A stretch of DNA of 64,000 nt, taken from positions 13,082,001 through 13,146,000 of the forward strand of contig NC_065876.1 of NCBI RefSeq assembly GCF_933775445.1, given 5' to 3'. This document shows positions 1 through 64,000 of this stretch, piece after piece. The DNA is from Argentina anserina. Lineage: Eukaryota > Streptophyta > Magnoliopsida > Rosales > Rosaceae. Within the stretch, counting starts at the first letter, position 1; every line of letters starts with the position of its first letter. The notes beneath the pieces were generated by a model that ran no database searches, was not told the origin of the DNA, and saw nothing but the letters and a program-made list of their open reading frames with translations. The position numbers were made by a program, and so were the translations under genes.

Positions 1-274
1 CTCCAAGTTTTGAAACAGCAAGAGGGGTTTGGGATCTTGTTGCTTGAAATTTAGGTGATCTGTAAAGCAAAAAGTGCCCAATGTTGCTCGCCTTGGAAGC
101 TATATTATTTTTCTTGACTCTACTTTCCTTGTTCGGGTAGTCACATAATAAGAGTACAGACGAAGGCAAATCCTAATTTTGAATCATATTGGGAGTAGTA
201 ATAACTCAATCTACCTAGCCCTTTGAGTCTGGTTAACTGCTCAGTGTATTAATATGTTTGCTTTTCCCATGCAG

Positions 275-401
275 CATGGTTTTGGGATCCTTTGCAAGCT
301 TCATGTGGGAAGCAGAGGAAGAAGAAGAAGAGGATGAAGAATTCAACAGTAACACAACGGCTCAAGACTCATCAGCAGCTCAGCTTGTTTCAGCATGTTA
401 G
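275..401 (+). CDS. Probable terminal coding exon of an unidentified gene (5' part lies left of the window)
   Basis: A pyrimidine-rich stretch ending in CCCATGCAG (to 274) looks like a 3' splice site. It is followed by an open frame that ends at TAG 399-401. The frame encodes about 42 residues: a hydrophobic start (MVLGSFASFMWEAEE), then a run of Glu/Asp, then a Ser/Thr-rich tail ending in SAC. The acidic tail and the 3'-UTR-like AT-rich sequence after it fit the C-terminus of a protein whose other exons are outside the window. I do not recognise the family. The alignable copy at 18.8 kb has lost the splice site and the start of this exon, so it is a broken copy. The upstream exon boundary could not be settled, so the phase of the first base is uncertain. 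Confidence 0.35.
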
Positions 402-998
402 CAGGAACTTGATGTGATGTCTATATGTCACAGTTTCTTGCGCCAAGTAACATCAGGATGAGAAAAGGCTTTATAGCCTTATGTAACACTAACTAACGTG
501 AAGAAGAAGAGGAAGAACGAGAACGAATAACAATTAGCTATGGTAATAGAGGATGTACGTAGGTACGGATTCACGCACCTAGCCGACTCATATCTCTAAG
601 TTATAGCCAAGATTGTGAAAAGATCTTCGAGAGGATCAGAGTTGGAGAGTTCGTCGATCTGTCTCCATGTGTTTGTTGTATTTGTCTTCTGCTTTCTTTG
701 TAAATCTCTCATGTCAATATATGCTAATCGAATGTATTCCTTTTCTGCCTATTTTGCGTATCATGATTGTGTAAACTTACATGGAAAATGCTAATCAAAG
801 TTACTTCTATTGTGTGTGTTGATCAAATCTCGGAAGGATTTGTTTGTGCGATGTAGTTAATAGTACTGAAAAAATGACAAAGATGAAACTCATATTAGAG
901 CATCTGTTTCACGTGTCTATAGGGCTGACTTGTTCGTGCTATGCATAGGATCTTCTGGGATACATTCAAAATAAATGTAGGAAATATTTTTATTATGT

Positions 999-1025
<27 letters not shown>
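402..1025 (+). other. Putative 3' UTR and downstream flank of the 275..401 exon
   Basis: No ORF of note. The sequence is AT-rich with several AATAAA-like words and aligns with the second copy at about 18990-19490 and 21629-21740. A (TA)n run at 1000-1026 is where the MITE at 1026..1399 inserted. Confidence 0.4.
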
Positions 1026-1029
<4 letters not shown>

Positions 1030-1397
1030 CTTATCCAGAGTGAAGTTCCAATTTTGACACACTTTTCAGTCAAATTTTTTCACCATAAGCGATTCAATAT
1101 TTAGGTATGTTATTCAAGATCATCTCCACAAAGTTTCATCCAATTTGATAATGGTTTGAGCTTTCAAAATTGAGATTTACACGAACGATTCACGTTGAAC
1201 AATTTTAATTCATTCATTCATTTAATCTAATTTTAATACCTTAGCGATGTCCGAATTAGATGAAATTTTGTAGAGATGATCTTGAATAGCATACCTAAAT
1301 ATTGAATCGCTTATGGTGAAAACATTTGACCGAAAAGTGTGCCAAAATTGGAACTTCACTCTGTAATTCCAGAGTGAATCTTCACTCTGGATAAAGA

Positions 1398-1399
<2 letters not shown>
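1026..1399. mobile_element. Foldback MITE inserted in a TA microsatellite
   Basis: The first ~130 bases (AGTCCTTATCCAGAGTGAAG..) reappear inverted at the end (CTTCACTCTGGATAAAGACT), including the words CACCATAAGCGATTCAATAT and GATCATCTC. The element sits inside (TA)n, so a TA target-site duplication is possible but cannot be shown. Copy 2 of the duplication lacks it at the matching point (21740), which confirms it as a discrete insertion. No coding capacity. Superfamily unknown; a TA target would suit a Tc1/mariner (Stowaway) type. Confidence 0.75.
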
Positions 1400-1435
<36 letters not shown>

Positions 1436-1616
1436 GTGTGTGTGTGTGTGAGTGTGATTCACTTTATTTCTTGAATTTGGATTGAGCATGTTTACCAGGT
1501 ACACAAGAATTTTTCACGATAAAAGCGATGGCGGATTGGCGGCAAAGGCGTGCGACTTTAGTGGTGTGGTTGCAAATCTCAGTAGTTGTTAGTGTCGATT
1601 GTGAAATGGTGATTTA

Positions 1617-1976
1617 TGGCTAGTTTGGTATAGCTTTATTTTTAAAATAATAAAGTTTTATGTTGATTTTTATATTTTATAGTGTTTGGTAATTTTTAAA
1701 AATTTAGTTTTTTATTTATTTATAGGTCACTCACAACAGCTTTTAAAAACAGTCTAAATATTGCTTTTAGAAGCTACAAAGCTCAATAAATGTTAATATT
1801 TTTATCGTTGACCATTTCTACAACATTTGTGTCTAAAATTTACTAAAAAATTTATTTACCGACATGACTTGTAAATTACCAAACAAAGAATTGTTTTAAT
1901 TCAAACCTGATTATTGATACAGTATAACAGAAACAAATTAAAAACTGTTTTAATTGCAGTATTACCAAACTAGCCC
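1617..1976. mobile_element. Tourist/PIF-Harbinger-type MITE, 360 bp
   Basis: Terminal inverted repeats TGGCTAGTTTGGTAT and, at the right end inverted, GGGCTAGTTTGGTAAT; flanked by the 3-bp duplication TTA (614-616 and 977-979 of the second kilobase). A 3-bp TTA/TAA target and this size are typical of Tourist elements. The left half of the same insertion is present in copy 2 at 21889, so it predates the segmental duplication. Confidence 0.7.
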
Positions 1977-2103
1977 TTAGAATCTAAGCAGTGTTGTTGT
2001 GCCGATGTTAGACGAGCAACAACGTTGGTCTAGTGGTGTACAACATGCTTTTGGTGGGCATGAAGGGTTGTAATCCGGCCAACCAACTTCTATGCTTTGA
2101 GCG

Positions 2104-3094
2104 TGTAGAATGGGAATTAGAAAACAAACAAAAATGCAGACACGTGTACAAATAAAGTGTGATTTATTAAATATCAAGCGCGGGATTACAATCTTTGTGA
2201 ACTCCTCTGATTCTATCTCCGTATGTGACTTGGCTCAAGGGTGACGTGCACTTGATCTTGAGAATTTGAGTTTGATTTGGATTTGGATTTGATGAAGAAC
2301 GATCGATTTGGCAGCTAAATGATTCTTCGTGGACTTGAGTTTGGATTTGGATTTGATGAAGAACGATCGATTTGGCAGCTTAATGATTCTTCGTGGACTT
2401 GAGTTTGGATTTGGATTTGATGAAGAACGATCGATTTGGTTGCTTGATGATTCTTCGTGGACTTGAGTTCGGATTTGGACTTCATGAAGAATGATCGATT
2501 TGGCAGCTTGATGATTCTTCGTGGACTTGAGTTTGGATTTGGATTTGATGAAGAACGATCGATTTGGCAGCTTGATTATTCTTCGTGGACTTGAGAGACT
2601 TCGGGATTTGTCGAGAGTGATCTTACTCAAGTGATTTTCTCTCTTCTTCTCAAGTCCCCTCTCTTCGTGTTGAATGAGGTATTTATAGTGTCAAGGTTTC
2701 TATTTTTTAGAATATTTTAATGACACTAAAAAAATCAATTCTTTAATTGTATAATTAAATCAATATGTATTTTCCGATTAATTTAAAATTAGTTATTCTC
2801 ATAATTAAATTAAACAGAAAATAATTGACTTAATTATAACCGTTAAAGAATTTATTAATTTAATCAAATGTCCGATTACCATTTCGAATTGTTAATGATA
2901 TTCAATTTTTCGATTTACGTCTGAATTATGTAGCTTAAATTACGATCATTCATTTATGTGTGCTGACACGAGTTTTATTCGGATCCGCACCAACTTTGTT
3001 GACTTTTGGGCCACGTATGCAATTTTGTCGGGCTCTTGGTCGATTTAATCATTTAATGAAGATGATTTACTTCATTAAATTTCATGTGTCTACA
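2104..3094 (-). repeat. 3' LTR of the gypsy element (~991 bp)
   Basis: In element orientation it begins TGTAGACACATG and ends CATTCTACA (TG..CA). The part at 2104-2300 matches the right LTR at 11540-11735 closely (for example CACGTGTACAAATAAAGTGT and AAGCGCGGGATTACAATC). It contains a 64-bp tandem array. Confidence 0.85.
2275..2600 (-). repeat. 64-bp tandem repeat, five copies, inside the 3' LTR
   Basis: The word GAAGAACGATCG (GAAGAATGATCG in one copy) occurs at 2294, 2358, 2422, 2486 and 2550, an exact 64-bp step. An open frame read through the array encodes only a repeated Ser/Lys-rich peptide and is not taken as a gene. The truncated 5' LTR shows just one unit start. Confidence 0.9.
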
Positions 3095-3892
3095 AATGCC
3101 CCCACTTCAAGTCGTGCTGCAGACATGTAGTCGTCGCGTGCTGAAAGCGCAACTTGAAGTATGCACTTTGTTTTAGAGAATTTGTGGAGCTAGGTTCCGA
3201 GGCTCCGCAAATTCGCAGTAATTTTATCTACACTTTTACCATAAGATGTATTCCTTCATTGTGAGCGTCATCAAGAAATTCTCCAAGTCCAAGTCGTAAG
3301 GGTAAACTATTGGACATCAAATATTCATCCATTGCAGTTTTTTATTCCTTCTCAGTGGTGGCAATGATGAAGGCCAACCAATATGATTAGTATTTCTTTC
3401 TCATTGACAACACACCTCAAGTGGAGAACATTTTTTTAAATGATTCTTTATCAGTAGTGGGCAATCATGAAGGCCACTCAATATGATTAAAATACATGAT
3501 TAGCATCTTTTCCTCTTTCAACAGCCTTGTCACAGTCTGTAATGCACTCATCGCACTTGCCTAGTTTACCAATAAGTAGGCCTCTTCAAATGTAGAGCCA
3601 GAACACTATCCACATCCAAATAAGGCCTAGAATCATCACTATCGGAAGGAGAAGCATCAAGGTGGGAGCCGTCGACGTAGCCACCGACCGAGGCAGTAGA
3701 ACCGGACGGTAGCAGTGACGCTGCCAATCGAAGCCAACCGATGCAGTAGAACTGGACAGCAGCAGAGACGCCGCCAACCAGGAAGGACGCGCCTTTCTCC
3801 TAGCTCTTTCCCCTTTCTGCTTCCCCATTTTTTTCGAGAAAATCGAAACGACATAGTTTTGGAGGAGCGAGTTGCAGAACAGAGAGTGAGAG

Positions 3893-3956
3893 AGAAGAAG
3901 AAGAAGAAGAAGAAGAAGAAGAAGAAGAAGAAGAAGAAGAAGAAGAAGAAGAAGAA
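3893..3956. repeat. (AAG)n microsatellite
   Basis: About 21 uninterrupted AAG units, followed by a degenerate purine-rich AAG/GAGA tract to about 4060. It can form a polypurine:polypyrimidine tract. Confidence 0.95.
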
Positions 3957-4408
3957 AGAGAGAAAGAGAGAAATGAAGAAGAAGATGATGTCGAAGGAGA
4001 GAGAAGAAGAAGATGAGAAGAACAAGAAGAGAAGAAGAAGATGATGATGCCGAAGAAGAAGATGAAGAAGATGCTGAGGGAGAGAGAGGGGAATATGTGA
4101 TGGGTAAATGTGAGAGAGGGAACATGTGGTCGGCCACAAACTGAAGAGAAAAGAGGAGCAACACGTGGGAAGGAGAGAAAGAGAGAGTGTAAGTGCTTTT
4201 GTTTTTCTTGGTGGGCTCCACTCGGCTCCGCGGATCAATTTGGCTCAATTCGGCTCCGCGACTCCATTCGGCTCACTTCGGCTCCGCGGCTCCTTTTTTT
4301 TTGTTATGGTCTGATTTTGACTTTTGACTGTTTTTTTACAACAATTTTGAGAGTCGCGGTTGATCTAAGCCATTTGACTTTTTTCGAAACGCGTTGGTTT
4401 CTGGCGGA

Positions 4409-4757
4409 TTTGAAGAACGTAAACGACCTAATCGCTTGACTGCTTTCATTTCATAGACTTGACAACAGTCAACAAAAGCGTGTTAGGCTTTACGTATCAC
4501 ATCCAGCATGACGACTTTCAGGAGTTTGAAGAACGTAAACGACCTAATCCCTTGACTGCTTTCATTTCATAGATTTGACAGTAATCAACAAAAGCGTGTT
4601 AGGCTTTACGCATCACAGTCACCATGACGGCTTTCAAGAGTTTGAAGAACGTAAACGACCTAATCGCTTGACTGCTTTTATTTCATGGACTTGACAGCAG
4701 TCAACAAAAGCATTTTAGGCTTTATGCATCACATTCAGCATAGCGGCTTTCAAGAGT
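4409..4757. repeat. 116-bp tandem repeat, three copies
   Basis: TGAAGAACGTAAACGACCTA starts at 4411, 4527 and 4643, an exact 116-bp step. Each unit contains TTGACTGCTTTCATTTCAT and CAACAAAAGCGTGTTAGGC with a few substitutions. Confidence 0.92.
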
Positions 4758-4770
4758 TGATCTAGAACAT

Positions 4771-4985
4771 AAGAAGTGCCAAATCCGAGAGATTTCAGAA
4801 CTGACTACAACAAAGATTGAAGAGGCAAAGAAGTTACGAGCCAGTTTTGAAGAACGTCGGAACAGCTTCAAGTCAAAGAAGAAGTGTCAAATCCGAGACA
4901 TTCCAGAACTGACTGCAACAGAGATTGAAGAGGCAAAGAAGTTACGAGCCAGTTTTGAAGAACGTCAAAGCAACTTCAAGGGTTT
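4771..4985. repeat. 108-bp tandem repeat, two copies
   Basis: AAGAAGTGYCAAATCCGAGA starts at 4771 and 4879. Both units continue through ATTGAAGAGGCAAAGAAGTT and GAGCCAGTTTTGAAGAACGT. Confidence 0.9.
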
Positions 4986-5149
4986 GAGCTGGATATGACA
5001 GCTGACTTTAATGATCAGAATTTTTTTTTTAATCAAACCCTTATAATTTTTTTGATGTGACTGAACTTATGATTGTTATTCTCAAGATGCCTACGTATCC
5101 TTCTAAAGAATGAATCAAATTATATCGCGTAGTTCAAGGGGTTTTTTTG

Positions 5150-5290
5150 TTTTTTTGTGCCTTGTGCAGTTTATGCTCATGCAGACGTGGAGCGTTTTTT
5201 TTCCTTGTCTTATGCAGTTTAGGCTCGTGCAGACTTGGAGCATTTTTTTTTGTCTTATGCAATTTAGGCTTGTGCAGACTTGGAGCATAT
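5150..5290. repeat. ~46-bp tandem repeat, three copies
   Basis: Units with CTTRTGCAGTTTAGGCTCGT and GCAGACTTGGAGC followed by a T run start near 5161, 5209 and 5254. Short open frames here are artefacts of the repetition. Confidence 0.8.
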
Positions 5291-5300
5291 TTTGACATTT

Positions 5301-5777
5301 TCAAGCATTTTTCAAGAACTTTCCGTTAATGGGACCGATCCTCAGACCGTCTTCCGCCACAATTTTGTAAGCTCCATTGGTGTATACTTCTCTGACGACG
5401 TAAGGACCATCCCACTTTGACTTGAATTTGGAGCCAGATTTGTGCGTCACAATGATGGGTCTTCGAACAGTAAGAACTAAATCATCAACTTGAAATGACC
5501 GTGGTCGAATACCTTTGTTGAAGGCGTGTGACATCCGAGCTTGGTAGCATTTCATGTGTTGTTGTGCATCAAGCCTCTTCTCGTCCAAAGCTTCTAACTC
5601 TTGAAGGTGCAACTTGACATTTTCCTCAGTTGTGAGCCCTTCATGCAAAGCGATTTTCAATGACGGGATTTCTTTCTCTAATGGTAACACGGCTTCGACA
5701 CCATAGATAAGAGAATAAAGTGTAGCATTTGTGGCTGTTCGATACGTCGTTCTATAAGCCCAAAGAGCTTCGCCCAA
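5301..5777 (-). pseudogene. Gypsy integrase C-terminal region (fragment)
   Basis: A 158-residue frame starting MGEALWAYRTTYRT and continuing through TATNATLYSLIYGVEAVLP, the usual region after the integrase core in plant Ty3/gypsy polyproteins. It is followed by a basic domain with KWDGPYVVREV. It lies just downstream of the integrase core frame but out of phase with it, so a frameshift near 5780 splits integrase. In the intact element it would bind viral DNA ends and host chromatin; here it is dead. Confidence 0.85.
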
Positions 5778-5786
5778 TTTGTCATG

Positions 5787-6905
5787 TCAATCCCTCTGCT
5801 TCTTGCTGACAGTTTTCTTCAGAATGTTACAAAGCGTTTTATTGAATGCTTCTGCCAAACCATTTGCCGGGGCGTTGTACATCGAAGAGAAGTGAAGCTT
5901 GAAGTGGAATTTCTTGCTCAACTTTTCTATTGCGGTATTCGAGAAATACTCGGCGTTGTCTGTGATGATGCACCGTGGTATACCATAGCGTTGTATAATG
6001 ATTCCCGTAATGAAGTCCACAACATTTTCTTTCTTTATTTCTTTTAGCGGTATCGCCTCCGCCCACTTTGAGAAGGAATCCGTGGCTGCCAGAATGTACA
6101 TATGACCAGCCGATGATTTCGGAGTGATGGGTCTGATTACATCCATTCCCCAGACATCGAACGGGTGCGAAGCAATTATCGGATGCAACGGCTCAAGTGG
6201 CTGATGAATGAAGTTGGCATGAAACTGATAAGCTTGACATTTCTGTGCATATTCCATACAATCCTTCACCATGGTGGGCCAATAATACCATAGTCGTCTT
6301 ACTTGAAAATGTAACTTTGGTCCTGACTGATGTGCTCCACATACTCCAGAATGAACTTCTTCCATGGCTTTGACCGCTTCATCTTTTCCCAAGCATCGAA
6401 GGAGTACTCCATCAAATGATCTCCGATATAAAGTTTCTTTGTAGTAGAGGAAGCGCGGTGCTTGCCGCTTGATGCTCCACCTTTGCTTCGAATCTTCGGG
6501 AAGCTTGTTGTGCTCAAGGTAGTCGATAAAAGGATGCCTCCAATCTTCAACATCAATGGTGTGAACTGACACTACATGAGAACTAGCACACTGGAGTGAA
6601 GGTTTTGTTGTCACGACCCACCTTTGGCAAATTGGGATGTCCAAAATTTCATCTCCAGACAATGGCAAGGTCGCCGCCAAGTTTACCAATGCGTCTGCCA
6701 TTTGATTTTCTTTCCCCGACACATGTATGAGTGTAACATTATCAAAACCCTTCAAGAGTTGTGTGGCGAGTAGGAAATAAGGTACCAAATCTTCATTCTT
6801 GACCTCGTAATTAGTGAGCAGTTGATTAATCACCAACTTCGAGTCCCCATACACTTCGAGACTTTGGATTTCAATTTCTAACGTTGTTTGCAATCCCATG
6901 ATCAA
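5787..6905 (-). pseudogene. Gypsy RNase H C-terminal part and integrase core
   Basis: A 372-residue frame. It opens with an RNase H segment (LEVYGDSKLVINQL, then VSGKENQMADALVNLA), which lacks its N-terminal half. Next comes the integrase zinc-binding region, seen as HSGVCGAHQSG followed by the Cys pair in CMEYAQKCQAYQ. The integrase core has the first Asp in WGMDVIRP, the second in IITDNAEYF and the Glu in ANGLAEAFNKT. The frame stops where the next phase takes over at about 5780. Catalytic residues look present, but the polyprotein is broken on both sides. Confidence 0.88.
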
Positions 6906-7339
6906 TGCCTGGTACTCTTTTGGAAATCATCTTTTGGACATGCCTCATTTAAGTCACGAAAATCTACACAAACGCGGATTTGTCCGTTTGTCTTCTTGAC
7001 TGGAACAATGTTTGCGATCCACTTGGGATATTGAACCTCTCTAATGAAGCCTGCGGCAATCAACTTATCAACTTCTGCTTCAATTTGAGGAATAAGTTCT
7101 GTTCGAAAGCGTCTTTGTGTTTGCTTGGTTAGCCGAGCCTCCGATTTGATAGCAAGCCGATGAACTGCTACCTTTGGATCCAGGCCAGGCATTTCTTTGT
7201 ACGTCCAAGCAAATACATCTTTATACTCGAGCAACAGATCGAGATATTCTTTTTCTTCTTCGGAACTTAAAGACACACTCACAAAAATAGGGCTTGGGTG
7301 TTCCTCTGTTCCCAATTTAATCTCCTTAAGTTCGTCCAT
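6902..7339 (-). pseudogene. Gypsy reverse transcriptase, N-terminal fragment only
   Basis: A 145-residue frame with YKDVFAWTYKEMPGLDP, GFIREVQYPKWIANIVPV and VCVDFRDLNEACPKDDF, the standard entry into a plant gypsy RT. The sequence then jumps within a few codons to the late RNase H segment (EYQALIMGLQ). The palm with its YxDD active site, the thumb, the connection and the first half of RNase H are all missing. The junction is near 6920. This internal deletion alone makes the element non-functional. Confidence 0.88.
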
Positions 7340-8747
7340 AGTGGCTGCCCCCCATCTTCAAGTTCTGGAGGAGCTTCGTCTACTTCAATTTCAAAATCTT
7401 CATGATCGTCTTCCTCTATGGCATTTGCTTCTGCCACCATGACATGATAAGAGGTTTGGACAATGTCATCCTCACCGCCATTATCGAGGTTGCTATCTCC
7501 TTTTTGGCCAGTGAATATGATGGTATGTTGCTTCACTTTGAGTTGATCCGTGGAATCCACTTCCAACACACAATGCCTCTTCATGCGTGACGGGATAAGA
7601 CTTCGGATTTCTTTGCTCTCCGTTCGACTACAAGTCGTTTTCCTCTTGCATATCTGTCGTTCCTTAGGTGCTTGGATCCATTCCAATGCGGGCTTTCGTG
7701 GAATGAAGTTTGACTTTTTCTTATCTTTGTCTAAACTTGACATCCTTTTGAATGCGGAAGCCCGAGTGGTTGTACTACCGATGCGATTGAAGATTGAACC
7801 TCTAATTGCTGTCATGTTCACACGGTTAAAAATCGACACCCTTGTGATTGATCCTTCAATACGTTCAGATGTTGCTATTCGGGAACCTGGACGAATGCGA
7901 TCGAACGACGAAATGCGAGGGGTTGACTGAACCTCTTGACTCTTCTCTTCAACTACCTCGACACTGATATGTTTCACATTGGCTCGCTCCACCCTCCTCC
8001 TTCCTGAAATTCTGATTTGCTTGCTTGAAGTGAAACCGAGACCAGCTTTAGAACAATCATTTGTTGCCCCTTGCTCTTTTAACTTCTTTTGTGACTCATC
8101 GAGCTCATGCGCCATCTTTGCTACAGCATGGTCGTCCTTGTTTCTTGATGAACCAAAGTCGTATCCGGCATTTTCTAACAGCTTGTACGCGTTAGGATCG
8201 AACCCTTCACTTGTTCTTTTCTTGGGCAGGAATCCATGTTCCGTCTTACCTTGAATTGGTTTGACAAACCCCTTTAATAGCTGCTTTGTGGGATTTCGGT
8301 TACACACGTTTATTAATGGCAATGTGGACTCCTCCTTCAACAATTTCACATCATCCTCTTCTAATTTTCGTGGGCACTCTTGTGACTTTGTCCTCACAAA
8401 TGGAGATTCCTCCTCCCTTCGTCTAGACTTCGGAACATAGCGAAGGACCGGAAAGGCATGGCTGGCTTTTCTTTCTGCAGACGATGTTGCCACTTCAGAT
8501 GAGACTTTTTGCGACACTTCACCATGAAGCTCAATGTCTTTTGATTTTTGGCATCATTCTCCCTACCTTTAGCGGCTTTTCTCGTGGAGGGTACTCCGAC
8601 CGGAAGGACTTCTTTCATTGACTCCTCATATGTGTAGAATTTAGAATCCGCAAAGTATGATTCGGCGTCTGTGAAAGGTTTGGTATCTCCTACCACGATC
8701 ACACCTCTGTGATAGAACTTGAAGCATTGGTGTAAATTGGATGGCAT
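7279..8747 (-). pseudogene. Gypsy pol linker region between protease and RT (two frames)
   Basis: Two overlapping minus-strand frames (8394..8747 and 7279..8517) encode a Lys/Arg/Ser-rich, poorly structured region. It has repeats of the type FDRI / FNRV / FNRI / FKRM and an acidic end (EEDDHEDFEIEVDEAPPELE). A region of this type commonly sits between protease and RT in one group of plant gypsy elements. The frame change near 8400-8517 shows a frameshift. No enzymatic motif is visible. Confidence 0.65.
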
Positions 8748-8878
8748 GATGCCATTTTCATTTACCCATAGTCATCCCAACAACAAGTTGTACGAGGTCT
8801 TCGCATTGATGACATGAAAAAGGTGTTTGATTTTAGCCCTCTGATGTCCATGTCTAGTCTGATCATCCATATCGCTCT

Positions 8879-9499
8879 TTATCCTCCTTGGTTGAAACCT
8901 TGGATCATGAGACGACTCCTTGATAACTCATCAACGTTTATGCCGAGTTGAGACATGGTTGACTTGGGCATGATATTTACTGCTGACCCTCCGTCTATGA
9001 GCATGCGATTCAACTTCCTCTCTCGTATGTACCCTGTCACAAAAAAAGGCCGATTATGTGGCTTAGAGCCCAATTGGAGGTCATCATCTGTGAAGTGAAT
9101 GGTATCATAATATGCATCACACGCGTCACATTCCTTCATTCTTGTGGAGTGTTTTCCTACGTCGATAAGCAACTCCACAAGTGCGCTTCTCGTTGATTTT
9201 GGTAATTGCATCAAGTCAAAGAGGCTAAGTTGGAAAGGTAGACTCTCCAATTGTTTCAACACCTCATTTTTCTTTAACACTTGACTTGCACCTATTTTTC
9301 TTGCTTCAGGCTTTTCATCTTCTTTGGAGCTGACTTCACAACTTGTAGCCATTGAAGTGACCTTCGGTTGTTTTGTAGGGAAGTGCTTTATTGACAAGTT
9401 CTGGCGAAGAGGCTTCCACAAATATGGAACGACTTTCGTCTCTTCCTCATCCATTCTCCTCCCGTCGTGGAGGTGATTTCTTATGACTTGGTCGGGCAA
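8879..9499 (-). pseudogene. Gypsy aspartic protease region
   Basis: A 206-residue frame. Residues near the C-terminus read RMLIDGGSAVNIMP, the retroviral-type aspartic protease active site in the DGGS form common in these elements. It is followed by LGINVDELSRS. The frame differs from that of gag upstream, and sequence between 8750 and 8880 continues the domain only with shifts, so the protease is also interrupted. Confidence 0.82.
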
Positions 9500-11470
9500 C
9501 CAGTGAATTTGACATCATACCTTTGCGAGTTCTTGTTCGGGTGACCAATATCCATCCTTCATCATCAGCATTAGAGGCAACTTGGAGGATAGGTGTGGAA
9601 GCATGAGATTCTTTAACTTCTTTGGTCTTCTTATGTTCACGTGCCTCCTTTGCGAAATTGGACGGTGCTTTTATTGGGTGAAAATGGAATGGAACTGGTA
9701 CGAACGACCCGAATGTTACAGTAGTGCAATTGACTTCAGCAACATCGTCGACATCCAGCTCAATCTTCCCTTGCTTGGCGAGGTTCATTATCAAATCTTT
9801 GAGAACAAAGCACTTCTCTATAGAGTGACTAACGAGGCGATGATATTTGTAATACTTCGGATCGTTGACACGATGCATTTCTTCTGGACGCTTGCACTCC
9901 GGAAGATCTATTATCTTGTTTTCGAGCAGATCCTCTAACATACCCACCACATCAGAGTTTGGGAACGGGTACGTCTTTCGCTCCATATCCTTCAACGTGC
10001 GTTTACTCCTTTCATAGGTTCGAGGAGGTTCCACCTTATTGAACTCTTTCTTATCCCGCGTAGAGATTTTAACCGATGCAGTATTGATGACCATTGATTC
10101 TTTGGAAGGCTTCTTCACAACTTTGTCAAATCTGCTTCCGAAGACTTTGTCTTTTCGTTGGTCAACCAGGGACTCATTCTTTCCCTTATGACTTGCCAAG
10201 CTTAGCTCCATGTCATGGGCTCGAGTAGCCAACTCTTCGAAAGAACGAGGCTTGATTCCTTGCAAGATGTATAACAAATCAAAGTGCATGTCTTGGATGC
10301 ACATTTCAATGGTTGACACCTATGACAGTCGGTTCTTGCAATCAAGGCTAAGTGAGCGCCATCTATTGATATATCTGATCGCGGGTTCATCCTTCGGTTA
10401 CTTCGTGTTCGTTAGCTCCATCATGCTCACCGTCCGCCTTGTACTATAGAATCGATTAAGGAACTCGCGCTCCATTTGGTCCCAACTGTCAACATACTCA
10501 AGCTCTAAGTCTGTATACCACTCGAATGCATTTCCCTTTAACGAGCGAACAAACTGCTTGACAAGGTGATCGCCTTTTGTCCCGGTGTTACTGCAAGTCT
10601 CCACAAAGTGGGAGACGTGTTGCTTTGGGTTCCTTTTACTTTCAAATTGTTGGAAATTTGGTAGTTGATACCCCAACGGCATCCTTAAGTTGTCGATCCT
10701 CTTAGTGTAAGGTTTAGAGTAAGTGAGGGAGTCACGAGAAGGACCTCCATATTGAGCCCGAATTGAGTTGGTGATGATGTCCTGCAATTTTTGAAGTGAT
10801 AAGGAACCAAGCGAGTCGCCATCGTTCTTGGACGTTTCTCCCTTTTCATTTACTTTGCTCCTGCCAGGCGACCCTTTGGTGGAGTTCTCATCATTGTGAT
10901 CTTCCAACTTGCTATAGAGCTCAGCGATTTGCATATCCTTTTCTTCAACCATTCGGGTGAGCTTTTCAACCATCTCCAACAGATTGGAAACTTGCTCCTC
11001 GATTGTGGATGCCCCGGTCACCAAGACCTGCACATTGTCAGAAGAGGATTCATGTGCCATAGAATGACAGTTATCGCCTTCTTCTTTGGGACTTCCATGG
11101 TATGATGTCGTGCTAGATTCGTCATCAGAGAAAACGTCTTCCAGGATAGGGTCATCACCATGAACGGGTGAAGAGATTGCTCATTTGGCTCTTTCTCCTT
11201 TGACACTTGCTTCTTCCCACTTTGAGAAGCATGCTTTATTTCTCTCAAGCTCTCCAAGGTGATGACTGGTTAACGAGGCTTACTAGCAAGTGCCATAAAT
11301 GTCGTGGGTTGAGCTCTAACCACACTCCGGGTGACAAGGGCAATCGGTTCACTCTTTGATTTGGAGGATGTTTGTTTGGACTTCTTGACCGGCTCGGCCT
11401 CTCCGCTTAACCTCGCGGTTGTGGACTTGGATTTCTTCAATTGAACGGCTTGGTTGTTCTTGGAAGCCAT
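9447..11470 (-). pseudogene. Gypsy gag (interrupted by stops and shifts)
   Basis: The likely gag start is the Met of MASKNNQAVQ at 11470, just inside the PBS. A Lys/Ser-rich N-terminus leads to a Gag core at 10398..11060, with a coiled-coil-like stretch near the start of that frame and FVRSLKGNAFEWYTDLE..WDQMEREFLNRFY. The frames 10398..11060 and 9447..10319 are in the same phase and are separated only by in-frame TAA and TAG codons near 10395 and 10322, so those are nonsense mutations rather than domain borders. The C-terminal part has the zinc-knuckle-like YYKYHRLVSHSIEKCFVLK. Structural protein of the particle in an intact element. Confidence 0.8.
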
Positions 11471-11521
11471 CGCACAAACGAAAGATTTCTTCAAAGAAGG
11501 AGATGAGAGGCCAAAAATGTC

Positions 11522-11539
11522 CCACTGGGCGTGCCAATT
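11522..11539 (-). other. Primer-binding-site-like sequence of the gypsy element
   Basis: Directly inside the 5' LTR, read on the minus strand, is AATTGGCACGCCCAGTGG. It lies where a tRNA primer site is expected. The tRNA was not identified. Confidence 0.55.
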
Positions 11540-11735
11540 TGTAGAACGAGAATCTGAAAACAAATAAGAATGCAAACACGTGTACAAATAAAGTGTGATT
11601 TATTAAATATCAAGCGCGGGATTACAATCTTTGTGAACTCCTCTGATTCTATCTCCGTATGTGACTTGGCTCAAGGGTGATGTGCACTTGATCTTGAGAA
11701 TTTGAGTTTGATTTGGATTTGTATTTGATGAAGAA
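11540..11735 (-). repeat. Truncated 5' LTR of the gypsy element
   Basis: Matches the left LTR from TGTAGAA at 2104 up to TTTGATGAAGAA at 11735, then similarity stops abruptly. About 800 bp of LTR, including the 64-bp array, is missing. Confidence 0.85.
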
Positions 11736-12218
11736 ATCCTGAACTTTCAAGATCATTCTTCATCAAATCTTTCGGATTTTGAGATCGTCGTCAGAGTTCT
11801 CGGTGTTCGGGTGTTTGTCAGCGGCTCCCTTCTCCATGCTCCAGATTTCCCAAATCTGGGTTTGGCCTTGGTGGATCTACTAATCATTTCACTTTGGTTT
11901 GATCATGTTTCCTTGAGTTTTGATGGATTTACAGGGCTGTGTGTGTTTTCATTTTGATTTGTTGAATAAAGTCGCAATTCGACTTGACAGTGGCCAACTC
12001 CCGCCCATTGTGGGTCCTCTTGACCTTAGTGGGTTTTAGCTCATATGCTTTTGTTGTTAGAAGTGTAGGGCGTTCTGGTTGCTTTCGTGACTGGGTAACA
12101 ACCACGCACTCTCTCCCGCCAGTGGTTGTAGCTTTTGCCACCTTATGTGGTTCATCCTTGTGCCTCCATTGACTGAGCTAGTCTCGGGCTTAGATCGTTA
12201 GAGGATCCGGTAAAAAGC
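11736..12218. other. Unassigned sequence flanking the solo LTR (left part)
   Basis: No convincing gene. A 62-codon frame at 11984..12172 has no recognisable domain. The sequence resumes at 18227 after the solo LTR and ends in an A-rich stretch near 18445 (AAATAAAAAATAAAATAAAA). It could be a truncated non-LTR retrotransposon 3' end, but no protein motif supports that. The right-hand TSD copy of the solo LTR starts at 18227. Confidence 0.3.
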
Positions 12219-14332
12219 TGTAATAACCCGATTTTTTTTATTCATTTCTTGTAAATTCATGAAGATTAATGAAATAATATTTTGGTTATATTTGTATTCT
12301 ACGTCTTGTAAATAGCCTTCATTCGAAGTAAAAATCGGTTCAAGAACCATTAAGTCGTTTTACAATTTAATTCATTCAACTCAAAAATCGACTTTTAATC
12401 CGTCACTTGTTTTAGAAAACTTCATTCATGAAAGTTGTATAGCTCGTCAAAATGAGTTTGTATACATTCACACGTAATTTTCAGAAGTCGGAGGAGCGAG
12501 AATTTAATTACGGAAGTTTGTTGTTCAGAGGGGTAAAATGGGGAGAGGATTTGAAAATATCTTTTCACACTTATCTTCTCCCTCTCCCTCCACCGAACTC
12601 ACATAGTCCCTCTACTTCTTCTCCATCAGCTATTTGCTTCAAACTCCAACCGACCCCCCCCCCCCCCCCCCCCCCCGCGTTCTTCATTTCCAGAAAAATC
12701 TCTCCACCTCCAATCTCATCTTTCAGCCAACAAACTTGACCATTGTGTACCTTGAACTGTGTTGATCTCCACCTTCCTTTTAGTTGAAGAAGCAAGCAGC
12801 TCCAACACTTGAGGTAGGAGCTGCTACACAAGCAGTTCCGGCAGTGAATGACACAGGGACTGCAAGTTGTTGTGCCATCGACAGAGCTAGGCTATGAGTC
12901 TTTCCTACCAGTCATTTTAGCTACACAAGTTACAGTGAGAAGCTCAATGGCTTTGTTGTGCCATAACTACAGTTTCAGCAAGTGAGGTTACATAAGCTTT
13001 TCCGGCAGTCCCCTTGCATTTTCTGACAATTCTAGCTGGTAAGCATACCCTCCTTTCTCTCAAATTTGTATTTGAAAGTTAAGGACAGTGGGTTGTTTAT
13101 TGAAGCTAGTTGGTGAGTGTAAGTTGTGGTTTTGGGTGTGTGTTTTTGAGACCGGTAGCAAGGCTGTTGTGTTGTGGTAGAAGAAAGTTGCGTTAGTTGT
13201 TCTTTTGGTGTTTTAAAGAGTGGTTGTGTCCCAGGGGATGTTTTTATGGAGTTAATTTTGTTGGAATCTAGGCTTAAAGTTTTAAGTTAGGACTGTTTTG
13301 GGTGATTGGTGTAGTGGTTTAGTGGGTTAAGATCTTGTTGTTGTTTTGGGACAGTTGAGAGAAATAGAGAGACCGAGAGAGTAGTGTTAGGGAAGTAAGG
13401 GAGTAGTATGAGTTGTTAAGGGTGTTGGAAGTGGTGTAGAGAAAGAGTGAAAGCATCAAACGTTTGGTTTGGGTGGCCTTAGTAGTTTTGAGGTTTTGTT
13501 GAGTTGTTTAGCGTTTGGAACTCAATTGTTACTAAGTGAGATTTGTGTCACTTAGGTACTTGGAGTTTATCGAAGCGAATAAGTAAACTCTTTTGGAGCT
13601 GCAAGTTGAAAAGCGGGAGCGAAAATGTGAGTAAACCACACGTTTGGTCTAGTTACCCTTGGTGGTAACTACACGTGTGAACTTACTTTTTGTATATTTT
13701 TACCTATTGTGAGATTGAAATCTAAATGTGAATATATTTGGTGATTCATATACGTATATGGTAACAGGATATGCATATATTTTATGACTAAGTGTGTAAA
13801 GCTAGTATGTTTGTGAAATATATTGTGTATTTTTAGTTGGTTTATATTAAATTCTGGAGGATGGGACTGAGAGGGAAGAAAATGTACCTTCCGGCATCTA
13901 TGGTGATTATTTGTGTGTCGTTGACCGGAAGTGAATAAAATGTATCTTTTGATATTATTGATGTTATTGTTGCGGTGTTGTGGAGTAGGTTGGGTGAGTT
14001 GTCAAAATTGTTGTTGCCAAAAAGGTGACAATGTGTTATTTTGATTGTTATGCCAAAGTGGCGATAGGCAGTGTCGGAACCATACCTTGGACGGGTTGGG
14101 AATATTAATCTAGAGCTATAGTTTGTGCCTGTTATGCATGGGAGCAAAGTGTTGACCGACTCATGAATGACTTTATTGTTGTGGTGCGTCCTAGCGTTAT
14201 TATGGTGTGAGCATGAGTGGTGTGTTAATGTTGTGGTGATGACAGACTCAGTGTGTTAGTGATAATGATGTGGTTATTATTATGCGAATGTGGTGATTAT
14301 GATATTATCTGAGAATTTGTCATATATGCATG

Positions 14333-14799
14333 TGTTAACGTAGTGATTACCAGATGGGTGGCTGATCACACGGTTAGCTATTAGTGAGTGTTAGTTTGAC
14401 ACAAGAAGTATAGTGGTTCACCTCCCTCTCTTGGGGTAGGGTACGTCCACTTGAATCCACTAGTATAAGCAAATAGCCTTGAGTTATACAAGTAGTGATC
14501 CCCCTCTAAGTGGGATGAGGGGTCCCTTTTATAGGTGAGGGAACCCCTCTCATTTACATATTCTTCAATGTGGGACAAGTGCCCCTCTAGGCTTACTATG
14601 GAGTCATCTTGATGAGGTCGGAAATGTGACTTCCCGGTGGTGTCTTGGTGAGTTCCGACTATCATTGAAAAGCTTGTATGACGAGGTACGCTATGAATAT
14701 CATGGTTGAGCCACATAGTAACTTGTAGATCCGCCTAGAGAGTGATGCTTATGCTCGGTAGCATGCCATACTAGCTCTGTGCTAGTATGGGTGCCAACA
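14333..14799 (-). repeat. 3' LTR of the non-autonomous element
   Basis: 467 bp, TGTTAACG..GTGCCAACA on the plus strand. Matches 17389..17831 over almost its whole length. It is ~30 bp longer near the inner end (CTCGGTAGCATGCCATACTA region). Confidence 0.88.
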
Positions 14800-15239
14800 T
14801 GTCCCCCCGCAGTCCCTAAGTAAGAGGAACTTCTTACTTGGGGAGTTTATCAATCAACATGTCACCGAGCATAAGTGTCCGGGCGGTGGCATACCCCTAC
14901 CAGTCCCCGAACTCCTTAAGCAAGAAGGGACTCTCAAACCTGCAAAATAAAGATAAAAGCATATGTGCACGAAGTATGTCTGTTGTCATGGATAGCATAA
15001 CAATGTACGGGCGCGATGTGTGTTTGACACATGATGATTCGTGTGTATGTATGGTCCCGAATATGATATAGTACGCGAGTGTGCGTAAGTCCCCGAAACC
15101 CCTAGTCAGCAAGGCGGTTTCGAGTGATATGGCCTATGTGTGTGGTGTGCTTAGGCGAAGTAGTCTTGCGTGATGGCGCTTTAGACTAATATGGCCGCTA
15201 CGGGTGAGTGTGGCTTTTATATGCCAATATGGCATTTGA

Positions 15240-15600
15240 AGGCTAGTGAGACCTCTATAGGATGGTGCGTCCTATCTTGCAGTGTGCGTAAGACGGCGTT
15301 GAGCCACTACGGGCGTAATATGTCCATCTTAGCGCAGAGTTTTGCGCGTAGGACGTCTGAGCGCTAACATAGAGCGTTGTGCATCCATCTTAGCGTAGTG
15401 ACCTACGTGTAGGACGTCTTTTGGACGTTGAATTAGAGCGTGGTGTGTCAATCATAGCGTAATAGGCTACGCATATGACGTCTTTTTGGCGTTGAATTAG
15501 AGTGTGGTGCGTCAATCATAGCGTAATAGGCTACGCGTATGACGTCTTTTTGGCTTTGACATTCGAGCGTATAGCTATTATCGTAGCGTAGTGAGCTTTA
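15240..15600. repeat. ~62-bp degenerate repeats leading into the 100-bp array
   Basis: Repeats of GCGTAATAGGCTACGC, ATGACGTCTTTTTGG and GTTGAATTAGAG. They share the GCGTA/TACGC theme of the neighbouring array. Confidence 0.7.
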
Positions 15601-16255
15601 CGCGTAGGATGTCGATCCCTCTTGGGTGTAGTGCGTCCTCTGAGCGCAGTGTGCTTTGCGCGTAGAACGGCTTGAGCCCTCTTGGGCGTAGTGCGCATAT
15701 TTACGCGGCTTGAGCCCCCTTAGGCGTAGTGCATCCATCGTAGCGTAGATAGGCGTTACGCGTAAGATGTCTTGAGCCCTCTTGGGCGTAGTGCGTCCTC
15801 TGAGCGCAGTGTGCTTTACGCGTAGAACGGCTTGAGCCCTCTTGGGCGTAGTGCGCATATTTACGCGGCTTGAGCCCTCTTGGGCGTAGTGCATCCATCG
15901 TAGCGTAGATAGGCGTTACGCGTAGGACGTCTTGAGCCCTCTTGGGCGTAGTGCGCGTATTTACGCGGCTTGAGCCCTCTTGGGCATAGTGCATCCATCA
16001 TAGCGTAGATAAGCGTTATGCGTAGGACGTCTTGAGCCCTCTTGGACGTAGTGCGAGTATTTACGCGACTTGAGCCCTCTTGGGCGTAGTGCATCCGTCA
16101 TAGCGTAGATAAGCGTTACGCGTAGGACGTCTAGAGCCCTCTTGGGCGTAGTGCGCGTATTTACGCGGCTTGAGCCCTCTTGGGCGTAGTGTATCCATCA
16201 TAGCGTAGATAAGCGTTACGCGTAGGACGTTTTGAGCCCTCTTGGGCATAGTCTC
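15600..16255. repeat. CpG-rich 100-bp tandem array
   Basis: The word GTAGTGCATCCATC (with single changes) recurs at 15885, 15985, 16085 and 16185, an exact 100-bp step; earlier units include a ~60-bp extension. Each unit contains TTGAGCCCTCTTGGGCGTAG, TATTTACGCGGCTTGAG and the palindrome TACGCGTA or close variants. Minus-strand open frames of 60-100 codons across the array are by-products of the 100-bp period and are not called as genes. Confidence 0.9.
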
Positions 16256-16989
16256 TCACTTTTTGGTGAGGAAAGAATTTCTGATTCTGTGACGTCTGAG
16301 TGTTGTGTGATGAAACAGTCTGCATAAAGAATTTAATTGTTCTCCTGAACAATGGTTAGAAAAATTCCTAGTTTCATTAGCACAATCAAGTTGGACATTC
16401 AAATGTGTGCGTCACACATTCTCTAAGCATATAAGATATGGCTAAGTGCCATTGCTAGCTAACTCTACAAAGTGTTGTAGGCAATGCGTGAAAACCATGC
16501 GGGCATGCATATCAAGTGCGGTATGTTGTAGGCATGCTTTATAGCTAATAAAATCATGCTAAGACATGGTAATAATCAACTCTACAGTAGGAGTAGGGAG
16601 GCATAGCATTTTACTTATCTTTTGCCGATGTGGAGTGGAGTTGCGCTTTATACAAGTACCAAAATCATGTTGGAGGTGTCCAAGCATGACGCTCTTTTGC
16701 GCGGGGAATGATTGCAAGTAGCCGCTTTGGATTTGAGTGAGGAGATGTCCGGTTTGAAGAGATTTTCCTTTCAATTCTCTGTGTTATGGTAGTGGTTTGT
16801 TGCGGGTTGGTTGGCTTTGCCAGCAAGTCCCGTTGTGCCAATGATTTCTTTTCTCTGGCGACTACGGAAAGCTGCGAAGTCAACCGTGGAGCAGGACTAT
16901 GAAAGCCGACTTTGGAGTAAGACCGTGGAGGTCGACTTTGGAGTTCCACCGTGGAACTATGGGAGCATCAGTCATGGGACTACGGGAGC

Positions 16990-17230
16990 AGCCGTGCACC
17001 GTGCTAGCAGTCGCGTACTACGCTAGCAGTCATGTACTATGCTAGCAGTCGTGGGACTACGGGACTAGCCGTGCACCATGCTAGCAGTCACGTACTACGC
17101 TAGCAGTCATGTACTATGCTAGCATTCGTGGGACTACGATAGAAATCTTGCACCGTGCTAGCAGTCACGTGCTACTCTAGCATGAGCGTGGAAGAACGTC
17201 CACCGTGCTAGCAGGTGCGTGGAAGAACGT
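16990..17230. repeat. Short tandem repeats with GCTAGCAGTC
   Basis: About nine copies of a ~20-bp unit based on CTAGCAGTCGTGTACTACG, degenerate towards the right. Lies in the interior of the non-autonomous LTR element near its PBS side. Confidence 0.8.
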
Positions 17231-17388
17231 GACCGTGGAAGGCATGGACCACGGGAGGGTCAAATTTTTTTTTTTTTTATTTGACTGCGCTGTAGTGAGC
17301 TCATGCACTGTGGGGTGTGGGGGACCGTGGGAGGTCTGTTGGTAGGGAGCGACGAAGCTAATTGTCAGCTTCCCACAGACGGCGCAAA

Positions 17389-17831
17389 CGTTAACGTTGT
17401 GATTACCATATGGGTGGCTGATCACACGGTTAGGTATTAGTGAGTGTTAGTTTGACACAAGAAGTATAGTGGTTCACTTCCCTCTCTTGGGGTAGGCTAC
17501 GTCCACTTGAATCCACTAGTATAAGCAAATAGCCTTGAGTTATACAAGTAGTGATCCCCCTCTAAGTGGGATGAGGGGTCCCTTTTATACGATATTTCAC
17601 CCCTCTCATTTACATATTCTTCAATGTGGGACAAGTGCCCCTCTAGGCTTACTATGGAGTCATCTTGATGAGGTCGGAAAGGTGACTTCCCGGTGGTGTC
17701 TTGGTGAGTTCCGACTATCATTGGAAAGCTTGTATGACGAGGTACGCTATGAATATCATGGTTGAGCCACATAGTAACTTGTAGATCCGCCTAGAGAGTG
17801 ATGCTTATGCGAGCTAGTAGGGGTGCCAACA
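17389..17831 (-). repeat. 5' LTR of the non-autonomous element
   Basis: 443 bp. The terminal TG of the plus-strand start is CG here, a point change at the LTR edge. Otherwise it closely matches the left LTR. Confidence 0.88.
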
Positions 17832-18226
17832 GCATGTTTGTTGAGTATTTCTTTTCATTTACTCATACCATCTATGAAGCTGACCGGGTTGTGTTTACAA
17901 TCCTGGTGTACCAATCAATGGTGCAGGGGGTAGTGCTGCAGGTACTTCGTAGTAGCTGTGACAGGAGGGGTGCACTACATGACAGCTGAGAGTTGTTTTT
18001 GATTCACTTTCCCTTTTTAGTTTTTGTGAAGTTTTTGTGAAAGATGTCAAACTGTACATCTTTACATCGTGTAATCATGTTATGTATTACAATTTGTAAA
18101 CCGAGTGTTGTTAAACTTGGTTGAGATATTCAGTTACTGTAATGTAATTTCATTTATTGAAGTTATTTTAGAGTGTTAGCATCCTTAAATTCAAAATTTT
18201 ATTATTATGAATTTATGGGTGTTACA

Positions 18227-18835
18227 AAAGCTTCGCTAAAAATCGCGTGCTCATGTTCATGCTGCAGTGCTAATTTTAGTCATGTTCTTTTCTTATCGTG
18301 TTTGTGGCATTATCTAGTGTTTTCCTTTCGTGTTCATGTTGTTTTCAGTTGCTTCATTGTGTATCTGGTGGACTGATCCTTGTTTGGATTACTGTCCCGA
18401 AATCGTTGTAGTTCTTCTTAAGTGAAGGAATGAATCTTTGATAAATAAAAAATAAAATAAAAACTAAATTCTTGCTTGCCTATGTACCGACAGGGTATGT
18501 AACGACATTATATATTACGGCTTGCAAACGATATAATTTGGTGCACAGTCCGGAATTGGAAAATAGTGATGGGATTATTTGATAATTTTAGAAGAAACAT
18601 ATGATTCTTCTCCAAACAATATGTGCACAAGTTTTATTCTCAACTTTTTTTTTTGGCATGAAGAAGCTTCTATTAGAAACACAAAAACAAGAAACCAACA
18701 ACACCAGCAAACCCTCCCCAACAAACACAAGTTTTATGCTCAACTTTGAACCCTGACTCACTTCTCATGCAATAGTCTCAAACTCAAATTTATCAATCTT
18801 ATTCCTTCTGAGAAAAAAAAAATCATCACCCTTAG
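18227..18835. other. Unassigned sequence right of the solo LTR
   Basis: Continues the sequence interrupted at 12218, reaches an A-rich tail near 18445, then AT-rich DNA up to the start of duplication copy 2 at 18836. No gene is visible. Confidence 0.4.
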
Positions 18836-18867
18836 TTGAGTCTGGTTAACTGCTCAGTGTATTAATG

Positions 18868-18993
18868 AAGAATAACACAACGGCACAAGACTCATCAGCA
18901 GCTTGTTCCAGCTTGTTAGCAGGAACTTGATGTAACACAACGGCTCAAGACTCATCAGCAGCTCAGCTTGTTCCAGCATGTTAGCGGGAATTT
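18868..18993 (+). pseudogene. Broken copy of the 275..401 exon
   Basis: Carries only the Ser/Thr-rich tail coding region (GACTCATCAGCAGCTCAGC), partly duplicated in tandem. The acceptor site and the acidic segment are gone, so it cannot encode the original C-terminus. Followed by the same 3' flank as copy 1. Confidence 0.6.
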
Positions 18994-19500
18994 GATGTCT
19001 ATATGTCACAGTTTCTTGCGCCAAATAACATCAGGATGACAAAAGGCTTTATAGCCTTATGTAACATTAACTAACGTGAAGAAGAAGAAGAAGAAGAATG
19101 AATAAAAATTAGCCATGGGCCTATGGTAATATATAGAGATTAGAGGATGTCGGTATGTATTCACGCACCTAGCCGACTCATATCTCTAAGTCATAGCCAA
19201 GCATAGTGAAAGATTCTACTCTACGAGAGGATGAGAAGTTGACGAGTTCGTCGATCTTTCTCTATGTTTATTGAATTTTTTTTTCTGCTTTCTTTGTAAA
19301 TTGTCATGTCAATATACGCTAATCTAATGTTTTCCTTTTCTGCTTATTTCGTGTATCATGAGTGTGTAAACTTACATGGAAAATGCTAGCCAAAGTTACT
19401 TCTGTTGTGTTTCTTGATCAAATCTCGGAAGGATTTCTTTGTGAGATGTAATTAATAGTACTGAAAAAATGACAAAGGTGTAACTCGTTACTCATGCATT

Positions 19501-21623
19501 TGTAATGACCCGATTTTTCGGGATCGATTTAATTGAATTGATACAATTTTTATAAACTTGTACGATTAATAAACCGCAATGTTTTGCCTCGCGATGTTGT
19601 AAATCGAAAACGGAACCGATATCGGAAATGTTAATTAGAAAAATGTTACGTTTCCGAGACGCGAGAATCGACTTTTACTCCGTCGCTCGTTTGTGAACAC
19701 TTCCTTCACGAAAGTTGTAGAGCTCGATTTCCCGCGCCGCCGTGAGTCCTCGCGCTCCAACCCGAGGCCTGCGATTCCTCCGCCGCTGTCAAGCTCCTCT
19801 TCCGACGACTCTCCGGTAGTTGCACGGCTTGAATTAGGTAAGGGTTAGTCGATTTGATTGGTTGTGATGATTTGTGGTTGTTTTTGGTGGCGATTTGGTG
19901 GAGGAGGAGGAGGAGAGAACACCGCCGCCTTAGGCGGCACGTGAGGGGGCGTGAAGGGAGCTTGAGGTAGTGGGAAGGGTGGAGGAGGGGAAACGATTGG
20001 TTTGGGGACGGCGGTGGCGAGCTACGCGCCGATTTTAAGAGAGGCGCGTGAACAATGATTTCAAACAGTAAATTTTATAAAATTTATTTTTACGTACGGT
20101 GAATGTAAAAAGTAATTTACGTACAGTAAATGTGAATTTATTTTACGTACGATAAATGTAAATGTAAATTACGTACAGTAATTATAAAAGTAATTTCTAA
20201 ATGGTAAATCAATAGTTATTATTTACTGAGTAAGTATAAGCGATTGAATAGTACATGGATGTACAGAAATACGTAAATAATATATACTCGTATAGAAATG
20301 TAAATAGTATGTACTCATATAGGAATACGTAATTAATATGTATTTGTACAGTAATTACGTGAACAGTAACTTCGTAAACACCAGAAATTGCTGAACAGTA
20401 AACTATTATTACTGTTTCGGCATTTAAAGTTTTACGTAACGAATCTAAATTCACTTCTTATCTATTCTAGGTGATCGACACAACAAGTAAAGGATTCGAG
20501 TTCGGAATCATGGAATTTATGCTCATGAATATAAGGTGAGTAAAAATATCACAGTTACGAATCTACCCTTGCGGAGATTCATGATTACGCTTTATTAAAA
20601 AGAATGAACTATGATATGTATATGATATAGTGGATTATGTATGTGTATAATTGGTAAAATAGGTACATATAAATAGTTTGTTATATTATATACTGTCATA
20701 ATTTCCGTTTGCGAATGAGTTCATTTTAGCATTGATATTTATTTATTTAAGCATGTTGATTTGATTTGTACAATATCATGTGATGATTATTGTACGTGGT
20801 TTTAACATTGATTTTTGTTAAAACGTCTTTTGTCTTCGGACGTGTGTTATGTTTTCGGACGTGTTTTTCAGTCTTCGGAAGTGTTGGCATGTCGGAACCT
20901 AGCTTTGGCCGGGCGACAGTTACGATACAGTTAGAGCTCTAGTCTGTCTGCCGGTGTACTGCATGAGAGGTAACAGATGGGTTATCGGCTTATGAGTACT
21001 CATATTTTAGATATTGGGTAGCAAGTGGTTACCCAATGTCGGCGGCGTACTATCATGAGGGGTAACAGAGGTGTACCAGCGCTCATGAGTATCCGTATTA
21101 TAAATGTATTTGGGGTAAACAGAGGGGTTGCCCGATTTCTCATGAGCACATATATTTTCATATATTATTTGACAACCAGATGGGTCGTCCAATAACTCAT
21201 GAGTGCATTTTATGATTGATGTTTTATGTATTTTCTTTTGCATTATATGCGAGTGATATTGTGGTTTTACTCATAGGAGTTGTAAAGCTTACCGGGTTTG
21301 TGTTTACAATCCCGGTGCACCTATTCGATGGTGTAGGGGATAATTCTGCAGGTGTGGATTAGCGGAAATCGACGGACAACTCTGAAGACTTGAAGTTGTT
21401 TTATTCTATCTTGTGGTGAGGTTTTGAGAGGATTTTTACATTTCCATTTGATATAATGTTGAATTATAAATTTGGTTTGTAATAATAAATTTGACTGAGT
21501 TGTACTATGAAGTCAGTAATGATCCGTTGTGACATTAAAATGATTTTGATTTATTGAGATTGTTTTAGAGTTTTCATGACTTCGAAATTTGAGTTTCATA
21601 CTCGAAATTTTGGGGTCGTGACA
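19501..21623. mobile_element. Solo LTR, 2123 bp
   Basis: TGTAATGACCCG..GGGTCGTGACA, flanked by the 5-bp duplication GCATT (19496-19500 and 21624-21628). Copy 1 of the segmental duplication shows the uninterrupted target. No coding sequence. It includes a GC-rich block around 19730-20040 and an AT-rich block with repeated ACGTACAGTAAATGT-type words around 20080-20400. Related to the solo LTR at 12219. Confidence 0.88.
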
Positions 21624-22283
21624 GCATTAGAGCATATGTTTCAGGTGTCTATAGGGCTGACTAGTCTGTGCTTCGCATATGACTTTCTCGGATGCATCTA
21701 ACATAAATGCAGGATATACTTTTGTTAGGTTATATATATGTGCAATTCACTTAATTTCTTATACTAGGTACACGAATTTTTCACGATACAATAAATAAAA
21801 GCGATGATGAATTGGCGGCAAAGGCGACTTTAGTGGTGAGTTGCAGATCTCAGCAGTTGTGTAGTGTTGATTGTGAAATGGCAGCTTAGAGCTAATTTGG
21901 TATAGTTTCGTTTTTAAAATAGGAAAAATTGTCAAAATACATCTTAAATTTGGCTAAAATTGTCAATTTGCAGGCCAAACTTGTATTTAAGTCAATTTAC
22001 CTCCTAAACTTGGTAAAAATTGCCGATTTGCACTATATCCGTTAAATTTAACTGTTTTCATCTAATTTTGCGTCAAATGTCATGCACATGAGGGGTAATG
22101 TTGTCATTTTTTATTTATATTTTTCTTAAAAACAAATACAAATATTCTTTAAAAGGAGGATTATTTTTTAATCAAATTATTTATTTACATATTTTTTCTA
22201 CAAACTTAACCATACTTCGAATTATATATTCAACATACCCACCCATTCAAATATAGTGTGTTGTGTATATATATATATATTAT

Positions 22284-22467
22284 TGTTCCGGGAGAATTAC
22301 TATTCTACCCTTACGTGTGTCTTAGCCTAATAGGTTTCCCATTAGGAGATAGATTAGCATCTCCGTAATAGATTAGAACTCTGAATCCTACGGGAATGTG
22401 GTTTTGTAATGCCTATATACAGGCCCCCATATCATTCAATAATACACAATTATTTCATCCTGAAACA
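22284..22467 (+). repeat. 5' LTR of the plus-strand copia element
   Basis: 184 bp, TGTTCCGGGAG..CCTGAAACA. Includes a probable TATA-type region GCCTATATACAGGCC. Confidence 0.92.
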
Positions 22468-22599
22468 CGTTATCAGCACGTTGCCCTAAAACCCTGAACT
22501 TTTAGAGCCCTAGAATTTTTTTCTCTACTCCACCGCCGGCCGCCGTCGTCTCCGGCCTTCGGCATCTCCTCGTCGGCGTTCCTCGTCGGCACAGCCCCT

Positions 22600-22920
22600 G
22601 CTCGCCATTGTTGCAGCCCCCCCCCCCCCCCCCCCCGCTGCTACCCCTGCAGCCCCGCATCCCTGCACGCAGCCAGCCTTGCTGCCCCTGCAACTCCTGC
22701 TCGTTGCCCCTGCACGCACGCAGTCCCGCACGCAGCCCTGCACGCTGCCCCTGCACGCACCCCTGCAGCTCCCGCATCGCAGCCCCTGCAGTCCCTGCTC
22801 GCTGCCCCTGCAGTCCCTGCTCGCTGCCCCTGCAGTCCCTGCTCGCTGCCCCTGCACGCACGCAGCCCCGCACGCAGATTCTGCCCTGTTGCCCCTGCAT
22901 GCAGCCTCCGCAGGGTCTCT
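22600..22920 (+). repeat. GC-rich leader repeats of the plus-strand copia element
   Basis: A C19-type homopolymer near 22618 is followed by short repeats of GCCCCTGCA and CTGCTCGCTGCC. The leader of the minus-strand element has an equivalent array. Overlapping open frames here in several phases are low-complexity and not genes. Confidence 0.85.
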
Positions 22921-23794
22921 TCTGCATTCGCTCCGCAAAAACATCTTTTTGCCCCGCAAGACCCCGCATCAGAGGATTCAAAATTGCTCCTCCCGCATAT
23001 ATACGCAAGAAACGCGAACTGCACAAGGAAACTCTTCGCTCAAGAGAAGCTACTCCCGTTTTCTCTACCCTTTTGGGCCTATAGCTTGCCGAGCACAATA
23101 GCCCTTTGGGCTTCATACTATATTTTCTTTTCCTTTTCCTTTTTCCTATTTCATTATTTAAATGTTCATTGGCACGTTTTTATTTCTAACGATATTTCAC
23201 GTGCTCGTATAGGTAAAAATCATTACTCGTCGTACTATGGTGATGACATTCATGCCGAGATGGACGATACTTTTGCCATCTACATACGATTTCGATTGTA
23301 TCCTCCCAAGATTTTTATGTCATCGGACGAAGATCGAAAAAGGAATTCAACAAGCAACTTCATGCATGACGATCGATTTGCAGAGCAATTTACTTATATG
23401 CGGTCTATTTGGCAGACCAACAAGTATGTTTTTCTTAAAGTTGCTGCTTTTGAACATATATATATATATAAATTATCGGGCGCTATTAGCCTTTTTCGTG
23501 TCTTCTTTTCCGGCCTTTCTTATAACGCCGATAAGACCAAAGAGGGATATGATTCCCCTCTTGGTCGACGTTTTTCGTGTGACGGTCCTGGGGGAGTCAC
23601 GTTATTATTTAAAAAAGAAGATATCGATTTCGTGTGGTCGCCTGAGTGCACCGCTGTTTTGGGTGTGATCATGAGAATCGCCGATATGCATCGATTATTT
23701 TGTGACCATATACATCACAACCATTCTAATTCTGGTTACATATTTGAATAGTTTCGATTATTCGAAATCTATACAACCCTCGTTTCTTATGGAT

Positions 23795-24080
23795 GCGTCG
23801 CCATCGCGACTGTTATTTGAATGTTTGAGTTTTCTTAAACTCATGTCTATAAACGATAATCCCAAGGTCTACGTACTCATTTATTTGAGTTGATTCATTA
23901 CTCTGATGCAGCACTATTTACTGACAAAAAGATCCCAAAAATAACGAATTCTATGGGACACACTTAAAATTGATTTAATGAACGTCTATGACGTTGTATG
24001 ATCAGAGTTGACCTTGATGCATACTCCACATCAAAGAAACGCATGTCATTTTTGGCACCTGTATCTATTTCTTGAGGGAA
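23795..24080 (+). pseudogene. Copia gag remnant
   Basis: The gag start region (ATGGATGCGTCGCCATCGCG) aligns with the gag start of the minus-strand element. About 140 bases later a second fragment corresponds to the ELWDKLRLRYNNVHD part of that Gag. Everything else of gag, including the zinc knuckle, is deleted. Confidence 0.6.
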
Positions 24081-24429
24081 TTTTGGAGATGGAAACGTAA
24101 CATTCTTCCATTCTCAAGTAAGCACATTTTTGAGCCTCAGGCTAAGGCTCCGCCCAATCCGATATGCACGATTTTGTTGCTACAGACTTTTGATTAGTCA
24201 ATCTATTTTGACTATGTCTTCTGCTTACTATTTTTCAAGTATGGCGTTGGCATTGCCATGATTATTGCTCGACTTTAGCTTAAGTCGTCCATTAGAATTG
24301 GAAGCTTGTTTGTGTTGTATTAAATATTGGCATATTCTATAAAATTTCTCGTATTTCTTGTTTACAAGATTGACTCGTGAGAATTTTATTTGCCTTGGCT
24401 TAGCATGCATGGTCAACGTTTGCAACTCA

Positions 24430-25157
24430 CGTGGTTTTTAAATTGGCCGCTTTTAGGTTACATGTGACCCCAATAGCACTACATTGTGATTTTGGACCTT
24501 AAAATTTGGAAAATGGACCTCGGAACGTCAAAATTGACGTTGTTTTCCCTGGTTACTGTTCCGGCGTTTCCGGAACGTTTTCCGGCGTTTGGTCGGCGTA
24601 TTCGCCGCCTTCCGGCCATTTTCCGGCGTTTCCGGCACCGCCATCCGGTTCGGGACGGCGTTCCCTGTCGGACGTGAAGTTACAGCCTCCATACCGGCCA
24701 CCTCCGGCCGGATTTCCGGCAATCAGTGTCGCCGGTTTCCGGCGAGTTTTTCTGACGATTTTTTCGTCGTTTCTCATCATTTTTCCGGCATATGTCCAGC
24801 AGTTTTTACTGCCACATTTTCGTAGTCCAAATTTCACCCGGGTTTGAGTTAATTTGACATGGTTTTCCGGTTAATTTTCCGGTTTTCTCCAAGTCGTTTC
24901 ATAGCTCAAATGATTTTATTATTATTGGTGACCACCCGCACCAATTGGATGATTTTTACCACCCAAATTGTTTGGTATTCAACTGCTCCAATACCAAGTT
25001 TTTCCAACTCTTGAGTTGAAGAATGTAGTTATATTGCCATGTGATACATTCGATGGGATTGCCATTTGTTTCAATCCCCTCTCTTACAATATCCTACGGC
25101 GTATTGTGTAGAGAAGTTCACCGCGTCGTTGACTCTCTTAATCTTCATTTTGAGAAT
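24430..25157 (+). other. Conserved gag-pol spacer of the copia family (older copy)
   Basis: Aligns with 47137..48229 of the minus-strand element from ACTCACGTGGTTTTTAAATT onward, through a TTCCGGCG-rich block (24555-24740), to the pol start ATGTCTCGCCGTGAAATCGA at 25157. The acceptor-like TTTTGTAG of the young copy reads TTTTGAGA here. Confidence 0.7.
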
Positions 25158-27690
25158 GTCTCGCCGTGAAATCGAGTGTCTTGCTAATTGCGTAACCACC
25201 CACATTGTCCTACGGTGCATGTAGTTATTTTACGGATCTCGTGCGGAGATTGTGTTCTATATCTTCGTGCCTTGCTAAGTTTTAAAGGCCATACATGCCA
25301 ATGATGGATTTTCATCTTGATATTTGTGTTAAGAATGGAGAGGAATAAATCTGTCATATTTCATTGACAGTATCTTTTTCAAACTTCGACTGTAGCTTTG
25401 TTAGCCTGCAGACATCGTTTTGCTTGCCTGCAGCAGTAGCTCTATGTAACTCAAGATTCTTTGAATCATGGGTTCGGTTTTACTGTCTTCTCGGTTTTGA
25501 CATGATCGTTTTTTGGTCATTTTGAACAAGATATGATGATTCGAGTTCTTTGAAATTCACATTATCATCTATTTTTCATGTTCACGAAGCGATTGGAGGA
25601 CCACCTCACCCATGCTCTAAACGGTGAGGCCGAGCCTGCCTATTTCGGTGGCTCCATGGCATTAAGGCCGTCGGTGGCGGCATCCCCTCCTTCACAGAAG
25701 CTTGTGATGCCTCTCGTGTTTTCTAATGCCTCCATGATAATCTCTGATGCTCATCGCTCATTTTGCAAAGCTTGTTCTTTTGCTAGATTTCAAGGAAGTC
25801 CTTATTTGCTAATGCTCCAACCGAGAACATTCCATTCTTACGAAGTATTTAAGGTGACATTAGTGGACCCTATCCAACCGAATGCGGACATTTTTCGGTA
25901 TTTTTATGGCATAGGTTAATAGCATCGACGCGTTGGTCACACGTCGCTTTGCTTTCCATATTGAACGCTGCATTTGCTAAAGCTTTTAGCTATGATCATC
26001 ACACTAAGGGCTCACCACCCTTCCTATCCTCTCAAATCTATTTGATTGGCTACCGTTGGAGAGTTCACCTCCACGACTTTGATGATTTCGTTTTGCATAT
26101 CTACTGGGATCGTCGTTGAACATATTATTCCTCATGTTCATTCACTGCACGATCTAGCAGAGCTCGGACTTAGTTATGGGTACTAACCTGCCGATTTTTG
26201 CATGGAGATATGTAATGATGTTGCATGCAGTGACACTTATTCGTTTCAGACCCATAACTTGCCAAGCGTTTAGTGCGTACCAGATGGTCACTAGATACGA
26301 TCCCAACGTTCTTTTCACTAACGCCTATTTGGTTAAAGTTATTTATGTGCCTCTATTGTAGCTATCTCAATGGGTCTACTTGAAACGATTAAGTATTCTG
26401 GTTGGTTATGATTTATGAATCACCAACATTTGTCCGCTATTTCCAATCTACAACCGCTGATCTCTATCCTGCGATATTAGCAGACGGTCACTTTGATGAG
26501 ACATACTTCCCGTCGTTAGGGGGAGATATGGAATGCTCCCATTCTGGTTTTAACGCCAGGAATTGACGTGGTGTGGCACTATGTCTCATTAAGATCCCGC
26601 ACTACTCAAAGTGAGTAAATGTGCAACGCATTATCGACCTCCAGAAAGTCAAAGATTCGATGCTCAATGACTTTACCGATATTGCGAAAGTGACGAGATC
26701 GCACATAAATGTTGTGATGTGCCGGTAAGGTTGGAACTCTCAGAATATGGGAGAATTTCATATGACCTGGTCCTAGCACTGTTGGCACCATCCCTGACAG
26801 TGGGAAGGAAGCCGGCGATGGCACCACCGTACGCTGTGGTGTTGTCGGCGCCCGTGGTATTGCACCACAAAACAAGGGCGACAAACGCAAAGATGGACTA
26901 GTAAGGGTCATAGCTTCGGCCTTGGCTCCTGCCTAGATGAGGGGGAGACCATTATTCTCTAGAATCAAAACCAGAAAGAAGCGAGATGCGTAGGCACAAG
27001 TATTTCACCCATCATCGAGAGATATTCTCTAAACATGTGTATCAACTAAGTTTCTGTGGGACGCTACAGACTCCTTTTGTTGATGTTAGAGAAGAATAGA
27101 AATCCCACAAATTGATCGTATACAGCGCGCGCGCGTGTTTAATGGATTGATCTCCCATGATTGATGATGTATTCGCTTATGCTCTTATTCCGTTGTAAAT
27201 CATCAACGATGAGCAACTTGACCGAAGTGGAAAGAATCAATACAGGCTGAACTAGACTTGTTATGTTGGTCGTTGTTCGTAAGTGTAATGAGAAAGATGA
27301 AGTCATTCGATATATGCAGGACTTATGGCGCAAAGATTGTCTCATTATCCTAGTATTGAATACGATGAGTTATATTCTCTCGTTATGGACATAATTGCTT
27401 TCCGCTACTTGATCAGTCGTAGTGTCCATGAAAACTGATTTGCAGCATATGATAGTGGTCATAGAATATCTGTAAAGAGATCTTGACGCATATATGAGAG
27501 TGCCCGAGGGACTTTAAATGCCTCTAGACCACGGAGAGATTATGTAATCAGATTGTGACGTTCGAGAGAACGTAGTACAATCGGTTGCAAGAACTCATAC
27601 TCATATGTGTTCATATGAAGCTAATTCTTGATTCTCTATTCCGTCTAAGTATAGATGATGAAGAGATTCAATGAGCTATACATTCATACA
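25157..27690 (+). pseudogene. Copia pol remnant (protease, integrase, RT fragments)
   Basis: Begins at the same start context as the young copy (MSR.EIECLA). A clean stretch at 25578..25919 encodes the pre-integrase/integrase zinc-finger region (KRLEDHLTHAL, HRSFCKACSFARFQGSP). It stays in one frame across the place where the young element is frameshifted. Integrase core and RT-like pieces follow with many stops up to about 27.5 kb. RNase H is not recognisable. Confidence 0.75.
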
Positions 27691-27692
27691 TG

Positions 27693-28420
27693 TTAGTATT
27701 GTTGGGACACTATTGCTTTCATTATGACGTGATTAACTATGCACCTATGCATTGTCATTGGACTTGCATTGCTTCTTTGACATGGGTTTAGTTCTACACT
27801 TAGTGAACCAACACAAATCCTATCCACACCAACGCCGCTAGCAGCTCCAGCAACATCAACGTACGCCTTGATGTAATAGTCGACACTGGTAGCGTAGAGG
27901 ATGCGTACGGTTCCGTCTTGGACCAAAATCAGTCCTTCATTGGTCCATTCCCCCATTCTTTTTGGGAAAGACACATTAAATGTGACAAATTAGAATCTGT
28001 CCAGTTTCGTAGGTCAACTTCAACGAGGCCTACAGGACAGCTCGCTCGATGAAATATGGAGAAATTAGTACTGTTGGAAATGTCTATGTGTCTACTTTCC
28101 AGGGACATCAATCTTTCATTCATAGCTATCATATTGAGTGAGTTATGGCCATTTTAGAAAAGTAGGACAGTTCTGTCCGGAAATTTTCAAGTCAGTCAAC
28201 TTCGACAGAGCATTGTGAACTGCTCCAATCGGATGAGGTTGTGAACCTTATGTCACTGGAAAGCCACGGTGTCTACTTTTCAGAACATTTTACGGTTCGC
28301 TGATACCTATTTTGACGAAGGAGTTATGGCTATTTAAGTGAGTGAAAGTCATTCTATCCGAGAATCTGATTTTCATTGCAAACTCTTGTTTTGAGTTGTT
28401 ATGCAATCTTGTTTCCTAAG
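27693..28420. other. Sequence not matching the related copia element; origin unknown
   Basis: It replaces the RNase H region expected here. A 93-codon minus-strand frame (27693..27974) encodes GEWTNEGLILVQDGTV and further non-repetitive sequence unlike copia proteins; I cannot name it. The part from about 28070 has paired words GTGTCTACTTTCCAG and GTGTCTACTTTTCAG, of a type often seen in plant retrotransposon untranslated regions. Confidence 0.35.
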
Positions 28421-28762
28421 ATCTAAGTTTGGCTAAGTATAGCATGGATGATCTAAGGATGTGTGGCTAGATTAATGATTAATCATTAGCCCAAGACTAC
28501 GTTTGAGAAGCATGTAATGAACGTTGTATACGTTGTTCTTTGTACTCCATGATTATGACACTAATCAGGGGGAGTTGTTTCGTAGACTTCAGGGGGAGTC
28601 TACCTCACATGATGCTATCAAATGTAGACGGTGCATTGTGCTCTTTTTCCCTTCGATCAAGCTTTTGTTTTTACCCAAGAGGTTTTTATTTTGCTTGACA
28701 AGGTTTTTACCGAGGCAACGATGTGTGCACCATGCAACCTAGGCATGCGACACAAGGGGGAG

Positions 28763-28946
28763 TGTTCCGGGAGAATTACTATTCTACCCTTATGTGTGTC
28801 TTAGCCTAATAGGTTTCCCATTAGGAGATAGATTAGCATCTCCGTAATAGATTAGGACTCCGAATCCTACGGGATTGTGGTTTTGTAATGCCTATATATA
28901 GGCCCACATATCATTCAATAATACACAATTATTTCACCCTGAAACA
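28763..28946 (+). repeat. 3' LTR of the plus-strand copia element
   Basis: 184 bp, about 96 percent identical by eye to the 5' LTR; preceded by the purine tract at 28752-28762. Confidence 0.92.
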
Positions 28947-28983
28947 AATATATATATGTGTGTGTGTGTGTGTGTGTACACAT

Positions 28984-29200
28984 TGTTGGAGGAGGAACGA
29001 AACAAAAATAATAACGACGTAATGGAACAAAACGTAACCATTTAATTATTGATAATGGGGTCTATATATAGGCATTACATAACTACAATCTCGTAGGATT
29101 CAGAGTCCTAATCTATTACAGATATGCGAATCTATCTCTAACAGGAAACCTAATAAGGTTAAGATACACACAATGGTAGAATAGTAATTCTCCCAAAACA
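28984..29200 (-). mobile_element. Solo LTR of the same copia family
   Basis: TGTTGGAGGAGG..CCCAAAACA with the 5-bp duplication CACAT (28979-28983, 29201-29205). On the minus strand it reads TGTTTTGGGAGAATTACTAT, clearly related to the LTRs at 22284 and 42779 but longer (217 bp) and diverged. It sits within the right half of the MULE. Confidence 0.85.
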
Positions 29201-29780
29201 CACATTTATTTTTAATTTTCAATGTATTTATTTATTTTTTTCTAATATCTTTTAACATACTATATCACGTAAAATAATAAATATATAAATCAATAACATG
29301 TTTCGAAAAAAAAATTATAACAAGTGTTCATCTTAAGTAATTTTATTAATTTATTTCATTATTAAATATGAATAAATATATAATGACAATATTGCCCCTC
29401 AAATGCATGACATGTGATTTAAAATTGGATGGAAAACATTAAATTTAATAGATAGGGTGCAAATCGGCAATTTTTACCAAGTTTAGGAGGTAAATTGATT
29501 CAAATGCAAATTCAGAGTGCAAATTGATAATTATAAACAAATTTGAGGTGCAAAACGGCATTTTTGCCTTTAAAATATTCAGGTTCTACGTGGACTCTTA
29601 TATTTTATAGTGTTTTGTAACTTTTAAAAAATTAATTTTTCTTTTTAATTTGTAAATCACTCAAAGCCGCTTTTAGAAACAGCACAAAGGTTGAAGTTTT
29701 TACGATTGCACTTATTTCCATGAGATCTTAATTTATCAATAGAGTTCATACTAGTTTGAGCAAACAAAACAAAAGAAAAA

Positions 29781-32700
29781 GGTTGTGGCTATTGTCACCC
29801 CACTCTCTACTCATTTCACCCCAAAATTTTAAATTTAATATTAAATTTATTATTTCACCCACTTATTTTTCCAAAACTATCCTTAGATTATGCCTCATCA
29901 TTTAGCCCGAGAAGCCCCGCAAGCCCGATGAGCTTTTACTCGGCCCGGCTCGCGAGAAAGCCCGCTTCTGTTGGTAGAGAGCCGGACTTAGTTTAGACGT
30001 GTGAAACCCGGTGGGCCGGCCTGTAAAATCCCACCAACAAATAAAATATTATACATGCATATAATATATTATACATATATCAATTATATAGCTTTTTTAG
30101 TAATAATTATACATAAAATATTATATATGTTAATAATACTACATTTAAAATTTTATATTTTTTTATATTATAACTTTATACTAGATTTAAAATAAAATTT
30201 TAGCATTATGAATTGTATGAAGTAAACTTCTCGGGATTAATCGACACCATCTGATGTTATTTGTACTAATATTTAGGGACCATGTTAAAACTTCATCTAA
30301 TTCGAATCTCATCTTACCGTCAGAATTTCCGGTAAACCGAAAACACCACTAATATGTCATAAGAGATGACTCATTACCAGGATGCGAACGTCGAAAGCTG
30401 TTTGCATATATAAAATCATCTAATTTTTGTCACTGATCATGAGTGATCGCACCGAGGAAACTCATTTGGCAAAGTCCCGGTCAATGAGGTTTGAATATGT
30501 CAAAAACCTTTTTTTTTGTTGACCGTACGTACAGACGGTTAAACTATGTCCAAAACAGACGAAATTTTTACGGGGTCCCTAAATATATATACTGATTACA
30601 TCTACTGGTGTCGATCGACTATATTTAGAACTGGAGTTGTCGATCGCTGAAGCGTCCACTAATGTATCATAACATTTATATTAGGTTTAAAATAAAACTA
30701 TTGCATTATGAAGTGACTATATGAATGAAACTTCTCGGGATTAATCGACACTAGCCGATGTGATCGGTACTTATATTTAGTGACCTTGTATCATCCAATT
30801 TGGACCTCATTTGACCGTGAGAATTTCCGGTAAACCGAAAACACGACTAATATGCCCTAAAGGATGATCCATTACAAAGATGCGAACACCGACTGTCGTT
30901 TGCATATCTGAAATCACCTAATTTTTGTTACATATCGTGCGTAGTTGTACTGAGAAAACCCATTTGGCAAAGCCCCGGTCAATGGGGTTTCAATATGCCA
31001 AAACGCCTCTTTTTTGGTTGATCGTAGGTGCGAACTGTCAAACCATGTCCAAAACGAACGAAATTTTTACGGGATCCGTAAATATATATACCGATCACAT
31101 CTACTGGTGTCGATTGACCATATTTTGAACTGGAGTAGTCGATCGCCTAAGTGTCCACTAATGTATCATAACATTTATATTAGGTTTATAATAAAACTAT
31201 CACATTATGAAGCGACTATATGAAGGAACTGTCTCAAGATCAATCGACACTAGCCGATGTGATCGGTATATATATTTAGTGACCCTGTAAAAATTTCAGC
31301 CAATTCGGACCTCGTTTGACTGTCAGAATTTCCGGTAAACAAAAAACACCACTAGTATGTCCTAAGGGAAGAACTATTATCAAGATGCGTACACCGAAAG
31401 CCGTTTGCATATCTGAAATCACATATTTTTTGTCACCTATCGTGCGCGGTCGCACTGAGGAAACCCATTTGGGAAAGCCTCGGTCAATAGGGGTTTTAAT
31501 ATGTCAAAACACTCATTTTTTATTGACCATAGGTACGGACGGTTAAACCATGTCCAAAACAGATGAAATTTTTACGGGTTCACTAAATATATATATTGAT
31601 CACATCTGCTAGTGTCGATCGACCATATTTCGGATTGGAGTTGTCGATCGCCAAAGTGTCCACTAATGTATCATAACCTTTATATTAGGTTTATAATAAA
31701 ACCATCACATTATGAAGCGACTATATGAATGAAACTTCTCGAAATCGATCGACACCATCCGATGTGATCGATATATGTATATTTAGTGACCATTTTAAAA
31801 TTTCATCCAATTCGGATCTTATTTGACCGTCGGAATTTCTGGTAAACCGAAAACACCACTAATATGCCTTAAAGGATGACCCATTACCAAGATGCGAATG
31901 CCGAAAGCTGTTTACATATTTGAAATCAACTAATGTTTGTCACCAATTGTGCGTGGTCGCAACGAGGAAACTCATTTGGTAAAACTTCGGTCAATGAGGT
32001 TTTATTATGTCTAAACGCTTTTTTTTGTTGACCGTAGGTACGGACGGTTAAACCATGTTCAAAATGGACGAAATCTATCGGTGTCGATTGACAATATTTC
32101 GAAAACTAGAATTTATTTTTAAATTTTTTTTAGAATGTTTTCTAATAATTCTTTTATTGTTCTAAACCCTTAAATAAGAGTATTTTTTCTAATACAAGTC
32201 CGCAAGGCCCGGTCCGGCTCGCAAAAGCCCGCTTTAGGTGGACGGGTTTGGATCTGTCATATTTGTGAAAATACCCGGTCCGACCCGTTGACGAGCCATA
32301 CCTTAGATGAAATATCAAATTGAAAAATATAATTTTCAGAGACAATTTTTAATTAATTTACAACAATATAAAAAGAATGATACAGTTTTCAAATAGAAAT
32401 ATAATCTAATTCATATATTTCTTTCTTAACTATGTATTTCTTTTTAATTTATTCTAAAAAAATAAGTGATTATCTTATATAAATGCTAAAAATTCATAGA
32501 TTAACAATTTTGAGTTGTAGAAAAAAATCATAAATTATCAACTTTGAGTAATGAAAAAAGATTGATTTTGGTGTTAGAATTTTTATTTATAATGTTCATC
32601 AGGTATTATAAAGATGTTATTAAGTTAACAATAATGATTTATGATTAAATAATAAATATTATATGAATATCGAATAAAAAAGGTGAAAATTTTCAAAAAA

Positions 32701-32890
32701 TAAGAGAGATTTTTTTTTAATTTAGTGGAAAAGATTAATATTTCATAATAAATTAAGTATTTTTTATATACATATAATTAATTAATTATGTATTTTAAAA
32801 AATTGTGTATTTAATAGTTATCTTGTATTTTAGTAATATAATATTTATGGGGTGAACAAATGATTTAGTAGGGTTATAATAGCCCTAGAC
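29781..32890. mobile_element. MULE-like element containing a ~500-bp tandem array
   Basis: Flanked by the 9-bp duplication AAAGAAAAA (29772-29780 and 32891-32899). The ends are imperfect inverted repeats: GGTTGTGGCTATTGTCACCC at the left and, inverted, GTCTAGGGCTATTATAACCC at the right, with weaker matches continuing for about 50 bp (..TCATTT.TTCACCCC). No transposase ORF. The interior consists of AT-rich arms, two GC-rich CCCGGCTCGC-type patches (about 29935 and 32205) and a four-copy tandem array. The 9-bp duplication supports a Mutator-like origin. Confidence 0.65.
30203..32105. repeat. ~500-bp satellite-like tandem array, four copies
   Basis: The unit landmark CATTATG after AATAAAACTAT starts at 30204, 30714, 31203 and 31708, a period of 489-510 bp. 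Each copy carries AATTTCCGGTAAACCGAAAAC, GGAAACYCATTTGG and TCGATCGACTATATTT-type words. The last copy is cut at about 32105. Copies differ by roughly 10-20 percent by eye. Open frames inside are short and not conserved between copies. Confidence 0.88.
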
Positions 32891-32899
32891 AAAGAAAAA

Positions 32900-33114
32900 C
32901 ATAAATTAAAATTAAAGGGGTGTGCTTTTCCTCTTTAATTCTCTATCCGACCCGGTCCGCTATTTCGGTTTCAAACTGAGACCGTAGTCCCTCGTCTCTC
33001 TCTCTCTCTCTCTCTCTCTCGCTCTAGGGTTTCAGCCTGCCACCTCTCTCTAGCTCACAACTCAGAATAGCCTCACACCTGAGCTCTCCGACTCTCGGGG
33101 TTTCTCAGTCTCCA
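32900..33114 (+). promoter_or_regulatory. Proximal promoter/5' UTR of the RBM34-like gene with a (CT)n tract
   Basis: Only ~215 bp separate the MULE-like element from the start codon. The interval has a GC-rich segment (GACCCGGTCCGCTATTTCGG) and a (CT)13 run at 32995-33020, common in plant 5' UTRs. No clear TATA box was found. Confidence 0.45.
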
Positions 33115-35730
33115 ATGGGAAGGAAGAAACCCAAGGACCCAGAAACCGACGCCGCCTCGTGTCAGCCCGACATATTCAAGACCCTATTCGGCGCCGCCGC
33201 GACCCCGGACTCCGCCCCCGCTATCTTCTCCGACGACAACCCCTTCCGCCGCAAGAATCAGGACCCAGGGCCAGGCTCAGCTTTCGCCGCTGCTCCGTCG
33301 CTCGAAACCGCTAGCGACGGCGGCGCTGTGGAGGCAGACAATGGTGAGGTGAAGAAGAGGAAGAAGAAGGCGGCGGATTCGGCTCCTGAAGCTGAGGAAG
33401 CTCCATTGGAGAACAAAAGGCCGAAGAAATCGAAGAAGGAAAACCCTAATTTGGAAAACGATGTAGTGTCCAATTTGGTATTGGGGCTAGAATCGAACAC
33501 CGAGAGTGATCCCAATTTCGTAAAGAGAGGCGGCGATGGAGTGAGCGTGGTGAAGAAGAAGAGGAAGAGGGATGAGCTCGAGAGGGAATACGAAGCGAAG
33601 AAGTATGGAGTGAAGGAGGATGGAGAGGTGGGGAAGAAAGTTGGGGAGAAGAGGAAGACGGTGGATAATCCAGCTGAAACGCTGGTTTCGGAGGAGGGTT
33701 TCGACGACGAAAGCAAGCTTCTGAGGACTGTTTTCGTCGGGAATTTGCCGGTGAATGTGAAGAAGAAGGTGTTGATTAGGGAGTTTAGTAAGTTTGGGGA
33801 GGTGGAGTCTGTGAGGATTCGGTCTGTGCCGATCGAGGATGTGAGTTTTTTATACCAGAATGCGTTGCGAGTTTTAACTGTTAAATTGTGGTTTTGGTGA
33901 TTGATTTATCTATGTTTGTGCAGACGAAGGCGCCCCGAAAAGTAGCAGTGCTTACGAAGAAAATCCATAAGAAGGCCGACAGGTGAAATACTGAAATGTC
34001 AATCACTTCATATTGTTTTCATAGTTGTATTTTTGGTTTCGGAGGGGGTATTGGGGTTATAATCTGGTTTGGATTGATTATGTATGTGTTTTATTGTTAT
34101 ATGGCTTGGTTGTTAGGGATTAGGATTTAAGGGTTTGTATATAGTTGAGAAGTGAACTCCATTTTGAATTTGAAAGCTCGTTCTGTTTTGCAGCGTGAAT
34201 GCGTACATTGTTTTCAAGTCGGAGGAATCTGCACAGGCTTCTCTGTCCCATAACATGGCTGTGGTATGTTATTTCTTATCAATTTGGATCAGATGTTTGT
34301 TGAGCTACATTAAGGCTGAAGTTTTGAAAAGTCTTGTTCCTTAACATATTATGTATTTTGATGTAGGTTGAAGATCATCACATCCGTGTTGACAGGGCAT
34401 GCCCACCTCGTAAGAAGCTGAAAGGGGAGAATTCTTCTGTTTATGATCACACGAGAACTGTATTTGTTGGCAACCTTCCCTTTGAAGTAAAGGTGATTAG
34501 CACTTTCTGATTTACTTTTTTTATTTTTTGGGAGCATCTGCTCCTCCAACTGGCATTTTCTTCCCCAACTTGGTTGTAATGTGCTTGTCCTATTTTCTTT
34601 CTCAGGATGAAGAAGTTTATCAGTTGTTTTGTGGCATCAACAATAAGGAATCAGGAGTTGAAGCCGTTCGCATTATCAGGGACTCTAATGTTGGTCTCGG
34701 AAAGGGCATTGCTTATGTTCTGTTTGAAACTAAGGTATAGGCCTTATGTTTTCTTTACTTGCTAAACCATCTAATGTCAAATGTTTTCTGCATAGCTATT
34801 CCATGAACTTAGATATGTGATATCTTTTGGGATTTGCTGTACTCTGACTACTCTCTTTGCCAAGAGTCCTCATACGGATGCTAATATGACCCAGATTGTG
34901 CCATGGAGCATTAATGCTTTATTTGCCACCTCAGCCTTACAGTTGTATTATAAAAGAATACAGTCCAATTGAATGATGATGGCACGCTTGCTTCTATGTA
35001 TGAATAAGGGCATAAATGAAATGTCAAATGCAGAGATGACTAAACGAGAAAGTTGAGAGAAAGAGTTGTTTCCATCCCTTTAGTCTATATGTGAAGGTTG
35101 TATGAGTTTTATGTAAAAAAATTCTGTGGTCATTTCTGAATTTTTCTGTTAGCAAATCTATATATGTTCCATGTTCTCAAAAGTCCGTTTCTTTCTTTCA
35201 GTTTTGTTTTAACTGATGCATCTTATGAGTTGTGTATGGTTTTGGTCTCTCAGGAAGCTGCAAATGCAGTCGTTAGGAAACGAACGCTGAAGCTTCGAAA
35301 TCGGGAACTCAGGCTTTCTCATGCAAAACCAGAGTACATCGCACCTAAGAGCAAAAGCCAAGATTCCACCCCATCTAAGAGAAGCAACCTATTCCCTGCA
35401 TCAAATTCTAAGTCCCCAGCTAAAAGGCTAGCAGTCAGTCCAAGGACTCCGGAGTTCAAGGGAAACTCGAAGCCTACTATGTCCTACCAGGGTGTACGTG
35501 CAGGTAAAAATGGTGTCCAAAAGTATGCAAAAGCTAAGTTTGAATCAAGGCCTCAGAGTGGTGTGAAGCCGAAAGAACGTACGGAGAAAAGACCATCTGT
35601 TGCTGCCAGAAAAGCCAAGGCGACACTCCAAGGTAGTGCTGCTTCAAAACAAACAGGTGTGAAGCGTAAGATGGATAGCCGGACTCCAGAGAGCTCCCAC
35701 CAGAAAAAGAAATTCAAGAACTTTAGGTAG
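33115..35730 (+). CDS. Nucleolar RNA-binding protein with two RRMs, RBM34/Nop12 family (6 exons)
   Basis: Exons 33115..33840, 33924..33982, 34194..34263, 34367..34492, 34606..34734 and 35254..35730 join in frame at GT-AG borders to give 528 residues. Residues 1-200 are Lys-rich with acidic patches (KKRKKKAAD, KRPKKSKKE, KKKRKRDELE), typical nucleolar localisation sequence. RRM1 spans about 205-295 (RNP2 VFVGNLP 206-212; RNP1-like VNAYIVFKS 263-271). RRM2 spans about 316-400 (VFVGNLP 317-323; KGIAYVLFE 360-368). The tail is basic and Ser/Pro-rich and ends KKKFKNFR. Yeast Nop12 acts in 60S ribosome maturation (5.8S rRNA); human RBM34 is the orthologue. That plant role is inferred. The start is the first ATG after the (CT)n leader. 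No defect seen. Confidence 0.9.
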
Positions 35731-37066
35731 ACTAGGGCTACACAGATAGGGGCCATATACAGATGAAAATCAGGAAGGGCTGTCACTGGTTATACAGGAT
35801 GAAAATGATGAAAGGCTCTGCTCTCTGGTTCTGTGGCGGCAAATGTTTAATTATTTACCCTGTTCCAAGCTTTTAATATCATTTACTTGAATTGCAAATA
35901 TTCCTGCTTCTGGTTTTAATATACTGTAAGGCGGTGTGAATTAGAATGATTTATCACTAGGAACATGTTCAGGATGCTATGAAGGCAAGAAGGTGGCTTT
36001 TCTCTTTGTAGGGATTGTCGCAGTGAGCGCTTGTAGAAAATGGCGATGCGTTTTGAGCATCTTAAAGACTTAAAAACTATTTCGATTTTGTCTTTCGGAG
36101 AGGGGAAGATGCTAGAAATTCCAATTTTTATTCCCAGCTAGTGGCGAAGCTTCTATTAATCTTGTGTGACATAGCTGATCGCCTGATCCAGTTGTTGATA
36201 AGAACTTAGAAGCGTGAGTGCGTGACACAAATGATCCATTTGTGTGACATAGCATCATCTGAGTCATCTCAAGAAAGAAAGAATTAAGAAAAATAATACC
36301 ATTCGTCACAACTTTGCAATATGCAGGTGAGCACGTCCTTTTGCAGCACGTCACATAATCTTCTAGGATGTCCTATCTATCGAAAATATAGCAAATCCCA
36401 CCTGTTTCCTCGAAACAACTTCATAGAAATGAATAAATCTTTATAAATAGCTCAAGCAAGTAGGCACATTCTTTCAATAGGAATTTTTAGAGCCAAGTTT
36501 CTTGACCAGGTTTCATTGCAGAGGAATCGCAAGTCTTAAACTAAGGCTTTCGTATAAGGCAAATTTAGAAGTAATCATTACTTGCAAACATCAAACTTCT
36601 ATTCATTAGTTTCGTATAAAAAAAACTTATATTCATTAGTTTAAGCAACCATGAAGTTAAAATTGTAGGTCTCGTCAACTACTCAGGGAAAAAAAACTAA
36701 TCATTTGAGGTCAAAATCTAAGTTGATTGTTGTAGTCATTTTGATGAAATAAGACTAATAATTCAACACCAAACGCTTGAAACTTTACTAGAAACTGCCT
36801 TTACATTCTGTAACCAACGATACTGATACACATACCCTATGAAGCTGAAATTAAAGTTTACATACACATCAACCCGAAACCCAACACCAAAGGACACATC
36901 TTCCCGTATTCTTCAGCAAAGCTCCATCATAGCAGAAATTTCCAGAACAAAGAAAGCTTTCAGGTTCTCCCTTATTTGATGATAAAGTGTCTCAAGGTAA
37001 TATCCAAATGGCTGCAAGCACAACAAGGGGCCAATGTACACCTAGCTAAGTGGAGCTAGTGAAATG
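35731..37066. other. Intergenic region between two convergent genes
   Basis: Holds the 3' UTRs of the RBM34-like gene (left) and the TMEM41-like gene (right). AT-rich, with no further ORF, RNA gene or transposon ends recognised. Confidence 0.5.
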
Positions 37067-39281
37067 CTATGATTTGTTCTTGCTCACTAGCGTGGGAGTG
37101 ACCGATACAATTCCAATCAAGAACAAGGTGGCTATTGAGTTGAAGTCGTAGAGGTCTCCAAGAGATCGTAGTTCTCCGAGAGCTAGTCCAGCCTGAGCAC
37201 AAAAACTTGAGTCAGCAATACACAGGCACAAATGGTGGCAGTTGAGTAGCAGAATGAATACTGAAGCATACAGAAAATCACCAACATAATTCCTCATGCC
37301 GTTTTTCAGATTGCACCTAGTTCTATCCCACCATCCACCTACTTATAGCAATTTGCTTTGGGCTCCAACCAACTCATTCATTTGGCAACTAGGAGTGGTA
37401 TACAAGATGACATTGGGTTTTATGATGGAATGACACAGGATGAAAATTCTTCTGAAAAACTGACTTTATTTTCTTCATAAACTAGATTTACAGATAGAGA
37501 ACAAACAAACATGTCCCATGAATCGGGACGAGTCAAGATAGGGATGAGATGAAGGTACGCTACTGTTTCTCTCTGCAAGAAGAGTTGGCTTCTTAACTAC
37601 TGAAAATAAGAAGTCATAAAAAATGATTCTGGTTTTGGTGATTTCACCTGAAAACCATTCTGGACTTTCATTCTATTCTACCATAAAGTTTATATGTTAT
37701 CGAACAACACTTTATTTTCAATCATTTACCAAAATTAAAATGAATAAAGAGATATATACCTTGACAGTGACGTAAGCAGCAGGGATCAGACCAATTGAGG
37801 TTGCCAGGAAGAAAGTATGATAAGGCACATCAACAATTGGTGAAGCAACATTAATAAATGTGTTTGGCAAGGTCGGAGTTAATCGAAGAAACAACATGTA
37901 GTTCAACAGCCCCTGTTTTCTTTTAGCCACCTGGATGTAAGAAAGAGAATACTGCAATTAATTTAAATGCATGCATGAAGTGCACATATGCAGATGGACA
38001 TCGGGATTTACCTGGCTTTGGAAAAATAAGAGCTTGTCGGGCCATAGAAAGGTGGCAAGGGGCCTCCCTATCACCTTTGACAAGAAATAACAAGAAGAAG
38101 CACCAGCAGTGGCATTGAACACCACCAGAGCTACACCTTTGAAGACTCCGAAAAGGGAACCAGCAAGCAACGACATGAACACAGTTCCTGGAATCATGAA
38201 TGTCTGCATGAATATATAAACCATACAGTATCCTAATAAAACCTGTGCTGTGTAGTCACTTGTGTAGTCCTCAAGGTGATCTCTACAAAAGAACAAGACA
38301 ACAACAAAATCTGTCAAAACCATATTCCAGAATCTCTCTATGAATGAGGCAAAGCAAGGGTGTAAAACAGAATACATTGGCCTAATAACTTCGGGACTAT
38401 ATTAGCAACACAGAATCAGGTTAAAGTTTTGCTATTGTTCGAGCAACATAATCGTCAATCCAGAAGAAATTGTCTTTAAACAGCCATGACAAACTAACCC
38501 CTTTGGAACACAACAAGGCATTACTTCAAAGTTTTAATCTTTAGCATTATTGCATCACTTCACATCATGCATTTGAATCATAAGGCTCATAAAGATCAAT
38601 ATGAAAACCATATCAAACAAAAAAGAATCATAAGCCCCGCAATGTTGACGCCCTCTCGCTGCAAGTTAGAGGCCAAGGATGAGTCCGCTACGACTCTGGA
38701 ATATCCCACTTTGCCTTTCCTAGTCCTAAATTTACTTCAATGAGCACCAGTGCACTATAGAAACCCTTTTCTCATTTAAGAAAACAGCTCTCAAAGTCAA
38801 GATTGATAATTTACTACCAGCATCAACAGAGCCCTGATTAAGCTAACACCATAAAAAACCAAAACCCAGATTGGGATTGCATGCATTCAAATCAAACTCA
38901 AACAGAAACACACTTCTCTCCATTAAATGTTCCTCCTTCTCTTCCAAGACACCCACCAAAACAAAATCCAATGTTTACAATCCAATTCATCAATCTAAGC
39001 AATACCATCACCAACCCATTTACCTATTCAAAAGTAAATACAATTCAATACTCCAATCTGTAAACACAACCACCTGAGGATCTGAAGGTCTTGGAGGGTC
39101 CGGGGGAGCTTGAGGAAGCTGTAATCGGATGCGGGCATGGTTAGGTAAACACCCACAAGGCCGAACAGAAAACCCAGCACCACCGTGGAAGCCACCGTCA
39201 CCTCCCAAGAGTTCAACGGGAATTTACTGATAGATCCCTTGACATCCACATCCCCATTCCCATTGTTGTTGTCTGTCTTCA

Positions 39282-39285
<4 letters not shown>
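37067..39285 (-). CDS. TMEM41/DedA-type SNARE-associated Golgi family membrane protein (4 exons)
   Basis: Exons complement(39074..39285), (38012..38282), (37760..37930) and (37067..37192) join at GT-AG borders to 259 residues. A hydrophilic N-terminus (~25 aa) precedes a membrane segment (VTVASTVVLGFLFGLVGVYL). The PF09335 domain follows: YIFMQTFMIPGTVFMSLLAG, GVFKGVALVVFNATAGASSC, the conserved FLRLTPTLPNTFINVASPI with its re-entrant-type Arg/Pro motif, and SIGLIPAAYVTVKAGLALGE. A last hydrophobic helix (IATLFLIGIVSVTP) ends in a short Lys tail. Family members TMEM41B and VMP1 are ER lipid scramblases needed for autophagy and lipid mobilisation. The plant role is inferred. The 5' UTR has a (GA)n run directly before the ATG. 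Confidence 0.9.

Positions 39286-39329
<44 letters not shown>
39286..39329 (-). repeat. (GA)n microsatellite in the 5' UTR of the TMEM41-like gene
   Basis: About 21 GA units on the coding strand, touching the start codon. (CT)n/(GA)n leaders are frequent in plant genes and may bind BBR/BPC (GAGA-binding) factors. Confidence 0.85.
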
Positions 39330-39330
<1 letters not shown>

Positions 39331-40950
39331 AATTTCCCTGCTTTCTCTGTCTAGTTTTGTAATTTCTCCTCCTGGGGAAAATTTAGAGAGAAAAGAAAAG
39401 CTTGAATCCCCCCTGCTGGTTCTGTTTTCTCTCTCCTCGTCTCTAATAATGGAGAGAGACAGAGAGAGGGAAGCATATTCGCTGGTGGAGTTATAAGTTA
39501 TAGCAAATTTGTAGGAAAACTAAATTGAAATTTTGGGAAAGGAAATAAAAAATAAAAAATCAGAGAGATGAAAAAGACAATGGTATTGATCTGAGGTCGG
39601 ATTATGTGTCGTCGAGTTTGCTTCTGACTTCTGAGTCAGAACTCAACATGCAAATTACGACAAACTCCCCGCATCTTCACAGAAGCTCTACGACAAACCC
39701 ACATTGCCACCTTTCTATACAAGCACGTTAGTTCATTAGGGTTGTAAACTAGATGACACGGTTCCAAATTGATGCAAAATTAAATCGGGTTGAATTTGCA
39801 CAATTAATAACTTAGTAATGTGTATGCAATTATACTTGTGTGTAAGATAAACTCATTTTGATGTCGATTGGAAATTAAATCCATAAGGTGCTTCTATCCA
39901 ACCCCAAGTATGTAAATCATCATGCCATTTGGTTAAGAATGAAAGTGGATTGTTGACATTGAAGATATTGCTCTAGCGACAAAATCTATTGACATCAGAT
40001 ATTGAGTTGGTTAACATCGATTGACCTTGGTTCTCATCATCTATGGTGGTTTTGCTGGATTCTCATTAGGTGTCCTCTCTACTGAAATATGATTATTGAT
40101 GTTGTTAGAATGATTTCGTTGTAGTGAGTGATTTTCATACCGGTAAAGTACAGTCTGAATCACGGGTTCTGCTTAATCAAACATGTGAGATAATACAGTA
40201 ATTTTGAACACGTCGGATAATATAGTAATTTTGACTAAACATGCTAACCATCATATTTTTACTTTTAATACTCTTCATTCAAAGTTTGCTCACGCATCAT
40301 CCTCATGTGCCTCATATATCTTGTTGAAAATGGAAAAATTATAATTTTGTATACTGATTTTATTATTTATCAAAATTGATGTTTCTTATGTTCAATAAAA
40401 AGTTTTTAGGCCAAAATTGATTGCAGGTGTTTGTTAGGTCCATACACTAGCTAACTCTAGCAGTTAGCAAATAGTCAGCATATGCTATGTCATATGCGCA
40501 CAATAAACACGTTGGTGGAGTGGGAACGCCGGAAGGAAAAGAGAATTGTGATCATTGCGGGGAATGCAAGAAAGGATAGAAAAGGACATCATATAGGATT
40601 ATAGGATATTCTAAATTTGTTAGACTTGAGTTCTACTCATCTTCAAGACATCAAAACTTCAACACAGTATCGTTTGTTCTAACACAAGTATTGTAACTCG
40701 AACCTCCCTGTAATTCTTGTTACATACGAGAAAAACAACCGACTCGTAATCTTTCTTCAGAAAAACTAACAACTGACTCGTAATCTTTGTACCAAAAAGA
40801 AGTAACCTAACCCAGAATATCCATGTAGATTATATCATATGTATCTGGGAGCTCTTTAGTGAGCGGAATATCCATCATCCTATCTAGAAACTGTGCCATT
40901 TAGTGATTTAGAGTGAACTAGCATACAAACGCCTTGAAATTAAAGTCGGA

Positions 40951-40951
<1 letters not shown>

Positions 40952-41000
<49 letters not shown>
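40952..41000. repeat. (GA)n microsatellite
   Basis: About 24 GA units. Confidence 0.95.
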
Positions 41001-41005
<5 letters not shown>

Positions 41006-41273
41006 ACAAACGATAAGTTTTGTACCGATTTAGTCTACGGTGGAAGGCTGGAAGCATTTGGTAAGTTAAAAAATAATTTTTAAAACTATTCTCTTTTGGT
41101 AAGTTAAATTCGTTAAGAATTTAGCCTATAGTTGGAGTTGCTCTTAGAAGGGGGAGACTATACTACCTCGTATTGACAAAGCAGCAAACAATAACAGTTG
41201 TGATTCCATTAACAGTAGAGATTGTAAAGAAAGCGATTTGTATGGCTATGTCATTCTGATTCGGGTCATTTAT

Positions 41274-41470
41274 CCAATGGTTTTAATATCGTTTATCGGG
41301 ATCGTATCGGGTAAAAAGATATATCAGAAATATATCAGATTTATCATATTTATTATTTTTAATTAAATTTATAAATTTTACGACAACCAAGTACCAAATA
41401 AAAATATATATAAACAGTTTGAAATAATAATAATAAATATCTAAATAAGAATTTTTTGGATTTAAGGTAG
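41274..41470. repeat. Partial copy of the hAT-type MITE found at 59048
   Basis: CCAATGGTTTTAATATCGTT, then GGGATCGTATCGG and AAATATATCAGATTTATC correspond to the left arm of the 59048..59576 element. The right end was not found. Confidence 0.45.
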
Positions 41471-42778
41471 ATATGCCGTGGTTTGGCTTCACAGATTTAC
41501 CTTTATCTTTCTCAAGACACTACAACAGTACAATCCCATCTTCTTTCTGTCTTTAGAAATTTTAATTTTTCTTTATGATGTATGTGAACTGGGTAGAAGC
41601 CATCTTATTCATAATCACCTAGTCTTAATAAATGTCAGATTCGTTTTTTTTTAATTCCATTTTGTGTAAACATGTATTATGAAGAAGAACAATATCAAAA
41701 GATCCCAAATCAATTTTTTTACTCTACTAAAATAAGACGTTATTGTGAAGGATTGACAACATATTTATACCAACATTATGTAATGCATAAGAAAACATGC
41801 ATGACTTGGAATCCTTAGATAACATAGGCCAGAATATGGTCTTCTCCATTTTAAATCCTTCTCTGAAATTAAACATATATTTGCAAGAAAAAAAAAGGGG
41901 CTTGTCCTACACTCCTACCTTGGAATTATATAGGGTGTTGAGCTCATGAATATTTGAAGCTGCACTGCACTGTCACCCAACACTTGCCAAAAACGGAAGC
42001 AGTACGTGTAGTTTGTTCTCTTCATTTCGCCATTATCTGATTGAATGCGTTTATATCTATTGTTTCAGACTTTCAGTCACCAGATTCAGATCTCAACATC
42101 CACAGAAAACCATAATGTCCAATTGTAGGATTCTACTGACGTTCAGTGCATAAGTTTTCCACTTTTCCTTGAATTATAGTATGCCAATTCTCAAGAAAAA
42201 ATAAAATAGTATGCCAGGAACTTGCATGTTTTCCTCATTCATTAGCTCGTGAGTAATTTTGAGTATTACTAGCATGTCACATAGAATGACCCACAAGCCT
42301 CAGCACCCACTGACTCTGGAGGAGAATATGTGGAGTCAAGTGGTGATAGAAATTGTGTGACAGTGAGTATCGTATTTCAATTATGTAGATTATGATTAGG
42401 TTGACAACTGTGCATGATTGAAACGGCGGCCCTTATTTTTCGTAATGTCTTATATAAATATACCATTAAAGAATATAGTTGTAAAGCATTAGTGCATATT
42501 TCAATTGCATACAACTAAAGAGATACAATTTTGCTGTTATTTAATTTGATTTAAGTCTAATCATATCGTATTTTCTCATTTATTTAACAACGTAACTATG
42601 ATATTTTTTGCTTAACAAAATATCTATTACCCATTAAATACAATCTAGTAGGCAACAAAAATGTAAAAGAAAGATCAAGAATATGTAGTATATCTAGCCA
42701 ACAAGTCAAGAAAAAAGGATGAAGAAAATACAAAAAAAAATGATAAGGGATATTTGGACATATATATATATATAATTA

Positions 42779-42963
42779 TGTTTGAGGATGAAATACTTGT
42801 ATATTATTGAATGATATGGGGGCCTATATATAGGCATTTACAACACCACAATCCCGTAGGATTCGGAGTCCTAATCTACTACGGAGATGCTAATCTATCT
42901 CCTAACAGGAAACCTATTAGGCTAAGACACACACAAGGGTAGAATAGTAATTCTCCCGGAACA
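42779..42963 (-). repeat. 3' LTR of the young copia element
   Basis: 185 bp; on the minus strand TGTTCCGGGAG..CATCCTCAAACA. The purine tract 42964-42974 lies directly inside. Confidence 0.95.
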
Positions 42964-43150
42964 CTCCCCCTTGTGTCGCATGCCTAGGTTGCATGGTGCA
43001 CACATCGTTGCCTCGGTAAAAACCTTGTCAAGCAAAACAAAAACCTCTTGGGTAAAACAAAAGCTTGATCGAAGGGAAAAAGAGCACAACGCACCAACTA
43101 CTTAAGGATCTTAACATGTGATGTAGACTCCCCCTGAAGTCTATCAAACT

Positions 43151-44302
43151 CTAGTGTTCCGATAAACGACGCATGCCAATGCTCTTCACATGTTTCACAA
43201 AAGTAGATTTAGGCAAAGACTTGGTGAACAAATCCGCAACATTGGATTCTGAACTCACTTGATTGATCTGAACATTCAAGAACTTCTGTTGTTGAACGTT
43301 GTAGAAGAACTTAGGCGAAATATGCTTGGTGTTGTCTCCCTTGATGAAACCTAACTTCGTCTGCTCTATGCAAGCAGCATTGTCTTCATAAATGCACGTA
43401 GGTTGATCAGTTGTAGAGACTAATCCACAAGAATCACGAATATGGCGAACAAGTGATCGTAGCCAAACACATTCTTTCACTGCTTCATGGAGAGCGATGA
43501 TCTCCGCGTGATTCGAAGAAGTAGCAACAAGAGATTGCTTTGTGGATCTCCAAGATATCGCCGTATTCCCAATGGTAAACACATAACCGGTTTGAGAACG
43601 AGCCTTGTGAGGGTCAGAGAGGTACCCTGCGTCGGCATAACCAACTAACAAGTTGTTTGGAGTCTTTGCATCGGGGGATAGAGCTGCACGGGACCGGTGG
43701 CTGCTCTCGGCACCGCGCACGGTCTCCACGCCATGGCGGCCGGCGGCGTCGCTGCGGCGTACGGCGGCAAGGCCGGGGTCGGCGACGGCGGTGGTGTGGG
43801 GAGATACCGTGGCGGTGTTCTCTCTGTAATAGGGGTAGAACAATCCCATGTCAAGGGAACCTTTCAAGTATCGAAACAAATGCTTGATTCCATTCCAATG
43901 ACGTAGCGTAGGTGCGGAGCTAAATCTAGCCAATAAGTTCACTGCGAAAGATATGTCCGGTCTAGTGCATTGAACAAGATACAATAGTGCCCCAATCGCA
44001 CTAAGGTATGGAACTTCAAGACCAAGAACATCTTCATCATCCTCTTTAGGACGGAAGGGATCCTTCTTGATATCTAGACTTCGGACGACCATGGGAGTAG
44101 ACAATGGACTGCATAGATCCATATTGAAACGTCGAAGCATCTTTTGCGTGTAATTTGACTGATGCACTAAGATGCCGTCGGCCCTATGCACAAGCTCAAG
44201 GCCGAGACAGAATTTCGTCCTCCCTAGGTCTTTCATCTCAAATTCCGACTTCAGATAAGACACGGTCTCCTCAATCTCATCAAGAGTACCGATTATGTTC
44301 AT
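43151..44302 (-). pseudogene. Copia pol 3' part: end of RT and RNase H
   Basis: 383 residues from an internal Met. The RT active site YVDD lies just upstream in the same phase (about 44303-44314). RT continues with EFEMKDLGRTKFCLGLE and TRPDISFAVNLLARFSS. RNase H follows with acidic residues in LLVGYADAGYLSD, NHAEIIALHEA and EDNAACIEQ. Between RT and RNase H is a GC-rich, low-complexity insert (43680-43815) that keeps the frame. It is separated from the upstream frame by a small shift with a TGA near 44347. RNase H would degrade RNA in the RNA/DNA hybrid. Confidence 0.88.
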
Positions 44303-44347
44303 GTCATCAACGTAGACCGCAACGATGACGAATCCGGAATTTGTCTT

Positions 44348-46498
44348 TCATATGAACACGCATGGGCATAGTTCATCATTCTTGTAACCCCTTCTCACCA
44401 AGTATTGATGCAACCGATTGTACCACATTCTTCCGGATTGCTTTAACCCGTACAATGAACGACGTAATCTGACTGCATGAGCACTCCGTGGTCTGGAGGC
44501 ACTTGATGGAGGTAAAGGTAGTCCCTCAGGAGCTTTCATGTATATTTCTGCGTCAAGATCCCCATAGAGATAAGCTGTGACCACATCCATAAGCTGCATG
44601 TTTAGTCTTTCGGACACTACCAGACTAATAAGGTAGCGGAAGGTAATGATGTCCATAACAGGAGAATAAGTCTCTTCATAGTCAATACCAGGTCGTTGTG
44701 AGAATCCTTGCGCCACGAGTCTTGCCTTATAACGCACGATCTCGTTCATCTCATTACGCTTACGAACGAAAACCCATTTATGTCCAACAGGTTTGACATC
44801 TCTTGGAGTCAATTCAACCTTTCCGAAGACTTCTCGCTTCGCTAATGAGTCAAGTTCTGCCTGGATTGCTTCCTTCCACTTCGGCCAATCTGCTCTGCGT
44901 TCGCATTCAGCTACAGAGCGAGGTTCAACGTCGTCTTCAGATATGATCTCAAATGCGACGGAATAAGCGAAAACGTCATCAATGCATGTAGTGGCTCGGT
45001 TTCGGACCGACTGCTCACTTGTGTAGTTCACTGAGATTTCGTTGTTCTCTGGCATCAAACAAGGTTCCATAGCGTCCCACGGAAACACTTGAGTTGATTC
45101 ATGGACATAGCTGTAATCAGAGACAACTTCATACGGTGGTGATTCATCGTTGATGACGCGTTGTGCCTTAGTCATTCGCTTCTTTCTAGGTTTTGAATCC
45201 CTAGAGTTTATCGGTCTCCCCCTTTTTCTTTGAGGAGCCGAGGCCGAAGCTGCTCCATGCTGGGCCATCTCAGCATCGTCGCCACAAGGGGCGCCGACAA
45301 CACCACGGCGTACAGTGGTGCCGCCGTCGACCTCCGTCCCACTGTCAGGGGCGGTGCCAACGTTGCTAGGTCCAGGAGCTTGTCTTCCACGCCCGTATTT
45401 CGGGACATCCAACCGTGCCGGTACGTTCGCAGCGGGTATGTTTGATCTCGTCACTTTAGCAATATCTACAAAGCCGTCGGGCATCGAATCCGCGACTTTC
45501 TGGAGGTCGATAATGCGTTGCACTTCTAACTCACTTTGAGCAGTGCGGGGATCATAATGAGACATAGTGGGGACACACCACATCAATTCCTGACGTTCAA
45601 TTGGAATGATAACATTCCCATCTCCCCCTAACGACGGGAAGCATGTCTCATCAAAGTGACAATCTGCAAATCTTGCAGTAAAGAGATCTCCGGTGGTTGG
45701 TTCTAAGTAGCGGACAATCGTTGGGGAATTATAGCCAACATAGATACCTAATCGTCTCTGAGGACCCATCTTAGTACGCAGCGGAGGCGTAATAGGCACA
45801 TAAACGGCGCAACCAAAGATGCGTAAGTGTGAAATATTGGGTTCGTAACCAGTTACCATCTGATACGCACTAAACGCTTGGTTAGCCGCGGGTCGGAAAC
45901 GAATAAGTGTCGCTGCATGCAACACTGCATATCCCCACGCAGAGACCGGCAGGTTAGTACCCATAACCATTGCCCGAGCAACAAGCTGAATACGCTTGAT
46001 GGTAGCCTCTGCTAGACCGTTCTGTGAATGAAAATGAGGAACGGGATGTTCAACTTCGATCCCAATAGACATGCAGTAATCATCAAAAGTTTTGGAGGTG
46101 AATTCTCCAGCATTATCCAAACGAATGGATTTGATAGTATAATCGGGGTGGTGAGCCCGAAGTTTGATGATCTCAGCTAATAACTTAGCAAATGCAGCAT
46201 TCCTTGTGGATAGCAATGCGACGTGTGACCAACGCGTCGATGCATCAACCAATACCATAAAATATCGAAAAGGTCCGCATTCTGGTTGAATAGGTCCACA
46301 AATGTCACCTTGGATACGTTGTAAGAATGGAATGTTCTCGGTTGAAGCCTTAGCAAAAGAAGGACTTCCTTGAAATTTAGCAAGAGAACAAGCTTTGCAA
46401 AACGAGCGATGGGCATCAGAAATTGCCATGGAGGCATGTGAAAGCACGGGAGGCATCACAAGCTCCTGTGAAGGAGGGGATGCCACCACCGACGGCAT
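44348..46498 (-). pseudogene. Copia pol middle part: integrase and most of RT
   Basis: 716 residues. The integrase zinc-binding end (AHRSFCKACSLAKF) is followed by the catalytic core: Asp in MVLVDASTRWSH, Asp in IRLDNAGEFTS, Glu in NGLAEATIKRIQ. A Pro/Gly/Ala-rich GC-rich linker follows (45230-45400), with RKRGRPINSRDSKPRKK. RT then begins at DWPKWKEAIQAELDSLA and runs through GHKWVFVRKRN, YKARLVAQGFSQRPGIDY and MQLMDVVTAYLYGDL to the stop just before YVDD. Its first codons overlap the previous frame in another phase, marking a frameshift in the GC-rich block near 46500. Confidence 0.9.
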
Positions 46499-47136
46499 GA
46501 AACCGTGGAGCTGCCGAGTGAGGCATGCTCGGCCTCACCATGCGGTGCATGGGTCGGCACGGCCTCACCGTGCGGAGCACGGGTGAGGTGATCCTCCAAT
46601 CGCTTCCGGGACTTGAAAAATGGATGACCATGTGAATTCTTAAGAATTCTAATCATCATATCACGTCCAGGGTGCCCGAGACGGGCATGCCAAAGCATAT
46701 AAGAGTCCGAATCACAAAAGTTGCGTTCAACCGCATATGATTCAAAGATCCGAATGGAAGTAAGATACAAACCATTCCCAAGACTCTTCATCTTCTCTAA
46801 GATGCGGCGATGGCCTGCTTTCTCAGAGGTAACGCAAAGATATTCCTCTCCATTCTCAACATAAGTATCGAGGTGAAAACCATTGGCACGTATGTCCTTA
46901 AAACTTAGCAAGGTGTGGGGAGACTTCGGCGCATAAAGAGTGTCTATGACGTTAAGAGTCGTACCATTAGGCAACATGAAAGAAGCAGTGCCTCTTCCTT
47001 GAATGATGGATTTCGAGCCAATCATTGTAGTCATCGAAGAAGTCGAAAACACTAGATCCGTGAACAACTGCCTGTGCCGTAGGACAGTGTGGGTGGTTCC
47101 GCAATCAGCTAGACATTCGATTTCACCGCGGGACAT
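46456..47136 (-). CDS. Copia pol 5' part: protease and pre-integrase domain
   Basis: 226 residues starting MSRGEIECLADCGTTHTVL. The aspartic protease motif here is D-C-G-T-T, a variant of the usual D-S/T-G. The GAG_pre-integrase domain is seen as YMLWHARLGHPGRDMM. The ATG follows directly on TTTTGTAG, an acceptor-like sequence preceded by CTGAC and a pyrimidine-rich tract. An in-frame TAG lies just before it, so pol cannot be read through from upstream in this frame. The end is a frameshift inside a GC-rich repeat (HGEAVPTHAPHGEAEH); the older copy at 25578 stays open across this point. Confidence 0.85.
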   Translation of the reverse strand: MSRGEIECLADCGTTHTVLRHRQLFTDLVFSTSSMTTMIGSKSIIQGRGTASFMLPNGTTLNVIDTLYAPKSPHTLLSFKDIRANGFHLDTYVENGEEYLCVTSEKAGHRRILEKMKSLGNGLYLTSIRIFESYAVERNFCDSDSYMLWHARLGHPGRDMMIRILKNSHGHPFFKSRKRLEDHLTRAPHGEAVPTHAPHGEAEHASLGSSTVSCRRWWHPLLHRSL

Positions 47137-48229
47137 CTACAAAATGACAATTAAGAGAGTCAGCGACACGGGAACAATTCTATACAATACGCCGTAGGAT
47201 ATTGTAAGAAAGGGAATCGGAACAAAGCGCGATTCCATCGAATGTATCACATGGCAATAGTACTACATTCTTCAACTAAAGAGTTGGAAATCATGGTATT
47301 GAAGCAGTGAAATACCAAACAGTAAACTAGGGTGGTATAAACCATCCAAAAATGGTGTGGAAAACACACACAAAGAGTACCGGTGAGTGCATAGAACGGA
47401 CTTGGAGAAAACCGGAAAAACAAACCGGAAAACCATGTCACAAGAACTCTAAACCGGGTGAATTTTGGACGAGGAAAACGTGGCAGCAGGGGCTGCTGTA
47501 ATATGCCGGAAGAATCACGAGAAAACGACGAAAAAATCGTCGAAAAAATCGTCGAAAAAATCGTCGAAAAACTCGGTGGAAAACCGGCGGCACCGATTGC
47601 CGGAAAAATCGGCCGGCGGCTGTCGAAACTGGCCGGTATGGAGGCCGGGACTTCAGGTCCGACAGGGGACGCCGGCAGGAGCCGAGTTGCGGTGCCGGAA
47701 ACGCTGGGAAATGGCCGGAAGACGGCGAATACGCCGGCAAAACGTGCCGGAAACGCCGGAATAGGAACCGGGGCCGGCCAAGGCAAAACGACGTCGTTTT
47801 CGACGTTCCGAGGTTCGTTTTCCGAATTTTAAGTTCCAAATTCACAATGTAGTGCTATTGGGGTCCCATGTAACCCAAAAAACGTCCAATTTAAAAACCA
47901 CGTGAGTTGCACACGTTGATCATCATGCTAAGTGTCGGATAAATAAAATTCTCAAAGAGATCGTCTTGTAAGCAAGAAATGAGAAATTTTATTGAATGCC
48001 AATCTTTAATACATCACACATGAACTTCTAATTCCAAAATCAAAAGACTATTACAAAGTCGATGAATATAACAATGGCGGTCGGCCATAACAATACTTGA
48101 ATCATAAAGCTAAAGAAGCTAAAACGACTAATCAAAGTCGGGAGTATCCATGGTAGCAACCGGAGGCCTAGCTTTAGAAGCAAGGGGCTCGGGTTTCATG
48201 GAGATATGGTGAGTCTCGATCTCATGGTC
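47137..48229 (-). other. 1.1-kb non-coding spacer between copia gag and pol
   Basis: Separates the gag stop from the pol start; gag and pol are in different phases. It contains a stretch with AATAAAATTTCTC, a CACGTG core, a block rich in TTCCGGCG/CGCCGGAA words (47630-47790) and a 15-bp tandem repeat GAAAAAATCGTC (47520-47575). The same order is seen in the older copy. Long open frames here start with GTG rather than ATG and are compositionally biased, so I do not call them genes. Confidence 0.75.
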
Positions 48230-49195
48230 CTATTCCACATGATTCGATTCGGGTTGTAGAAACTTCTTGTAGGCGGAGTAAGCCTTGATCATCTCTTTGC
48301 TAGCGCGACAATCGCGATTAAAGTGCTTAAAGGAGCCACATTTGAAGCATGGAGACTTGCCATTACCGGAAGTGGAGGCATTAGGAGGCGCACGGCCTCC
48401 TTGGAGTGTGGGACGGGGACGGCCTCCCCCTGAGGGTGCGGCGCCGCCACCATCACGGGTCCATGTATTGGACCGAGGCCGAGATCGGCCTTGTTGCCTC
48501 CCACCACGAGAGTTGTTATTTTGGTGCTGATATGGAGCGTTCCTTGATTGATTCTTTTGCTTAGGAGCTTTCCCATAGTTAACCTGTGGCGTAGAAATTC
48601 TTTTAGTGCCAACAGGTCTATTGTTGTTGTTGAGGAGAATCTCAGAATGTCTCTCCTTCTTAGCTAAGAGTGCCATTAAGTCGGCAAAAGACCGGATCTT
48701 CCCTTCCTCTACATGAGTGCGGTACGTATGAGCTTGAACCTCATAGTTGATTGGAAACGTGTCCAATGTCTTATTGAGAAGATCTAGGTCGGTCTTGATG
48801 ACACCAACGGTGCCAAGATCGGATTGCAAGCATAGCATATCCTGATTGAAATCATCCACTCTCTTATAGTCCAATAGACGGATGTTATCCCATCTAACGG
48901 TCAATTCAGGAAGAAGCTTATCATGAACGTTGTTGTACCGCAAGCGTAGTTTGTCCCATAATTCTTTAGGATCTTTTACGTTCAAGTATTGCCTCTTGAG
49001 AGTTGCATGGATGTGACGTCTCATAAAGATGAGAGTCTGAGTCTTAGCCATAGGTGGGAAATCAGCAGGAGGGTCGGCAAACATGCCTTCAATCCCTCGG
49101 CTCTCAAACGCGAGTTCCATGTCGGAAACCCAGCGGTGGTATTCCTTTCCTTCTAGATCAAGAAGGCCAAATTCCGGTCGAGATGGCGATGACAT
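48230..49195 (-). CDS. Copia Gag, intact
   Basis: 321 residues with its own stop. A UBN2-type Gag core spans about 15-190 (YHRWVSDMELAFESRG, DPKELWDKLRLRYNNVHDKL, LDTFPINYEVQAHTYR). A Gly/Arg-rich linker (230-280) is encoded by GC-rich DNA. A CCHC zinc knuckle lies at 283-296 (CFKCGSFKHFNRDC). The ATG at 49195 follows TTTTGTAG directly. Gag forms the particle and binds element RNA. Unlike pol it is undamaged, so it could still be made. Standard plant copia elements fuse gag and pol in one frame; here gag ends on its own. Confidence 0.9.
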   Translation of the reverse strand: MSSPSRPEFGLLDLEGKEYHRWVSDMELAFESRGIEGMFADPPADFPPMAKTQTLIFMRRHIHATLKRQYLNVKDPKELWDKLRLRYNNVHDKLLPELTVRWDNIRLLDYKRVDDFNQDMLCLQSDLGTVGVIKTDLDLLNKTLDTFPINYEVQAHTYRTHVEEGKIRSFADLMALLAKKERHSEILLNNNNRPVGTKRISTPQVNYGKAPKQKNQSRNAPYQHQNNNSRGGRQQGRSRPRSNTWTRDGGGAAPSGGGRPRPTLQGGRAPPNASTSGNGKSPCFKCGSFKHFNRDCRASKEMIKAYSAYKKFLQPESNHVE

Positions 49196-49540
49196 CTACA
49201 AAACGAATACGGAATCGATTAGATTCAAGTATAATAGGAATTAGAAGGGGTGACGTATATGGTCACAAGAAAAATCGATGCAAGCGGCGATACTCATGAT
49301 CGCACCCAAAACAGCGATGCACTCAAGCGACCACACGAAAATCGATTAACTTCCCTTTCAAAACAATCGTGACTCCCCCAGGACCGTCACACAGAAAACA
49401 TCGACCAAGAGGGGAAACCCATCCCTCTATAGTCTCATCGGCGTTATAAGAAAGGCCGGAATTAAGACAAGAAGAAGGCTAATAGCGCCCGATATAATAT
49501 ATCTATACGTTCAAAAGCGGGAACGTTTATAAAAATTTAC
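49196..49540 (-). promoter_or_regulatory. Candidate leader intron of the young copia element
   Basis: Read on the minus strand: donor CCCAAG|GTAAATTTTT at 49541/49540, branch-like CTAAT about 25 nt before the end, acceptor TTCGTTTTGTAG at 49196, ATG of gag next. The same donor could be joined to 47137 (acceptor CATTTTGTAG before pol), skipping gag. Inferred from sequence only. Confidence 0.5.
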
Positions 49541-49694
49541 CTTGGGAGGTTTGTAGTATACGAGAGTAGCTTCTCTTGAGCGAAGTCCTTGCTTGTGACT
49601 TTCACGTCTCTTGCGTGAATATGCAGGAGGAGCAATTTTGAGTGATTTGATGCGGGAACTTGCGGGGCAAAAAGATTTCTTTGCGGAGCGAATG

Positions 49695-49870
49695 CGGAGG
49701 AAGCTTTGCGGGGCTGCGGGGCTGCAGGGCTGCTGGGCTGCAGGGCTGTAGGGCTGCGGGGCTGCGGGGCTGCGGGGATGCAGGGCTGCAGGGCTGCGAG
49801 GGCAGGCAGGGGCTGCGGCGGCGGCAGGAGGATGCGGCGGCGGCAGGAAGATGCGGCGGCAGGGGGTTGC
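49695..49870. repeat. GC-rich leader repeats of the young copia element, G-quadruplex-prone
   Basis: The plus strand shows runs such as GGGGCTGCGGGGCTGCAGGG repeated about ten times, then GGCGGCGGCAGGAGGATGC. More than four G3+ runs with 4-nt loops fit the G-quadruplex pattern on the strand complementary to the element RNA. Confidence 0.88.
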
Positions 49871-49949
49871 GGCGGCGGAGGAAGGGAAGAAGAAAAAATT
49901 TCGGAAGGCTCTAAAAGATTCAGGGTTTTAGGGCTTCGTGCTGATAACG

Positions 49950-50134
49950 TGTTTGAGGATGAAATACTTGTATATTATTGAATGATATGGGGGCCTATAT
50001 ATAGGCATTTACAACACCACAATCCCGTAGGATTCGGAGTCCTAATCTACTACGGAGATGCTAATCTATCTCCTAACAGGAAACCTATTAGGCTAAGACA
50101 CACACAAGGGTAGAATAGTAATTCTCCCGGAACA
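49950..50134 (-). repeat. 5' LTR of the young copia element
   Basis: 185 bp; sequence indistinguishable by eye from 42779..42963. Confidence 0.95.
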
Positions 50135-50187
50135 AATTATAAATTAAAGAAAATGATGGAAAGAAATATGGCCAAAAGAATGAAAGA

Positions 50188-50217
<30 letters not shown>

Positions 50218-50218
<1 letters not shown>

Positions 50219-50315
50219 GCTTCAATGTTGTGAATCGAACTCCTGAACTAATGAAAGGTAGAAAAAAATGAGTGAACCTCTAATTACAAACTAAACCACG
50301 TGGGCTAAATGCAAG
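50218..50315 (-). repeat. Possible tRNA-derived SINE
   Basis: On the minus strand a box-A-like CGTGGTTTAGTTTG and, about 50 nt later, a box-B-like GAGTTCGATTCACAAC lie at the spacing of an RNA polymerase III promoter. It is followed by a T/A-rich end in (TA)n. Target-site duplications were not found. Confidence 0.35.
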
Positions 50316-50329
50316 ATTAATATATATAC

Positions 50330-50332
50330 TGA

Positions 50333-50382
<50 letters not shown>
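50330..50382. repeat. (TA)n microsatellite
   Basis: About 25 TA units after GAGTATATAT. Confidence 0.95.
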
Positions 50383-50383
<1 letters not shown>

Positions 50384-51470
50384 CCTAAAATTTGGGGTCC
50401 TGTGCAGTCGCTCTTCTCTCCCACACATTAAGAGCCGGCCTTGACAGCAATAGCTCAAATTGCCCAATGGTATTAGGTGATTCTTCTTTCCTTATCTTGC
50501 TTTAAAGTTCATTAGTTTGTGCTAGACTGCTAGATGATTGTGGGTACTAAAGCTAAAGCGTTGATTCCCCTTCAAACCATATCTGGAAAAAATTGAAAAT
50601 TCTCAGAAGGTTCATTGATATCGATCGAATCACGTGTGTAATGACTTACATGACCTTATTGGCGCATAACACAAATTGAAGACTAAAGATAATGGATGGA
50701 GTTGTCTTGGTACATATGTAATCTTTTGGACAAGAACATAATAAAGGACTTGTTAGATTTAACTCAGTGGAGCAAATTTAAGATCTTTGAACATGTACTT
50801 AAAAACCAATGATTGTGTTCATAAAAAGAAACTCTTCTTGTTATTATGGTGTTTAAGTAGATACTGATTTTGAAATTATGTCATTTTAAATTACTAACTG
50901 CTCAATTTTAGTTTTATGAACAAATTATAATACGATATTTATAATAAATAAAACATGATTTTAGCGAAGAGGTTCTAAATGTTCATATCCTCCAATCCCA
51001 AAATTATTCTAGTATTTTAAGAGCAAATGCAGCGCGGCTGGTCTTGCCTTTTAGTTAATCTTAATTAAATCTATTGCAGGAAAATTGCCCGATCAAAGCC
51101 ACTGGCATCTCTTGCCTCTTGGTATGGTCGACCAATTCAATAGGTCCCCATGATTAAAGTTAGTAAATTTTTTTGTTTCATCCACAACATCTTTTTATTC
51201 TCTTTTTTTACCCTACATCATTTGTTTGTGAATCTTGTCTTCGTCACTTTTGTGAAAGCTAAAGGGCAAAATTATGAGGAGACTTGCCTTCTCCCGCTGC
51301 ATAACAAAAATGAAAGACACATGCCAACTGATATTCAAGAGGTAAAAACCTCTGATTTTGCCTCTGCCTTTTGACCGTGTGGTGCATTTGCTCTAAGCAA
51401 CACATCTTGCCGTCGGAACATAATTTCGGTTACTGCAAATTTGTAACGGCCACCACGGCACCACCACCCC
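50383..51470. other. Intergenic DNA with no supported feature
   Basis: AT-rich. Short frames such as 51150..51374 have no start context, domain or homologous feel and are not called. Confidence 0.45.
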
Positions 51471-52052
51471 TACGTAAACACGTGCTGACGGCAAGGCGTT
51501 TTGTCCACGTGGCAACAGAACAACACGGCGAGCTGGAGGAGACTAGTAGCGCGCTGTAGCGTCGTCACCATCACCAAATTGCTCAGGTTCGTACCAAAAC
51601 ATTTCGCATAAACTTTCCACTCCTGATGTGATCAAAAGTCCAAAACACCCTCCCGATTTAAAGAATCTCAGAGTCCCACATCGTTGATTCTCCCACCCAC
51701 CCACCCATCCCCACCGCCTGTGTACCTCACTCGCCGGTCCCGCACCCCCACCCCACGCGCTTCGAATCCGCACCTCCCCCCGAGAATATGCCACGTGTAA
51801 ACCCTGCGCATCCAACCCGGTGAATTTATCATCTCACCCACCCTAGCTGAAGCTATATATATCCACATCTCTCCCTTTCTCTCACCTCTCCTCCCGTCCA
51901 TTTATATTCCCCTGTAATTTTCCCGATTTCAATTTCCAATCAAAAATTAGGGTTAGGGATTTCGAAGCTTCCCTGAATGTGAATGCGGTGCGTTTCAATT
52001 GTCATCATTCTATTCTTGATCCAAAACGACGACGGTGCCGCGGTGGTTTGAG
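51471..52052 (+). promoter_or_regulatory. Promoter and 5' UTR of the ITPK gene
   Basis: TATATATAT at 51854-51862 is a good TATA box about 190 bp before the ATG. Three CACGTG cores (G-box/ABRE type) lie at 51479, 51506 and 51792. The interval is clearly richer in C than the DNA upstream. ABA, light or stress control through bZIP/bHLH factors is an inference. Confidence 0.55.
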
Positions 52053-53141
52053 ATGGCGGAGCAGCAGCAGCGGAGGTACGGCGTCGGATACGCTCTGGCG
52101 CCGAAGAAGCAGCAGAGCTTCATCCAGGACTCGCTGGTGGAGCTGGCGAGGTCGCGCGGCGTCGATCTCGTCCGGATCGACACCGAGAGGGAGCTGGCGG
52201 ATCAGGGGCCGTTCGATTGCGTGCTCCACAAGCTCTACGGCCAGGATTGGCGGCGGCAGCTGGAGGCGTTTAGGGTTAAGAACCCTAATGCGGTGATCGT
52301 CGACTCCCCGGAGGCGATTGAGCGGCTGCACAACCGGATTTCGATGCTGCAGGTGGTCTCGGAGCTCAAGATTGAGCACGAGAGCGACACGTTTGGGATT
52401 CCGAAGCAGATTGTGATTTACGATAAGGAGACGCTGTTTGATCGGCCGGCCTGGGAGGGGTTGAAGTTTCCGGTGATTGCGAAGCCGCTGGTGGCCGACG
52501 GCAGCGCCAAGTCGCACAAAATGGCGCTGGTTTTCAACCACGAGGGGCTCAACAACCTCAAGCCGCCGATTGTGCTGCAGGAGTTTGTGAACCACGGCGG
52601 CGTCATTTTCAAGGTCTATGTGGTCGGAGGCTATGTGAAATGTGTCAAGAGGAAGTCCCTACCGGACGTCTCCGAGGAGGAGAAGCTGGGGAGCTTGGAG
52701 GGCTTGCTGTCGTTTTCGCAGGTCTCGAATCTCGCCACCAATGAGAGGACTGACGATAAGTACTACAAGATGATGCATTTGGATGACACCGAGATGCCGC
52801 CGCAGAGTTTCATTACTGATATTGCCAGAGGGTTGCGGAGGGGTTTGAAGTTGAACCTCTTTAACTTTGATGTGATAAGGGACGCGCGCTTTGGGAACCG
52901 CTACTTGATCATTGACATCAATTATTTCCCTGGCTATGCTAAAATGCCTGGTTACGAGACTGTGTTGACCGACTTCTTTTGCGATATGGTGCAAAAGAAA
53001 GAGGAAGATGAGGCGGAGAGGACTGGTTTGAAGAGCTATGAGGCCCTTTGCTTTGATAAGGAAGTGGGGAAGACTCTGAGCAATGATGGGGATGATGTAG
53101 CTCTTCTTAAGGGAGATGAGGAGATCCCAATTCTAGTCTAG
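52053..53141 (+). CDS. ITPK1: Inositol-tetrakisphosphate 1-kinase (ITPK), intronless
   Basis: 362 residues in one exon. The ITPK N-terminal domain (about 8-105) has [20 protein letters not shown] and [10 protein letters not shown]. The ATP-grasp fold follows with [20 protein letters not shown] (139-158), [20 protein letters not shown] (173-192), [10 protein letters not shown] (197-206) and metal-binding acidic residues in [20 protein letters not shown] (283-302). Plant ITPKs phosphorylate inositol tris-/tetrakisphosphates on the way to phytate, and some convert InsP6 to 5-InsP7 in phosphate signalling. The start is ATG 52053; upstream in-frame sequence lacks an ATG. A ~55-residue acidic tail follows the core. 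The paralogue number is by best resemblance only. Confidence 0.92.
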
Positions 53142-56100
53142 AAGGTCTTGTGGCTGTGCCTACTGTTGGGTTGGCGGTATTGGGTGATCGGAATGTGCTT
53201 AATTGGCTTGGCCATTTCGTTCATCTGCGGGCTGAAATAAGATGGGCATTAGGTTTAGGTAGCAATTGGGGTACAGTGCTGAAATGGGTAGGTTGGTTCT
53301 CGGTTTTAGCTTAACTTCTTGACAACAAGAGTACGTGCAGTTCAGCATTGAACATGTATATTCCATCCACCAATGCCTCCAGAAGGTACTTATCGAAATA
53401 CTCTGCTGAAGTTTTAGCCTTTTTAGGAAAGTCAAGTTGTAATCTGAGCCTTTGAAGTCTTTCCTTTCGTAGAAACTGTTCTAGTTTGTGCCCTAGGCAC
53501 CTTTTAGTGAATGAATTTTGGTCAGTTTGTTAATCTTTTTCTTGCTTATCAACTTTTGTTTATTTTTTGAGTTTTATGATACTTTCTTTCCCTGATGTTG
53601 AAGTAATTTATTTGTAGTTAACTTGTTTGGATTGATAGGATTTCTAGTTAAACTAAACTGATATGCAAGTTCTACTTGAAACGTGGAAATAGTAAATGCA
53701 GTTGCTATCTGTTCAGCCTCTTTATTGATTGATATGATGGAATCTCTCTGTTTTTTTTTTTTGGGTAGTTTTGCTTCTAGGAAACTTGATTCTTCTTATA
53801 GGATATGATATGGGAAAGTTCCACGCGAAGTCCTTATCTAGTTAAATGACACAGACCTTCTATTTTGTAACGCTTCTTTTCTTAGGTGTTGGCAAGTGAT
53901 TCTCTGGTCATATGAGACAAGCGGATAAAGAGAATTTGGTGTAGCATTTTTATTATCGCTGCCCTAGCTAACTACTTTTATTTATTGTGTAACCTTCCGG
54001 TAATACACTTGCTGGTTATAAGTGGTGTTGCTGATCATAAGCTGTTTTTAAAGTTCAGTGGTGTTTGGTATTTATTGTGCATGGTTTGGAGGTTTATTTA
54101 TTTAATTTTTTAATAAATAAATTCAGGGGAATATGTAGGAGCAGCTGGTGCTTTCCCTTTGAAGTTTTTGTCGGGGCTTGAAATATTGAATGTGAAACAA
54201 TTTGCTTATAATTTTTGCATGCATTTTTGGAATGTGAAACAATTTGCTTATAACTTTTGCATACATTTTTGGGTTATTTAAATTTTCATGCAACAAAACT
54301 TTTATATAAATTTGAGTAATGAGTTTTGAGGCGAAACAATAGATCAGCAGGATCCTGTCCTTTTGGATCTATGTCGCTTTATGTTTAGCATCTTTTATTA
54401 ACTTTGCATGAATGGCCGCATTGTTTTGCAATGTTGTTTGTAATGCTTTATGGCTGTATTATTGTTTATTAATGTGTCTGATTATTTTGTTTCATTTTTC
54501 TCTGAGAGTGATTATTTTCTTACTTTAGATTATAGTTAATTTGTTTATGATAAAAATTGAGTGTGCATGCTTTCTGGGTTTCAAATTCCAACAAGTGTTC
54601 GCGAGCAGTCAGAAGGTTAAAAAAGTTGAATATGTTTCCAAAACTTTGAGTGCAGTGTACTGTATTTGTATTGCAAATGTTTCTGTTGTAGCAGTGTCAA
54701 AGCCACTTACCTTAGAAGACTGATCTGTCTAGGTGACTCCACCCAAGGGCATATACGACTTGTAATTTACCAAAGGGTTTCGTGTTGCACATTTTTACTT
54801 GTCTTTATGGAAATGTTTTTCCTTTGGTATATATGTGTGTAGGCAATTTACGTTTTGAGCAAAACTTCTTCACTGCATTAGCATATTGAGCATTATGATT
54901 TATGGTAAGCTTAGACTCGATTAGTTTCATGAATCAGAAAAATTATTAATTCAGCAACTTTTGTAACTTCCGACTACCCCCACTTTGATAAACCTGCTAA
55001 GTCCTTATTGGACAGTCTCACTGCCACGTGGTGGGGCTGCCCCATAGCAGATTCTCTCCATGAATCAATATCATAATCAGCAGGATGAAATAATGGGAAA
55101 TTTAGAAAACCTGATTCTGGAAGTTACTAAACACTAGTTGAAATGAAAATTATTCTCTGGTTGTATTATGAACATCCCAACAAGAAGATAATTTGTTTCC
55201 AGAAGACCACAAAACAGAAGCTAGTTTTGTTGTAAATATACCATGAAAAGTACCATAAGCTTGTTGTTCATGTGATTGAAGTACTTTGTATTTGGGTTAA
55301 TATTCTATGTTTCCTTCTGCCATTGAATCTTTGATCTCCAGCAGGGTACTCATTTTGATACCGGAAACTTTCATCTGCATTGCAGAACTTGATCTGAGTC
55401 TTCTAGTGGGTTTGAGTTTTCTTGATACTGCATTGCTATTGGTATTAGAATGAATTTTGTGATTGAAACTGAATTGACTTAATAAGTTACTATTATGGGA
55501 CTGAATTTATACATTCTGTTCAGGTTATTCTGCAATTGGTATGTTTTTGGCCATAGAAAATCTGTTCGAGTGTGTACGTTGTTTAAAGAAAATAAGTTGC
55601 GCAAAAGGCTCCTTGGGATATTCTGATGAGTCTTTACGATTTTCAATTTGTCATAACAGCTGCTTGGTATCCTTATTTAGTTAGATATTGCAAAAACTGA
55701 TTAGGATGGAAATTGGGTGATAGTATTTTATGCTGTTGCAAGGTTGCTGTATAGTGTGGGAACTGGAAATTCTTGGATTAGTCTTCCCGATGAAGGGAAG
55801 ATATAATTCAGTTCTCATATTTGGCTTTATAGTTTAAAAAAAAAAAAGCTGCAACTAGGTCTAAATTGTGATTGTATTGAACTTGTGTATCAATTATCTG
55901 GTATGGTGGTTGAAATGTCCTTTATTGCTTGTAATGTCTGCTTCAGTTTGTTTGTTTTGTTTTTTGTTTTTTGTTTTTTTACATACTGCTAGTTCTTTCT
56001 GGCCCCTAGCCTCTGAGGTGTTTGACGTTGGTTTTTCCTCACCTTTGTGTGATCTCTATTACACAGAAGGTGCTAATGCTCCATCAATTATAGTTCCTGT

Positions 56101-56490
56101 GTTTCAAAGCAAACAATCAAATTGAACCAAGTTACTGGCATTAGTGATTTGGTTGGAGCTCTCCTTTGGGTATTGTAGACATGTAGTGGTATTTATAATG
56201 TTGATGCTTCGTGGATGCCTGAATGTTTCAGCATACCACTGGGCACATGCCACTTTGCCAGAATTTCAGTCTAAGAGGTTACGTGTACATATCCTAATGT
56301 CCAATAATTCAGCTCTCTCAATTATGTTGCCGCCGGAAGATAGACCCGACATCATGTAATCGCACCCTCACTAGGCGACAATGACAATTTGACGAAATAA
56401 GGAACTCGCCGCCTACCTAGAGCAGACAAAACACATTGAGTGTGCACACAGATACGAAGCTCGACTCGCCTTACATAACAACAATAAAGA
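53142..56490. other. 3' UTR of the ITPK gene and intergenic DNA
   Basis: AT-rich with T runs. No ORF with a recognisable domain and no transposon ends found between the ITPK stop and the hAT element. Confidence 0.45.
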
Positions 56491-56610
56491 CTTATTACCA
56501 GTGGCGTAGCCAGAAATTTTGGTCTATTGGTGCACAAAAATATTTTAATTTGAAACCATATAAATTTATTGAATGTAATGTTTATCTAGCTATTACAATG
56601 ACAATTGTCC

Positions 56611-58960
56611 TCAACGAGTTTTCATCTTTTGAAATCGTTGGATAATAGTCTCATCGTCTATACTAGTAAATATGCCTTTCTCGATATATGAAATCAAACA
56701 ATCGTTCATAAACTCGTCACCCATTTGACTGCGCAAACGTGTCTTCACAATATTCATAGTAGAATATACTATTTCCACACTTGTAGTCGCTACTGGTAAA
56801 ATCAAAGCCAATTTCAAAAGCAAGTACATCAGTGGATATATCACGTCTTTCTTGGTTTGAACCATCTTTTGTGCAAGATCAATTATTCCCTTCAATTCAG
56901 AAAACACGATGTTGGACCGCACGTCTACTATGTAATTTTCAAGTTGATCATGAAGTGCCTCTAGATCATGTGCTGAAAAATCTTGAGAATAATATTGGAC
57001 GAGCTTTATCAATTTTTCTTTGTCACAAGCTGAGAATGGATTGCTCGGGTTCAAACAAGACGTGCAAAGAAGCAACTCAGTATTCTTCTCATTGAAACGA
57101 TCATTTAACTCCCGAAGCTGATTGTCTATGATATTATAAAATAACTCAACACGATAATGATGCAAGTTTGTGGTTGCCTGAAAATTACGCTTTGATTTCC
57201 CTTGAGCTGCAAAACATTCATCCATGTTAACAACTTGAATAGAATATTGTCACAAAATATAGAAGTTTGTATGAGTAACGCATCCCAGTGGCTCTCCCTC
57301 ATTGCTTGCAGACGTTCCTTGCACACAGTAGCCAGGTTCATAGCATTCACAATATCTTGATCTTTCTTTTGCCATGCTTTTGACAAATCATTTGTGACTC
57401 CCAACACATTTTTCATGAAGTGTAGTCAAAAGATGAACTCATATGATCGCATATAATCCAATAAAATCCTTGCTTCTAACTTTTGTTCAGAGCTCGTTCC
57501 ATCTTCTCTAACAACCTTGAGTACAGCTACCACAGATTTGAACATTCTAGTCAAGCTGATTAAAGTATCATAATGCGAGCTCCATCGTGTGTCACTAGTT
57601 TGCTTCAAACTAGTTTCTTGATTCAGCCTTGTCCACTTGAAAACTCATTGTTTTCAAGTGCTTCTAATATGTTATCACCATGTTTCTCTCGAAGAATGTC
57701 ATGTCTTTTAGCTGATGCTCCAACCACATTTACCACATTAGAAACCAAAGTGAAGAAATCTGAAACCATAGTGTGATTTTTTGCCACTGCTACCAAAGCT
57801 TATTGTAACTGATGAGCAAAACAATGCACATAAAAAGCACTGTTGGTTCTTCCAAAATAAGTGTTTTTACACCATTCAGCTCACGTCATATATTACTTGC
57901 TCCATCATATCCTTGACTTCGTATCCTTGACATACTCAATCTAGTTCTACATAAAAAATCATCAATAGTTGCCTTCAATGTGACAACATTGGTATTTGTA
58001 ACATGCTCAACACCCACAAAATGCTCAATCACTTTTCCAGCATCCCCATAACGTAATACAATGGCCATTTGTTCCTTACAAGACATATCTCGAGATTCAT
58101 CAACTAGAATAGCAAATAAGGAATCACCAAGGACATGATCAATTCTATTAACAATTTCAATTGAGATAACACTTACAATATCCTTTTGAATATCATGTGA
58201 TGTTAACTTCAAATTTTCAGGAGAATTCTTCAATGTGACCTTTTGTATATCTTCATTGTAACTGCATAACCATTTCAAAATTTCAAGAAAATTTCCTTGA
58301 TTATTTGAACTTTCAGATTCATCATGTCCACGAAATGGAAGTCCTTGCTTTAAAAGAATTCAAACAACACCAATTGATGCACTTAAGCGAGTCCGATAGT
58401 CGAGTTGGTCTTGAGTTGTTCGATTTGACAATATGGTTTCAATATGTTGCTCTTGATTTTGTAACGCGTCACAATTTCTCGGAGCCTTGATGCGGGCACT
58501 ATTCGGTCCCCCTACATGATTAGCAATAATGTTCTTCTTTCCCCAATTCATAAATCCAGTAATAACAAAAGTGTCTTCACCTCCTTGTTTAAAAGATAAC
58601 AAGGTAGACAATATGCTGCATCGTCTTTTATACTATACTCCAACCAAGGAAATTGTTTAAACCACTCTTTAACAAATTTTCTATTATCTTGCCCCATTTG
58701 CCTGGTAGGAAACGCGTGAGCTTCAGGTTGACAAGCACCCTTTAATAGATAATATCTACGTATTTCATCTTGAACATTGGGATGATATGTTGAAATTAGA
58801 GGGCGGTTTCCATGATCAGAAGGTTATTTTTCACTAGCAACTTCGGAACATGGCATATTTGAATTGTTTGTACCGGATGGCTCCCCCTCAACAACATTTT
58901 TCTTTTGTTTTTTTTTTTCTGGAAGGGTTGTGACTCCACTACAGTATTTGTATGTGGTGG
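56611..58960 (-). pseudogene. hAT transposase, DUF4371/ZMYM-type, with frameshifts and stops
   Basis: Pieces on the minus strand in order: a TTF-type zinc-finger region (FKQFPWLEYSIKDDAAYC, LPCYL) at about 58600-58750; a DUF4371-like core at 57886..58278 with the first catalytic Asp in FAILVDESRDMSCKEQ; TSDTRWSSHYDTLISL at 57426..57608; then 57126..57416; and the C-terminal hAT dimerisation domain at 56611..57225 (LALILPVATTSVEIVYSTMN, KTRLRSQMGDEFMNDCL). Domain order is complete but the phase changes between pieces and stops occur, so no functional protein is expected. Plant genomes hold domesticated relatives, but broken frames inside TIRs argue against domestication here. Confidence 0.85.
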
Positions 58961-59047
58961 TTTGACTGATAATCTGAATGTAATTATAAAACCTCAACAT
59001 GTCTGATAATCTGAATGACTGAACCCTTACAACAATAATGTTAGAGA

Positions 59048-59576
59048 CAATGGTCTAAATAGCGGTTATCAATATCGTATCGGTTTTATAAAATAAGGAT
59101 ATAACGGGGATATATCGAGATATATCGGATTATATCGGATTTATCGTTTTTGCTCATTTTTAATTAAAATTTAATATATTTATAAACATATACATCAAAA
59201 TATACCAAATAAACTTGAGAAATTAAAACTTATAGAAGTAAATGTACTAAATAAAATTCATTAAAAAAATTTGATTTTTTTGACAATTAAAATATATAAA
59301 TAGTATTAATTAATAAAAATATAGGTGATCATTTATCATAAACTCTCTTGTCATTGAATGCTATCGATAAAACTTTCATTTTCTTTAAATTATTTTTTCA
59401 AAACGACGTGGTTTAAAAAATTAAAAATAAATAAAGCACCGATATATTTGGTCAAACTCGGTTTGGTTTGACCCAATACATCGTCATATGACTTGATTTT
59501 TCGAGTTGACCGATATAATAGACCAATAAGCAACTTATCGTATCGTTTTCTTAATATCGGGATATTTAGAACATTG
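59048..59576. mobile_element. hAT-type MITE nested in the hAT element, 529 bp
   Basis: 8-bp duplication GTTAGAGA (59040-59047 and 59577-59584). The left end is CAATGGTCTAAATA and the right end, inverted, CAATGTTCTAAATA. Inner arms repeat ATCGTATCGG/ATATATCGGAT words. No ORF. The ends differ from those of the host element, so it was moved by another transposase. Confidence 0.85.
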
Positions 59577-59871
59577 GTTAGAGAAAATATGTGTATATAT
59601 ATAATGATCAGAAAATTTGCATTGTCTCATTTGGATCAGACACAATCACACAAAGTAGAAAACTATCAGGAATTCTTTTAGTAATAGGAAATAAAAGAAT
59701 TTTCCATTATTATCGGACCACATGTCCCCATTAATATCACAAAAGTATTAAAATCAAGAGAATGTGAGTAGAGGCACGTGAAGTGTAAATATTTTGCGGG
59801 GTTGTCTCATCCAAATGTAAATATTAGTAGAATATTATCACTATATATCAAAATATTGCGATAATAGTACA

Positions 59872-60399
59872 CTAGGCTGCACGTAATCGGGTAGGGGTAC
59901 GCGGAAGCGTTTTTTTAATAAATTTTTTAGGAAACGGGACGTTTTGGAAAAGTCGAAATAAAAATTATATATAAATATATATATTATACAAAAAATAAAC
60001 ATAATAACAAATTTTTAGTTTAAGTAACTCAAAGTCTCAAATAACTCAGTGTTCTACATTCGAAATAACACAAATGTAATGAGAGATCTAAGTATCAACA
60101 AGTGGGAGGGAGGGTCAGCGACTCAGCGGGAGGTCGAAAATATGTCAAAATGAGTCATTTAACTCGACGAAAGTAGGTCTAGTTCTTCATGTAAAAAAAT
60201 ATATAAAAAATCTTATTTTGTTGAAAACTCGCGTTTCCAAAACACCTTTTTCGGAAACTCGTGTTTCCATTTAGGAAACTCCCGTTTCCAAAATATCTTT
60301 TTCTAGAAATGCGTTTCTGTGCGTTTCCGTCGCGGTTTCATAATGGTTCCGCTTCAGAAGCAGGAAACGCACACTCCCCCGCGTTTTCGTGCTTCCTAG
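59872..60399. mobile_element. Possible second TIR element nested in the hAT element
   Basis: CTAGGCTGCACG at the left and, inverted, CTAGGAAGCACG at the right. The interior is rich in GGAAACG/CGTTTCC words in both orientations. A clear target-site duplication was not found. Confidence 0.35.
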
Positions 60400-60498
60400 A
60401 TATACATATACTATATATAGGTAATTTGTTATGACTCAAGAACTGACTCGTGCACAAGAACCAGTAAGCTCTTATGTGCCTCCGCCCCTGCTTATTAC

Positions 60499-63261
60499 TT
60501 GCCTAAGGCACAAATTAACTAAAATAAAGAAAACTAAAAATAACATAATATGGACCCAGACAATGCCCACCAAGTGAGCCCGTGCCCAAGCCCTAATCCA
60601 AAGAGTAGAGGCAACAAAAACCACCGGTCAAGCCAAGCCTTCCCTGCGCCGCCGTTGGACCACCCACCTCCATGTCCAGTTGCCAATCAGTCGGAAATTG
60701 ATACACCTCCTTCTCCAAGTTGGGTACGCAATGAGATCAGGTCCAAAGAACCCCATCCAAACAACACTGTGACCTCGCCATAGCCACCCCACAGATTGGA
60801 GCAACAATGGAGCCACGTCCACCTTGTCTTTCCCGATCAGAAGGCGCTGCAAAAGACCCCCCATAAACATCGCTTCCCATGCCAAAAAGGCTTAATCCAA
60901 AACCTAGCTGTCACTTTGTTTTTCTCTACCCTTGGGTTAATACTGGCCACCGCAAAACAAACTAAGGAGTTGCATGGTTCACTTCCGACCACAAAGGATC
61001 GACAAATTTCACGTCCAACGACGGCCAAAAGACAAGTACAAAGGACAAGTTTTTTTTCTCTCTTCTCTAGAGGGTTTTACTCCTAATCCTTTTTTAATGT
61101 TTGTTGCTTTGTATTCTACGATATCACCATGGGTTATGAGTTAATATGAGCTTGTGTGGGACTACGTCCCTTGCTATGCTTAGAGTCACCTGGAACCGGC
61201 CATTTTTGGCAAAACCTTGGACCGGACTGGTGGCCATTTTCTAGGGCCGGTTTGCAGTTAAAATTTGGAGAAATCGATTGGGACCGGACCAGACTGAGCT
61301 GGGATGGGCCAAAACCAGTATTGTTCCAGTGTTCTTGAAATTCCTTTTTTTTTTTCCAGAATTTCCAGTTGCAAGCAGTCCATTATGCAGTGGAACTCTT
61401 CCATTATGGAATAATGCAATTTCTTACAGTAAATGAACATATGTCGTCATTATATGAACAAATCAAGTAATCAACAAATTGTAACATAGTAATCAAGTAA
61501 TCAAGTAATCATTTTGAATAGAAATAGTAGAACCGCCAGAAGTCCTAGAACATAGATCAAATCAAAATTTGTCCACAAATTGAACAATGTGGATACTTTC
61601 AGGGAGTTTTAGAGATTCATTATTGAATTTGACGAGAAGATATTCAATGATTCATTGCTGGGTTTAACGAAGAAGTGAGTGGGTGGAGTGCTTGATGAAT
61701 TGACGAGAATGAAGAACAATAGAGAACATCGTGAGTATTGTTTCTGAGGGGTTTTGGGAATAAAACAAGTGTGAGTAATACTAGGATAAAACTGTATACT
61801 CCTAAAATTAACCTATAATTGAACTACACGTATACACTCAGGTTTTCGGGCGTTTTGGACCTGATATTGTGAAAGTCCGAACCCGGCCCAATGTTGACAA
61901 AGGCCCGACCTGCAAAAACAATAATAATTACACTAAAAAGCCCGGATTGACCGGGTCGGTTCGGTTTGGTTTCACCAGATATATATATATACATTTCATT
62001 TTCAGATTTATGCCCACCCTTAGATAGTGTTATCAAAGAAAGTTGTTACTAATAGAGAAAATATTCCCACGTTGATGCGAAAATATCCTAAGTTGATGAG
62101 TCGGCTTCTTTAACAATAAACAAGAATGGCTTTCTCACAATTTGTGTTTTTTTTCTTCTTATGAAGAGACAGTTATTTCACTTGCAAACATATCTGGGCG
62201 GAATAAAATATATGACATGTTGGGTTTAGGGATAATCAGGCTCGAACTGAAGTTGAACTCGTGGCGCTATGCTTTTTATATGTGGTCCTTTCATCATTGA
62301 ATTTGAATATATTTCTTAACAATCTCACTTAACTTGTCTTGAGATAAGTGATATCTTAGTTTACATTTTTTGATTCCATATTACAGTTGTTACGTACTGT
62401 TGCTGATCGAGGCGGTTAGCCCTGATGAAAGGGCACGAGAACACCATCAACATCAGATATTATTGCGTGAGCAATACAATAATGACACGTTTAATAACTT
62501 GGAATGAAACTTATCATAAATAGAATTTATTAGAAATATGAGACAAAATTGATTTAGATGTGGAGATTTCAATTCTAATTACGATTGATGTTGGTTACTT
62601 ACCATCGGAATCAGAATCAAAATTAATTTGATTACTAAAATACCCATATATATAATCACTTATTTCGTATACTTACCAATAGTGATATTGTGCTACACCA
62701 ATTTTTAGCAATAGAGCGACATACAAATGTCACTACACCATTTTTTTTTCCTTTAGCACCTAATAAGAAAAATCTAATTCCAACTACATTTCACCTATCG
62801 ATCATATAGTATGTAAATAAAAGAAAAAAATTAAAGAATATTATTAGAGAAAGAGAATAATTAACCTTAAGTGCTTCATAGAATATATGTGGTTTTTATT
62901 TTTAGATTTTAATAATACTATATATATATATATTCTCAATTTGGATTGGACAATTTAGAATATTCTCAATTACATTAGGGTAATTTTAGTATTAAAAAAA
63001 ATACCTAAACTGATGGAGGAATTGGTTATAATACCCATCTCTATCCCTGGGTATCAAGTTAGGGGGTTTGCCAAGAGTCGATTCCTAATGAGGATGTGAG
63101 ACTCACATTAAATTCAATTCCTTGATGTGCTATACAATGGAATTCTCTACGTCCGGAATCAGTTCTCAATTCTATTTCAAGTTAATAAGCATGACATAAA
63201 GGTTTTGTTATTTAATTTGTGGTCCTCTTACTAATGAAGTAATTCGTCTCTCTAGTAGGAA

Positions 63262-63311
<50 letters not shown>

Positions 63312-63640
63312 AACAAAGAACTGAACAACCCAGGATCTATTAGTAAATAACGAGTGCAATCTTTTTTGTTCTATGAGATTGACGCTAGGGGATATCTTCT
63401 AGGAGCTAGATTAGATATAATTATGACATTGATCTGCAAAACAGAGAGAAAGATATTAACATGATAACTTCTGGAACATAATAAACCAGTTGAAAAGTAA
63501 ATAAAGAGAACAAGATAAGTGAATGGTATAACTAGAGCCTAGAGGGATATTTTTGATGTAAAAAAAGTACGTACGTTGATATATATTAGTGAACACGAGC
63601 AAAATAAGAGAGAGAGAGATACGAGTTTAATTGATGGAGC
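60499..63640. other. Intergenic DNA with repeat remnants
   Basis: 60540-61130 has a C-rich stretch with short frames on both strands but no recognisable domain. 61190-61320 and 61830-61975 contain GGACCGGAC and CCGGCCCAATG/ACCGGGTCGGTTCGG words that look like transposon ends. A (TA)n run lies at 63263-63309. No gene is supported. Confidence 0.4.
63263..63309. repeat. (TA)n microsatellite
   Basis: About 23 TA units. Confidence 0.95.
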
Positions 63641-64000
63641 TTACTGTAGAATATCACTCCAGTAGGATTCACTTGTGTCAATATCCATGAGTTTCTTCCA
63701 AGACTCAAAGATGGAAGAAGTGGGTGATGACTGACCTGCATCTTGAATATCACTTGTACTCGAGCTATTCATTCGGTTATTGGCAGTACAAGTCCCAGGA
63801 GATGATGCTGAAACCGACTCAGGACGTTGGTTTTCAAAGTTCTGCATATCGTAGCAGTTGCTCAAGTTGTTGTAAGTATTGTTGTTAAATCCCTCATACA
63901 TTGGAAGGGTGTTGGAAATAGTGTTCAACTCATTAGGTGCCCCAGGATTGCTATCCCGGTTCCATTCTTGATCTCTGACCATGCTAGCTCTATTGAAGTT
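63641..64000 (-). CDS. 3' end of an unidentified gene, possibly an R2R3-MYB-type transcription factor
   Basis: The frame is open to the window edge and ends at a stop at 63641, giving at least 120 residues. It is rich in Asn and Ser (MYEGFNNNTYNNLSNCYDM, SASSPGTCTANNRMNSSSTS) and ends with an aromatic/acidic motif, FESWKKLMDIDTSESYWSDI then LQ. Asn/Ser-rich tails ending in a Trp-containing acidic motif are common in R2R3-MYB activators, but no DNA-binding domain lies in the window and other transcription factors have such tails too. The Met at 63982 is internal rather than a proven start. Confidence 0.4.
   Translation of the reverse strand, partial: NFNRASMVRDQEWNRDSNPGAPNELNTISNTLPMYEGFNNNTYNNLSNCYDMQNFENQRPESVSASSPGTCTANNRMNSSSTSDIQDAGQSSPTSSIFESWKKLMDIDTSESYWSDILQ

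Follow-up and report, generated by a model that had tools for sequence, protein, structure and literature searches.

A Bianca-like Ty1/copia retrotransposon of Argentina anserina very probably expresses gag and pol from different mRNAs, by a choice between two alternative 3' splice sites that share one 5' splice site in the leader. Taken as a whole this is the best explanation of what was found. The splicing model had been put forward in an initial annotation of a single copy of the element; it is now strongly supported, at the level of DNA, by the splice signals, by their recurrence between families and by integrated copies that carry the predicted junctions. Pol is probably produced as a separate protein from a spliced mRNA of its own, as it is in foamy viruses.

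The element and its lineage

The element occupies the minus strand from 50134 to 42779 of the 64-kb window (the whole stretch of DNA analysed) and is a Ty1/copia LTR retrotransposon of 7.36 kb. Its 5' LTR (49950..50134, 185 bp) is identical to its 3' LTR (42779..42963), and the TSD TAATT is found on both sides, at 50135-50139 and at 42774-42778. A purine tract (42964-42972) adjoins the 3' LTR. The primer-binding site (49936..49949) adjoins the 5' LTR directly and resembles the half-tRNA-Ile type of Bianca. The string cgttatcagcacga, which directly follows the LTR in this element, is present in all 20 of the related copies (family A) described below. It is presumably complementary to half-tRNA-Ile, or tRNA-Ile(IAU); no tRNA gene was found in the 64-kb window.

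Pfam matches to Pol_BBD, gag_pre-integrs, rve, an SH3-like domain and RVT_2 lie above the cut-offs in the pol frames. The gag match lies below its cut-off (19.6 versus 27 bits), and the search of the element frames returned no RNase H and no family named protease. We take the Pol_BBD domain to be the protease region. The domain order is that of copia elements, with integrase before reverse transcriptase (RT) and the gag ORF upstream. Compared with annotated Argentina anserina proteins, the Gag of the window shows up to 99% identity over 62% of the query.

With its two ORFs and its half-tRNA-Ile-like primer site the element fits the Bianca lineage, for which a half-tRNA-Ile primer site and a two-ORF layout have been described (Neumann et al. 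2019, PMC6317226). The initial annotation had contrasted the two frames with the single gag-pol frame normal for plant copia elements. This contrast does not extend to Bianca, where separate gag and pol ORFs are the usual arrangement and were already published as such (PMC6317226). The likeness to Bianca as surveyed there includes a primer site that resembles the half-tRNA-Ile type, the copia domain order, the separate ORFs and a non-coding region between them. The gap differs: it averages 172 bp in the survey, is longer in the window element and measures approximately 0.95-0.99 kb in family A. In the passages of the survey that concern this layout, a unique expression strategy is merely suggested and the expression of pol is left open (PMC6317226). 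The splicing model, for which exact junctions are proposed and supported here, offers a concrete and testable answer.

Separate gag and pol frames

For comparison we used 20 distinct family-A copies picked by leader similarity, including the window copy itself (L009). In the window copy, the gag ORF (48230..49195, minus strand, 321 aa) is ended by a premature stop and the family frame runs on to 48128. In 14 of the 20 copies gag is open for 355-360 codons, with an end equivalent to 48128-48130 here. The end of the gag frame was also compared with the homologue P0001. The initial annotation was right that gag and pol are separate frames, while the limit it placed at 48230 is that of a premature stop.

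The start of pol (46456..47136, minus strand) carries the Pol_BBD and pre-integrase domains, and its frame is broken after 226 codons in this copy. Further pol frames follow on the same strand at 44348..46498 (integrase, the SH3-like domain and the first part of RT) and at 43151..44302 (the last part of RT and then a stretch where RNase H is expected but has no Pfam match). In six of the 20 family-A copies an open pol frame of 1327-1328 codons starts at the ATG that immediately follows the acceptor, and gag and pol are both open in five.

The spacer between gag and pol (47137..48127, minus strand) measures 991 nt in the window copy and 947-991 nt in family A. It holds 13-16 ATGs per copy and 9-14 stops in every frame. 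The gap had been put at 1.1 kb and the two frames had been described as out of phase. The usual gap is somewhat shorter (about 0.95-0.99 kb) and the phase is variable, since the gag-pol offset modulo 3 is 0, 1 and 2 in 6, 11 and 3 of the 20 copies, respectively. Because the offset takes all three values and the spacer contains stops in every frame, a simple frameshift or readthrough linking gag to pol is very unlikely. A 179-aa ORF with a TTG start in the spacer (47247-47786) was also considered as a gene; it has no Pfam match and was taken as a chance occurrence.

Thirteen pol homologues were found. The pol start methionine aligns with a methionine in all seven that could be aligned over the start, which include proteins from Malus, Centaurea and Papaver. 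The alignment excluded five others (P0038, P0039, P0043, P0044 and P0045), whose sequences start downstream of this methionine, and P0046, the weakest match of the 13, which is without a methionine at this position. The family-B sequence in the alignment began after its own start, and the family-B start was seen separately in the DNA. A scan of viral contigs with the first 112 aa of pol gave no relative; other species were covered by their proteins.

Splice signals in the window copy

The leader exon (49541..49935, minus strand), which holds variable GC-rich 8-bp repeats, ends at the shared 5' splice site AAG/GTA (49538..49543, cut between 49541 and 49540). Use of the gag 3' splice site, TTTTGTAG/ATG (49196..49203, cut 49196/49195), would remove a predicted leader intron of 345 nt (49196..49540) with four ATGs within it. 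Use of the pol 3' splice site, again TTTTGTAG/ATG (47137..47144, cut 47137/47136), would remove a predicted pol intron of 2404 nt (47137..49540) made up of the leader intron, gag and the spacer. This stretch is missing from genomic copies in which the leader is joined at this very site (see below). A branch-like motif starts 27 nt before each ATG: CTAAT (49218-49222) for gag and CTGAC (47159..47163) for pol. The donor CCCAAG/GTAAAT, the identical strings directly before the gag ATG (49195) and the pol ATG (47136), and both branch-like motifs had all been pointed out in the initial annotation, and each was found where it had been placed.

The sites were scored with an approximate plant matrix. 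From the LTR to early pol, the leader donor ranks first of 155 GTs, while the pol acceptor ranks first and the gag acceptor second of 152 AGs. The leader donor scores 5.38, compared with 2.94 and 2.5 for the best donors inside gag.

We propose the following mechanism. A single 5' splice site would end a leader exon that is nearly AUG-free in family A. Joined to the acceptor directly before the gag AUG, this exon would give the gag mRNA; joined to the acceptor directly before the pol AUG, it would give a pol mRNA from which the leader intron, gag and the spacer have been removed. Pol would then be a separate PR-IN-RT-RH polyprotein that starts at its own AUG, and the unspliced RNA would serve as the genome. 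A conserved AATAAA located just after gag, within the pol intron, probably allows some of the gag mRNA to terminate early. The gag and pol mRNAs would compete at one RNA-processing switch, which may control their ratio.

Conservation in family A and in diverged families

Among the 20 family-A copies, 18 have GT at the donor and two have GC; an AG is present at the gag acceptor in 19 and at the pol acceptor in all 20. A wider genome search with the donor region of family A, allowing up to three mismatches, gave at least 203 matches; among 100 listed, 98 have GT and two have GC. The conservation check suggested in the initial annotation thus finds the donor and acceptors nearly constant, at a divergence (approximately 0.7-3.6% outside the leader repeats) that is too low for a neutral test. 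Since single-site conservation within family A proves little at this divergence, diverged families and genomic junction copies were used instead.

Diverged families were collected by a genome search with a family-B Gag (P0032). Gag identity to P0032 is 47-50% for family A, 53% for C, 50-51% for G and 43-47% for D. Most of the two-acceptor layout recurs in these diverged Bianca families of the same genome. Family B has the donor AAG/GTTAGT, the gag acceptor TTTGTAG/ATG and the pol acceptor TTGTAG/GAATG. The family-D donor is CAAG/GTAAAT in four copies (L038, L039, L040 and L056), and TTGTAG stands directly before the gag start position in five; before pol, TTGTAG is found in three of five copies and TTGTAC in the other two. 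L052 and L054 gave no match to the D donor string, and L058 (42%) gave none of the sites. Both copies of family G have TTTTGTAG/GTATG before pol; they lack an AG before gag, and a leader donor could not be clearly made out. The single copy of family C has a donor and a gag acceptor, and the DNA fetched for it stops short of the pol start.

The distance from the acceptor to the pol ATG is 0 nt in families A and D and 2 nt in families B and G. All nine acceptor sites checked in A, B, D and G have a relaxed branch motif (YTNAY) that starts at -26 to -29. The strict form (CTRAY) is present in six of ten acceptor sites, and at -26 to -29 family C has neither form.

Genomic copies that carry splice junctions

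Under the splicing model, spliced RNAs that are reverse transcribed would be expected to leave integrated cDNA copies with exact junctions. Family-A junctions were sought in the genome with a 23-nt pattern composed of leader exon sequence and ATGTC, allowing up to two mismatches. ATGTC opens both gag and pol. The pattern gave three matches versus none for the reversed control. In all three (L043, L044 and L045) the leader is joined exactly to pol, and the leader intron, gag and the spacer are gone. The first of these loci (L043/L046) includes a 5' LTR, the primer site, the leader and the junction, with a 3' LTR about 4.2 kb past the junction and a 5-bp TSD (AACAC); its middle, of about 2.3 kb, lies outside the DNA examined. 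In the DNA fetched for L044 there are a 5' LTR and a primer site but no 3' LTR. L045 is 5'-truncated and has a 3' LTR match. The three copies are not each other's closest relatives, although the distance of L044 may be inflated by its deletion. Unspliced copies exist with both of the leader variants found at the family-A junctions.

These patterns were fixed at the predicted positions and so favour exact joins; imprecise ones would have escaped them. Searches with natural pieces of sequence are freer, and in these the best 40 candidates were scored. With a 220-nt piece of L043 (best 40 of 1298 candidates) we recovered a fourth family-A leader-pol locus, 86% identical and matching contiguously, whose junction is known from the match alone. 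The other 36 of the best 40 matches begin at the acceptor AG. With the natural family-B query, 34 of the best 40 have their start at the acceptor or no more than 2 nt away, one begins further in and three match on the leader side only.

Family B provides junctions of both kinds. The leader-pol junction occurs at two loci, one with no mismatches over 33 nt. The leader-gag junction occurs at four loci, with 0 to 3 mismatches and with the leader intron precisely removed. The reversed controls gave none in either case. In the genome searches, no copy with the gag junction was found in family A and none with either junction in family D. The proposed splice from the leader donor to the pol acceptor, which would give a gag-less pol mRNA, is thus borne out by junctions at four family-A and two family-B loci; the corresponding splice to the gag acceptor, expected to give the gag mRNA, has its junctions at the four family-B loci and none in family A. 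Together, the family-B junctions indicate that both acceptors of the same donor have been used in B, and the family-A junctions that the pol acceptor has been used in A. Genomic copies of spliced element RNAs can in this way serve as splice-junction evidence where RNA-seq is absent.

Spliced copies are few. Compared with unspliced donor sites they number four versus at least 203 in family A, and two (pol) plus four (gag) versus at least 23 in family B, all repeat counts being lower bounds. Splicing could accordingly be an occasional event. It is very unlikely, in our judgement, that the leader-pol splice is a by-product and that functional Pol comes from internal initiation, from reinitiation after gag or from a second promoter in the spacer. 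Such a reading would suit the small minority of spliced genomic copies, and spliced integrated LINE-1 copies are known as dead ends (PMC5860798). Against it, the pol acceptor is shared by families A, B, D and G with the pol ATG 0-2 nt after it, and scanning beyond gag would encounter 13-16 ATGs across nearly 1 kb of spacer.

We consider it very unlikely that the spacer alone is removed, by splicing between a donor late in gag and the pol acceptor, to give a Gag-Pol fusion. Ogre elements do take out an intron between their ORFs and so join them (PMC6317226), and in some protein models here (P0036 and P0035) Pol is fused with gag-like or other sequence from upstream. However, all five of the pol junctions read join the leader and not gag (the search patterns were leader-based), the acceptor-to-ATG distance differs by family, and the gag-pol offset takes all three values in family A. 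The best donors inside gag also score well under the leader donor, and the Pol start methionine is conserved.

That the gag-less copies are ordinary genomic deletions, a common way for LTR elements to lose internal parts, is extremely improbable: in each of the five leader-pol junctions that were read, from two families about 50% diverged in Gag, the two ends coincide exactly with predicted splice sites, the reversed controls gave none (with patterns that favour exact junctions), L043 retains both LTRs and a TSD, and L043, L044 and L045 are not each other's closest relatives.

Comparison with other retroelements

Under the alternative splicing model, the element would resemble the foamy viruses (Spumaretrovirinae), of which a gag-less spliced pol mRNA is a hallmark (PMC7828637, PMC2194720). 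The likeness lies in a gag-less pol RNA made from a leader donor, known here from DNA copies in two families. Foamy viruses belong to an unrelated family of retroelements, and the Bianca arrangement would work alike without kinship. Their pol acceptor is reportedly located inside gag (by the title of a paper by Bodem et al.), whereas here it is in the spacer after gag. In addition, gag here has a leader-intron splice of its own.

EVD (Atcopia93) has a single gag-pol ORF. BARE also has one (PMC3735527), and splicing that yields a gag-only mRNA has been described for EVD, BARE1 and Drosophila copia (PMC8892269, PMC3735527, PMC2194720). EVD and BARE1 both splice to favour Gag. The present element would share this gag-only mRNA with them and differ in a predicted second acceptor for a gag-less pol mRNA. 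Ogre elements (Ty3/gypsy) also have two ORFs with a non-coding stretch between them, and splicing is involved (PMC6317226), but there it joins the ORFs, while here the leader would be joined to pol and gag removed. Several spliced isoforms have been described for sunflower elements (PMC7730604). In the open-licence literature searched, we found no report of a gag-less spliced pol mRNA in a plant LTR retrotransposon. Under the splicing model it also has to be asked how Pol gets into particles if there is no Gag-Pol fusion.

A broader proposal, towards which we lean with some reserve, is that the whole angiosperm Bianca lineage uses an independently arisen strategy of the foamy-virus type. It would comprise one leader donor, alternative gag and pol acceptors and a gag poly(A) site in the pol intron, and the Gag:Pol ratio would be set by a single choice. 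Pol would be packaged without a Gag-Pol fusion, and spliced pol RNAs, which would keep the ends needed for reverse transcription, would seed gag-less and possibly parasitic copies.

Leader composition and the end of the gag mRNA

In 18 of the 20 family-A copies the leader has no ATG between a point about 20 nt past the TATA box and the donor, compared with approximately 3.25 expected from composition. ATGs are frequent further on in family A, with 4-6 in the leader intron and 26-30 in gag in addition to those of the spacer. With a leader nearly free of ATGs and with ATGs in the intron, gag and spacer, splicing to either acceptor would make gag or pol the first ATG in most family-A copies. The rule is less strict in other families, whose leaders contain two ATGs in each of two B copies and one in the single D copy counted; these counts include roughly 60 nt of LTR in copies with an identified primer site.

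The AATAAA at 47988..47993 (minus strand) is a putative poly(A) signal for a short gag mRNA. It lies inside the pol intron, 134 nt after the family gag stop, and is found at this distance in all 20 family-A copies. An AATAAA follows gag at 152-154 nt in two B copies, at 148 nt in three D copies and at 118-119 nt in two G copies, so that the range across A, B, D and G is 118-154 nt. In EVD, gag splicing is coupled to early polyadenylation (PMC8892269). The position of the AATAAA and the analogy with EVD make a short gag mRNA likely, and the gag mRNA may end inside the pol intron, just after gag. The absence of gag-junction copies in family A would fit such an RNA, which would be without the 3' end needed for reverse transcription. 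In family B, three of the four gag-spliced copies still hold the pol acceptor, and in the fourth a match to the pol start lies about 1.5 kb further downstream; the pol sequence in these copies shows that some gag-spliced RNA reads on past gag.

Defective and gag-less copies

The two LTRs of the window element (minus strand, 42779-50134) are identical, but its pol is broken and its gag carries a premature stop. Since the LTRs are identical despite these defects in both genes, this copy may have been mobilised in trans by the proteins of other copies.

L043 (C3:29520516-29523538), a family-A locus in which the leader is joined to pol, retains a TSD and both LTRs and includes no gag. Its pol frame is open over the whole stretch read (501 codons). 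Copies of this type could depend on Gag supplied by others. BARE2 shows this kind of dependence (PMC3735527).

In the diverged Bianca family G (L041 1300-1960 and L042 1300-2100) the pol acceptor is retained and the AG before gag is absent. Unspliced RNA may serve as the template for gag translation in this family.

Repeats and insertions

The leader exon of the window element includes GC-rich 8-bp tandem repeats (49707-49804). Leader length in 20 family-A copies ranges from 359 to 598 nt (the scored stretch includes 60 nt of LTR). A short repeated stretch of the HGEA type lies in pol between pre-integrase and integrase (46520-46600), and a long (AT)n run (50335-50385) lies beside the insertion site. 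In L040, a family-D copy, the gag-pol spacer holds an insertion at 3640-4180, counted on the reverse strand of that locus. The insertion has GGGACGGGAC-type repeats and resembles a MITE-like element.
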